From NCBI GenBank assembly GCA_963576785.1, contig OY756140.1, positions 1 to 64,000 on the forward strand: a stretch of DNA of 64,000 bases, written 5' to 3'. The position numbers and the translations under genes were made by a program. This stretch comes from Chlorophyllum brunneum. Taxonomy: Eukaryota > Basidiomycota > Agaricomycetes > Agaricales > Agaricaceae. Shown here piece after piece: positions 1-64,000 of this stretch. Each line of letters starts with the position of its first letter. Position 1 is the first letter of the stretch. The notes under the pieces are model-generated. The model did not search any database. It saw nothing but the letters and a program-made list of their open reading frames with translations, and was not told where the DNA came from.

Positions 1-104
1 ACCCTAACCCTAACCCTAACCCTAACCCTAACCCTAACCCTAACCCTAACCCTAACCCTAACCCTAACCCTAACCCTAACCCTAACCCTAACCCTAACCC
101 TAAC
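1..104. repeat. Telomere repeat tract (CCCTAA)n
   Basis: About 17 uninterrupted copies of CCCTAA run from the first base to 104, the C-rich strand reading inwards as expected at a left chromosome end. The unit is the TTAGGG type common in filamentous fungi. The tract ends abruptly inside an open reading frame of a retroelement, with no subtelomeric spacer. Confidence 0.98.
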
Positions 105-962
105 TGCGACATAGAATGGGTTAGCTCAGCTAGTCAAATGACTTTCCTGGACATGTTGTTGTTCTTCGATGAGAAGAATAGGCTTCAACATAAAGCCTAC
201 AGGAAACAGCTAAACCATTTTGAGCGCATACCATGGGTCAGTTTTCACCCACTCTACGTGAAAAGAGGAACCTTCCTCGGAGAACTGTCACGGGTCGCCA
301 CTTTGTGCAGCCGGTTCCCAGACTATCTGGAAGCTTGCAAAGATGTAGCTTGCATCTACATCGCACGTGGTTACCCCGTCGGTGTTGTTAACTCGTGGTT
401 TAAACAAAACTACAAAGCACGTTGGGAATCGAGGTTGAGAGAGACCCAAGTAGCACGGGCAGACGTGCTTGTGCTTAAAAGCGAGTATAACCCCGCGTGG
501 GATTATGTTAACGCTCAACTTCTTGAGGAACACATAAAACAAGGTTGGCTCAGCGCTTTGCAGCAATGGGCTATCACTGATTCGGATCTCCCACGGGAGA
601 TTCGACAGCGTGAAACCAGTCGGGTACCTCCGTACCAGTACGAAGCCTCGCACGCCGGCGCGCCGCCTTCTGGGGCCGCTGAGCATTTGCTTGGCCTAGG
701 AGCGTATGGGGAATACCTTAGATTGGATAAGACCTCAGTTTTTGACAAGCGTGTGATTGTGAGCAAAAAGCGCACGATTAATCTCTTTGACTTGTCGGCG
801 ATTTGGAAACGCCGTGTTCTTGAATTAACTGATGAAACTATATTTTATGATGACGAAACGGATATCGCCTATCATCGCGATTATGATCGCAATGTTTCAT
901 CGGGTACTTTTCCAGCTATGGACACCGGAGCTGATCCGGAGTACTATGGTCTCACGCAGTAA
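105..962 (+). pseudogene. Truncated reverse transcriptase ORF, C-terminal part
   Basis: The frame ending at the stop at 960-962 is open leftwards through 105 into the telomere repeats, so the ATG at 138 is probably not a real start. Residues just after the telomere (IEW..., then a TFLDML block, then a YRK-N-HFERIPWVSFHP stretch) match the region that follows the catalytic YxDD motif in Penelope-type reverse transcriptases. A thumb-like block follows, with FLGELSRVATLCS and RGYP. The catalytic palm motifs, any N-terminal domain and the start are missing, lost at the telomere. The last 90 residues are acidic and not recognised. No GIY-YIG endonuclease is seen. The remaining ORF cannot encode an active enzyme, although the visible part is otherwise unbroken. 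Confidence 0.8.
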
Positions 963-2160
963 TTCGCCATTAACTGCCCCTTTCTGATGCCTAGCTCAGA
1001 CGGAGGGGGTGGGGCTGAAGAGCGCAGCAGAGCGTGTGTGGCGGTATTGGTCCCGATCTCGATACTCATCGGGTAGGACATGCTTCTATGGCACCGAGTA
1101 ACCGGTGCCGAAGGCCCTAATGCGGGCTGAGTGGATATCGGATACTATCCACGTGGGAGTGTGTGAATTTGTGGGCGAGTAACGGCCCCTCACCTTACGT
1201 CGACGCCAGGGTATGGATACCAATTGGTTAGAGGGGCATAAGCTTCTTGCCGTCCCGGGAAGGACGTTAAAATATAAACGAGGAACTGGGAACCCGCGCC
1301 GGGGAAAACGTCGGCGTCCTTATGGGTAGACGTCGCATAGATGTCGAAAAGAAGTTCCATATTTGTCAACCAACATACCCCTCTGTCCGAATTATCTGTG
1401 ACTGTCACACCTGGGGAAGGGTGCGGGGACGGCCCTTAGTGATGTAAGCGTGGGACAAGCCGCACAAGATGGCCTCTGTCCGTGCGACTAGAAACGGGGA
1501 TACGAAGCCGTAGTTTAGTACCTGGACTCGTGACTTTTGCAGGGGAGCAGGCCTATTTCGGGGGCTGCTGAGACCCGCTGGTGCTTCCGCGAATCGCTTC
1601 GTGGAGTTCCATGGCCGGCCACGGCCTTAAAGGATATAAGTACCCCGGGTAGTTCCCGGTGAGAAGTTTATCCGGACCTTTAGATGGTCATCGGCGATGC
1701 CTAAAGCTCGGCCGATGTATTGTTCGTGAAGATATTCATGGCGGTACGTACTCTATCTACTTCGAGTAAGTGGGGCAGCTTTCTAACCAGTTGGCAGTCA
1801 TAAAAATTCCCACCCAACCCTCACCCTCACCTAACGGTGCCGCTTCGCGGACGGGTTTCGGGATTGGGTGGGAATTTTCACTTTAGCAGATCAAAACTAC
1901 GAAGATAATCTATTTTTAGAGTACACGTTTACGTAAGCAACATTACGTAAGGAGTCACGTGAGTGCTCAGTAAGCATGTTTGTCGCTGTTTACAATTTGA
2001 TCCGATCAACGGAAGCTTCGGAGCTCCGTCGGACCCGAGTAACTATTTTTAGCACGCCGATTCCCATGGAATGTCAAGGAATGACAGCTGTCAACTGTCA
2101 CATCGTGGGTAGAGTGGACTTAGAAGTCCTTCTATCTTAAGAACAAGGTAAAATAAACAA
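963..2160 (+). other. Long structured 3' region of the retroelement
   Basis: These 1.2 kb hold no convincing gene on either strand. Short perfect hairpins are visible: CCCGAT (1052-1057) with ATCGGG (1068-1073), and GGCACCG (1090-1096) with CGGTGCC (1103-1109), before the large inverted repeat at 1803-1878. A long non-coding 3' part fits a retroelement whose RNA end is recognised by its own reverse transcriptase; that role is inferred. Confidence 0.5.
1803..1878. other. 15-bp perfect inverted repeat with 46-base loop
   Basis: AAAATTCCCACCCAA at 1803-1817 is exactly complementary to TTGGGTGGGAATTTT at 1864-1878. After one mismatch the stem can gain two more pairs. The loop contains telomere-like text (CCCTCACCCTCACCTAAC) and a small CCGC-TTC-GCGG hairpin. 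It lies in the 3' part of the telomeric retroelement and may be an RNA structure. A Rho-type or poly-U terminator is not expected in a eukaryote. Confidence 0.7.
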
Positions 2161-2234
2161 GTGCAAAGCGCCTGATGAGCTGTATATAACAGCGAAATCC
2201 TTGTGGGCTAACCCCCCACTCGATTGCGTTGCAC
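2161..2234 (+). ncRNA. Type I hammerhead ribozyme
   Basis: All conserved parts are present in order: the core CTGATGA (2172-2178); stem II GCTGT/ACAGC (2179-2183 with 2189-2193, loop ATATA); the core GAAA (2194-2197); stem III; and the cleavage triplet ATT (2223-2225). Stem III starts with A2197-T2224, T2198-A2223 and C2199-G2222. It continues past a small internal loop as GTGGG (2203-2207) with CCCAC (2215-2219). Stem I pairs 2169-2171 with 2226-2228 and, past a two-base bulge, GTGCAA (2161-2166) with TTGCAC (2229-2234). Stems II and III are closed and stem I open, the type I form reported from Penelope-like elements. Predicted self-cleavage is after 2225. In an element transcript it would trim the RNA close to its 3' end. 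Confidence 0.88.
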
Positions 2235-2269
2235 TACCAGCTCGTCAACTGAGTATCTCCACTATCAAA

Positions 2270-2290
2270 CCCTAACCCTAACCCTAACCC
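2270..2290. repeat. Interstitial telomere tract
   Basis: Three and a half CCCTAA units, in the same orientation as the chromosome end, sit exactly at the inner border of the retroelement. The tract is flanked by TATCAAA (2263-2269) and its reverse complement TTTGATA (2291-2297). The simplest reading is a relic of an older telomere to which the element was added. Confidence 0.9.
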
Positions 2291-3299
2291 TTTGATACCC
2301 TTGACGGGTTGCGAACAGACGGAGCACCTGGACTTCGGTGTCAGTTCTTCATTCCATTTTGTTGAGGTGAATGCGCATACTGTCTCTCGTTGCTGGCATT
2401 GTGTAGCTTCTTTTTTCTGCCGTTTATGAACTCAATGACTCATCATGTATATGATTGGAAAATGACGGCTTACGGTGGTTTTTCTGTGCCTGACGTATTT
2501 CCTTGGGACCCGATTGACAGAGCACGCTTCGATCTGTGTTGACATGGGTAAGATCATCCCGGCTGGTAGTGGTCATACATACAGCTGTGATCTCTCCATC
2601 TCCATTGTGGCTGGTGGGGCTGAACGCGTCGGTCGATAGAGGGACAACCTTGACTGCTGTGATTGGCTGCCAAGTCTCGGTGTTAATGGGGGTGCCATGC
2701 ATTCGTTTGGATGTTGACGGGTGCCGTGCTTCCATGTCCCACAGTGTAGATGACACTACCTTTGGACCGTCGCTTCTAGTAGATCGTACTCATGTTATAC
2801 ATGACTTGTGGCTTGAAAACATTTCGTGAATTTGTCGTGGATTTATTTCTAAGTACAGTTCTAATTGTAGGTATGCCTGCTACTACACCTGATAATATAT
2901 CGGGGCCCATTCGTCACTTGTGGTTCAATCCCTCCCACTCCTGTCTCCTTCCCAACTCTCCTGTCTTGCGATCGCAGCTTGTGTCAGGTATTCTTGAGTA
3001 GTTGTTGAGGTACGGGTGTGCGCGATAGGCGGTCTTCATTTGATGGTGCAGGCGTTCTCTGCCTGCAGGCCAGTGATGGGATGAAGTGAGGGTGGTAGTG
3101 AGGTGGTGAAGGGGGCATTGTGGTGGTGTGTTGGTTGGTTATGATGATGGTCGCCAACATCAACGTGCTGAGCACAGCCTCGGTCGGGGCCATACGGCGT
3201 GTGCCAATTGCCATCCAGGAGATGGCACATTGACCATCAATAATGGGTGATTGGATCACCGGAGATTGATGGCACTGAGGGTCAGGGTGTTTGCGTGTC

Positions 3300-4012
3300 A
3301 TCAGTGATGCCATCACTGATGGCTGATGGCATGCAACGAGTACGTGTGGGTGCCATCAGCGATGAGTGATACCATCACTGATGGCACCGAGTTGGCGGTA
3401 CCATCATCCTCGGCTGTTTCCGGATGGTACCTGGTGGTACCCTATATTCATGTTTAATAGTGTTTATTCTATATAATATTAAAGAGGCCACGGACTGGGA
3501 CGGTTGTGGGCCCATTGGAATCGCATTTAACAGCCCTATTTATTGGTATATAATTGCAATTTTCTATATGGCCTTGTATCCAGATACAGGCATTGATGGC
3601 ACCCAGGGGAGTAGACCCCTGGTTGGAGTGGTAATACTACTAGAATATTCGGACCTTTACCAAACAACATCAAAAAATACCCATTAAGCAGACAAAAATC
3701 GGCAGTTTCCAACCATATACACACCGACACCCCCACAGGCTTAGATAAAAATTATGGTGCACATGGGACCAAGGGTCTGGTCCTGGTGATAATAGTGCTA
3801 GGCATTGATGGCACCCAGGGGAGTAGACCCCTAGTTGGAGTGGTAATACTACTAGGGGTGGACCATCTCAGGTGCCATCCAGTGCCATCGTATGCACCAT
3901 AAATGCCATGTGGGAAGATGTCGCCATTCGCGGACCATCAATTTGATGGCCTATTTGGCATGCCATCAGTGATGAGTGATTGTATCACTGATGGCACCAA
4001 GTTGATGGGATG
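3300..4012. repeat. Field of GCCATCA / TGATGGC motifs
   Basis: GCCATCA and its complement TGATGGC recur about ten times on both strands (for example near 3309, 3320, 3353, 3380, 3593, 3805, 3943, 3963 and 3985), partly as the near-palindrome GCCATCACTGATGGC. A longer block starting near 3351 (GCCATCAGCGATGAGTGAT then ATCACTGATGGCACC) is repeated with few changes starting near 3961. Type of repeat unknown; it may be a decayed non-autonomous element. Confidence 0.7.
3588..3855. repeat. Pair of 56-bp direct repeats
   Basis: The 56 bases at 3588-3643, starting AGGCATTGATGGCACCCAGG and ending TAATACTACTAG, recur at 3800-3855 with a single difference (GGTTGG against AGTTGG). Start-to-start spacing is 212 bases. 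The spacer resembles neither repeat. They could be ends of a small mobile element or two units of a dispersed repeat. Confidence 0.9.
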
Positions 4013-4089
4013 GGAGTATACCATCAGTGGTCATAAAGCAACTCTGATAGCTTTGACTGAAATACAGGAAATGATCGTCTGTAACAAGT

Positions 4090-5072
4090 TTAGGATTCTG
4101 GTACACCGGCGGCCTTGAGTAAGTCATCCACTTCAACATCTGCAATGCATCAGAACGGCGCTTTCAAAGGTGAAAATGTCAACCTACGATCTTCGGTATG
4201 TTGCATGCGTGATGCAAACAAACAAGTGTTCCCTGAACGAAGCGATTAATGTTGATATTGAAGATTTACCAAGGCCGGAAGTACAGCTTACCGGGTCCAA
4301 AGACAAACTCTCCACCAAGCTGAGATATGTTCCCTTGTTTGCCGATCAGGTCTGGATTCGTCAGGGGACCCTTCTGCAAACGAGGTGAGAAACCCAGGGG
4401 CAAAGGACGAAAGAAAACGCACCCAGATGCTGGACATGGTAACGCCGACGTTGGTGCTGTGAATATAGCTTCGCTTCTTTTCGCCTGACGGGGTACCCGA
4501 GACAGTTTCGATATTCATTCGCAATGTATGATATAACTTTCGAGTAGGGTCGGTGTATATAGCCCCCCGAAATCCAGTGTTCTCTGCGGAATAGTGATTA
4601 TATGGGTAGGAGTAAACCGATTATTGTTTGTGCTTACGGGCGTATTTCGTGATAGGCTGCCAATTTCCGCAGCCGATAACAACCACCTGGACGTTGGAAG
4701 CTTCGAGCGTCTCCTTCGGAACCTTGGCTAATGCCTCAACGTATTCCTGTTTACAATATGAGTGATCCGAAGACTCGGACAGGCTGATGCCAACTTCCGA
4801 ACCTGACATCTCTACGTCGCATTCAGTGTATGAACCTCTATAGGGAAAGGACGAGCTTACACCACAGAAAAAGTGGCCTTGGAACGTCGAATCAGATTCA
4901 TCAACTATTTAACATAGGTGTAGATCCAGCGCTTACGGATAAACACGACAATCGTCTTCTGAGTGGCGTAGATTGAGGCAAACGGCACCTCTTGACCCTG
5001 GCCGTCAGATATCTTTAGGGCGCCCGCTTCCTGCAGCTCCTCTTCAGTTGGGATGTACTGAGGGTCTGCCAT
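4090..5072 (-). CDS. AhpC/TSA-family (PRXL2-like) thioredoxin-fold protein
   Basis: Seven exons (5072-4937, 4877-4861, 4746-4638, 4583-4423, 4373-4292, 4232-4188, 4139-4090) join in phase to a protein of 199 residues. It starts MADPQYIPTEEELQ and ends with a DDLLKAAGVPES tail. Typical family blocks are seen in order: TIVVFIRHFFCG after a short N-terminal part, EYVEALA, VVVIGCGNWQPI, YTDPTRKLYHTL, and the GGEFVFGPGN..C..ASRMQHTEDH block near the C-terminus. Members are redox-type proteins related to peroxiredoxins, often cytosolic, whose substrates in fungi are largely unknown. The FFCG cysteine is present. A second resolving cysteine next to it is not seen in my splice model, so exon 2/3 joining deserves care. 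All introns are 42-114 nt with GT-AG ends. Confidence 0.85.
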
Positions 5073-5159
5073 CGTGGTTGTGTGGTAAATAAGCCAGGAT
5101 GACGTCGTGGGAAGGACCATCTCCAGCGACGCGAGCACGTGCTTTCATTCCTCTCCAAT
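5073..5159. promoter_or_regulatory. Shared 87-bp head-to-head promoter
   Basis: Only 87 bases separate the start codon of the PRXL2-like gene (minus, 5072) from that of the LDS-like gene (plus, 5160). Both promoters must lie within this stretch or overlap the opposite gene. No TATA box is visible. Confidence 0.6.
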
Positions 5160-6429
5160 ATGCCGCCTTCTGCTGATGATTTCGAGGGCCAAGACGCCCT
5201 CTTCGAAAAACAACCTGAAAAACCGGTGCCTCCTGAGTTATCCAGAGCATCACTGAGGCTCGAATTTCCCCCTTCCTATGTCGTTGTTGGTGCTTACCGG
5301 CTACTTACCGACCAAACCCTCCTGAAACCTTTATGGGACAAGTGCAAACATGCTGCAAGACGTGGTGCCATTGCCGGGGGCATTTGGGTAAGTCGATCGC
5401 CAACTCACAGTCTAGGGAAGCGTCCTGATGAGTTGGATAGGCCTTCCTGAGCTTCGGTATTCAAAGAAAATTCATTGAAATATTCCTTCGAAAGTGAGCT
5501 CTCGAGTTTTCAGTATTCTGCCCCTATCTCATCATTCCAAGTTCGCCCAAGGTTACTGGACTCTCGACAGACACAGTTTTCGGATACGCAGTTCCGTTCA
5601 ATGTCCATACCTGTGTGTAACCGTTACCTTGTTCTTTGCTTATGGGTCTCACACAGCCACTAGATGCTGCGGTTCTGCTTGTTGGTTCTCAGGTTACGAC
5701 AGTCATGCGATTTTTCCTCAGACGTAACATGGCTATTGCCAGGGATCGCGCATGGGCATATACTGTCGAATCTCGTGGCAAAGGACCTGACTTTTGGCAA
5801 CCATACGTCGAGGAGTGGGATCAACCTCCCCGAGTGGACACGGAGAAGTCTCTAGTTGATCAAGTCCTTGGTACCTGGCTCGGTCGCTATGTGGTGAAAC
5901 AAGGTAGGTGGATTGTTCCTTCGCGGTTCCGTTGCTTCTGACCCAGTAACCACTAGTTCTCCTGCTCCCGTTTAATTTATACCCCATTCTTGGCCTTCTC
6001 CTATCGGCATGGTTGAAGGCTCTTGGGACCTCTCGTCGTCTTCACCGACGTGTAAGCGATGCGTCCTGTTGTCTTGTACTCGACTCTAATGTTTTCGAAG
6101 TATTTCGAAGCGAAGAAGATGACTTCTCATCAAACCGCCGTGTTTATGGAGGAACGAAAATGGGATTACCGCGGTAAGTTATGAATAGGTTCTTGGGGAA
6201 AAGCCCTCACGGTCTCGTGAATTCCACAGCCTTTGGATTCACAGCTGCTCTTTTGGAGGGCCTTCCGATTGTTGGATTAATCTTCATGATCTCAAACCGT
6301 GTCGGAGCTGCGATGTGGGCACACGGTAAGTGTCTGTGTGATAGGATTGGCAATAAACAATAACTCCGTTCAGACCTTGAGAAATATCAGCATTATGCCG
6401 CAAGCGAACGCCAAAAGAGGAAGGACTGA
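5160..6429 (+). CDS. EI24/LDS (Rrt8)-like multi-spanning membrane protein
   Basis: Eight exons (5160-5387, 5441-5493, 5542-5612, 5664-5903, 5957-6051, 6101-6173, 6230-6325, 6374-6429) give 303 residues from MPPSADDFEGQD to ERQKRKD. Hydrophobic segments include AAVLLVGSQVTTV, LLLPFNLYPILGLLLSAWL and LLEGLPIVGLIFMISN. The order P-PFNLYPILG..., RYFEAKKMTSHQ..FMEER, then a Gly/Pro helix and SNRVGAAMWAHDLEK is the arrangement of the fungal outer-spore-wall/lipid-droplet (Lds1/Lds2/Rrt8) family. Those yeast proteins sit on lipid droplets or the spore wall. The role in this fungus is unknown. The family call rests on pattern memory, but the gene model is firm because every intron keeps phase. Confidence 0.7.
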
Positions 6430-6768
6430 TCTGATCTTCTCATGCCTTGACGCTCAATTCTTCCCTCTGGCACTGCCCATGTCATGCACTACGTTCCCGA
6501 AGACAGTCGGTGCACTGCCTATTCTCTCGCTTACACTCTTACAGCCTCATAACTTATTAGCATCTGAACATTGACATCGAGTGTGAATACCTGTCGTCAT
6601 TATCTCAATACAACCCACACCCGTTAGAGCGCTTCCAATGAGAACATGTGAGGTCCACGTTGCAGCTCCCGTCAATCTATAATAGATCGAAACCTGTTCC
6701 CGTCACGATAAAGGAACCCCCCCCCCCCCCCCCCCTCCCCCACCTCCCTCCATCAGCCCCCCATTAAC
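6430..6768. other. Intergenic spacer with 19-base poly-C tract
   Basis: No gene is seen. A run of 19 C (6717-6735), followed by more C-rich sequence, ends about 30 bases before the start codon of the next gene. Pyrimidine tracts just upstream of starts are common in fungal promoters; one this pure is also prone to length errors in assembly. Confidence 0.7.
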
Positions 6769-7818
6769 ATGCCATTTTTTTCTAACGCCCATCGCTTCAT
6801 CATCAACGGTCCAAGTGGTCAAGATAATAGGGGTCAGGCTCCACCTGATCCCGACGAAATCGTAAGGGAGGCCATGCTGAAAGCTCAGAGAGCAATGCAA
6901 ACTAGCTCGTCGGATTGTGGGTTGAATACTTCGTCTAATCGTCTCATCCAGCCGTTAATACTGATCCATTCTGATAGTAACACTACTTTCTGGGAAGACT
7001 ACCTCGACCCAAGACCTTCCAACGAACAAAGAATTCACGTCCCTGAGTGCAGGATCTGGTACGCCCTCTGACTCGATTTCCGACATTCACTCCGAATTGA
7101 CTACGACGCCGACACTCTATGACGAAACGAATCCCCAGCGAAATTTCAAGGACATATTGGTCTCATGGACCCAGAGGAGCAAAATTTTCTCAATGCGGAA
7201 TTAGCGAAGATGCATGCGCAGCTAAACGCACGCGACGAGAAGAAAGCGCGGAAAGCTGCAGAGCAAGCGAAAAATGGTGGGAAGAAAAGCAACGCTGGAC
7301 GTCAAAACGGAGGATATGGCGGTGGCAGTTTTCAAGGGCCTCCGCCTCCGACTGGAGCGCAGACAGCATGGGGTCCACCTCTCCTCGTCCCACCGCCTGG
7401 CTTCGAGCACCTTCCCGGTGGTATGCCCCCACCCCCTATGATGGGCTTCCCCGGAATGAATGGCTTTCCCCCATATCCTCCGATGATGGGAATGGGAACT
7501 CAGGGCGTTCCACCTTTCGCTCCGCCTATGCCGTTCGGAGAAAACATGCTTCCTCCAGGCTCAATCCCTCCAGGAGGTGCAGGATATCCTCCCTATAACC
7601 CGTACATGCAGTACGGTACCGACCCAAACTCTGTCCCTCCGTCATATGATCATGGCTATTTCACCGGGGGGCCTTCACCCAACCATACCGTCCCCCTGAA
7701 TCCAGTCGACTCACTTGGAAGGAACAATCCAGTTCCTGAGCCGCAGGGAGGGGAGAATCGAGAAGAGGAAGCTGAAGAATCGATACCAAGCGGGTCTACA
7801 CGTCCGCTAAAAAACTAA
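6769..7818 (+). CDS. Pro/Gly/Met-rich uncharacterised protein
   Basis: Three exons (6769-6916, 6978-7058, 7151-7818) join in phase to 298 residues. The N-terminus MPFFSNAHRFIINGPSGQD resembles the MPxFQGAxxFxIxGG start of two other proteins in this window (32621 and 52717). A charged, probably coiled-coil helix follows (MDPEEQNFLNAELAKMHAQL... to AEQAK), then a long low-complexity region rich in Pro, Gly, Met and Tyr (PPPPMMGFPGMNGF, PPYPPMMGMG). The tail is acidic. No catalytic domain is seen. Composition suggests a disordered scaffold or RNA/protein-binding protein; this is inference. The last exon alone is strongly supported; the first two depend on my splice choices. Confidence 0.6.
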
Positions 7819-8199
7819 ATCCCGAAATTTATTCTCCACCCAAGAACAAATTCCGATCCTCACCGTTCCGCACATGTTCTCGCTGTGATACCAGAACAAC
7901 TCACCCCTCCCAGCTACACACTGACCATTGCGTTCTATTACTCTTCGCGCTATCCATAACTGTATATTCTACCCAATACCTTATTTCGCACCGACCCGAT
8001 ATCAGAAAGTGAAAACACTCCGTTCAACCAGTGAACGTCACGGAACCGTCAACCCTGCGATCAAGCGACCCACAATCGACCAACGCCAATTGAATAAAGT
8101 TTTTGATGGTATACGGAGTCTCGCTACGCTACGATCGTTAAAACGTTCTCTAAGGATTTCGAAACTCTAAATTGGATCTATGGTCAGAATGTAATCGAT
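7819..8199. other. Convergent 3' spacer
   Basis: Sequence between the stop codons of two convergent genes. AT-rich stretches suitable for polyadenylation are present on both strands (for example AATAAA at 8092-8097). Nothing else is seen. Confidence 0.5.
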
Positions 8200-10264
8200 C
8201 TATTTTCCTTCCTCTTTCTTGTCGCCTTTCGCCTTGTCGTGAGCGAGGAGAGAGCGACCAGTCATCTCTACGAAACAGCTCGATTAAAACCATTCGAGAT
8301 AGTTGGGGAGGAATACGAACCTTCAGGTTGGGGCAGTCCCTAAATTGATCAACCGTCCCATCAGCATCCGCAGAAACTACGAAAGATGACGAGCGCACCA
8401 TCACATCTAGAATAGTTGGGGCAACATCGCACAATGCACCTTCTTCGTCCTCTTCCCCGCTGCCTTCAACGTCCTCCTTAAACTTCAGCACCTTCGGATC
8501 CCCAGTCATAATGAACGGTACAACGTTGGTCGTATGCGCAGTGAAGGGTGTTCCATTCTCGAGATCTTTCATCTGCTCAGCGTTACCATGATCGGCAGTA
8601 ATCATTAGGAGATAGCCAGCTTCCTGGGCAGCTTCGTAAATGAGTCCAACAGCTTTGTCAGTGGCGGTAACGGCCTCGACAGCAGCCTCGTAGACACCGG
8701 TGTGACCGACCATGTCAGGAGGGGCAAAGTTGCACATGACAAACTGATGTTCACCCTTCTTGAGAACCTCAGCGACCTTCTCCGCAACCCCAAGGACGCT
8801 CATCTTAGGGTCCTTGTCATATGTGGCGACTTTTGGTGATGGTATCATATGACGCTCCTCTCCATCAAATTGACGCTCAACTCCACCGTTGAAGAAGAAG
8901 GTGACGTGGGCGTATTTTTCGGTTTCTTGAGAAAGACGTAAGTGGTGTGTCTAGAGGAAGAATCTATCCGACAAACCGGCAATGTGATTCTGTGTTAAAC
9001 CTTGTTTGGCGAGCCACTCTGCAAGAACGTTATCCATCCTTTGGGGAGGGAAAGCCACCTTGAAGGGGAACTCGGACTTATAAGTAGACATGGTGGCGAT
9101 TTCCTGCGTGGTTGTTAATATATATAATTTTTGGAAATGCAGATTATTTCACCAGATCCTTGGGTATTTTGGTATCAACCACATCCTCGAGCTTGCCGAA
9201 AACGGTGGTGATTTCGCGCATGCGATCGGATCGATAGTTGAAGAAGAATAGGGTATCACCGTCTACAAGCCAACGAGTCAGTCGAATAAAAAAAGAGTTA
9301 CGCACATATGGCTACCTTTAATGCGTCCTTCTTCACCGTCAACAATTATGGGTTTCAAAAACTCGTCCGTGACGTCTTTCTTGTAGTTTTCTTCGACAAC
9401 CCCAACGACTCCATCTTGTCCCTTGCCGTCTTCACCGACACCGTTAACAAGGCCCTCGACTGCGATCTTAACACGCTCCCAACGCTTATCACGGTCCATT
9501 GCGTAATATCTTCCGCAGACGGTCGCAAGTTCACCATAATTTTCCTTCTTCATAAACTCCAACAAGTCCTTGAGGTATTTTGACGCCGAACGGGGAGCAG
9601 TATCACGACCATCGCCGAAGAAGTGGACGTAGGTATGTGGTACGCCGACCTCCTTTGCCGTCTCCAGGAGTGCGAAAAGGTGGTGTATATGGGAGTGCAC
9701 ACCTCCATCAGAAATCTGGAAAGCCGAAAAAGTATAGATGAATGATGTCATGGTCGGAGAGGAACGGGGGATCCGAGTGAAGATGACTGACCAGGCCCAA
9801 GAGATGAAGGCGTCCTGTACCTTTCTTTGCACGCTCAAAGGTTTTGAGAAGGACAGGATTCTTGTGAAATTGCTTCTTCTTTATTGACACGTCGATACGG
9901 ACTATATCTTGCCATACAACCCTTCCGGCGCCGATGTTGAGATGTCTAGAAGAAGGACATGATTAAAATGCATCCTGATGGAAGTTGTGCGAACAACATG
10001 CCCAACTTCAGAGTTACCCATAAGACCTTCGCTCAGGCCCACTGCTGTGCCAGAAGCTGCAAGGGTGCGATGAGAATGGGTTTTTGCGATGGTGTCCATA
10101 TTGGTCGTGTCTGCAGCCTCGATGGCGTTGCCGTCCAGACCTTCCTTGGCGGCGATACCCCAACCATCGTGGACACTGTCGTCCACGACTGAGCCGTTTT
10201 TCAAGGGAACTTATAGTCTGAGAACGTACATGAGGCAGACTTTGTTCTTGACTTCAGTTGACAT
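8200..10264 (-). CDS. 2,3-bisphosphoglycerate-independent phosphoglycerate mutase
   Basis: Nine exons (10264-10230, 10175-10002, 9945-9792, 9715-9316, 9262-9153, 9103-8977, 8925-8399, 8339-8321, 8267-8200) encode 537 residues. The enzyme interconverts 3- and 2-phosphoglycerate in glycolysis and gluconeogenesis with two Mn ions and a phosphoserine intermediate. Visible motifs are the N-terminal metal site (CLIVHDGWGI), the nucleophile Ser in [41 protein letters not shown], the metal site ADHGNAEQM, and DVAPTILD with [14 protein letters not shown] near the end. Length fits the family. Intron 2 appears to be GC-AG (GG|GCATGT ... CTAG|A): only that choice keeps GNSEVGHLNIG in frame. Basidiomycetes commonly use this cofactor-independent enzyme. 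Confidence 0.95.
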
Positions 10265-10313
10265 GGTGGACGTAGAGATAAGAATGATATCAAATTTCGA
10301 TGATGTCACCTAT

Positions 10314-10699
10314 CTATTTGTCTCCAATAGGAAAGTCTTTCCCAGTCGCCCCCTTATACCCCTTTCGAATGTAGTCACTAATCTGCTCGTCCTTTGCCTG
10401 CTCAACTGGGTTCTCATTTTTCTGCGGGCCTTTACCCATGACGTGCTCCTGAACCCAGTCAACCCCTAACCCCAGTTAGTAGAGATATAGCGTCCTCCAG
10501 TGTTTAAATACCTTTGTCAAGACCGTCTGGAAAGGGAGTGTAAGTGCGCTGATTGAAATATAAGCCAATTCGTACCTTCTTTGCGCTCTCCTGCTTGACC
10601 ACCACCGAGGGTGTTGTTGAGCTTTCCCATCAAACCTCCACCTCCCGACTTGTTCTCCTGGTTCTGATCTTGTTTCTGGTCGCCGTGCAAGAAATTCAT
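10314..10699 (-). CDS. Small conserved fungal protein of unknown function
   Basis: Three exons (10699-10576, 10526-10512, 10465-10314) give 96 residues. A Gln/Asn/Gly-rich start (MNFLHGDQKQDQNQENKSGG) leads into GLMGKLNNTLGGGQ. A short linking exon of 15 bases (DGLDK) follows, then GVDWVQEHVMGKGPQ and a C-terminal helix ending GKDFPIGDK. This pattern recurs in many ascomycete and basidiomycete genomes as a roughly 100-residue protein without assigned function. It lies upstream of the phosphoglycerate mutase gene, same strand, with only 49 bases between its stop and the mutase start codon. Confidence 0.8.
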
Positions 10700-10742
10700 G
10701 ACGTGACGAAGGTGTTGTTTTAGAGAGTGTTCATTCTGGCAC

Positions 10743-10752
10743 TATATAAATA
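10743..10752 (-). promoter_or_regulatory. TATA-like box
   Basis: On the minus strand the sequence TATTTATATA lies 44-53 bases upstream of the start codon at 10699. This fits a TATA element for the small conserved protein gene, given short fungal leaders. Confidence 0.5.
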
Positions 10753-11070
10753 CTGACAGTGTGGAGCGATGACGTGGGTGGGTCCTGCAACAGGTCGACT
10801 CCATGGCTGGCCCCGCAACACCAATAAGGGGCGTAGAGGTAACTAGCGAATGGGCATAAAAGTACTCACGGCTGGCCAACACCTTCACCCCCTGAATTAT
10901 CAGTTGGAAAGGAGTTTTTTTTCAAGTTAGACTCACAGGTATTGAAATTCATCCCGCGGGCGCCATCGGGATCATCTGCGATCACTTCCAATACTTATCG
11001 ATCACTGACGGACGTGTTATATTATTATCATATGATAAGTACAGGCAAGCGAAGTTCTAACACATAACAA
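10753..11070. other. Spacer, nothing recognised
   Basis: Between the promoter of the small conserved gene and the stop codon of the membrane protein gene. No ORF, repeat or RNA gene is seen. Confidence 0.5.
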
Positions 11071-12897
11071 TCACGAACGGCTATGTACAAATCCAATATC
11101 ACTATCATAACGGACACGAGTTTTCTTCAGCTGCCCCGTCAAAATTAGATCATGGATATGGTCTGTCTGTGCAGCTCGCACCACCTCCTCCAAGTTCAGC
11201 TCCTTTAACGCCACATCACCCCGGCTCTGAGTACAAGTATACGCCAACGCCACCAAATACAACACTATCGTTGCAGCAGGAATAGTTGCGTTCACCCACC
11301 ACCGCTTCCTGTTCAATCCCTCCACAACAGCATGAAGGTCCTGGAACGCACGAACGCTTCTTGGGGCTGTCTGCATGATCCCGTCCAGCATGACAGTCGC
11401 AGTCTCCTTCCACAGGTCCTGCGTAATAGGACAGTACCTCTCCGCGTCCGTCGTTGATGGTACGGGACCCAGAACACCGCCTCGACATGTTATATGCCAA
11501 AATGCCGTCCCCAATCCACCCCACCAGTTGAGTATTGCATTGTTAACGGAGTCTGCAACGCATATGTCGGATCCCATAGAAGCGTCGCACCCTGAAGTCA
11601 GAGGCGTGCTTGGATTCAAATAATCCATTCCGTTCTTCTTCGGCTCCTCTGGTTCCATCTCCAACCGGTGAGTGCATAACGCAATATTCATACGACCATC
11701 GTCCGTCGCAGTCGCGTTGGGAATCAGCTCCGTAGTATTGCTCACCCACAGGTATTCTGTTATGGCAGTGTCAACCGACGTCATGCATACAGACAAGCTC
11801 ATGTCAGCGGTAGCGATGAACTGTCTGCCGCGGACCGAAATATACCAGCTGTTCGGCTCATCCGCATGAAGGGTATAGTTGCTCCACCCTTCACACTCGA
11901 AACTCCCAGAGATTTTGGGCCCTGCCGGAAGCGCATGGCTAGCCTGAAGACTCCTGTCATCCGGTACGACCAGAGTCCCTCTCAGCGCTCCGCCATGACT
12001 CTTATCTCCATCCAACGTCCACGGGATCACCTTTTGGATCGCCTTCAGCTGACCATCGTTGTTCAGAAACTTCGCGCTACTATTGGGGAATTCCGATGTC
12101 GCGTTGTACATGAACCTCACAAGCTTCGTCTCGGTCTCCTTTTCAACGGACAAACTGGCCACCAAAGAAATCGCGGTACCAACACCCAAGACCGCGAAAA
12201 CAAAGATAGAGAGGAGGCGATTATTCTTCTTGAATAAAAGGAAAGCCGTATCGTTGACACTCCCTCTGATAGCACCAAGGTTCAGGTCAAGGTTTTTAAC
12301 CGTGTTACCCTGATGCATGAGGATGAACCACGCTTGATAGGCGCTAAGTTTGAGTATACCGACAGACGAGATCATGACGCCGGCCTTCAGCCAATACGAA
12401 ATGAATGCCTGAAGCAACTGGAGGGAGTTTCCATTGTTTGGATCGTAAGAATCTGTACAAGTGGCTGAAGAAGGACACGTGTGGATTTTGGGGAAGATTA
12501 TGACTTGGGTTAACGCTATACCAAGAAGCATCACGATGACGCCTGCAAGGACCCAAGAGGCTGTCTTGCGTATGAGGTAACGCATAACCTCCCACCGCGT
12601 TGTAGTTGAATGGGGGAGAATTTGTTGGTCGAGAGAATGGGACGACATTTGGGTGGGTGATGTCGTGCGAGGAACGTCGGCAGCGAAAGGGTCGATTCTG
12701 TATGTTTCATGGCGAAGTAAAGAGTGCGTGGATTTGGACATTTTCGAATGCGAAGGATTGGTAGTAGCATATATTTTCGGCTCAGCAGCACCAAATGGCC
12801 TCCCCCTTCCAGGGTCGACCTGCACAACTGTAGGTGACCGACGATTCGGACTTAGCATGGTGGTTGGTGTTATGCTCGGGGACGGCGTTCTGGACAT
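11071..12897 (-). CDS. Intronless multi-spanning membrane protein, uncharacterised
   Basis: A single 608-residue frame without introns, unusual among its intron-rich neighbours. A Ser/Thr/Pro-rich cytosolic-like N-terminus (about 100 residues) is followed by hydrophobic segments at about 112-134 (WVLAGVIVMLLGIALTQVII), 163-190, 227-250 (LLSIFVFAVLGVGTAISLVA) and 537-555 (TIVLYLVALAYTC). Between the third and fourth lies a large loop of about 290 residues with many N-glycosylation sites (NYT, NTT, NAT) and paired cysteines, so it is probably extracellular or lumenal. The C-terminus is charged. This is an architecture seen in many agaricomycete proteins without known function. No enzymatic motif is seen. 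Confidence 0.8.
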   Translation of the reverse strand: MSRTPSPSITPTTMLSPNRRSPTVVQVDPGRGRPFGAAEPKIYATTNPSHSKMSKSTHSLLRHETYRIDPFAADVPRTTSPTQMSSHSLDQQILPHSTTTRWEVMRYLIRKTASWVLAGVIVMLLGIALTQVIIFPKIHTCPSSATCTDSYDPNNGNSLQLLQAFISYWLKAGVMISSVGILKLSAYQAWFILMHQGNTVKNLDLNLGAIRGSVNDTAFLLFKKNNRLLSIFVFAVLGVGTAISLVASLSVEKETETKLVRFMYNATSEFPNSSAKFLNNDGQLKAIQKVIPWTLDGDKSHGGALRGTLVVPDDRSLQASHALPAGPKISGSFECEGWSNYTLHADEPNSWYISVRGRQFIATADMSLSVCMTSVDTAITEYLWVSNTTELIPNATATDDGRMNIALCTHRLEMEPEEPKKNGMDYLNPSTPLTSGCDASMGSDICVADSVNNAILNWWGGLGTAFWHITCRGGVLGPVPSTTDAERYCPITQDLWKETATVMLDGIMQTAPRSVRAFQDLHAVVEGLNRKRWWVNATIPAATIVLYLVALAYTCTQSRGDVALKELNLEEVVRAAQTDHIHDLILTGQLKKTRVRYDSDIGFVHSRS

Positions 12898-14307
12898 ATA
12901 AGATACCTATCATATCATCTGAGCGCCGTGCTTTACGGTAGTATACGTGATAGTTACCAACACCTTGAGACTCGTACGCGCAGGTACAAGAGAGGAAGAT
13001 GGTGAAGATGATGGATTACTCTACCCTGAAAAAGTGCACATATAAACCCTCCAACCCGACATATATATTGTGAGGATTAAGGGTTTTCGGATTTGGGGGA
13101 AAAGCTAAACTTGGTTTGAGAAGCCAACAGTTCGTTGCTGTTAACGATCACCTGGGCATATGTTGCCTTGTTTCCGGGTGGATCATGCAATCAATACTGA
13201 TTAATGGTTGGCAGGAACGTCAGCATCTTGGTCCTTCTGGCGCTGGGCGGAATCGATAAGCATCGGTGCAGCTGTGTAAGATATACCCTCTTTGGCTGAA
13301 GGGTCAGGTGCACAAGTTATAAAACGCATGATTTGTGGCCACTGGACTGACGCCATCATCGAAACGCTCCAAAGGCATTCACTGAAGCCTGATCCAGTGA
13401 TCCATCAAATTTAGTGATTGAACGCCAAATGATATCTGAGCGTTAATAGACACTGACATTGGAGTTGACATCCGGCGTGTTCTGCTATGTGATTCTCAGG
13501 GCTGGAGGAGGTGATAAACATCATTAGTGATGGACCTCAGGTGCCTTGTAATCGTCCTAGATTCGGTCCTGTCCCATGGATGTATGAAACCTGAGATGTG
13601 TTCGTTGACAGATATATCTATGATTGAAAGAAAATCTACACAAGGACATATCGACAAAGGAAATCGGAGTTTTTTTTGGAGCGCAACGTGAACTCCTTGT
13701 CGGAGTGTCTTGTTCGTCGTTCTACTTATTTTTACCCGCGCGATCCTCTCAGTTTACGGGGAGGGATGTAGAAGAGATTCCATTTCTCATATATCATATG
13801 TCTGTCACTCTCCGGATGGCCGTATAATGTGGGTGAAGGGCCACAACAAAGCTGTCATTATCTCTTCATTATCGAAATTGCCTAGCGCCGACCATCAAGG
13901 ACAGTATTGCTAACGTACTATCACCACTCGAGCGCTGATTTACCCTGTATTCACCTTTTATGAATTTTCACTCCGTCACCACTGTCACCACATGGTTTGA
14001 ATGACGACGGCGGGAAGTCATAAGCTATACGACGGGAGCCCGATATATTTGGGGACGAAGTTAGACCAGTGTTGACACAGAAGAAAATAACTTTCGTCAC
14101 TATATGGCTCAGCTGCCTGTAGACCTCCCCCACCCCCGAGTCCCTCAAGAAATGTTTCTTCTTCTAGCTTCGGAGAGCCTGATGAAGGTGAGTACAACAT
14201 CAGCTTGTACCGTTTCCGGGCTAGTCCACTTTACCCAATCAACCCTTCGCATGACAAACGCGAGGCCAAGCGCTAACAAGCAGACGCCCTCACTGTTCCC
14301 CCAGCCG
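12898..14307. other. Intergenic, no gene supported
   Basis: Only short frames without domains or splice support. The left end must hold the promoter of the gene starting at 12897; a TATA-like ATATAAA on the minus strand near 13040 is too weak to call. Confidence 0.5.
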
Positions 14308-14484
14308 ATGACCATGACTACAAAATGCCTCCTCGTCATTTCTCTCGTCATCTTGGCTCAGGCAGCACCCACCTCGCCTTTTTTTGTCAAAATTCGGGGT
14401 CTTATCCAACCTCGTCAAACAGACTTTCCATGGCAACCGGTGCAAGGTCCATCAGTCGTAGGAGGGTCTGACGCCTGGTTCTGA
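14308..14484 (+). CDS. Small secreted peptide, uncharacterised
   Basis: A 58-residue frame starts MTMTTKCLLVISLVILAQAA, a textbook signal peptide with likely cleavage after AQA or QAA. The mature part would be about 38 residues with no cysteines, ending VVGGSDAWF. It contains basic residues (KIR, PRQ) that could be processed. The frame is open further upstream, so an earlier exon or start is possible, but the second or first Met here gives the best signal peptide. It is not a CaaX pheromone: the C-terminus lacks cysteine. Function unknown; expression evidence would be needed to be sure it is a gene. Confidence 0.45.
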   Translation: MTMTTKCLLVISLVILAQAAPTSPFFVKIRGLIQPRQTDFPWQPVQGPSVVGGSDAWF

Positions 14485-15021
14485 AGGGATGGAATACTGT
14501 TTTTGGGCACTGTTACTGCCACAGTCAGATGTAAAGTTCTTTCGTATCACGCTTTCAGAAATTGTATAGTTGGTCATGTATGACAACTTACGAGCAACCC
14601 ACATGAACCTTTATGACTCATGACCATACAACCTGCATTTTCCCCAATAAATGATGAAAGTACACCATAACTGCGGACGGGAAAGTGCCCGACGTCCAAT
14701 CCTCCTCACGGCCATCTGGATCATTGATGACACCTCACACTGAGTCCCTGTCGACACTGAACGAGACTGACATCATGACGGGAACATCGAGATAGGTATT
14801 AGTCATTTTTCAAGCGGGGTATTTTTGACAGGGATGCCTGAGGATCATAGCTTGCGAGGAAATGAAATTTTCACTCCCGGAACGCCTAACCAAAACTCGG
14901 TTCGGAATACTCCAAGCGAAATTTTCACTGGATGGAAGGGCTCAAGATCCGGCGGCAGCAATATCTTGATATTTGCAGCCTTGTGCTACTATCCGACTCA
15001 AGACAAAGAATTATCTATAAC
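14485..15021. other. Intergenic, nothing recognised
   Basis: Convergent spacer between the small peptide frame and the secreted-protein gene on the other strand. No ORF or repeat is supported. Confidence 0.5.
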
Positions 15022-16004
15022 CTATGGGGGCGCATTAAAAACAATTGTTGCTCCGTTGTTCGAAACGTCTTTAGGGTATCCGCTCCACGCCCACTAAAGG
15101 TTCGTCAGCCAGATATGCCAAAGTAGAAAAGAAGGTAATTACATTGAGATAACCACCATCTCCTTGCCTGGTGAACGTTCCACCCTTGAACCAGTAAATT
15201 TCGTATCTACACCCCGTCATCAGTTACCGCTTTGGTATAAGACCAGGTTTGCACACCCACCCGATAGTTCCACCAATCTTGATATCGACTTCATGATGTT
15301 GATGTCCCCAATCCTTGCCCTTCACACCGTCAAACTTCGTGGTGTGTTTCACATGACAGATGGCCCAATTGAAGTGAGGGAACTTCTGTCTCCCGTTCGC
15401 GACTGTCTCTTGAGTGAATTTACTCCGTGCCTGCGTTCGCAAACCAGGTGTTAGTAGATTTGTTGCACCAGTCAAGGGAGTCGAGTATAATTACATCATT
15501 GTCTTCCTGAACCTTTTCCTGAATGATATTCACAATACCCGTGACAACATCCGCTATCGCATCAGCCGCTCCACCTCCTTTCCTGGCTTCAAGTAAATCA
15601 TAATGAAGGTCGCGCACGACAAGGTCGTCGATCCTGTCCAGATCAGCACTACGAGCTTCAAGGACCGCATCTAGGATGTCCGCGCTGCGCGTGCGGATCT
15701 TGGGTTGGTAACTGATTGGGACCTGACCGTCATCGTTTCCGTCTGCTTGGGCATTCGAGGTAGCGTTCGCAGGTTTTTTTGCCGGAGTTGTTGTTGCATT
15801 GGGTTTTGCAGATGATTTCTTTGGTGCTGGTTTGGGCTTGGGTTTTGTACCTGGTGGTTTGGGAGCAGGTTTAGGTTTTGGCTCAGCTCCAGCACGTTCG
15901 ACGAGTTCTGATGTCGATCCATAGTCGACCGTTGGGAGAGCGTAGGAGAGGGAGACGAGAGCGAAGAGAAAGAGAGTCCCGAAACGAAGACTGGAGCAAT
16001 GCAT
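15022..16004 (-). CDS. Secreted protein with DUF7888-like C-terminal domain
   Basis: Four exons (16004-15495, 15430-15261, 15206-15143, 15093-15022) encode 271 residues. A signal peptide (MHCSSLRFGTLFLFALVSLSYA) is followed by a Pro/Lys-rich linker (PKPKPAPKPPG), a variable part, then helices (ADAIADVVTGIVNIIQEKV). The conserved C-terminal domain runs from ARSKFTQETVANG through FNWAICHVKHTTKFDG, KDWGHQHHEVDIKIGGTIGYEIYWF and QGDGGYLNWAWSGY to VFNAPP. The C-terminal pattern is that of a fungal secreted family I recall as DUF7888; function unknown, possibly binding or interaction at the cell surface. An unrelated-looking middle region suggests rapid change. A broken copy lies upstream at 16846-17804. 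Confidence 0.75.
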
Positions 16005-16845
16005 CCCGTAGGTTTAGATGAATTCTTGGATTATGGTAGGTGTCGTTGAAGGTGCTCGTAGGACGTCAGTGGATAGTATGGACCTGCCAATACTATGATC
16101 AGACCAGCTGAAAGATGGGGAACCTGTTGACGAGCTACGCCAATATATATACCATACCAATAGACCGAAGGCATTCCGAGTCGCATGTTTCGTTGCTGAA
16201 AATGCTCCAATGAATGTCTGATCACCTTGACATTCTTGGGTATCCAGGATAATTACGATGAAACCTCGCTGGTAACTCACTGTGAAGAGGAGTGTATCCA
16301 CCCGTTGCTGGATGCTGTTGTGATGCATGATTCCAGGGCGACAATCCGGCGCCCGACAAACGGTACTATCGGTAATCCCGAGGAGCACTGGTGGCGGCGC
16401 TGGATGCAAGGTAACGACGTAGTGTATCCCCTTTATTCAGGCGAGTTATGTCTTCGACTGCTCGTGTTGATTACGCGCCTGAATAGCCAGTCTTTCAGCT
16501 ACTGCTCAATGGATAAAGCAGAGCGATTCCGTATCATCGCCACCGCGAGCCTCGGAGTAATAGGCGATAATACAGCATCGAAGCACGCATGGGACGCCTC
16601 TCCGGTTTTTTAACATATCTTCCTCAAATTTTCTTTCATCAACGCTGCCATGTGAATCGGGTCGGGTAAGCGCTTCGGGTATCCTGGATCCCACTGGGGA
16701 AAGCTCAAATCAGAGACGCAGCCGAGGCTGTTCAAACGATGATGTCACAGAGGTTTGATCACTGGGCAGGCTTAAATCATTTGATCGCGGTAGTCACACA
16801 GTTTGTTTTTCGATATGAGAGGTGCAGATACAACACTTACATTGC
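16005..16845. other. Spacer between the tandem copies
   Basis: Holds the promoter of the intact copy, including TATATATA at 16143-16150 (about 140 bases upstream of the start codon), and the 38-bp block shared with the other copy. Short frames around 16227-16694 show no domain and are not called. Confidence 0.5.
16075..16112. repeat. 38-bp upstream block, first copy
   Basis: AGTATGGACCTGCCAATACT followed by ATGATCAGACCAGCTGAA is identical to 17845-17882. In each case the block begins a short way upstream of the start codon of a secreted-protein copy (71 and 41 bases). It is part of the tandem duplication. Perfect identity beside diverged coding sequence suggests either a young duplication tract or a conserved regulatory element. 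Confidence 0.9.
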
Positions 16846-17804
16846 TTAGGGAGGGGTGTTGAAAACGATTGTTGCTCCATCTGTTGATACGTCCTTTAAG
16901 TATCCGCTCCAGGCCCACTGTGGATGTTCTGGTCACTAAGAATCGACTGGAGGTAGCGAGAATCACCCACATTGATATAGCCACCATCCCCTTGCTTTGA
17001 ATGTTCCGTTCTTGAACCAGTAGATTTCATAGCTATCGTCATCAGCTCGCCTGGTTCTAAGAGCTCGTTGGTGCGGATACTCACCCGATGGTCCCACCAA
17101 TCTTGATATCGAATTCTGAATGTTGGTGGCCCCAGTCCTGACCCTTCACACCCCAGAAATCTGTCGTATGTTTCACGTGGCAGATAGCCCAGTTGAAGTG
17201 AGGGAACTTCTGCCTGCCGTTCGCGACCGTCTCTTGAGTGAACTCCTCTCGGGCCTATGGGGTTGGTTAGTAATGAAAACAGTCACTCGAATGGGGTACG
17301 CTTATACGTGCATCGTTATCTTGTTGGACCTTTCCCTTGATAATATCTACGATACCAGAAACCACGTCTCCGACCGCGTCGGCCACACCACCGCCTTTCC
17401 TCGCCTCGAGTACGGTACTCAAACCATCACCAAATGATCGTTTTTGGACCTCAGCCACGGATAATGCTTCATCATGATCGTCACGCGCCCCGAGATCATG
17501 GATGGAGCCCAGATCGATATTACGAGCCTGAAGGAGAGCATCTAGGATATCCTCGTTTCGGGTGAGGATCTTGGGTTGGCAATTGACTGAAACTTGGCCA
17601 TCGTGCTTTCCGGGGGCTTTAGTGGTTATTGGTTTTTCAACCAGAGCTTTTTGCTTGGAAGTTGACACCGGACGTTTTGGCACCGGCCTAGGCTTTGGTA
17701 TGGATTTACCGCGTTGGACGAGTTCCGAAGCTGGATCGTGGTCAATGGTCGGTGAGGAGGGTGAAGAGAAAGTGGGTGCTGAAATGGAGGATGGAGAAAT
17801 GCAT
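16846..17804 (-). pseudogene. Broken tandem copy of the DUF7888-like secreted protein
   Basis: It follows the same exon plan as the gene at 15022-16004, but at least three lesions are visible. A frameshift in the signal-peptide region gives a TGA at 17744-17742. The donor of intron 1 reads GC instead of GT (17311-17310). A two-base deletion in the third exon, near 16991-17000, turns the conserved QGDGGYLN block into an unrelated reading (RGWWLYQCG). The second exon is still intact and very similar (FNWAICHVKHTT, GTIG), and the last exon still encodes WAWSGYLKDV..VFNTPP. Either a recent pseudogene or, less likely, a gene with altered splicing. Confidence 0.75.
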
Positions 17805-17844
17805 CTTGAGGGTTGGAATGAATTCGGATGCAGGAATTTGGATT

Positions 17845-17882
17845 AGTATGGACCTGCCAATACTATGATCAGACCAGCTGAA
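17845..17882. repeat. 38-bp upstream block, second copy
   Basis: Identical to 16075-16112 (see there). It lies 41-78 bases upstream of the start of the broken copy. Confidence 0.9.
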
Positions 17883-18551
17883 TGAGCCTCGGATAGACCT
17901 AAAGGTTGTGCTCAATGGATTATCTTATATACCTTTGAAGGTGAAACGTATGTCATCGTATGACCTCATCCCGCACATTGAGAGCGCTAGGCTGTTGTTG
18001 GTTTCGCTAATTACTGGAATCCGGTCTGTGTTATATCGTCTTGGTTTCGGAAAGTTTCAGCAGTCGAATAGATTGAACGTTTTCCGGTGAATACTTACCA
18101 GCGGGAAGGAAAATGTCTGTCGGACATGGCGAGCGCGAATCTGGCTGTGCTGTGAGTAACCGATGTATTAGCAGATCAACATGGCGTAGGATATGGCGGA
18201 GATTATACCCATTGAGGAATCCAAAGGCAAGTTTCGAGTCGATTGCTAGGGCGATTAAAGCTTGAGGTGAGATGGCCTGCAGTTTGGGAGGTAGGACGAG
18301 AGCAGGGTGAGGCGGTTCTAGGTAAAGGTATTGCCAAGCAAATAAGACACACATAAGCCTGTGGACAATCGACACCCCCTCTGTTGGGGGTTGTAATTTG
18401 TTTTGTTTTTCTGGAAACCCTTTCAGTGAAGAGGAGTGCGTCGTCATTGGGCCTGAAATATATTGGAAGTGGATGGAGCCAATACGGCGGCTTCTGAAAT
18501 ATGACAGAAAACCACTGTCGCTGGTCAAGACTAGACTACAGGCTCAATGTT
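17883..18551. other. Spacer with one unassigned minus-strand frame
   Basis: A 165-residue frame on the minus strand (18528-18031) starts MTSDSGFLSYFRSRR and has protein-like composition but no domain I recognise. It may be a short gene or chance. The right end must carry the promoter of the ISWI gene. Confidence 0.35.
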
Positions 18552-21500
18552 ATGTCTGACAAACCAGAGTCTGCACCGCTGTATGTTCATCATGTCACAC
18601 GACGCGTTATGTCACACGTCACTGCCAACCCTTTCCTCAAACGTCCATTATGAGCGTACGCATTTTCTGCCCAATATTTTCAGAATTATTTCTCACAACG
18701 ACCACAACAGCAATTCACAGTGAGTGAAATCAGGGACGATGACATCCTCAGCGATGTAGTACCCAGCAACATCGTGTCCAGACAGGTACGCTCGTTACGC
18801 CGGTATTAACAATATGTCATTGACACTCCTTTAGCCCAGCCAAGGCGCAGATGGCGAGAGCGAATATGCAGACGACGGTATGGAGGAGGACGAACTAATA
18901 AGCGAGTCAGAGGAGGCTCAGGTATGCCATCTCCCCCTTCGTTTGGCGTAAGTTCTGACACACACATACCATTACAGGTTCCTTCGGCCCAGACCCAGGA
19001 ATCGAAACGTGCCGAGCGGAGAATGCAGAAGCAGAAACGAAAAGCGGACGTGAACGAGCTACATAGGAAGCGCGAGGAGATGGACAAAGCCAAGGTATGT
19101 AATCCCCCGTCGTCCAAAGCCTCGTGGGTTCATATTCCACCAGATCGCCGATGCGGTGAAGCGATATTCATATCTCCTAGGGCAGACCGAACTTTTCAAA
19201 TACTTTGTGGATATCAAGGTACGCTGTTGCTTTTCACTGGAAATTTGTCTCTCACCTTCTGTAGAGAGCTCGGGACCCTGAGTACGCCGCCTTGATGGAT
19301 GCCCAACCGAAACCAAAAGGCCGGGGACGGAAGAAAGCCATGTAAGTCGATTCTTCTAGTCATCTAGCTTCAGTGACATAACCACTATTAGCGGTACGGA
19401 TGCACGCCACCGGCGCTCGGAGAAGGAAGAGGACGAGGAGCTCTTGAAGGACGGTGAGCTGGGTATGGACGGGAATGATCAACCTTTCGTCTTCGAGGAG
19501 TCACCTAGTTGTGAGTTGACTTGTTCCATCACTGTAGTGTTCCACTCAATTTTCGGTAGTCATTCATGGCACAATGCGGGCCTACCAGCTACAAGGCCTC
19601 AATTGGATGGTTTCACTTCATCACAATGGCCTCAACGGTATCCTTGCTGACGAGATGGTACGTTCCTTACTGTCCCCGACACCTTTCTCGCTCATGAACT
19701 ATCTTCAGGGCCTTGGCAAAACTCTCCAAACAATTTCATTCCTCGCTTACCTCAAACACTATCGCGATATCTCCGGCCCACACCTGATTGTTGTGCCGAA
19801 ATCGACGTTGCAAAACTGGGCGCGTGAATTCGCTAAATGGACACCCGACTTCAACATAATCTCTCTTGCCGGCACGAAAGACGAGCGAGCCGAGATCATC
19901 GCGAGCCGCTTACTGCCACGAGACTTCGAAGTCTGTATTACGACATACGAAATGTGTCTCATCGAAAAATCCGTCCTCAAGAAATTCTCATTCGAGTACA
20001 TCGTAATCGACGAGGCACATCGCATCAAGAACGTCGATTCCATCCTTTCGCAAATTGTTCGCGCGTATACGAGTAGAGGGAGATTGTTGATCACGGGCAC
20101 GCCACTGCAGAATAATTTGAAGGAGCTCTTCGCACTTCTAAATTTCATTTGTCCGGAAATATTCGTCAAGTATGAAGATCTAGACGCGTTTTTGCACAAG
20201 GACGCGACAGGGGCTGACGAGGAGGAGGAGAGGAGTAAGAAAGTCGTTGAGGCCCTGCACAAAATCCTCCGGCCGTTCCTACTGAGGCGCGTCAAGTCTG
20301 ACGTGGAGAAGAATCTACTACCCAGTTCGTCGTCTTCCTTGTATCATATTTCCTAACGGCTAACCCTCTTCCAGAAAAGGAGATAAATATCTACGTAGGT
20401 CTCACGGAAATGCAACGCAAGTGGTATCGCTCTGTCCTGGAAAAGGACATCGACGCCGTGAATGGCCTAACGGGGAAGAAAGAAGGGAAAACACGTTTGA
20501 TGAATATGGTCATGCAGGTACACCCATCCAACTTTATGTTTAGCATTGTCTAATTTTCACCATCAGCTGCGCAAAGTGACCTGCCACCCATACCTTTTCG
20601 ACGGTGCCGAACCAGGACCACCGTATACAACTGACGAACATCTCATCCAAAACTCTGGCAAGATGATCATTCTCGACAAACTCCTCGCCGCCATGAATGC
20701 TAAGGGATCGCGTGTGCTCATCTTCAGCCAGATGAGTCGCGTGTTGGATATTTTAGAGGACTATTGCTTGTTCCGGCAATATAGTACGTATCTTCTCTCT
20801 GAATGACTTTCAGGGCTTGACTTTCCTTGTAGGGTACTGCCGTATCGACGGTGGAACTGCTCATGACGATCGCATCCTTGCGATCGACGAATACAACAAG
20901 CCGGATAGTGAAAAGTTTATCTTTTTGCTCACGACACGTGCAGGGGGGTTGGGGATCAACTTGACGACCGCAGATATTGTCGTCCTATACGACAGTGACT
21001 GGTACGTCTACTCTTCTACACGTTTGTCCTATCGATTCACTGACAAACGTAATAGGAACCCCCAGGCGGATCTCCAAGCTATGGATCGTGCCCACCGTAT
21101 TGGGCAGACGAAGCAAGTTTACGTGTTCAGGTTTGTAACAGAAGGCAGCGTCGAGGAGAGGATGCTGGAGCGTGCAGCGCAGAAGTTGAGGTTAGATCAG
21201 CTTGTGATCCAACAGGGGCGAGCACAGCAAGCGGCCAAAGGTGTGTACACGCTGTACCAGCTGAAACCACTTGTAACTGTCATTTGCAGCTGCGGCGAAT
21301 AAGGAGGAGCTCTTGGAGATGATCACACATGGCGCAGACAAGATCATCAACGCATCCGAAAAGTACGTTCTCCGATATGTTTTTTTCCCTCGAAAAGCTA
21401 ATGAGGGCTTAGTACGGTCATCAATGAGGCCATTGAGGAAATCATTTCACGCGGAGAGGAGCGTACCGCTCAACTCAACAGCAAATACGAAGGCCTCAAC

Positions 21501-22915
21501 TTGGAAGACTTGAGCAACTTCAAGTCGGACGCCTCGGTGCAGCAGTGGGAAGGCGAGGATTTCAGGACAGGGGTAAGTTGGAGATTCGGTTCGTTGTAAT
21601 TCCGCGATGTTGACCGCTAGTCACAGCGAAAGCAACTCAACCTCAACCTCCTTTCGTTGTCGAAGCGCGAGCGCAAGTCGAACTACTCGGTCGACAGCTA
21701 TTTCAAAGATACCCTCCGGGCGGGGACATCAAAGATCGAAAAGGCGCCCAAGATGCCAAGAGCGCCAAAGCAAATTGCTATGTAAGCCTCCTCCACCTTT
21801 GTATGACAGCGAACGGAACCAATGTTGGGCTATGTTATAGTCAGGACTTCCAGTTCTTCCCTCCAGAGCTCGCTGCGTTGCAAGAGCGCGAACTCGCCGT
21901 TTACAAAGTAAGTATCCTTCTTCCACCGTATTGACGCCCGCTGACGTTCCTTTTTTTAAAATTTCTGCTAGCGACTGAACAGCGTTCCTGCCGTTGCGCG
22001 AGAACCGCAGAACGAAGACGACGCACCGGAGAAACTAGAAGAAGAACGTTTGGCTGCGCAGGAGTTCATCGATACGGCGGAGTCTCTTACCGAGGAAGAG
22101 ATGGTGTTGAAGGAGGAGTACGCACAGCAGGGCTTTGGAGACTGGAGTCGTCGTGACTTCCAGCAGTTCGTTCGTGGGCTAGAGACGCATGGGTGGTAAG
22201 CAATTCGCCATATCCCGTGTTATCACTTGACGACTGGCTTTATTTAGGGGTCAACCGATGGACGTTTATGCAGCGGAAATACAGGATAAGAGTGCAGAAG
22301 ACGTCGAAATATACTACAAGGTCTTCGTCAAGAAGTGGAAGACCCTTCCTGAACACCAACGCATTGCGCAACGTATTTCCGAAGGAGAAGCGAAACGAAA
22401 CAAACGCGACACGCTCGAGTACCTTCTTGGCAAGAAGATTAATTCCGTCCGATATCCAATGCAAGAACTCGAGCTCAACTACCCCACGACGAAGGGCAAA
22501 GTCTATAGCGAGGAAGAGGATCGATATCTCCTCTGTCGACTGTTCCATTATGGAATGCAGGCGGAGGATGTGTACGAACGTATTAAGAAGGACATTACGG
22601 AATTCCCTGTGTTCCGCTTCGACTGGTTCTTCAAGAGTCGGACCCCCCAGGAACTTCAGAGGAGGTGCAATACATTGTTGAGTATGATCGAGAAGGAGGC
22701 CGAGACGGAGGTGCAGGAAGAGGCTGCGAAGAAGCAGCCAAAGGGCAAGGTATGTTGGATTCGAATACAATATATGCCAAGGCTGACCTTAACAGAAACG
22801 CGGTATCGATGAAGTTATGAAGAACGACAAGAAGGAACAGTCGAGGCCGTCGACTCCGAATACTGCTGCCTCCACCTCGTCGACTAAGCGCACGTCGAAG
22901 AAGAAGAAGACATAG
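18552..22915 (+). CDS. ISWI-type chromatin-remodelling ATPase (SNF2 family)
   Basis: About 20 small exons encode roughly 1,095 residues. After an acidic N-terminus comes [20 protein letters not shown], then the Walker [23 protein letters not shown], the DEAH box [10 protein letters not shown] and [12 protein letters not shown]. Next are the helicase C block ([29 protein letters not shown]) and [16 protein letters not shown]. The C-terminal third has the HAND-SANT-SLIDE module that defines [33 protein letters not shown], and [18 protein letters not shown]. The protein slides and spaces nucleosomes using ATP in the nucleus. The first two exons (18552-18580, 18734-18785) are the least certain; from exon 3 onward phases fit. 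The C-terminus is Lys-rich (TSKKKKT). Confidence 0.95.
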
Positions 22916-23223
22916 ATTGGTTGTTAGTTCTCGGTCGGAATAGAGTCACTGTATATTCGATACCTTTATTTTATAATCTTGGCCTGTATATTTAAAACTA
23001 TCCATAGTAGGAGCATCTGCGATGAGTTTGGTGGTGAGACATCGTCTGAGACCAGACACTGATACACTAAAAAAAAAGAATGAATGATGGAAATACGTTG
23101 CTGCTTGGAAATTCATACTATCTGATAACATATGCAAAGAACAAGATCAGTGAGAAAGTAACTAGCCACAACACCAGCACTCTAAACCATGTATTCCATA
23201 AAACTATTTCTGGTTTTCACCCT
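22916..23223. other. Convergent 3' spacer
   Basis: 308 bases between two convergent stop codons; AT-rich, with TTTATTTTATAATC and a short A-run. Nothing else seen. Confidence 0.5.
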
Positions 23224-24118
23224 CTAATCATGAGGTGCATCATCTGTTGTAATACCAAAGTCATCATTGTAGAAAATTATGAACTTCAAGATGTCAAGGA
23301 TGGTGTAGTCACCAATATGGGGATTAAAATCAGGTGGATTAGTGCCAACTACACCATTAGGTTGATAGGCCTGAAGTGTGGCTTGTGTGATAGTGAGTGG
23401 CCGAAGTGGTTCAGCTAAAGCATGTCCATCACCAGAAAGCTAGATAATATTTCTCAGATTCAAATATACAACTGCAGTGAACATGCAACTTACATGTTTC
23501 ACAAGAGGAGTGAAAGGAGCTGTAAGCTGACTCCAATTCTTGTTGATGATTTGTGCATTCCTTATACATGCACCTTGTTGTGCAAGACGGTCATCAATCT
23601 GATCAAGACGGTGGTCAATCTGATCAAGACAGTGGTCAACCTGATCTGGGTGACCCATGACTATATTGTGGTTGTTTTGAATTAAAGCAAGCAGGTTTGC
23701 AAGATCAGGGACTAGTTGGGGACTTGCTGGAAGTCATGTGCTGCATCTAGTGACCATGTATAATGAATGGGATCAAACAGCAAGAGTATAGCAGCCTTAC
23801 GTGCATTTCGCATAGTGTGCAACCTGATCTGGGATGTTTGTACCATATCACTGGTGATCAGATCTGGCAACAATCCTAGAAAGGTTATTAGAAATTCTAC
23901 AAGCTGGGATGGGACTTACTGTGAGCAATTGTCAAATTCCCGACGGTTTCTTCTGCCTCTTGAAGTGCCTGGCGATCAAGGGGATCTCCTGCATTCTTAA
24001 ATGGCAATACACCGTGCAAAGGGAGATTCAGGATCTGCGGATTGTTGACCAAGGCAGGGTGAATGTCTGCGAGGCCATGAGTGATATGGTGTGAAGACAG
24101 AGAGACGTTGTGTGCCAT
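23224..24118 (-). CDS. Uncharacterised agaricomycete coiled-coil protein
   Basis: Four exons (24118-23920, 23875-23801, 23726-23494, 23439-23224) join in phase to 240 residues, MAHNVSLSSHHITHG to TDDAPHD. The middle holds tandem heptad-like repeats DQVDHCL-DQIDHRL-DQIDDRL, coded by a 63-bp, three-unit minisatellite. Then comes IRNAQIINKN...PFTPLVKHL, and a C-terminal part SGDGHALAEPLRPLTI with TILDILKFIIFYNDDFGI. This arrangement (short coiled coil, then PLVPL-like and FYN-DFGI blocks) recurs in a large lineage-specific family in mushrooms; no function is known. All introns are GT-AG and phase-consistent, so the gene looks intact. Confidence 0.7.
23584..23646. repeat. 21-bp x 3 tandem repeat inside a coiled coil
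   Basis: Three units of AAGACGGTGGTCAATCTGATC with small differences (23584-23604, 23605-23625, 23626-23646). Each unit encodes one seven-residue step (DQIDHRL) on the minus strand, so copy changes would lengthen the coiled coil without breaking frame. Confidence 0.9.
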
Positions 24119-24284
24119 TGGCGATCCCCAAAGTCTCACTTTAAACTATACCAGAACCCTAAACTTGTCGTGGACGATCGTTTTTCAGTCAAAGCTATTT
24201 ATAGTTGCTTTATGACATATGCGACTAGTCTCGTTCAACGACTTGACATACACCAACACCCACTCTGTAGGGACTGCGGTCTAC

Positions 24285-25149
24285 ATGTACGGCACCAATT
24301 CCCATCAACCTACCTCCCAATCTACTTCAACCTTACCTTGGAGCCATCGCCTCTCACGGACTCTACGACCAGCATCTTCTACCACTCTATTCAACCGTTA
24401 CACATCTACTCTACCCCTCTCGTCTCACCCTACTGGCGAAATATGGAAGCATATATTTAGTATTTGCGTTTATTCAGACTTGGCGGGCACAACTCCTACG
24501 ACGTGGAGAACGAATAGGCGCTTCGTCCGAATCGAACATTTTGGCCTAAGCGGTGTTGTTCTCTACGAAATCCCAGTCACACGTCGGAAGGATAGAGATA
24601 TCCACCCCGCCTTTACTCTCGATGAGGTTTTCGGTAGCGAAGAGTCCGACTACGAAGACGGAATGAGCATAACCCGGTTATTGAACTCAACGAGTGCGAA
24701 GGTGGTTTATTTCCCGGTGTATGCTTGTACTTCTTTCACAGTACGTCCTATCCAATCGTCGTGATATTGTGAATTGATGGGCATGGAAGATCGGCCAAGT
24801 GATGCATTCATATCTTACGAACACTCCTCAGACAAGACCATATCCAGCATATGATGGTTTCTTCGTCTTTCTCGATAACCCAGATAATCCTAACGAATCT
24901 GGAAAGACGACCACCGACGAGGCTGCAATATTTTCCAGATCGCCCGCATGCAAACGTTCATCGAGCGATCCAGAGTCGGACCAAGAGATAGAAGTGTTGG
25001 ACCACAAAAGCGATAGCTCCGTTGATTCTTTGGGGCCGTACACTCCCCCTCGGCTCGATTCACCTCCGATTCAAGAACTTGCGGCTTCGAAGGCGCTAGA
25101 GAAGGATTCACCTTGCAAGGATGTAATAAACGTATATCAAGATGTCTAG
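24285..25149 (+). CDS. Uncharacterised protein, two exons
   Basis: Exons 24285-24740 and 24790-25149 give 271 residues; an in-frame ATG at 24219 would add 22. A stretch SSHPTGEIWKHIFSICV is reminiscent of the start of an F-box but too short to call. A globular-looking part follows (FVRIEHFGLSGVVLYEIPV, KVVYFPVYACTSFTIGQVMHS, YDGFFVFLDN). The C-terminal third is acidic and Ser/Pro-rich, probably disordered (KRSSSDPESDQEIEVLDH). Function unknown. Confidence 0.6.
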
Positions 25150-25228
25150 ATATCTGCCAGAATCATCATAGACGAAAAGGTTTATTAACCCAAAGATTAC
25201 ATTGTTTTCCCAGGTTGATGAATATATC

Positions 25229-26816
<1,588 letters not shown>

Positions 26817-28162
26817 TGTGTACTAGATGCAAAGCTCGAGTTTGAACTTGGTGAGGAAGAGATTCATTTTAGTGGTGGTTTTTATACTGCCTGTTGGTGA
26901 GTTGAGTAGAGTAGTTTTTCGAGAGCACATGGTAGATATCGGGGCGACTTGTAGATACTCTTGGAGGCATGCGTTGAGCGCAGTCGTGAGTCAATGGGTG
27001 AGAATGGATTCCTGAGGTGTCGTGTGAGTGCACTGGCTTGGATGTAGAGATGTCATATGCTTTAATAGATAAATAATGACCTGGTAGTGTTATAACATGA
27101 TATGGAAGTCCAACCAGTTTTCTCAAAAAGAGGCTTTGGTTCTCAGGCCATCGTTCAAGAACAAAGAGAGATAGCGATAGACAAGAAGGCCAGAATCGAT
27201 AAGGAGATAGCAGAGTAAAGTCCACGCTAGATGGCCCTAAATTAAGAGCTTGCCAAGGATAGACTCAGGTGGGATGGCTGTTAGCGAATATTCTTGGCAG
27301 GGGTCGTAGAGTACGGTTTTCATTCGACATTCGACGCTTCAATTTGTCAATTTCGAAGCTCGATGATTGAATGAAAGGCGCCCAGGAAAGGAAAGGATAC
27401 AAGTTTCGAGCTGGGGTGTTGTGACTTGTCGCCGTATGGTTGGGGTTATGCAGGTGACGTTGTGGTATTAATATACAGATTTCGGAGGGCTAAATATGAC
27501 GAATGATGCACAGAGGGGAGATGAAAATATAAGTAGGTGAGAACGAGGGGCACATCTTTGTTTGTCAGTGCCTTCCCACACCGCCAGCGTGGGGGCCTCT
27601 CCTCCACCCCAACACTCCAGTCATCTCTTATTCCGGAATTTAAAATATAAATATGTCAACTACCCGAGGATACAGCCACCATGGATGCAACATCAGGACG
27701 TCGAACAGGGTCCCCGGTTTGATGGCACAAATTTTGGGTGAAATTTTCCAGTTGGACCCAGCTGCCTTCATTTTGAGCGCCCTACTCGAGTTTAGACGCG
27801 GACACGGGGGGTGTGAAACCCCTGAACCAAACTGGAAAGGTTGGTTGTCAGGGAGCGAGATCTTGAGAAGTGGCTTGATATAGGAAATTGTATTATTTGC
27901 CGAACCATTCCTCCTCTCCTCTGTACATTATCCTACCTAGCCAGCCATGCAGCGAGTATGGTCGACCTACCTGGATTCGAATGGGAGTCGAATAGGGCAT
28001 CATGAGGTAAGATGGGTTCTTTTATGGATTGTTATTAAATCCGGCGTTGCATGGGAATTTCGGGCTTACCCTACCAACCCTCTTTTTCCTTCCCAACCAT
28101 CCCCTTCCAACACCCGCAGATGGACCACGGCTCACCGTAAGTCTGTCTTTCTATCATAAACC
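26817..28162. other. Divergent intergenic region
   Basis: 1.35 kb between the divergent starts of the protease and Tsp2 genes, so it holds both promoters. A TTTATACT on the plus strand (26880-26887) gives AGTATAAA on the minus strand, a TATA-like box 64-71 bases upstream of the protease start codon. No gene is supported. Confidence 0.5.
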
Positions 28163-29536
28163 ATGCGTCTTCACAAAGAACCTAATAGCCAATCGTCTCG
28201 TCGTGCCTCGGTCGCCGGTTCAGCCTACTCCCAGGCAGCCTCAACCCGCCATATCCTTGCCGACATGACCCCCTCGTCCGACTTTGCCAACACTCACAAT
28301 CTCCATTCGAGCCCTCTTGCCGGCCTTGGGCCTGGTGCGCGCCCAATGAATGATGACAGCAGCATCTCCCTCTCCGTCAACTACATTCCCCACAAATTTT
28401 CCGATGCCATGCTGTCACGTAAACGCAAAGGCGATGGTCCCGGTATGAACATACCAAAACCAGGAGGTGGTGTTGAGGCCTTTCGTAGCGGTGAGGCTAG
28501 AATGCCCGGTGTCAGCGACGAGGACTACGATGGTATCTCGAGCGGTTTGTTGGGCGCCAAAGACCGCAGGACAGGTCGAAGGATGCGTTGGACCAAGTTC
28601 AAGTGGATCTTATTCTTCGCCACCATCCTCGTATGTTCCTCTCTATCCTCCACCTCATCGTTCCTTACTCATAAATAATCCAGTTAACCATTTATTCTTT
28701 CATCTCCCTCATCTTTTGCCTTCTTACGTGGTTTAACATTTGGACACATGCTGATATCGTCCGTGTTGGGAATCGTCCGGAACTTATCTTATCCACTATC
28801 GCCGCCTCTCTAGGTGTTTTCACTTCACTCGTCGGCTGGGCAGGTATCCTACTCAACAACCGTGCATTCCTCGCCTGGTACACCTTCCTTCTATGGGTCA
28901 CCTTTGCCTTCCTCGTCACACCTGGTTACATAACCTTCAAGCACCGTACCTTCAATCTTGAAGGAAAGATAAACGCTCAGTGGTCCAGATTCCTCGGTGC
29001 TGAGGGGCGATTGCGGATTCAAGATCAGCTTCAGTGCTGCGGGTACTTTAGCCCCTTCATCGAGGCCACTATTTCCCAAACCTGTTATGCACGCAGCGTT
29101 CTTCCCGGGTGTAAACTTCCCTATATTGTCTATCAACGCATGGTCCTCGAGAGATGGTATACCGTCGTTTTCTGTCTCGTACCCCTACACATCTTTATCA
29201 TCGTCTCCGGCCTCCTTTGTTCCAATCATGTCACCTATCGTTTCGGCAAAGGCATGATGCCAAAGGCTTATAGGTTGAGCCCAAACAGTATGGCTGTCAT
29301 TATGGACAACTACGCCCGGTACGTCTATCTCTCACTTTACATCATTATTCCCATCATTGACCGAACGACATAGGCAATTGGCGGAGCAATATGGTCAAGA
29401 TGTTGCATCCGACATTCTTGCCCGTTCACGGTCAAATTTGAACCTATCTGCTTCTGCACCACCTTTCCCTACAGGAATGCCACAACCAGCAACGACCGTT
29501 CACGCGCACAACAAATACGAATCGCTCAGCACTTGA
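28163..29536 (+). CDS. TSP2: Tetraspanin, Tsp2-type
   Basis: Three exons (28163-28630, 28684-29318, 29374-29536) encode 421 residues. A long disordered N-terminus of about 150 residues precedes the first membrane segment (FKWILFFATILLTIYSFISL). Segments 2 and 3 follow (STIAASLGVFTSLVGWAGIL, WYTFLLWVTFAFLVTPGYI). A large extracellular loop carries the tetraspanin CCG signature (QLQCCGYF) plus two further cysteines (TCYA, PGCKL). Segment 4 is TVVFCLVPLHIFIIVSGLLC. Tsp2 is a basidiomycete-specific tetraspanin class with an extended N-terminus. Tetraspanins organise membrane protein complexes; the fungal role of this class is not established. Confidence 0.85.
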
Positions 29537-31448
29537 CCAAACCCATCCTGATCAGTCAATCATCTCCACGTCCACGTCCATCAACCCCCCATTTGCGGTA
29601 CTAACAACACCCATCTCATACAACAACAAACATCGCCGTTCTCTTCCGCTCCACCCCATTCATTCATGACTTATCTCCCTATAGAGAGTAGTAGTCGTCC
29701 ACTCGCTTCACAATATCATGTGACCCCGTCGTCGTTGTACATTGTTCTCAAAATGACGCGCCTTGTTCTCTTTATACCCCACTTTCTCTTCTACTTTGTC
29801 AAACGTTTTAAATTTTGTATTCGTTGACTTTTGCGTTCATTTTTTTCATTTGGGTTGGTGCTTCATATATATAGTTATGATATAATATACCCCCTATTAA
29901 ATCGGGCTGGAAACATAACACTCATTTCGGAGTATGTATTTGAAGATTGGGACTGGAGTTGTGGTAATCATTTCGGAGGAAGGCCGTCGTTTCCGTTGTG
30001 TGGTGGAATGTTTCTTGGTGACAAGTGCGGTGTCTGCGGAACCAGATGTCAGACATTAATTTGTATGTCTCCGGTGTCCCGGAGTGGGCACATTCGTCCG
30101 AGAACCCCGGCTGAACACCTACTAAGTCCTCGCTCGCTATCATAAATGTCGATTCGAAGTCTGGAAGTCCTCTGGTCTTCGAGGGATCAGTTCCAAGCAT
30201 TGACACTTGATGGTTGTGCGGCAAAACGCTGTTGTGGTTAATTCTTATGATTCGTTTAACCAGTTCCCAACGCTCAAGACTCTTAATCTGGGTATCCCAA
30301 GTCATTGTTAGTTGGTTTCATCAAGAACAAGAGGAGGCCTCACTGCAGCATACCTTTACAGCATATTCGGACGGTGCTGGTGGGAGACCCGTTATCATGC
30401 ACCTTGACAACGAGGACCCCACTTTTCGAGTAGACAGGGTATTGGACTTCTTTTTCATTGTCCGCGACGGTCAGTTGTTTCACTTAACAGCTTAACACGT
30501 GTTGTGGACTGTTGTGGCGTTGTGGGCGTCAGTCTTCCCACAGTTTGCCAAGAACCCGATGTTCTCGCTTAACCCCCGCAGGGTACCTTTGAATCGGTTC
30601 AGTCTCACACTACAATAAATCGTAAAACGTCTACTTACTACGCTCGACACATTTAAAGATGGCGTACGTGGCACGAGGTAAGTGATTATACAGGAGAGTT
30701 TTACCTGAATCTTTGTATTCACGACAAAAATAAACCTCTGAACAATACTCGGGAAGCCGATCTGAGGTATGAGCCAAATGGATCATCAATCATGCATGTG
30801 AACTTCCCCTAGTAGGAGGAATGTCACTAACAACTTGGGGATTGGCTGCTAGATTAGTTTAATCAATACATGGTCGGTCGACGAAGGTATCAGCAGGACC
30901 ATCTATTGCAGGAAGCAGTCAGTGTACACGGGAGCTGGTTTAGCCACAAATCTATTAAGACACTGCCTCATATACTCGGTTTCGTACCCGCTAATCCGGG
31001 GGTGATATGTCGACACATGTCGGGTTTCTCATGGTCTATAAGCACCAAATCTATAATACGTCCCAAAACATCAGGTTAAACTGGCATTAGACTGATTTGA
31101 TGGCCGATGTTCCACCTCCATCACGATAAAGCCCGTTCCTAGTACGCAACTGCAATGGGTCTGGATCAACAGCACCCCGAGGTGATGTCCGGTTTACTAT
31201 CCCCCGCACACATCCGATCCGCATCCAGTTAGACAGGGAGAGAAGCTTCGACTTTCCAGAAACAATGGAATACTTACAAATTTGCTGTTAAAAGCTCCTT
31301 TAGGGTATACCTTATTCTCTGAAACGACGATTTGATCTATACATCCGCGTTGCACCCCGCGCTCCTGGCATCCAGCCCAATTCTGTCACTATATATATTC
31401 AAGGCCTTCCTCAGAAACAGTGCAAACGTCTTCCCCAACAATCTCAAC
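29537..31448. other. Gene-poor stretch, 1.9 kb
   Basis: No gene is supported. A 127-residue minus-strand frame (30305-29922, MTWDTQIKSLERWELV...) and an overlapping plus-strand frame (30214-30495) both have protein-like composition without recognisable domains; at most one can be real. The first 300 bases are the AT-rich 3' side of Tsp2. Confidence 0.45.
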
Positions 31449-32006
31449 ATGTCAACCAACCCACGACCGCCAGTCCCAAATATCACCACGGGGGGAACAA
31501 ACAACACGGTGAACTATAGTCCCAATTATGGTCAGTATGACCACAGATCCATCAGTATGTCTCCTTCGCTCTCGTGAACCCTTATTATGTGCTCAAGTGT
31601 GACCCAGACATAAACGGCCGCCAAGAACGCCCAGGTAAGAATTTCCGCAACTCAAGCAATTTCAAGTTGTATAAATGTCCATGGTAGAAAATATGGGGGA
31701 ATGGGGCCATTCTCCTCACCCTCATATGCCCAACAACCCTCGCCGGTTAGCCCACCTTTTGGTACCGGACCACCACCGAATCAACATCGTATCACCAACG
31801 GGTATCCTTACCAAATTCGTAATCCGACTCTACCCCTACCCGATAGAAACGCCTATTATAATGTCGGCCCCAGCCAAGCAGAACGTAGCATGTCGAGCCC
31901 AACGTCGCACGGTTACCCACAGGGTAATTTTAGCGGTGGTTATGCCAATGTCCCGCTGAACCAGGCGCAGGCGATGAACGAAGCCCAATACCAGACAGTA
32001 TGCTGA
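31449..32006 (+). CDS. Possible Asn/Pro-rich protein, structure uncertain
   Basis: A first exon from 31449 reads MSTNPRPPVPNITTGGTNNT. After introns, a frame at about 31690-32006 encodes a Pro/Tyr/Asn-rich stretch (SYAQQPSPVSPPFGTGPP...). My splice choices leave the last joint one base out of phase, so the gene may be a decayed relative of the next gene (32621), use a splice site I did not find, or continue past 31994 through a GTATGC donor. Low confidence in the exact span. Confidence 0.35.
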
Positions 32007-32620
32007 AGGGCCCCCGGAAACACCTTACCTGTCCACTGGTACAGTGCTTTGGTAAGGGATAGCGATAGCCCCATGACCCGACATTGACGGTGCATATGCT
32101 GGCACGTGTGTGTGGCGAGGACTTGCTGTGAGCGTACTTTCGCACCAGTATCAAAAACATTCCGGCCCGTTGTCTGGAAAGGTGGCAATGATAGCACACT
32201 GGGATCATTAAGCTGTGCAGGTTCCAGCAAGGCCACTTTGTGTGCGGCGGTGCCACAAATCAGTGACTATTTCTGGAACAATAACGACACTCGGATGCAC
32301 AAAAGACATACATTTTCCGTTCGAGCTACCTAGACTGCAATGGACACAAGGGGTCCATCAATGCACGTCGTTTGTTAAGCAACGGGTGTTTTGTATTGCA
32401 CTGACGGGACTGCTCGACTTCTGGTCCATTGTTGAGCGCGAATGCGGGCGTTTAGTTCATTGGCAGGTGACATAGCCTTCGCTACCCTGAATGTGATTAG
32501 TTATAACCCTCAGTGGTCGGTTGGTTCCCACACAACACTCATCCACCACCTAGTTCCTTTGCCTCACCTTAATCGTCAGCTCTCCTCCACTTGTAAGGCT
32601 AGTTTGTCTTTTAGGGGACC

Positions 32621-34253
32621 ATGCCATTCTTCCAAGGTGCTACCGATTTCGAAATCAATGGAGGAAGTTTCTACGAAGTGAAAGGAAACCAGCATAATAG
32701 TAACTACGACCAATCCTTGAAGGTTAGCGGGGAGGGAAATGCAGTATCACTCTCCCCTGACTACTCGAGGCGGGACAATCGCACTTTGAGTACGTTCTAT
32801 TCCCTAATCATTTGTTCGTGAATTAATCAAGAACAAGATATGAACTATAGTAATACAGATATGCAGACGTTTGCACCTGGTAGCGGACAGCACTATGCAG
32901 GTGAGCACTTTTTCGATGATAACCTTATACGAAGTGCGGTATAGTGAAATTGCACCAGGAGGAGCGCACCCCCAACAGTGGGCACCTCCGCCGATCAGTT
33001 ACGAGCAGTACCAAATGTACCTCTTTTCCCAAGCATACGCCAATTTACAACTACGTGACAATAGTACCGATACCCGGCAACAGAGGTTGAGCAACTCGGA
33101 CCTCCCACAGATCGCGAATCATCCTCATGATAATTCGGGTGATCTGAATACAATTTTAGGAAATCTTAGTCCTCGACAGCAGCAAAACCTTCCAAATAAT
33201 CCCCAATATTCTTCTCAACTTCCTCAACCCCCACTTCAATACCCCTACCCCCCACCCCCGGGTTGGGTCCCTCCTTCGAACCCTCAGCTATACCCGCATC
33301 CTCCACCTCAGGCCCCTGGTCGATCTCAAGGTCCAGGACTTTTTTCTCCTTTTGATGGATTCAATGCACCCTCGGGTGTTCTCTCTGGACAGGATCCTGC
33401 TCTTCCTGCTCTAATGAACCTACAGGAGCGCTTCTTACAACGCGCTCAATCTCAGAACGGACAGTCCTCACCTCGACCATCACCGGAGCCCCAATCGCCA
33501 TCCAAGGCAGGTGGCCCCTCGACTTTCAATCAGAGTCAAGCACCAGCCACTCAAAGAGTTCCGTCACAAAGTGCACCACATCCCCCCCATCCCGTGCAGC
33601 CGCCCACAGCTTCAGTACCTAATCCACAAACAAGGCCGCTACCTGCAGATCGTCCTCACACCGGTTCAAATGAAGAAGAGGACCTGGGGCAAAACGAGCC
33701 AACATATGAAGGAAACGTTGAGGTACACCCATCGTTTCCGGCTACAACCCCCTTAGCACCCGTCGGACCGACAGCTGTGCCAACCCCGAATACTATTCCT
33801 CCCTCAATGAACCAGTCGCCACCCCCCGCCCCACCACAAGTGCAGAGTTATGGATCCAATATCGCTACATCCCCATTCCTCCACGAAAACACTTCTCCAT
33901 CCGGGGCTCCGATCCCAATGGCTACTAGTCCAGCGTCAGCGCAAGCACCGCCAGCTTCGGCTCCGCCGGCTAGGATGCCAAGCCCTCCTCAATCCCCAAC
34001 GTCTCCCCCAGTTGAGATGCCAGGCCCTCCTCAATCCTCCGTGTCTCTTCCGACCAATATCCCGAATCCTCAATCCTCGACACCCGCTCCACAATTTTCT
34101 CAATTCCCAGGCTTGCAGCGACTGAATCAGGCTTCCTCTAGCCAAGGTCCTACCCCGAATGTGCCAGTGCCTGTGGCACCCTCGTCATCCAAGAAAAAAC
34201 GTCCCTTCTTGGCGAGGATTGGTTTTGGGAAAAAACCTGGGCGAAATCAATGA
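32621..34253 (+). CDS. Pro/Gln-rich protein with MPFFQGATDFEINGGSFY start
   Basis: Exons 32621-32789, 32859-32900 and 32959-34253 join in phase to 501 residues. The N-terminus MPFFQGATDFEINGGSFYEV is a module shared with the membrane protein at 50926-52717. The remaining 430 residues are almost entirely disordered: long Pro/Ser/Gln tracts (PPLQYPYPPPPGWVPP), repeated PxPPQS units, and a basic C-terminus (SSSKKKRPFLARIGFGKK). No catalytic motif. In mushrooms many uncharacterised proteins start with this FQGAxxFxINGG pattern; its role is unknown. Confidence 0.7.
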
Positions 34254-35578
34254 TTTGGTTTACTGTGCTTTATTGTGCTATATTATGCTTTGATTTAGCT
34301 CCAGTGGTGTAGTAAATGTTGGTGCTCAGGATCAGTGCTTTGTAGTGCCTTTGACTGCTATCGAATACCCCGTAGCATTGTATTATACACACCTGGTCCA
34401 ATGCGCCTCATCCACGTCAAGGGTTTATCACGCAAGCCGTTTCCGGCCCGAAAGATGGTCGACCCCATTAGTCAGCAAAGAAGAACTCACCAAGCAATTT
34501 ATCTCCGCTGTTTTTGTGGTGAGATTGATGTTCGCAAAGTCCTGGCGCTGCTAGAAGCTTCACAATTTTGGTTGTGCCGACGCAATGCCGCCTTGTAGTA
34601 GGAATTGACCTCTCCACTCTCCATGAGGTATGATCAGGTAAGCTTTTAAACCTGCTCTAACGCTCATAGCCCGTTTCTCGACAATGTGCGAAACCTTTAC
34701 GAATTCAACTTCACCCGATAACAACTCGAGAATGCGCATTCTGTGCCTGAACTTTATAGAATTCCACCCTTTCGGGGGGGACTCCTATCAACAAATGTCG
34801 AACCGGCAATGAGAGGTGCTGAGACGAGACAGAACATCTGACAGCAAAAGTTTGGCTATGGCCGTCAGAAGCCGTTAGAAGGAAAGGGGACGATAACCAC
34901 TACTTCATGACAGATGACCTTGCTGAATGCTTGATCTTCGCATGCTCCTGCTTCCAATAATAGTCACATCTCTCCAGCATCCTCCTCAACCGACCACGCC
35001 CTCAATTGTAACGCCCCGAGCCCATCATAAAACCCCTGACGGATAACTTGTACGGGTCATCTGTACAGTTAGAATTGGAAACCCACGCGAAATCCGTGGG
35101 TATACATGATTTTTCAGCATGCCTGCATTCATCCTGTAATGTAGCTCGAGGATATCTTGAAGCGATCAAGCACATCGGAATGAGAGCTGTCGGGGGTTCG
35201 TATTCTACACCTGCGGATTTTTATACATATTCTCGAAGTGTTGTGCGAGTGAGCCATGGGCAATACAGACCGAATGTCGAGAAATGGACCCAACAGTGGC
35301 GGCTTACTAATCGGTGCGTCGGTGACTTTTGATAACCGGCAGGCTGTGATGATCATCGGTCCTACAAACGTTGAAAAGTGCGGGGATTGCTAGTATAAAC
35401 TGAAGAATAGCTGTGTAATAAAGCTCAGATACAGATTCCCGATGTACTATTTAAATATGGCCGAGGCCGCCACTTCAGCACCGCCGCATGTTCTTATGTC
35501 GTATCAGCTGGCCTCGTGGTATCGATACGTTTTCCACATTCTGATTTATCTCCCTCTCTCTCTGTTCTCAGCTCACCC
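34254..35578. other. Intergenic, nothing recognised
   Basis: Short frames only (34335-34598, 35048-35332), none with a domain or splice support. The last 100 bases carry ACTATTTAAATATG (35445-35458), a possible TATA region for the BTB gene. Confidence 0.45.
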
Positions 35579-36695
35579 ATGACGTCCGACTTGTCCCACA
35601 CATCGCCGAATGGCAGTCTCGACCTTTCTTCGCCAGATAGCAGCCTTACTTTATCACCACCGCGTACGACTGACTGGAAGGTAATGGCCACCCAACATCC
35701 AGACTTCTGGTTTCGTGACGGGTCAATCGTGCTGTGCGTTGACAAGACATTGTTCCGGGTACATCAAACGATACTAGGAAAGCATTCAGAAGTGTTCGAA
35801 GACCTTTTTACCTTGCCGCAACCAACAGCAGAGGAAGAGGAGGTAGTAGAAGGATGCAGGGTGGTTCTATTGCATGATACCAAGGATGACTTCGTCGATC
35901 TACTAAGTGCTATCTATGACCCGTCGTGCGTATTGCCTTCCTGTTCAGAACGTATTAAATTCATGATGAAATCCCAGTTACTTCGATGATTTGCCTCCAG
36001 ATGCAGATGTTAGTCAGGTGCTCACCTTCATCAGTGGAATTCTTCGCCTTAGCACGAAATACCTCATACGTTCGCTTCGACAACGATGCCTCGCTCTTCT
36101 TTCCTCAAAATTTCCGACAACATTCGCCGATTACATTGCCAAGTCAAATAGGGATCCGCCCGAAAAATACGATTCCGACTCGGTTATGCGAGCGGCGGTC
36201 CTTGCCCAAGAAAACAATGTACCGGAAGTCCTCCCCTACGTCTACTATTGTATAGCCAGAATGAGCGCCCGGAGGCTCTTACAGCAGCGTCCACACGACG
36301 TCTCATGGAAGGATAAGACAATTTGTCTTATAGGAAGGGAGAGACTGCGGTGGGCAGAGATGAGTCTGTCATATTCATTTCTCCTCGTCTTCCAGCGCTC
36401 GCCGACGTGCGACTCATATCTGTGTGCTGATGCTCGAGGGCCTCACGCGGAGTGGCATGTGGTTGATGCTGCGAAATCACCGAATCCTCTTCGCAAGTAC
36501 ACGACGTGGAGTCGGCTGAACGTGTGTAGTGCGTGTGTGACGTATTGTCAAACGATGCATCAGAAGGGTCGTGAAGATGTTTGGGAGCGCCTGCCGGAGA
36601 TGTTCGAACTGGGAACGTGGGATCAGTTGCGGAAGCAGCAGTGCATGTCAGAAGGAAGTCCGAAAGTCAGATCTCAGCCGAGTCGTTTCCTTTAA
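35579..36695 (+). CDS. BTB/POZ domain protein, first of tandem pair
   Basis: Exons 35579-35925 and 35978-36695 give 354 residues. The BTB fold is visible as DFWFRDGSIVLCVDKTLFRVHQTILGKHSEVFEDLF followed by VVLLHDTKDDFVDLLSAIYDPS, and after the intron SGILRLSTKYLIRSLRQRCL. A family-specific C-terminal part follows, with SWKDKTICLIGRERL, several Cys (CSACVTYC) and a closing FELGTWDQL. Such BTB genes are strongly expanded in agaricomycetes; some may be Cul3 adaptors, but no BACK or Kelch domain is seen. A second copy follows 112 bases downstream. Confidence 0.85.
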
Positions 36696-36807
36696 ATACG
36701 AAAAAGATCAATCAGTAGATGCCCTTATGCCTGATTTGTATTCGTCCTTGATAGCCTTGGACCGTGGAAAAGCCCCAATGCAGTTTCGTTGACTTTTTAT
36801 CACCACC

Positions 36808-37810
36808 ATGCCCGAGCTCAATGATCTCGAGTCGCAGCCACCATCGGAGAGCACAAACTCGTTCTCGAGACATCCGAGGTTCTACTTTGAAGATGGTTCA
36901 ATTATCTTGGAGGTTGAACAAACGCACTTCCGAGTTCACCAGTCTGTGTTAAGCCGGCAGTCGGAACTATTCCAGTCGATGTTTTCCCTCAACCAACCGG
37001 AGGATGCGGCACGAGTAGACGGGTGTCTATTCGTCCAATTGACAGGAGATTCTGTTCAAGATATGGGAGAATTCCTGGGTACTTTGTACGATCCATTGTG
37101 CGTCGTATTTGACCTACATTTGATGAATAATTCAAGGACAACGATCTAGCTATTTCGACAAACTTGAGAACGACAACGACGTTGATTCTCTTGTGAAATT
37201 CATATCCGGTATCCTTCGCATAAGCGCGAAATATGAAATGACGACAATCAAAAAGAAGTGTGTTGAAGTTCTTCTCGAGAAATTCCCAACAACTTTGGCT
37301 GGATGCGAGAACATCATGAAATCCGAGTACCGTTACAAAACACATGCCCTAGTGGATGCGATTAATCTCGCTCATACAGCCCATGTCCTCGAAATCCTCC
37401 CTTGGGCATACTATATCTCGACACACGTTTCCGTCAAGGACTTGCTAAACGAACCAAAGCTTTCGTGGAAGGATAAGGCACTCTGCCTTGCTGGGAAGGA
37501 AAGACTCTGGGAAGCACAGAAGAGTTTAACCCACGCATTTCTGTTTGACTTCGAATTGCGGTCGGAGCAGTGTAATATGGGCTGTAGTCCACGGCCACCA
37601 GTCGTGGTTTGGAGGGATGGCGAACGCCTGCGAGCCAACCCGCATCCTCTGGAAGCGTATAACAAGTGGTCGGAGCTCAAGATTTGTCCAAGTTGTCAGC
37701 GTGATTTTGAGAAGCGACATAGAGAGGGACGGGAGACGCTTTGGGAAGAGCTACCAGCGGTCTTTGAGCTGGGGACATGGGATGATTTACAGTGTGAGTT
37801 GGAACCATGA
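36808..37810 (+). CDS. BTB/POZ domain protein, second of tandem pair
   Basis: Exons 36808-37097 and 37150-37810 give 316 residues. The layout matches the first copy: RFYFEDGSIILEVEQTHFRVHQSVLSRQSELFQSMF, VQLTGDSVQDMGEFLGTLYDP, the intron in the same place and phase, SGILRISAKYEMTTIKKKC, SWKDKALCLAGKERL, CPSCQRDF and a closing FELGTWDDLQ. Sequences have diverged widely outside these blocks, so the duplication is not recent. Same strand, head to tail with the upstream copy. Confidence 0.85.
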
Positions 37811-38383
37811 TACTATGAGGAGCGACTGTAAGAGTAAGTTTGCAGAAACAACGGCTTTGTGTCTTTTGCTCATGTTGTTTAAACAGATTCGTTATCGTGG
37901 TGAAGATGTTGTTGCCTGATTCCATTATCATAGGTTCGGACAAACACACAGTGATTCGGGTATTTTAATGAGAAATCTAGGTCATGGTGTACTGCGGATT
38001 GTTTGTCATGACGAGGAGTTGCTAGCATATTGCAACAAGTACGAGACAGGAACCACGGAAACTTGGTTTTAGTGTTATCTGACATGACCCAAGTGGGTTG
38101 CTCTGTCACCTACTAGTAGGGTTACGTATATGGCGTAGATTGTGGAGGGTGTCTTGTATATTATATGGAAAATCTGAGCTCCAAAAGAATCAATTTTTCC
38201 TGTGTAGGTTTGCACCATCCCATGTCGGGTTCTTGAGGTGTGATGGCTATAGTATCACGAAAGGTGAGCAAAATGTAAGCCCTAGAAATGCGAGGATGAT
38301 ATTGTAATCACGTGTCTGGATTATGTGATACTGTATCATCATTGCGGTGCCGTCGTTCGCTACTGCTCTCACCTTCCGCCAAA
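37811..38383. other. Intergenic, nothing recognised
   Basis: Spacer between the second BTB gene and the Dsk2 gene, both on the plus strand. No ORF or repeat is supported. Confidence 0.5.
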
Positions 38384-39764
38384 ATGTCCGAAAGCGAAAT
38401 CCAAATCAACGTAAAAGGTATGCCGCCGCTGTAGAACCTGTTCTCATACTTATCGAAAACTAGGTCCTAATGAGCTCAAGCTCCAGATTTCAATAGCAAC
38501 AGACAAGACTGTCATTGACCTAAAGCACGCCATTGCAGCCAAATCCGACGTCGAAGCAGAACGTCAACGTCTAATCTACTCCGGTACGTTATTATCACCT
38601 GTATGTGAATGAAAACTCATTCATAACAGGTCGTGTGCTCAAGGCAAGCTTCGCTACCCTCTTGGAGCCGCCACACTCATAGTTTTGTGTAGGATGACGA
38701 TCAGCTGTCTGTATACAAGGTTCAATCCGGCCATACAGTTCACATGGTCAAGGGTCAGGCTCGACAGCAGTCTTCTACGTCGTCGTCATCTTCCAGCGCT
38801 CCGCAAATACCCACTATGCAAACGGGACAGAATATCCACGATCCTCTCACCCAGCTCAACAGCCACCTTGGTTTTGGTGCCATGGCTGGCGTCAACCCCT
38901 TTACCGATCTCGGAATTAATCCCAATGATCCAAACATGGTACGTTATTTGTTCATCTGAGAGAATCGCTTCATTAATACTTGGTCAGATGACATCCCTGT
39001 TCAGCGATCCCCGAGTACTAGAACAAATGGCCGCCGCAATGTCAAACCCAGCAGTCGTTGACCAACTTATTGCCATGAACCCTCAACTCGGTGCGATGGC
39101 GCCTCAGGTTAGGCAGGTATTCCAGAGCGAAGAGTTTCGTCGGATAATGTACGTCCTATCCACACATACGCTCCCAATATTCACTTGTCGTCTATAGGTC
39201 CAATCCGGAGCAACTACAGGGCTTTATGCGCATGGCTTCTCTCATGCGCCAAGCACAAGGTCAAGGCGGGGGAACACTTGGTGACCCTTTTGCTACTCCA
39301 ACAGGTTTCCCTGCTCCCGGTGTACCCGGCCAGACTCAGACTCCCTCGTCCCCATCAAGGACGAGTGCCACTTCCCAAACAACTCCACCCAACACCACAA
39401 ATCCCTCCACCTCTCCTCGTACAGGAGCTACAAACCCAAATCCCAACCCCCTCAATCCATTTGGCCTCGATCCCGCGTTGATGCAACAAATGTTGTTCGG
39501 TGGCGGCTCAATGGGCGGTTTGGGCTCACCACCTCCTGCACCTGCAGATACTCGACCACCCGAGGAACGGTTCCAAATTCAACTTCAGGTACATATATCT
39601 TTTGCATTCTTCCGTTTCGACACAACCGTTAAACTCACATTCCATTTTAGCAATTGCAGGATATGGGATTCACTAATGCCTCCCAGAACATTCGGGCTTT
39701 ACTGGCGACAGGAGGAAATGTACATTCGGCTATCGAGTATATTTTGAGTGGTGGTGGATTGTAA
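38384..39764 (+). CDS. DSK2: Ubiquilin/Dsk2 ubiquitin-shuttle protein
   Basis: Seven exons (38384-38417, 38464-38583, 38630-38643, 38693-38938, 38988-39148, 39198-39588, 39651-39764) encode 359 residues. An N-terminal ubiquitin-like domain (EIQINVKGPNELKLQISIAT..TVIDLKHAIAAKS, RLIYSGRVLKDDDQLSVYKV) is followed by a STI1-type region (DPRVLEQMAAAMSNPAVVDQL, NPQLGAMAPQVRQVFQSEEF, MSNPEQLQGFMRMASLMRQ). Then come a Pro/Thr linker and a C-terminal UBA domain (QLQDMGFTNASQNIRALLATGGNVHSAIEYIL). It carries ubiquitylated clients to the proteasome. Intron 3 (38644-38692) has GC-AG ends with the strong consensus AAG|GCAAGC. A 14-base exon precedes it. Confidence 0.95.
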
Positions 39765-41328
39765 AACGTGTCCGAATATGTATTCTTTCGTCTCGCTCCC
39801 TCTGATCGGTGACTTCTTTGCATACTGTCCTATCACGTAAGGCATAGCATTTGTCTGTCAGCTCGACCTCGATTCTTAGGGTCGGAACATAAGTAACGTT
39901 ATCATCGTGTGTCATTCGAAACACCATTAATCAATGTCGGCCCAACCGCCGGAAGGAGATACCAAGGCAGTTCTTCATGAACGCGCTAGGCTAGCGCATA
40001 CATAATGTCCCCTCCTTATTATTCACAAGGGGACCGTTCTATCAGTGCATTGTAGTTGCAGATCGTAACAACCACGATTGAACAGGCTGGTAACACTTGA
40101 GCAGTTGAATCTGACCTGGAACGAGATTGCCGCCCAGGGGTCGCACAATTTTGAAAGAGTGTATGATGTCAAAGGCTCTACGTTAGGCTAGAGTCCCTCA
40201 TCGCCCACGCTTGTCGTCGTCGTCACTCTTCCCTCTTTCGGCTTCCGCAGCGGCGATATTCCAAAAGTAAACCAATGCTCACACATGCCTGAAATACCTT
40301 GCACATGCGCGAACAAGAGTGCCGTAGAAATAAACAGCACACACACGATCCCGAGCGGACCGAGAGAATGCAGTGGGACGGGAGCAGGAGACGAGCGATA
40401 CCTATCATGCCATCGGAAATGGAATGGAGCCCCTCTCCAGTAGGACAAGAGTACATTCTGAAGGAGAACATCGGGGTCGGGTGACGGGGACAATGCAGAC
40501 GAAGGCAAAGAAGGAGGGCGAGGGCGCGTAAGATTGGACCAACCGGCCGCTCGTGAAGGTCAGAAGCACTGAAGAGACTAGTCTGGGGGACATGAAGTAA
40601 TACCGAGCAGTGATAGGGAAATTGGGATGTGGGAGGAAAATAAAACCAGTATGATAACCCCCACCCAGCATTCTACTATGCTCAAGGTACTTAACTACGG
40701 TCGTGTACTATGGCGGAGGAAGCTTCCGTCGGGCCATAGTCAACAGGCTAAGATTCCAAGGCCCTGTGGCTGCTATATCGCCAATGATGAGACCCACAAT
40801 CGGCCCTGTCAAAGAAACTCGACAAAGTGTTTGTACGGAGAGAATTGAAAGCCAGTACGAAATTCGTATGCTTTGTATATTTGCTTGTAAACCGATTACT
40901 CGCGATCCCCACAGCTTGAGGAACACCGTGCAACAGTTAAAAGCACCGGAGATGGTATTCAGGGGTTTAAAACCTACGTTTTCTGAGGACGTCTTATCCC
41001 GCACACTCCAAGAATGGTGTCAGTGCTCTGGGAGATATGTGGGATCGAATGTGACGGAGCTCGTGCGATGAAGACAGACAAGTGCTAATCAATAAGGAGA
41101 GGCTGAAAGTACATAGCTAGTAATGGGTAATGGTGTGAAATATACATGTTGGCTCATCCCAGAACGTACCGTAGACAGGGAAACTGAAGTGCAGTAACCC
41201 ATTGAGCAATGTTTTGTTTAAAACTTTTCTGTGAGAAAAAAACAGCCAACGAACGGAATCTGGAAGCAACAAATAAAAACACAAGGCTACATCTACATCT
41301 GTCTATTCCATCACAAAATGAACCAGTG
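39765..41328. other. Intergenic, possible small membrane-protein frame
   Basis: A minus-strand frame (40508-40188) contains one clear hydrophobic helix (GPLGIVCVLFISTALLFAHV) followed by GISGMCEHWFTFGI and a basic tail. It could be the last exon of a small membrane protein, but I cannot place a start or upstream exons. Nothing else is supported. Confidence 0.35.
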
Positions 41329-42494
41329 CTAAAAGCGGAGGGCCATTCTTCGTACCGATGCCTTTATTGTGGCAAGGATCTGTTGAGGAAAAGGTCGCTT
41401 TCGCTCAGCTACCCCCGCATCAACCACCGCGGTGCTCTCTGGGTCAACTCCGGCTCTGGGGAGAGTTGAGGGGCCCAAAGGAGTGCTTGGTGCGGTAGTA
41501 AGGTTGGCACTCGCCTCAGCCATCGTGGGTGTAGAGGCCTTGGGCCTAGGCAAGCTGGGAATCGGGGGTTCGGTGGCTATGTTTAGTAGTAGACGGGGGT
41601 CTGAGATGGAGTAGCTCGCTGGTGCAGTTGTGCTTTGGGGATGCACACCTCCTAGTTCAGTGGGCAAATGCCGCTTTTAATCCGTGGAAATAAACATTTA
41701 CCTGGCAACCCACTGGTAGTATTGTGTGATCCGAAGGTCATCACATTGCGGTTCCCTTGCAAAACAAAAGAATTCTGCAACTTGCTGCGGTCACTAATGC
41801 TTGGGAGGTGTGCCCTATTGTCGTTCCCAGTAGTCACAAATGAACTGGTTCCAGAAATGTGAGGATGCGTGCCTCCTGATTCAATGAGCAGATGTCGCTT
41901 TTTATCTTTATTGGTGGAGAGAGTCACACACTGGGAATGGTGCTGGTATCATTCTGAAATCCCAGTCATCATATTACGGTTCCCTTGAGCAACAAAGGTA
42001 CCCTCGAACTTGCTGTCATTACTGAACTCTTGGAGGTGCACTACGTTGTCATTCCCAGTAGCCCGGAACAAAGAGTTGACAACGGTGCCTGCGTTTTGTA
42101 CCGTATTCTGATATTCTGTTGTAGTACCGGTCACCGGAACAACGGTTAATTGTCCAGTGAGGGGAACTGCATCCTGGGTAATCCAGTTCGGCAGATGGGT
42201 GGGTATGGTTACCGTTGAACTTCCTGTATGCATGTATCCAGTCGCATTTTTGTCTGGCAAGACGACAACAGTTGTTTCGAGGGAAGGTCCTGCAGGGGTG
42301 TTTTCCATTTGTGAATATGTCTTGAAGGAACCTTCCTCAAGGTGTTTGGATAAGTGACAGAAGGACGCGAGTACCACCGCAGATATAGTGATTGAATATG
42401 AATATAATGAGTATATTTGCACGGATGAGAACAGCTTTAGCCCCACTGTTAGTTTCTTTCGTTTGTACTTGATTGCTAGTTGAGTGATTTCTCC

Positions 42495-43056
42495 TGTTGA
42501 AGTTTCGGACATATTCTAGAAATAGACTATGAAGTCATTATGATAATAATAGACTGATCCGTTACTTTCCAGTAACTTCATTCCGTAGTAACTTCCTATG
42601 AGTTGCTCTGTATACGATGAGAGTCATAAGATTATTCTACATAGTACCAATGACTAGATACTACGTTCCACAGTACTCCGCAGGCACTACGCCGTAGTTA
42701 AAGGGAGTCATAAGGAATAATCCATGTAATGCTAGTATTTTATGTAGTATGACTCGTCTATGTTACAATATGTATATAAACCCCATGTAGCAGACCTAAG
42801 TTCTGCATCTTGTTCAATCGAACAACTTCTTCATCATTGCCTATCTCTTTGAGTACAACACCTCAATCGATTTAATCGACTTCAACCTCTACTTAACTGA
42901 CGTTAACCGCTTCATCAATAATATCTGTCTATCCGAACTACCTTACTACAGGTATCAGATAGAAGCTTATTATCTTGGTGAGTAGACCCTACGTTCTCTC
43001 CCACTGCGTTTACTGCTGCCCCCAGCAAACAACTCGTTACGGTCGTTTCCTCAACA
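42495..43056 (+). repeat. Left LTR, 562 bp
   Basis: It starts TGTTGAAGTTTCGG and ends GTTTCCTCAACA. It lacks the 10-bp TACTTGATAG present in the right LTR. A promoter-like TATATAAA lies at 42773-42780. Confidence 0.97.
42773..42780 (+). promoter_or_regulatory. LTR TATA box
   Basis: TATATAAA within the left LTR, 276 bases before the LTR end; the same sequence is in the right LTR. The likely core promoter of the element. Confidence 0.6.
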
Positions 43057-43074
43057 GGTTATGGGCCCCGGTAG
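43057..43074 (+). other. Primer-binding site, half initiator-tRNA type
   Basis: GGTTATGGGCCCCGG directly follows the left LTR. It is nearly complementary to the anticodon stem-loop of eukaryotic initiator methionine tRNA (CUGGGCCCAUAACC). Copia of Drosophila is known to prime from a cleaved 5' half of that tRNA rather than from the 3' CCA end. The match here implies the same strategy. Confidence 0.7.
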
Positions 43075-43216
43075 CCTTACCGATGGTTAAACCATTATCA
43101 TCCCCTCTAAACCGAGATAGGATGATAGGGCTTTGCCTGACAGAGTTATCCTTATATTTGATCATTGCTGATACGAGAATTTTCTTCTAGAAAGAAATAC
43201 ACTCGACGAAGATATT

Positions 43217-45356
43217 ATGTCTACTAATAATATCGTTGCTGGTTTACCTAAGCTCAATGGGCCAAAGAACTATGCATTCTGGTCTAGAAGGCTTCAGGAT
43301 GCCCTAACCCTCATTTCTGTCACTGGTTCTGACCAGTCCGGATGGACTGTAACAGATCAGAATCTCTCTCCTGAGAATCCTACCACCTTAACGGAGGAGG
43401 ATAGAAGGAGAGAACAATTGAGAGGTCAGGCATTGGCTGTTATTAATGGCACCTTACCTGATTCCCTGTTACTCCATGGGCATGACGCTCCTGAATTCCT
43501 CTGGACTGATTTGAAAACCCACTTTGGGACACCTTCTCCTGCCGCAGTGTATTCAATTCTCCAAAGAATGTTGCAAAAGTGCATTTCAGGGAATCAAGAT
43601 CCAGCAATGGATCTAGCTGAATTGAGAACAATGGCTTCTCAATTAGAAACAGCTAAGGTAAAATTGCCAGAAGTTCTTGGTGCGATGATCACTTTGAACG
43701 CATTACCACCGGATTGGAATGCAGTGGCCCAAACAACATTGGCAAATAATCACGATGTTGTAGACATGACCTGGGAGGTAGTTCAGCAGGCTATAAATGC
43801 TGAGTGGTCAAGACGTGAAGGGTCAAGACCTAACATGTCTAACCCACAAGCATCTTTTGCCGCCACCGCCAACTACCAAACTCGCCCTCAGGGCAATATC
43901 CCCAGGACTCGCCCTGGACCACCCTGGAACTGCTTCCATCCTGGAGGCGATACCAGGGCCAAGCCTGCAAGAGGTCCTCGCCACCCTGCCAATCCGAGTG
44001 GGCAGCCCCCTCAGCCTTCTCCCCCTTCTCCTACCTGGATTAACGTCCAGAAGAAGAAGAAGAAGCCCAAGAAGTGCCAGGGTAAACCCCAGGCCCACAT
44101 GGCGGGCTTCGCCGCTGCCACAGAACTAGCGGTCCATCGTTTCACTAGTCCGGGAATGACCCCCTTCGACCTGATGAGGCGCATGGATGCGCCTCAACCC
44201 GTTCCTGCTCCCACTCCTCTGACCACTCATGTACTTGTGAGTGAGAGACCCAAACCTCTTACTTGGGTTAATCCCAAGAAGGTCCAGCAGGCACGAGAGA
44301 ACACTTGTGCTGAGCTCGAGAAAAAGGTATATGCTGAAGCACGAAACTTATGTTTCACCGCCTTACTCGAAAACTCACTGCGGATTCAACAGGTGACCAC
44401 CTGGCGCGACCGCGTCACTGGTCCTTCGCCCATGCAAATGGCGAAGAAACGTGCCCTCGATTGTTATGATCGACGGATGCACGAGGTCTCTCACCCCTGC
44501 GCCCCGAAAGGACAATCGGTGACACCGCCCGGTGCACCTTCGGTTCCTTCTGGTCACCCCCCAGGTTGTACCTGTGAGGGACACACGAGGGTAAGCAAAT
44601 GGTTCACTAAAAATAGTAACCCCGATATTAACGCGACTCGCGTCCGCTTTTCCTTTCTTTTACCCATTGGTTCGCCTTATACCTTATTGGTTTCCCCCAA
44701 ATTTGGGACGAAAATTAATTTGGTTATGCACCATATGGTAAAGATCCCAAGCATGGACTCTGTCGCCCGGGGTGACTCGCTTGAACCTGGAGAGGTTCAA
44801 CCGTTCTACCTTCCTCCTCGGGAGGAAATAGTAGCTCCAGTTGTCAGGACCTACGAAGAGGAGTTTCCTCCTCTTCCTCGGGCCTCCCCTCCTACGGAGC
44901 GATTCCAGAGTAAGAGATATTCTCTTACTCAGAAGAACAAGACCGCTGATAGGCATCCTGCCACACTTTCAGTGTTGGTAGACGAAGCCTTCAAATGGCT
45001 TGAGAGCGAGAAAGAGGTCGACGATCTCATGGCGCCGGCTCAAGATGTCGCCTACGACATCCGCGACCCCAGGAACCCTGCGAACATCGCAGGACCCTCT
45101 TCTGGGCCTCTCCCAAAGTCTCCGAAGTCCGAACCCTTTGCTTCGGCACCTCAATCTGAGGTGTTACTCGGACTCTTGTCGACTGACTATGGGAGCGACT
45201 TCAAGAAGAAGGGAGGAGCTGGGTATGTGATCAATTCGATCTCAGATACTCTTACTAACCCTGATACACAGTCCTGTCACCAATATACCGACCGGCCGTC
45301 TTTGCAAGAAGAAGGGTAAGGGCAAGGGGAAGGGACGTCGGGGGCCGGGCTTGTAA
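43217..45356 (+). CDS. gag: Copia Gag polyprotein
   Basis: The frame from 43217 encodes a copia-type Gag: LNGPKNYAFWSRRLQDAL near the start, LWTDLKTHFGTPSPAAVYSI, and LPEVLGAMITLNALPPDWN. A canonical CCHC knuckle is not seen; a degenerate WNCFHPGGDTRAKP lies where one would be. A long Pro-rich, probably disordered region follows. Unspliced, the frame stops at 45317-45319 (700 residues). If the intron-like 45223-45271 is removed, it continues with PVTNIPTGRLC and the basic tail KKKGKGKGKGRRGPGL to a stop at 45354-45356, which looks like a nucleic-acid-binding end. I favour the spliced form for Gag. Confidence 0.8.
45223..45271 (+). other. Intron-like segment within gag
   Basis: GTATGT donor, a perfect CTTACTAAC branch motif (45251-45259) 12 bases before the CACAG acceptor, and 49 bases long: the profile of a normal intron of this fungus. 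Removal changes frame and gives Gag a basic C-terminus; retention keeps the frame of the protease ORF but meets a stop at 45317. Confidence 0.65.
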
Positions 45357-45463
45357 CTACACTATCAGGATCTTTAGGATCCCATAATAATGTTGTTTCT
45401 TCGTGCGAATCGATAAATGAGAAGTGTTTTAACACTTCTCAATTTTCTTATTTCTCCACGCGC

Positions 45464-46204
45464 ATGCCCGATCAGTATTTAAGAGTACCGGATCAATTTA
45501 GATCTCAATCGCTAAGCAATGATCAAAGCATAACGCCACTAGAAGAATATAGTGACGTATGGTTATTAGACTCAGGGGCATCATGTCATTATACCCCTTA
45601 TACGGAAGACTTTATCAACTTCAAAGAACTCGAAGTTTCGATCCCAATTAAGACTGTAGGAGCTCAAAGCCCCTACCTTAATGCGGTTGGTCTTGGCACA
45701 GTTATGCTTAAGCATAGAGTCTATAACGGGAAGACTGACAGCATTCAACCAACGCAGATATTAATATATCCAGTCTTCCTTTTGAAAGGAACCTCTGAAC
45801 GACTAGTGTCAGTGGGACAGTTATGCCAGGATGGCAAAACTGTTAGAACAGATGCCAACGAATCAGTAGTAGTTGATAGCGAAGGAAATGCTATTCTTCA
45901 AGCATATCCTTCAGCAAGTCGCAACACTACTTTACATTTTGTTAATACAAAAATTGTACATTCGGAACAAGCAGCTATGACTGCGGATCCGATCGTTGGC
46001 TATAAAGTTGTACATGCGAGATTAGGACATCCCTCTAATCATATCCTCAATCACTTTGAGAAAAATACGATTGGGTTTACTCCGGTGCGGATTCCCGAGC
46101 AAAAGCCAGTCTGTGACGGTTGTGCCAAGGGAAAGATGCACCAGAAACCCTTTAGAGAGAACCCTACACGCGCAAAGCGAAAGAATACACTCAGATTTAG
46201 TTGA
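45464..46204 (+). CDS. pol: Copia protease and pre-integrase segment
   Basis: Same frame as the unspliced gag, open from just after the stop at 45317. The aspartic protease signature is WLLDSGASCHYTP. Downstream is the GAG-pre-integrase zinc module, VVHARLGHPSNHILNHF with CDGCAKGKMHQKPF, giving the HHCC pattern. The frame ends at 46204, about 30 bases after it departs from the family pattern (TRAKRKNTL). The continuation is in another frame, overlapping by 149 bases. The Met at 45464 is simply the first in-frame ATG. Confidence 0.85.
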   Translation: MPDQYLRVPDQFRSQSLSNDQSITPLEEYSDVWLLDSGASCHYTPYTEDFINFKELEVSIPIKTVGAQSPYLNAVGLGTVMLKHRVYNGKTDSIQPTQILIYPVFLLKGTSERLVSVGQLCQDGKTVRTDANESVVVDSEGNAILQAYPSASRNTTLHFVNTKIVHSEQAAMTADPIVGYKVVHARLGHPSNHILNHFEKNTIGFTPVRIPEQKPVCDGCAKGKMHQKPFRENPTRAKRKNTLRFS

Positions 46205-49200
46205 ACTTCCGATTCTTTCTTACCATAAATATAAATGGGTCATGACCATAATGGACGACTTTTCTTCTCATGGATGGATTCGCTTTCTCCATAAGAAATC
46301 AGAAGCAGCAGAAGAAATGAAAAATTTTATTGCCTTAATTCAGACTCAATACGAGACTAAATTAAAATATCTCTGCACTGATAGAGGAGGAGAGTATGCA
46401 ACTAACGAGTTGCAATCTCATTTGCGCTCATTAGGGATTATACATGAGACTAGTGCACCACACATACACCAACAAAATGGTCGAGCAGAACGCTTGAACC
46501 GAACCCTAATGGATAAAGCAGAAGCCATGCGGCATCATGCTTGTATTCCTGATGGTTGGTGGGAGTTTTCTATAGATCATGCAATACATATCTATAATAA
46601 AACACCAGTATCACGGCTCATGTGGAAAACACCCTATGAAGTGTTGAATCAGAAGATTCCAGACATCTCTAAAGAGAGAGTCTTTGGCTGCGGTGCTTAT
46701 GTCTTTCTCCCAAAAGAGATAAGAGACAATAAACTGATAGCGAAGTCAGAACTCATGATTTTCCTTGGTTGGACATCAGACAGGAAAAATTATCGTTTCA
46801 TGAGGCACCTAAACGGAAATGTAATCTATACATCTCCAACAGCTGTATTCAGCGAAGAACACTTCCCTAAATGTGTTGGGAAGAAGCGAGAAGAATGGAT
46901 GAACCAACCATCATCTTCTACTTCTCGAAGTACACCTTCGGAAGTTATTGTCTTCCATGCTCCAGATCCATCTACTGGTTTACCTATTGATAAACCACCA
47001 AGCCCTATTCCCCGAACTTCTCCCGGAAGTTCTCCGGAGGAAAGGACTTATAAATCTGTACATGGACAAATTCCAACTCCTTTCCCTGAACCTAAAAAGA
47101 ATAAAGGAAAGGAAAAAGTACTGAATATCGATACCGATGTTCAGGAGGAGTGGGATGGTATTGTGCAAAATATTCTCTTTCCACCAAGAGAAGCACAAAC
47201 ACCAGAAGACGATGACAGTGATAGATTATCATATACTGATCCACCCAATCACCCTGAAGGTCTGAACCATCCGCCTTCTCCAAGAGATGATCCGGATGTA
47301 CAACCATTCATACCCTATACCCCTGTTGAAGATGATCGGGATGCTGGTCCTTCTGTACCACGAGGTCACTCGGATCAAATACCGGTTCCTGAAATACCTC
47401 AGAGACCGCAAAGAACCAGAAAAGTACCTGAACGTCCAGGAAACTTCTATGGTTCTACAAAGCATCCGACCAAAATACTCCAGGACTATGAGATGTTCCA
47501 ACCTCCTAAGTCGAAATTAACAAGTTCTACAAGTAGACTTGTTAGACAAATTCGATCAGAGGCTTCCAAACCTGGAATAATCGATAGACGTTCTCAGCAT
47601 GAAGCTTCTACATTAGAAGACTTATGCAGAGAAGGAGGAGTAGGGATGATCGATTATCTGTGCGCTCAAAAAGTCAAATCTCCATTAGTTCCTATTTCTT
47701 TCAAGGATCTAAATCGACTACCATCAGAAGAGAAATCTAAATGGTGGAAAGCGTGCTTGGAAGAGTTAAATTCACTCAAAGAAAGACATGTTTATGACTT
47801 AGCTAAACTTCCGCCTGGAAGAAAAGCTGTCAAAAATAGATGGGTCTTTACACCCAAGTCAGACGGTCGATACCGTGCTCGACTAGTAGCAAAAGGATTC
47901 TCTCAGATAGAGGGAATTGATTACGATGAACTATTTTCACCAGTAGTCCGTTATGAGACAGCACGACTCATATTTGCAGTCACTGCCCTCAATGATTGGG
48001 AGATGCTCAGTTTAGATGTTAAAACTGCTTATCTCTACGGAAAACTGGATGAAGAACTCTATATGGAACTTCCAGAAGGTTTCAATACAGGTCGTGGTAA
48101 TTTGGTTTGGAAATTAAACCGAGCCATTTATGGATTAAAGCAATCTGGACGACAATGGTGGAAGGAATTGACTAAGTCAATGACCGACCTAGGATTTGTC
48201 AGATCCAAACTAGATGCTGGAGTCTATTATTACTACGACCCTGAAACCAAAGAGCTTATTATAGCTCTGGTCTATGTAGATGACTCAATGTTCGTTGGAA
48301 TTAGAGGCTCTAGACTTCTATATGAGAAGCGAGCACTCTTTATGAAGAAATGGGAATGCCGAGACCTTGGTCCAACCAAAGAGTTCCTTGGTATGAAGAT
48401 TTCGCGAAATCCTATAAACCGATCAATTACCCTAGACCAAATGGATTATCTAGGAAAAGTACTTGATCGATTTAATATAATTGGAAAAGAAGAAATACCA
48501 TTACCAAATGGATTTATCTTCGAATCCAATACAGGAAAAGTGACACCTGACTTCATAAAGAGGTATCAACAATTAGTAGGATCAGTTATGTATCTGATGA
48601 TAGGCAGTCGGCCCGACATAGCTTTCGCCACTGTCAAATTATCACAACATATGACCAATCCAACTAAAGCGCATTATAATGCAGGCTTACATTTGCTAAA
48701 GTATCTTAATGCTACTCGCAAATATAGAATTACCTATAATGGAAGTTCTATGCAAGGCCTAAATGCCTTTTCCGACTCTGATTGGGCTAGTGATCCAATT
48801 AGTTGTAAATCTGTAACTGGATATTTCTGTTTGTTAGCCAGTGGAGCTATCGCTTGGTTAAGTAGGAAACAGAAAACTGTTGCATTATCTTCCACTGAAG
48901 CCGAATATATGGCTTTGTCAGATTGCAGTCGACAACTCGTTTGGACTGTCAATTTGTTGGAAGAAATTGGTATCCAATCATTGGCCCCTTATCTCTTCAG
49001 TGATAATGAGGGTTCAATATTTTGGGCCAAGAATCTAGTAACAAAAAAACGATCAAAACATGTCGACGTCAAATACCATTACATTCGTGATTTGGTAGAA
49101 GATGGAAAGATTGAAATATTCTCTGTGAAAGGCACTGAAAATCCTGCCGATATTCTCACAAAGAATTTAGACAAAATTAAATTCAATCTATTCCGACCTC

Positions 49201-49223
49201 GCCTTGGCTTGACGTTTGAGTGA
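46056..49223 (+). CDS. pol: Copia integrase core, reverse transcriptase and RNase H
   Basis: 1,055 residues, meaningful from about residue 40 (ERIHSDLVELP). The integrase catalytic triad is seen as MDDFSSHGWIRF, CTDRGGEYATNEL and QQNGRAERLNRTL. A variable linker is followed by reverse transcriptase blocks NRWVFTPKSDGRYRARLVAKG, LDVKTAYLYGKLDEELYM and the catalytic YVDDSMFVG. RNase H has ALSSTEAEYMALSDC and SDNEGSIFWAKN. The last residues (TKNLDKIKFNLFRPRLGL) are typical of copia. Its first part overlaps the protease ORF; one base near 46173 (in GCAAAGC) appears to be extra, so translation from genomic RNA would need a +1 shift, or the copy is mutated. Confidence 0.92.
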   Translation: MRKIRLGLLRCGFPSKSQSVTVVPRERCTRNPLERTLHAQSERIHSDLVELPILSYHKYKWVMTIMDDFSSHGWIRFLHKKSEAAEEMKNFIALIQTQYETKLKYLCTDRGGEYATNELQSHLRSLGIIHETSAPHIHQQNGRAERLNRTLMDKAEAMRHHACIPDGWWEFSIDHAIHIYNKTPVSRLMWKTPYEVLNQKIPDISKERVFGCGAYVFLPKEIRDNKLIAKSELMIFLGWTSDRKNYRFMRHLNGNVIYTSPTAVFSEEHFPKCVGKKREEWMNQPSSSTSRSTPSEVIVFHAPDPSTGLPIDKPPSPIPRTSPGSSPEERTYKSVHGQIPTPFPEPKKNKGKEKVLNIDTDVQEEWDGIVQNILFPPREAQTPEDDDSDRLSYTDPPNHPEGLNHPPSPRDDPDVQPFIPYTPVEDDRDAGPSVPRGHSDQIPVPEIPQRPQRTRKVPERPGNFYGSTKHPTKILQDYEMFQPPKSKLTSSTSRLVRQIRSEASKPGIIDRRSQHEASTLEDLCREGGVGMIDYLCAQKVKSPLVPISFKDLNRLPSEEKSKWWKACLEELNSLKERHVYDLAKLPPGRKAVKNRWVFTPKSDGRYRARLVAKGFSQIEGIDYDELFSPVVRYETARLIFAVTALNDWEMLSLDVKTAYLYGKLDEELYMELPEGFNTGRGNLVWKLNRAIYGLKQSGRQWWKELTKSMTDLGFVRSKLDAGVYYYYDPETKELIIALVYVDDSMFVGIRGSRLLYEKRALFMKKWECRDLGPTKEFLGMKISRNPINRSITLDQMDYLGKVLDRFNIIGKEEIPLPNGFIFESNTGKVTPDFIKRYQQLVGSVMYLMIGSRPDIAFATVKLSQHMTNPTKAHYNAGLHLLKYLNATRKYRITYNGSSMQGLNAFSDSDWASDPISCKSVTGYFCLLASGAIAWLSRKQKTVALSSTEAEYMALSDCSRQLVWTVNLLEEIGIQSLAPYLFSDNEGSIFWAKNLVTKKRSKHVDVKYHYIRDLVEDGKIEIFSVKGTENPADILTKNLDKIKFNLFRPRLGLTFE

Positions 49224-49245
49224 TTAAAAAACTCTATATCAATAC

Positions 49246-49259
49246 AGAGCAAGGAGGAG
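49246..49259 (+). other. Polypurine tract
   Basis: AGAGCAAGGAGGAG lies immediately upstream of the right LTR, where plus-strand priming starts in LTR retroelements. Confidence 0.8.
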
Positions 49260-49831
49260 TGTTGAAGTTTCGGACATATTCTAGAAATAGACTATGAAGT
49301 CATTATGATAATAATAGACTGATCCGTTACTTTCCAGTAACTTCATTCCGTAGTAACTTCCTATGAGTTGCTCTGTATACAATGAGAGTCATAAGTACTT
49401 GATAGATTATTCTACATAGTACCAATGACTAGATACTACGTTCCACAGTACTCCGCAGGCACTACGCCGCAGTTAAAGGGAGTCATAAGGAACAATCCAT
49501 GCAATGCTAGTATTTTATGTAGTATGACTCGTCTATGTTACAATATGTATATAAACCCCATGTAGCAGACCTAAGTTCTGCATCTTGTTCAATCGAACAA
49601 CTTCTTCATCATTGCCTATCTCTTTGAGTACAACACCTCAATCGATTTAATCGACTTCGACCTCTACTTAACTGACGTTAACCGCTTCATCAATAATATC
49701 TGTCTATCCGAACTACCTTACTACAGGTATCAGATAGAAGCTTATTATCTTGGTGAGTAGACCCTACGTTCTCTCCCACTGCGTTTACTGCTGCCCCCAG
49801 CAAACAACTCGTTACGGTCGTTTCCTCAACA
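49260..49831 (+). repeat. Right LTR, 572 bp
   Basis: Same as the left LTR apart from five transitions and an extra TACTTGATAG after GAGAGTCATAAG. Ends TCAACA, followed by the TSD TCTCC. Confidence 0.97.
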
Positions 49832-49858
49832 TCTCCTTGATCTGCTGTCCCTGCCCAT

Positions 49859-50925
49859 AGGTTTATGGTATGACACCGGAACCTAATAACTGTTGAAGGG
49901 GTTCAAAAACGGGCGACAATGATGGGATTTGGGGAGCAAATGAGTAGGGTACAACTAACTAAACTAATTGTATTTATACTAAAGAACAATAAAAGAAATT
50001 AGAACTCAGATCATGGCCACGGGGATATTCCACAGTTTGGTATTTCAACAGTAACGTCCCCACCGTTGATAAAACATTCTAGAAGCTGCGATTGCATCCC
50101 CTCACCCGTTGCGTCATCCGATCTCTCAATTGTAATGGCTGTGTCATAATTTTAGAAACTATGCGTGGCAGCTGACTTGACCCGACGTTCTGCCTCTGGA
50201 CAAGCCCTGCAGGCTTTCTGTGAAACGCAACGATAGTCTGTGTTCGGACTGCATGTGCTTACAAATAATCTGGTATCAAATAGGGAGACAAACTTGATGC
50301 TTCTAGTCTTGGTGATTCCGAATCATTATAGCAAAGAACACCTTTTTGCCAAATAGCTGTTAAGGAAGGACGGCTACACTGCTTTGGGGTCCCTATTGCA
50401 TTCCTTGGTTTGATTTTGTCCACCGTCAGCAGCTACAAAGTGCTCAGCGTCTGGGCACTTTGAGGTGCTGTCCCATATTCGAGACCACCCGCTCGTAATG
50501 CATCGGACTTGGGGCTGAGTCTTTCTGGCAGATGAATTCCCTGCCAGGTAAATGGTCTGCACGGAGATTAAGGTAGAAATCGGTGAAGTAGCTTGTGTTG
50601 AATAATACAACATCACACACAGGGCGCTTGACCACGCCCATCAACCCCCATTGCTGCTCCCGTGCATACTTCGTAAACGTTAGCAGTCATATGTGATGCA
50701 GCAATACAGCTATAGTAGCTTCGTAATTGCCTAAACACTCTACTGCATTGTCATCCATGATGTCACCCCCGCGAATTGCGTACGCTACTCTTGCTGTGTA
50801 TTCGCAACGTTGAAACGGTCGTTTGGGGGTGAAATAATCCGGAAGATGGAGCGCAAGCGCACTTGGGCTCGGTTCCGCTCCTTCACATTCGTGAAAAACC
50901 TAACCGTCCGCTATCCCATTAACGT
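49859..50925. other. Intergenic, no gene supported
   Basis: Upstream side of the interrupted gene. Two overlapping minus-strand frames (50644-50374) have no recognisable domain. Nothing else seen. Confidence 0.45.
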
Positions 50926-52717
50926 CTAGCAAGTATCGAGCCCAGAATTCGCTGTAGGACGCAAGGGGGACCAACATGCAGAAGATACGTGCTGGGCGAC
51001 GCATTTTTTATCGTTTTCATCCATCATAGGAATAGCCTCTGACACAGGATCAGAAGAAGGCGATCGATTGAATTCAAGCACTTGGGTGTTCGATACGTGG
51101 TTCTGGCGCACGGAGTCGCCATCCTCGCGTAGGCGGGATACTGTCCAAAAGGCCGGCCGTCCAGTGGAGGGGTTCGTTTTCGGTTCATCGACAAGAAAGG
51201 TTGGAGCCTGTTGATGTGACGAAGAGGAAGGTGAAGGTTGTGACCGCAAAGCGGGCATAGAAGATGGTGGAGGTTGTGACGAGCCAGGTACAGAGGCATC
51301 ATTCGAAGTCGAATTTGGTTCATGCGATGACTGTAAGGGAGGTAAGGAAGCAAGATTCGACCGTGGACGAGTGTTTGTGTTTTTGAGCTTCCTTGAACGT
51401 GGCTTGCGCGCGGTCGGAAGCGGATTTGATGGTAATGTTGGATCGGAAGGTGGAGTTTTCGCAGCGGATGCGACGTAGGTATCAATCCGTCTGCTTAAGG
51501 CGTCATCCATCTTCATCCCATAGCGTTGGAACGAGGTGAATATAAGAATGCCATAGAAAACACCGACTCCGAGAACGGCGGAGATAAAGCACCGAAAGCC
51601 AAGCTCTGTCGACGGTGATGCAACGAAATGGTCAGATGAATTTGCACCTGATCGCCACATGAACGCCATTATACATATGATGAAGGCAATAATCGACCTA
51701 GAAGGCCGATTTAAATCATATATTTATATTATGTATAGAATGGATGTCAACGTACCAGGCTAACCAGACAACTGGGAGGGAAAGCATGACCCACACGCTC
51801 CAGAAGTTCGACTGGGGGTTCTGTGCCTCCTGTGACTTACGATAAGCACCCTGCGATTGAGAGCTTGAATGATGCGTGAACTTACGAAGGCCCACTCTAA
51901 TACTATGGATGGCTTGCGCATGCGTGAAAACTGTATAATGAACGAGCAACCATATAGCAGGCTGAGCAGCGCGGACAGAAGAGACCAGAAAGCAAGATAT
52001 CGAGTGACGGGATCATTGGCTGCACCTGTGACCTGGAACATTGTCAAGATGCCTCTACTTGCAGTGAGCCCATATCTTTCCCAGAGATATATACCATACG
52101 CGTACTCACGGAATCAACAAAGCTGATACCAGGTTTAGCGTCTTCCACTCCTCCAGAAGATTATCAAGAAAACAACACCACCCTGTTGTTAGTTTATGGT
52201 ACGAATGAGGAAGCGACTCCGAATCTGTGGCTACAGGTGGAAAGTCATGCCCAAGATCTAGTACCCCATCCTGAAAATCTTTTCCCCCGTTCGTATCAGC
52301 TTGGACAGCCATGTCCAATAGCTCCTTGAGCGCCAAGTTCGCGACTCGAGATATACGGTCAACGCGATTGAAATAATGAGAAGGCAGCTGCATGAGAAGG
52401 TGCATGTATACTTGACCAAGTAGCGTGTCAGTCAGGGAAGTCCAGAAGGCACCCAAGCACCCTGGGTAAGCCGGGACTACTTGTGCTTCTTCATCAATAG
52501 TTCTTTCAGAATCCACAGAGTCAGAGTTGAGGAGGGAAGGTGGAAGATGATCAGGTAGGCTTGTCGATCTCTGGTGTGTGGGCGGCAATAAAAAAGTTGA
52601 GGTTCGGTTGGTCCCGGAAGCCTGGTGGTGGCGATGGTGGTGTCGGTGATGTCGTGCCGCGTCGTAAAAGCTCCCTCCATGAAGCTCAAAATTGTACGCT
52701 CCTTGGAAGATTGGCAT
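50926..52717 (-). CDS. Multi-spanning membrane protein with MPIFQGAYNF start
   Basis: About four exons on the minus strand. Exon 1 (52717-52110) opens MPIFQGAYNFELHGGSFYDA with a His-rich tract (RHHRHHHRHH), then a Ser-rich part and a helix-rich segment (LTDTLLGQVYMHLLMQLPSHY). Further exons add membrane segments: LAFWSLLSALLSLLYGCSFII, then NFWSVWVMLSLPVVWLAWSIIAFIICIMAFMW, and LGFRCFISAVLGVGVFYGILIF. The C-terminus is about 180 residues, Ser/Pro-rich and disordered (STSNDASVPGSSQPPPSS), stop at 50928-50926. This combination is a common uncharacterised agaricomycete family. An in-frame ATG at 52801 exists, but the FQGA start matches relatives in this window. Confidence 0.75.
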
Positions 52718-53319
52718 GACTTCAGAGGGGAAATATGTGGGCAGTGTGAATGAAGAAGGCTTATGGGTGTTCTCGATTGAGCCGTCAATGTCAGGGCCCA
52801 TCTATAGACGCCCGTTACCGTGGCTCCAGCCGTTTGCACCGGATCATAGGGGGAAGAAAATTACAGGATTCAGCGCTCACGGATCCATCGTCTTAGGCCC
52901 CGTGTCCAGTCGGTGGTTCTCAAGAACCCTTCTTGGGTTCCGATCAAAGGTAGGGTCACATTACAAACGATGGCTTCACTATCAGAAATCTATCAGAATG
53001 ATGGGAAGCAGGGCCGCAATTTCAGACCACTCCGTGGTGTTAATTGTACTATAGTACAATATTAAATGCCCGTTGCACAGGGAGATATTGATTCCTTCCG
53101 CAGTACTCTTCACAAGGAATGTAGCTTCGTTGATTCCCCATATCAAAAGAGCGGAGTTACAACAAGGAGAGGGAGCGGGTATAGTACATGAGGCCCAAAG
53201 TAAGGAATGACCTGGGGGATAACGAAGAGTTTTCGGAAGGGAGTTCGTCGGAGTTAGAATCCCAAATGGAGCAGAAGATCGACTCGAAAGCAGAAACAAG
53301 AAGTAAAAGTCAAAAGCTT
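52718..53319. other. Promoter-side spacer
   Basis: Between the start of the membrane protein gene and the stop of the next minus-strand gene. Frames here (52692-53054 plus, 53323-52982 minus) show no domain. Nothing recognised. Confidence 0.45.
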
Positions 53320-55390
53320 TCATATTTTGTCAAGTTCACGATGGACTGATCGTTCAATGCTAATCGTCAGCTGGACGATGCGCTAGGTCAGCTTTGAGAC
53401 GTTAGATTAATGTGAATCATACCTCTGGTGAACGAATTGCAAATTCAATGTGGCCAGATTCCTTGGACGTCAACTGTGCGCGGTTCAGCACTATTCTAAG
53501 GGTGTCGATAATAAATAATCAATGACATACACGCCGTGAAAGAGGGAACTGGAATCCCAATTGATTTCCAGACGGGGCAACAGTACTTGTTCGTGCGCGG
53601 CGAAGTTCACGACGAGTATTAAGTCTGATCAGATGGTTAGCCTTCTGTTTTGTCAGGGACTGAGATTGGACGTGACTTACGTTACCAAGATTGAATTCGC
53701 ATATACTGGGAAGATTAAAATTAATTATGGGTATAACGATACTACAGAAGCAAGCGCTCCCGGGAAGTGTGTGGGGCAAAAAGCTCCAATCAAGGACAGT
53801 TTTCTGACAGAAAGAGGGAAAATAGATACGAAATAGTAAAACTCACACTTCGCAATGACAAAATGTAAGCCCATAAAGATGAGGTTTCCCGACATGGCCA
53901 GCCACTGTTTTCCATGTCATGTCAGTGAATGATTCCGTCTCCTACCGCCCAACAGCAAATGACATACACATATCATTGATACGATCGTCCCAGCTCTGTC
54001 AATCCACGAATAGAATGATGTGAAATGTCAAACTTGGCTTGGCAATTATTAATGAGGGAATGTGGAACGCACGTGGTGAGCGAACCCGTTTCAAACGCAT
54101 AGAGGATAAGTGTGTCAATCACGGTATTGAGGCTGAGAGCAGATGATTAACGAAATTCATGTCACAGAGTGAAATAGGAACCTACTTAAAATCACTCGTC
54201 CGGCTAGTTTGCAAGAGGAAGAATAGAGAGCCCGTGATGAGAATATCGACGACAGACGACAACGCGAGTCCGAGTGTGAACAGCCACTACATATTCAGGT
54301 AAGTGCAACTGTCGATCAGCTGTTCACACATGGAAGAAGGACTAACGTAGAACTTCAGCCTGAAACTGTGGAAAGTGTTGTCGATGATCCTGAAAATGAA
54401 GTCTGTCTAAGGTATCTCACAGGAACCGCAGCCTCCGAGGATGAGCTCACATTTCCGCAGTCGTTGCTAGTGTTTCATATTTAGTGGATGATCAACAAGA
54501 TCTACGGGAGGAATGACATACCACTGGCAGATACAAGGCGACATACTGCGAGGCAGTACTATAACCAACATAATTCTGAGCGCCTTCTAGGTCCAAGAAT
54601 ATGGATAGACGTACGATTGGGACAGCAAGAAAATAATTTCCTCGGCTCACTTATTTATCTCAGGAGATTGTATGACGTAGAAAATGGTGGTACTCACACT
54701 TGAAAATACGATGGGAGAAGAAACTGTTGAATAGTGAGTTAAGGAATTCATGTGTGGTTTGAGAGACGCACCAATGAACAACGCATGTCAGGATACCCTA
54801 TGAGAACTGTGAACAAATAGCTTGAGAACCAATACTAAATGAACCGACCGTTATGGCTACAGTGGCCTCCAGGAGAGTTTAATTAGGAAAGTAGCGGTAT
54901 CTGGAGTAAGGTGCACATACTGAGACAGCCCTATAGCAAGATTACTAGCAAGCTTCAATGTTATACGGGTCGACATACCAGGGTATAACGTCAATATGTC
55001 CCACTCGTCCAAAGTTCCCAATGAGATAATTCCATAGACCTGCCCACACAAGTGCAGTATGCAAAACGTCAAGAATCCTGGTGATGGTTATATCGAATAT
55101 TCTCGGAAGGCATCACAGTGGGCCTCACCAAATAGAAAGAACCTAGAACCGAGTTAGGATAATGTGCGGTACTGTAGGCAAAAAACAATTTCACCAATGC
55201 TTTTATTCTTCCGGGGTCGCCACTATACATCTTGAAGTATATTACAACTTGTAGCGCGACCAGCCCGCTGAGACTGAGGGTTTCTGAGTATGGGTTGGAA
55301 CATGATGAAAGGTATGGCCTACACGGATGCGAAGAGCCCACCCAGCAATAGAGCGCCAAATGTTGAAGTGACATCTACCAACGGGGCCAT
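53320..55390 (-). CDS. DUF6534-type seven-helix membrane protein
   Basis: Many small exons on the minus strand from ATG 55390. Blocks in order are VDVTSTFGALLLGGLFAS; SGLVALQVVIYFKMYSGDPGR with KALVK; LHTALVWAGLWNYLIGNFG closing in DVIPW; and ATVAITV. Then come WLFTLGLALSSVVDILITGS and LFFLLQTSRT, SLNTVIDTLILYAFETGSLTT, AGTIVSMIC, WLAMSGNLIFMGLHFVIAK and LYANSILVTLNTRRELR. The tail is RAQLTSKESGHIEFAIRSPE then RIVQLTISIERSV to the stop at 53322-53320. This is the order of the DUF6534 family (seven membrane helices, NSLLATLN-R motif), abundant in mushrooms and of unknown function, possibly receptor-like. Exons around 54500-54900 are the least certain. No lesion is evident. Confidence 0.75.
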
Positions 55391-56776
55391 ATCGCAGAAG
55401 GTAGACGACAGAATCTGTGGTAGAAGGCTGGGGCAACGAGGAAAAAAAGTCCACGAGGTGAAAATAGTCGCTTGTCGTATTAAGCGAATTGGAACGGTCA
55501 TCGGAGGGTGCGTGATCCATAATTAAACTTGATTACCCGCATCAGGAGTCTCCAGTGTGAAGATTTTCGGTGATCATCACATACCACATGCCTTCTGGGA
55601 CCCAGAACATTATCCGATCTCGACAGCAGCACTAAAGACTTGGCAATTACTTACTTCTTCAGAGATGTCGGGTTGTAAAATACGAACTTCATATGTCCCT
55701 TTCATTTGTTATTCGCCTGGGGACACCAAGTTCCCTAGCGAAGAGGGACAGCGTGGGGCCCACAGAAGAAGATTCTCACCGAGATCGAGTATTTTAGTGA
55801 CCATCAGAATAATCCGAAGGTGCCGGAGTAAAGGTCCGAACGAGCAGGATGCGATACAGCACAAGCCGCTATTCCTTTGTTGTCTGGAGTCACAATTCTG
55901 CAAAACACCATCATAGTACGTGTACCAACCCTGGTACAGAAAGAAAAAATGGAAGAGCCGTCGATCAAGAGGTCGGCGTCGTAAAATGGCCGTGGGGAAA
56001 GCGGGCGTGACCGGGGGAAATGTTATGCACCCACCACAAAACAGCGATCCCCAGGTGGCAATCAATCCCCACCGATGTCCATGTCAACAGAAAAATGATT
56101 CGTCCGGAAAATGTGCAATCGAGACGCATAACAATGTAACATGCGTGAACGGGGCCTTGTTAGACATGACAATACATCCATGTCTGTTCGACTTGTAAAT
56201 CTGTGGCAGCGCACTACTGTCGATAACAAGCAGACGGGTTACCGCAGTTTGTGTAGTTGTACGTGAGAGCATCGGCCAGAATAGTCATATATGTCCCACA
56301 GACTTTCCGGGACAAAGCAAACCCGAGGGAATCCTACGACGGTGCCCCTTCCACAATGAATTCCCTTGAACGCACTTTGTTACGAATTGCATCCTGATCA
56401 AAGTGTATCATTTCCCTTCCTCACGCTTTCATTTACTCAAAGCCAGAGTCGCCCCCGTTACCCCAGCGTCTGCAGGGCACCATCTGTCATTAGTGGATAT
56501 CTCATAGCTCAAGAACGTAAGTGTTCCAAGTTTGAAACAATTACTACCTTGTGAGGGTCACAGTCAGCCCGACCCTTCGCAGTGCATAATCAACCATCAA
56601 AGTGATGATATCGAGAACAACATGATTAAGAGCTTCAATTCTATCATATTCTATAATGGTATCTTGATGGATGGATCTACTATATGTTATGTGCTGTGGA
56701 CCAGGTACACGACATTTAACTACATTATAAGAAAACGACCCTCAAACTATAACTGGAGCACTACAACCTTGTTGTA
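55391..56776. other. Gene-poor stretch with possible remnants
   Basis: No intact gene. A minus-strand frame (56065-55709) has protein-like pieces between apparent intron borders but hits stops I cannot splice around. It might be remains of a membrane protein related to its neighbour; this is a weak guess. Confidence 0.35.
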
Positions 56777-58402
<1,626 letters not shown>

Positions 58403-59175
58403 CTTTGTGTGAGAAAAAAGGTTGTGGGTGTATACAGGTATCGAGGGAGTAGTGGTTTCTGGGGTTTAAGGAGTTTCTCGACGATCTCTTATATACGCCA
58501 TGCGTAGATGCAGTCAGCCTCCAGATGAAGTCCCTTGGTTCAGTCAACGTTGGTATCGGGGTTGGTCAGCTCATCTTGGCTCTATGGAGTACTGCAAAGG
58601 CCCCGGAGCCAGTGTAAGAGTATTGCATGCGCGCATATACACCCGATCTGAGATCTGAATGCTGACGTCGTCATCACACGTCAGCCGAACTAAAAATAGG
58701 GTGATGGGTAATCAGACTTGGCTTAGTACGACAGAGGCTTATGCCACTACAGAGACGGGAGAGCACGCCATCTTGAAGTTATTCAGGCGAGCACAGTGAC
58801 TGAGCCTACAATGAAATTACGAATACGTGAATCTGACAATTTGAAGAGTTGCAGTTGATGTTGAGTATCGTCATGAGAATGCTTATTCAGACATCCCTTG
58901 TGCTTGACAACTTTGAACCTCATAAATGTCCCGTAAGATCCAGGTGAAGCTGCTGCATACTAATCGTGGATTCCAAAAGGTAAGGCCCATTCCGTTTACA
59001 AAAACACTACGTTTTAACATCTAGGGACACCGGCGCTTCGTCCATCAGTTCTTGTCAATGGCAGGATGTTTACCGGCACGAGCTAGGAAGTTGTACGCGC
59101 TTTGACTTTGAGTCATATCGGTGCCTTGGCAAATGGCACTATATAGTGTAATCACTGCGCGTATCATATATCTAC
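58403..59175. other. Intergenic, nothing recognised
   Basis: Promoter side of the flavin oxidoreductase and 3' side of the Dus1 gene (same strand). No ORF of note; short stem-like and AT-rich stretches only. Confidence 0.5.
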
Positions 59176-60870
59176 CTAAACCGATACCTGGATCTGCGTA
59201 GTAACATCCAACTTCATTCTCTTCGCCTCCTCCTCAACTTGAGAAGCATTATATTCTGTTTCAAGGTGTGCGCGTTTGATAGAGGTAGCTGACACTTCTG
59301 GCATAAGAATCAGCAAGCGCTTCTGAAATAGGGTGAGATACATACTTGGCTGTGGTTCAAGTTTTAGAGTTGGCGGTGGTCGAAAATATGGTTGTGCCAG
59401 CCAATGAGGCATCACTTGTAGTCCAGTTACAGGTTCAAGTTCTATAAGATCCTTCAACACTTTACCCCTTGTAGCTTTCTCATCTCGCTGTTTACACACG
59501 GAAGGTAAGCCTTCACAAGACAATAAGGATATAATATTCAACGTACCTCCATTCTCTCTTTCAACTCCATACACACTTTCATATATTCCTCGTATCCCTC
59601 CCTAGGCGCCTTTGGATTCACTTTAATTTTTCCTAATCGTTCTCTCAGATCTTTCTCCTTTGTTAACCCAGGCCGCATGATCTTGAATAAGTGTCCCTTG
59701 ACAGCGCTCACTATCGTCGGCGTCTTTTGTGAAAGAACGATGTTGAGATATTCCATTGCTAGATCGCAATGTCGTGGGTGACGGAGTAAAATCTGTTCAT
59801 CGGATAAATAATCCGAGTCTGACAGTGGCAAGGATGACGAGGTCGATGGGGAAGAATAAATGGATAGAGATGTGAGTCCGTTGAAGAGGGCTGGGTTGTA
59901 TAGTTGTCCTTCGGCACTCATAACCCCATCAGCACCCGTTGCCTCTAGACAGTCGAAGATATCGGATTGGTATAAGATGTTTCCATTCGCGAATACTGGA
60001 ATAGAAACAGCCTCTTTGATGGCACGAATCTTAGCCCAATCTGCGAGACCTGTATTCACGCCTCGTTGCTCTCGTATCCGACCGTGACAGGTGAGAATTT
60101 GAGCACCAGCGCTTTCGAGCATTTTCGCGTAAGCGACCGTCTTTTCAATGGTTGGGAAGACGCGGAATTTGGCTGTGACGGGTATTGAAAGATTTGTGTG
60201 GAGTATATTGACTGAAAAGCAGTGTATGATGAATTCTGTCGTTGTGGAATCGAAGAAATAATCATGACGCACTAAGGTTATATATGAGATCCCAGTCTTC
60301 TTGAAGAAAAGCACCGTATTTTCCCTTCCTAGCAATGTCTTGTGGACAACCGAGGTTGATATCGACGGCATCGCAATAAGGTTCGACGACTCTGGCTGAC
60401 GCCAGCAATTGGTCGGGGTCATTTGCGCAGAACTGGACGATGAGAGGTCGATCGACTGTCGGATCGCCTTCCTCGCCGCAAGTGGTATTGAAGTTTATTT
60501 CACGGTAGTGTTTGTTCGATTGTGTAGCGAACATCTAAGTCAGGAGTCTGTATCTCAGTTCTTATGATGATGATGATGACTATCGGGTCACACCGACCTT
60601 GGCGTTGATCATGGGCGAGTATATCACCTGTGTTGAGGTCAGAATAACTTCTCCGATGGTTTTTAAAAGTTGCACCTGGGCTCCGTATTTCCGCGATAAT
60701 CTTCTCCAAGCCTGACTAAACAGTTGGTCAAAAATTGGAAAATGAGGATGACGACAACGCACCAGCTCACTCTGGTCTACCATAGGAGCTACAATATACT
60801 TTGGGCTGCCCAGTATATGTTTATAGAAATCGTAACCCCCCAGCTTCCTTGAGGGAGGGAGGTTTGTCAT
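59176..60870 (-). CDS. DUS1: tRNA-dihydrouridine synthase Dus1
   Basis: Several exons from [16 protein letters not shown]. Dus blocks are [51 protein letters not shown] and [24 protein letters not shown], which contains the catalytic Cys. [42 protein letters not shown] and [10 protein letters not shown] follow. A C-terminal extension ([18 protein letters not shown], then a helical part) ends TTQIQVSV. The FMN enzyme reduces uridines in the D-loop of tRNA (positions 16 and 17 for yeast Dus1). The barrel is complete. It starts 81 bases from the divergent NOPCHAP1-like gene, two RNA-related functions sharing one promoter region. Confidence 0.92.
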
Positions 60871-60951
60871 TATGCGAGAAAGGAGGTGGAGAATGGTGAA
60901 AGGAGAAGAGTGTGGCTGTGCCGTGTGATCACTTCTGACCTGTACACTGCG
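60871..60951. promoter_or_regulatory. Shared 81-bp head-to-head promoter
   Basis: The only sequence between the start codons of Dus1 (minus) and the NOPCHAP1-like gene (plus). Purine-rich (GGAGGTGGAGAATGG); no TATA box seen. Confidence 0.6.
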
Positions 60952-61651
60952 ATGGACGACAACAACAACACTGTCCTCGACGTCGAGGACGACGACAAGA
61001 GGCAGAACCGTATCAGTATGTCAACCACCGCCTTGAAATACGACTACTGACTCCTCTCTAGAGTCTTTGCTCGAGAAACTCAACAGCGACCCAAACCCAC
61101 AGCCATCACCGCACTTGCCCAAGTTCGACTTCGGAAATAAGTCTACCTTTGCGGTCAATCCTCCTGCTGAGCGTCTGTACCACTCATTTTGGCGCTACGC
61201 TATTACCACTTATTGCTTGTCTAGTTCTTTCGCGTGTTCAGGCCTTCCTTCCCCAAATTCAAGCATCGAATGACGCCCTCACCGAGCGCATGCAGGAGGA
61301 CCCGGATAGCATCAACATAGAGCACGTCGGTGAACATGCGGACCAGTACATCCAGATGGTGAGTCCTTCTTACCTATCCTTGGCAGATACTCTCATCTGT
61401 CGGGACAGAACCTTGGTCTTGGTGTTTTTGAGGATCGTAGCAAAAAGTCGCAGGAACACCAAGACACTGAAATGTCATCCGCCTCGTCTTCATCCTCCTC
61501 AGAGGATCCCGACTCTGACGTTGGCTCTGATGCGTCCTCCGAGATCATCACCTCTTTTGTCCCGGTACGACCCATCAAACCTCTTCCCCGTCGTTCACTT
61601 AACAGGCCACGTCCTCAAATCACCCTCCTGGAGGAAAAGTCGCAAGAATAA
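60952..61651 (+). CDS. NOPCHAP1-like (DUF4598) snoRNP assembly chaperone
   Basis: Four exons encode about 175 residues from [16 protein letters not shown]. After [14 protein letters not shown] comes the conserved core: [42 protein letters not shown] and [10 protein letters not shown]. This matches the DUF4598/NOP protein chaperone 1 pattern (VL-R-AFLP-LEASN..., [11 protein letters not shown]). Human NOPCHAP1 links box C/D snoRNP core protein NOP58 to the R2TP complex; the fungal role is inferred from that. An acidic Ser/Asp-rich stretch ([19 protein letters not shown]) and a basic end follow. The last segment, 61556-61651, could alternatively be spliced. Confidence 0.75.
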
Positions 61652-63570
61652 GCTTCCTACCTCCCACCTATTCAAGCCTAATAACACCTCTCACGTACGT
61701 TACACAACTTGTAATGTAGCTATTCATTCCATCTGCTTCGCACATGAACTACCCTAACGTCTATTCTACACATCTTCCTTGTTTGTTCACGGTATCCCCG
61801 TCAATACAAGGCTGATTATTTCTCCTGCTTCCCATGTAAGCCCCGTTTCCAGACCCGTTACCGAGGTTAGACCATTGCCGCGTGAGCGCAAAACATATGG
61901 AACGCTATTTCACTGCTGACATTACCCGGGGTGCGGATTTGCCCATTGGCACCTGGCTCTCAACCCCTAAACTATACTGTTAAATCAACCACTAATCAGC
62001 TTCTTTTACTCCCACACCCTCGACCCTCCTCACACGATGCTGTGCCTTGCCTTCTGTTTTCCCCAGGTCATTACCGGCTGCAGACGCCCAACGCCGAGTC
62101 GATGTGAGTCGATTTCTTGCATCAGGACGACGTGTGGGATGCCCATTGTCCTACTGAGGCTACGCAGATGGCCCCTTAACGCCGGATTCGACCAATGAGA
62201 GAGCTGGAATGACGGGACGTACCCATGCCCAATCGTAAAGCACTCTACCTTCGGAGTCGCTATTAACGTTTCCGCGAAGTATCTGTGCCTTGTAGCAAAG
62301 CAGGTTTCCGTTAATTAAGGTCCTCCGAACTCATCAATTCAGCGTCTCTTCTGCACCACCCCTCTCTCCACAGGAACTGGATACCGACGTCGAATATTAG
62401 CTGGGGACTACCACTTCCCTTGATCTGCTCCACTACCAGCTATTTCTCTTGTGTTCCAATTTTGGTACCCATGCGAACGTGGGATTGCTAATGTTAGCCC
62501 AAATACTTTCTGCCAACCGGCACACCCATTTTCACATCCATGAAAGACCGCCATCGTCAAAACACTCTCACTGCGCCTCTTTTTCGCCTCCCCCTTTGCG
62601 CTCTCACATACTCACAATCGCCATCACGAAACATCGAAGTCTTCTCCTTCGCTCCCGCCATTTTCAATTGCCTCAGAACGTCCCAGACAGCTTTGAAAAC
62701 TCTCTCCCACCGTCCACGCGAGTTTTCACCAATGAAGATGTGTCCTTTTGGCCGGAATTTCTCGCCGGCGATCCACCTCCTTGCAGGTTCGCTTTGCGGC
62801 ATTTTTCCCGAGGGGTTACCCTACGACCGGGACCGATTCGAAATTCAACCATTCGCGCTTACCACTGTCTCGTATACTTCCAGCGTGACTTCACTTCAAA
62901 ACTCCCGTTGCTGTGATAGAAATTTTTCTCGTGGTCGTGGCTGGGATTATGCAAGTATGGGATTCTGCCCGTGGAGCAACCTGTGCCCAATTACGCATAC
63001 TTAGTTTTCGTCCCCCGAGGTGTCGCATGATAATGTGTCCAACGGCATGGTCGGCTTTTTGCCTCGCGCTTTGTACGGAGATGAAGCTATTCTATAACCA
63101 CTGCTCTCTGCATCCACGCTCGGACCCAGTGAAAAGGAAACCAATACTGGTAGTCGTATATCTGCCTCTCCTGTCAACCAAGGGTTAAGCGTGTACGCCA
63201 TATCACCATCTCCTCAAGAAGTACTTCTTTTGAGGAAGAACTTCCTCACCGATTCTTTGACAGTGTATTGGCGTTGCCGTGAATGCCACCAAATGCGGCG
63301 GATCGTGAGCGCTCTGTCCAATCTCATGCGTGGATTTCTTGAACAAAACCGTCTACCAGGTTTTCTTTTCCGTTACTGAGCAAATATCAAACAAGGCACG
63401 GATCTTGGTTTCCAGACCGGTGGTGTATCCATTTAGGAACCTCAAGAAATGCGTGGAATGCAAATGAAAACAGCTCACGAGTATAAAAAGCTCTCAAGAG
63501 AAGGGATTAGTCTCTCATCGCATCGGTTGTACTTGACTGATCGAGACTTACCCTTCGTAGCAGCTCCACC
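61652..63570. other. Gene-poor 1.9 kb upstream of the laccase-like gene
   Basis: Frames up to 155 residues on the plus strand (62449-62916, 62540-63004) overlap each other, are Ser/Pro/His-rich and lack domains or splice support; not called. The far end is the promoter of the laccase-like gene. Confidence 0.45.
63482..63490 (+). promoter_or_regulatory. TATA box of the laccase-like gene
   Basis: TATAAAAAG lies 81 bases upstream of the start codon at 63571. A clear TATA box at this distance is typical of regulated fungal laccase genes. Confidence 0.7.
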
Positions 63571-64000
63571 ATGAAATATCTTGCTCTCCTCGCCTTCGTC
63601 CAGGCGGCCATTGGCGCAGCCGTCACCAGGGACGATTCCGCCCGTGTCAAGACCGTCAACCTCGACGTTGTGAACACTCAACTCGCTCCCGATGGTTTCA
63701 GCAGGAGTGCGTTATTGTTCTCCGATATAGCTTCACGTTTTTGGGTTGCTCATTTTTGCCTTCGTTTCTAGGTACGGTTACGGCGAATGGCCAATACCCC
63801 GGCCCGCCTATCCTGCTCACGAAGGGTCAAACCCTGCGTGTCAACATGAACAACAAACTCGTGCGTTTGTTTCGTAAAGAGTCTTCGGTAAAAAGATGTT
63901 GACTGGGATGTGTGGTGACACAGACCGACCCGACCATGCGTCGCTCGACTGCCCTCAATCTTGACGGCATCATTTTCAACAGCGAGAACATCTTCGAGGA
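63571..64000 (+). CDS. Laccase-like multicopper oxidase, 5' part only
   Basis: Exons 63571-63706, 63772-63860 and 63924 onward run off the window. A signal peptide (MKYLALLAFVQAAIGAAV) is followed by TVNLDVVNTQLAPDGFSR, STVTANGQYPGPPILLTKGQ and LRVNMNNKLTDPTMRRS, the standard start of a basidiomycete laccase. Where laccases have S-HWHG, giving the first two histidine copper ligands, this gene reads STALNLDGIIFNSENIFE. The first HxH motif of the trinuclear copper site is therefore absent in the visible part. Either a non-oxidase paralogue or an enzyme with altered chemistry; the rest of the gene is needed. Confidence 0.8.

Follow-up and report, generated by a model that had tools for sequence, protein, structure and literature searches.

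The left telomere of contig C2, analysed here as a stretch of 64,000 nucleotides (the window), carries the 3' end of a Penelope-like retroelement (PLE) that lacks an endonuclease and belongs to the telomere-attaching kind, and beside the telomeric tail of this element lies a type I hammerhead ribozyme whose fold is kept in every copy. The reading we favour, with a probability of roughly 0.75 for the whole, is that cutting by this hammerhead is probably off or rare and that the fold is more likely a recognition or spacer end of the element. The ground for expecting little or no cutting in the full 3' end is that the ribozyme core can pair with ten nearby bases downstream, and it is the probable lack of cutting which makes a structured recognition or spacer end the more likely role.

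The first letters of the window are 17 CCCTAA repeats. The genome comprises 38.9 Mb in 14 contigs, 13 of which have telomeric repeats at their left end; right chromosome ends are covered on C9 and C11. The fourteenth contig, of 59 kb, codes for a mitochondrial-type cytochrome b and, by our reading of the frame, also for cox2. Among named records, this cytochrome b is most similar to that of Leucoagaricus naucinus (91%), which places the host among the agarics. Terminal telomeres have a length of 93-118 nt at the 15 ends measured. On C4 there is also an internal telomere of 18 CCCTAA repeats (L015:4559-4666, 108 nt), about 340 bp inward of the element tail, which is possibly a buried former chromosome end. 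Further inward in the window, a Copia-type retrotransposon is flanked by LTR-like direct repeats with matched stretches at 42732-43057 and 49507-49831. The features of the window are collected in Table 1.

Table 1. Features of the element 3' end, its hammerhead ribozyme and the Copia-type element in the window.
Feature	Position	Strand	Remarks
RT frame, 3' part	105..962	+	corresponds to residues 603-889 of the C13 copy, 99%
Element 3' untranslated region	963..2160	+	
Inverted repeat of 18 nt in 3' UTR	1803..1878	+	94% complementary, arms 40 nt apart
Type I hammerhead ribozyme	2161..2234	+	cut predicted after T2225 (between ATT and GCG)
Stem I	2161-2166 and 2169-2171, paired with 2226-2234	+	9 pairs, AG bulge at 2167-2168
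Catalytic core strand CTGATGA	2172..2178	+	read directly
Stem II	2179-2183/2189-2193	+	loop ATATA at 2184-2188
GAA	2194-2196	+	
Stem III, inner	2197-2199/2222-2224	+	ATC/GAT, then 3x2 internal loop
Stem III, outer	2203-2207/2215-2219	+	GTGGG/CCCAC, loop 2208-2214
Candidate off-switch CAGCTCGTCA	2238..2247	+	pairs with 2173-2182 (core and 5' strand of stem II)
Variable zone	2250..2266	+	7 of 17 columns differ among 11 copies
Telomeric tail AAACCCTAACCCTAACCCTAACCCT	2267..2291	+	element 3' end, then joined chromosome end
Copia-type retrotransposon	about 42732-49831		gag and pol frames between two direct repeats

Hammerheads of type I consist of the core CUGANGA, GAA, the A15.1-U16.1 pair and H17, with three helices and entry through stem I. 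The stretch at 2161-2234 agrees with this structural definition. Its core nucleotides are all canonical, a G-C pair closes stem II beside the core, and A15.1-U16.1 is present with U as H17. The preliminary description of a complete hammerhead, with all parts in order, holds down to each coordinate, and so does its placing of the ribozyme near the 3' end of a telomeric PLE, on the inner side; here the ribozyme adjoins telomere-complementary sequence.

A descriptor scan of both strands of the window matches 2161-2234 only. In 60 first-order Markov resamplings of the window, one match was found at the loosest setting (at least 4 for stem II, at least 3 for stem III and at least 3 for stem I) and none at two stricter settings. 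Extended to 199 kb (the window and 14 further chromosome ends, both strands), the descriptor detects 11 copies of the motif and no other match, and with these counts the earlier judgement that chance assembly is very unlikely is sustained. The pattern CTGATGAG-N6-18-CGAAA occurs at 34 places genome-wide, of which 11 are the hammerhead copies and the remaining 23 have a stem II of at most three pairs; a reversed control pattern occurs at 20 places. Of 200 shuffled sequences, 199 fold less well than the 74 nt of the hammerhead (z -2.8). Folded alone, these 74 nt have a minimum-energy structure other than the hammerhead, which lies 2.7 kcal/mol higher.

The covariance-model check that had been proposed for the ribozyme turned out negative at the gathering score, which no Rfam family reaches on the window; all it yielded was a weak match to a hammerhead family, short of the cut-off. 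On 2150-2245 (96 bases, 4227 families) this match is HH9, which scores 14.8 bits (E 0.2) where 52 would be needed, the sole row listed at E<=10, one further match of the same clan being left out. A Hammerhead_1 search of the genome, in which 72 of 6124 candidates were scored, does not have 2161-2234 among the matches listed and gives two other weak places with 19.3 and 17.9 bits, both under the cut-off. The Rfam score is a detection threshold and stands outside the structural definition, and we claim membership from structure: judged by the structure read from its sequence, 2161-2234 is a hammerhead, though it fails the Rfam cut-off. Both the low Rfam score and the differing stand-alone fold could speak for a chance resemblance, which we nevertheless regard as extremely improbable in view of the resampled windows, of the 199 kb in which just copies of the same motif match, and of the site itself, which is where telomeric PLEs are reported to carry a hammerhead.

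The coding part of the element in the window is open into the telomeric repeats and encodes a telomerase-like reverse transcriptase, the feature by which PLEs are recognised. Its nearest named relatives, among the best 120 of 191 matches, are from Agaricus bisporus (52%) and Leucoagaricus (48-49%). A retrozyme, that is a small and non-coding hammerhead element, is ruled out, as the element encodes a reverse transcriptase. The GIY-YIG endonuclease had no match at E<=1 in two long frames, both of them incomplete at the 5' side. With a single protein query (E<=0.001), nine reverse transcriptase copies of the same family and no other PLE family were detected in the genome. A sequence-profile search of the PDB returned nothing at E<=0.01, and viral contigs, scanned for relatives by protein and by alignment, contained 19 and 58 pattern-matching stretches, respectively, none of which was confirmed. 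The longest copy has about 4.4 kb, no complete 5' end was seen, and no accessory genes were seen in the truncated copies. The frame of the three longest copies is open into telomeric repeats, which puts the 5' end, and any 5' ribozyme, beyond the search. Between the arms of the inverted repeat in the 3' UTR there is a C-rich telomere-like stretch.

The recurrence of the motif at other chromosome ends, suggested as a check in the preliminary description, was found: there are 11 copies of the element 3' end on nine chromosome ends, with two copies each on C1 and C9, and all of them read inward from the telomere. An exact-pattern scan of the genome gave no hammerhead motif away from these 11 copies. 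All 11 are truncated at the 5' end; the nine outer copies are capped by the terminal telomere and the two inner ones (C1L_b and C9R_b) by the tail of the neighbouring copy, in head-to-tail order at C1 left and C9 right.

The copies are 98-100% identical and there is therefore almost no covariation. Four variants fall inside the motif, three of them at unpaired positions and one changing a G-C to a G-U pair, which agrees weakly with hammerhead pairing; the core is intact in all 11 copies. Between the hammerhead and the tail, the variable zone differs from the sequence upstream, where 6 of 420 columns vary (Fisher 5e-8, with columns that are not independent events). An error-prone start of the reverse transcriptase as the source of this variability is weakened by a second variable cluster at 1587-1604 in the same copies. 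Variants of the body (window 1106-1715) and of the tail (2250-2266) assort independently, as judged by four-gamete incompatibility in the 10 copies with body sequence. We rejected a ribozyme-mediated exchange of tails, since the exchange interval spans about 500 bp and the haplotypes are explained by recombination of the ordinary subtelomeric sort. The copies on C13 (L024:105-130) and C4 (L015:95-125) are truncated at almost the same 5' point, perhaps by a shared subtelomere or a preferred stop of the reverse transcriptase.

Each copy continues for 40-41 nt beyond the cut site and is then followed by C-strand telomeric repeats, the reverse complement of the telomere, which are thus located 3' of the hammerhead in 11 of 11 copies. 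Every tail reads AAACCCTAACCC... with the same starting phase and is 20-32 nt long (mean 25.5, greedy pattern); the tails of C9R_b and C11R include irregular units. For nine of the 11 copies a homologue runs across the joint, and the joined sequence is a chromosome-end repeat in six cases, an older element copy in two and a copia LTR in one, the latter being the C12 copy, attached inside a copia repeat of the type seen in the window. The homologue of the C4L joint is only 82% alike, C1L_a has a few extra palindromic bases between tail and homology, and for C1L_b and C8L no intact flank homologue was detected in the sequence searched. The bases shared at joints number 0 to about 4, counted by eye. 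Because nine of 11 joints lie in truncated subtelomere, LTR or an older copy, attachment is to ends without a telomere, or nearly so. That PLEs without an endonuclease prime at breaks or at deprotected telomeres had been proposed before (PMC3846280).

Given the lengths of the terminal telomeres and of the internal telomere on C4, the tails are not left over from full-length telomeres. The tail may be encoded by the element, or it may be made by the host; in the latter case telomerase would first extend a broken end by about 3-4 repeats, and the element would insert on this nascent telomere. Telomerase does heal breaks with short homology, and the irregular units of two tails are similar to the additional A or C seen in two terminal caps; the narrow length of all 11 tails, far under the terminal caps and also far under the sole long internal telomere, makes us lean against a host-made tail while counting it as a real possibility. 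It concerns the tail alone and does not conflict with the other parts of the reading we favour. In the chromosome end under C1L_a there is a small palindrome, TCCTACCCGAT..ATCGGGTAGGA (L012:3815-3845, C1), which resembles the product of snap-back copying at a chromosome 3' end prior to attachment of the element.

Endonuclease-deficient PLEs of fungi, Coprina and its relatives, were reportedly described by Gladyshev and Arkhipova in 2007, and Cervera and De la Pena are said to have found hammerhead variants, including monomer-stable hammerheads, in fungal PLEs in 2014. In agreement with the description of these PLEs, the present element has a fungal host, no detected GIY-YIG domain and a telomeric location. 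Telomere linkage is reported for PLEs of Agaricus bisporus (PMC7473861), and all available PLE sequences carry hammerheads according to PMC6155905.

The layout is already known from rotifer elements. As described in PMC6431247, the Terminons/Athena elements of bdelloid rotifers are endonuclease-lacking telomeric PLEs with a 3'-terminal hammerhead followed by reverse-complement telomeric repeats, and they share with the fungal element the 5' truncation capped by telomeric repeats and the head-to-tail copies. Since the same end structure is published for Terminons, the fungal element is of a known kind, and what is new is a further example in a new host. There are differences as well: the tail repeat is CCCTAA here and ACACCC/TCACCC in the rotifers (PMC6431247), and in the fungal element 40-41 nt separate the tail from the cut site. 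The giant form of Terminons has tens of kb with accessory genes, whereas no such genes are seen here, in truncated copies only; and nine of the 11 fungal copies have truncated subtelomere, an LTR or an older copy as their target end. Helix III is long in the fungal hammerhead, whereas those of PLEs and Terminons are characterised in PMC7761336 as minimal, without helix III or loop contacts. The Poseidon-type PLE of Anolis (PAc) also combines a PLE with a hammerhead but, according to PMC11167929, has an endonuclease, a preference for AT-rich DNA targets and a ribozyme that overlaps with the beginning of the ORF.

In all 11 copies the sequence to either side of the cut site is present together with the tail, and the copied RNA templates were therefore uncut at this position. 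The preliminary description had the ribozyme process the element RNA near its 3' end; taken as a step towards insertion, this part is not supported, as every copy runs past the cut and the predicted fold of the full 3' end hides the core. The intact core in all copies would fit a hammerhead that has to cut the RNA at its 3' end before insertion, but since every copy retains the tail and what lies past the cut, we find such required processing very unlikely. The uncut templates agree with the dispensability of the ribozyme in Anolis, where, according to PMC11167929, it does not cut without added protein and its mutants have no effect on insertion in vitro. PMC7761336 states that it is not known what PLE hammerheads do.

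The ribozyme could instead act on tandem or read-through transcripts, where cutting by the ribozyme of an upstream copy would define the 5' end with which the RNA of the following copy begins. This idea is derived from hammerheads in terminal repeats of other PLEs (the pseudo-LTRs described in PMC7761336 and PMC11167929) and fits the tandem arrangement at C1 left and C9 right. It is not exclusive of the favoured reading, and we consider it rather unlikely, since tandem copies exist at just two of nine ends and a doubly cut RNA would be without the 3' tail which every copy carries.

The ten bases at 2238-2247 form a predicted helix of 10 bp with 2173-2182, including one G-U pair, and stems I and II are lost in that fold. 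For stretches ending at 2234, the gap between the hammerhead-constrained and the full ensemble is 4.1-5.9 kcal/mol, and it is 7.9-12.6 kcal/mol once 2238-2247 is included. In all 11 copies the 3' end is predicted to fold with the core paired. Of 2000 shuffles, 35 reach the observed gap and 7 the duplex energy; among 1988 random 32-nt pieces of the window these numbers are 53 and 43, and 8 of 297 UTR pieces reach the duplex energy, so that the null frequencies range from 0.35 to 2.7% overall. The helix was noticed post hoc, and the energy models give no credit to the hammerhead core. Given the post hoc notice and these null frequencies, we treat the helix as a lead and not as a result, and the prediction that 2238-2247 switches the ribozyme off as suggestive.

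In the reading we favour, the telomerase-like reverse transcriptase would prime on the exposed 3' end of a chromosome, and copying would start in or beside the short CCCUAA tail, 40-41 nt past the hammerhead cut site. The cDNA would extend to a variable 5' point, after which telomerase would add the cap. Within the full 3' end, the hammerhead would be the structured recognition and spacer end adjoining the tail, and cutting would be reserved for other contexts such as nascent or protein-bound RNA.

A more specific and decidedly speculative version, which we hold to be unlikely, is that the hammerhead is self-repressed. In this case 2238-2247 would act as an antisense to the core, the finished 3' end would lock the ribozyme off and keep the telomere-annealing tail, and the reverse transcriptase protein, or its copying through 2238-2247, would free the core for cutting. 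No self-repressed PLE hammerhead was found among the matches listed in a literature search whose coverage excludes most subscription papers. What the 11 near-identical copies with exact junctions mean for this element is that its templates were uncut, that the ends it joins are mostly or wholly without telomere and that the tail length is near-constant; if self-repression were true, attachment to the telomere would be coupled to a ribozyme switch.
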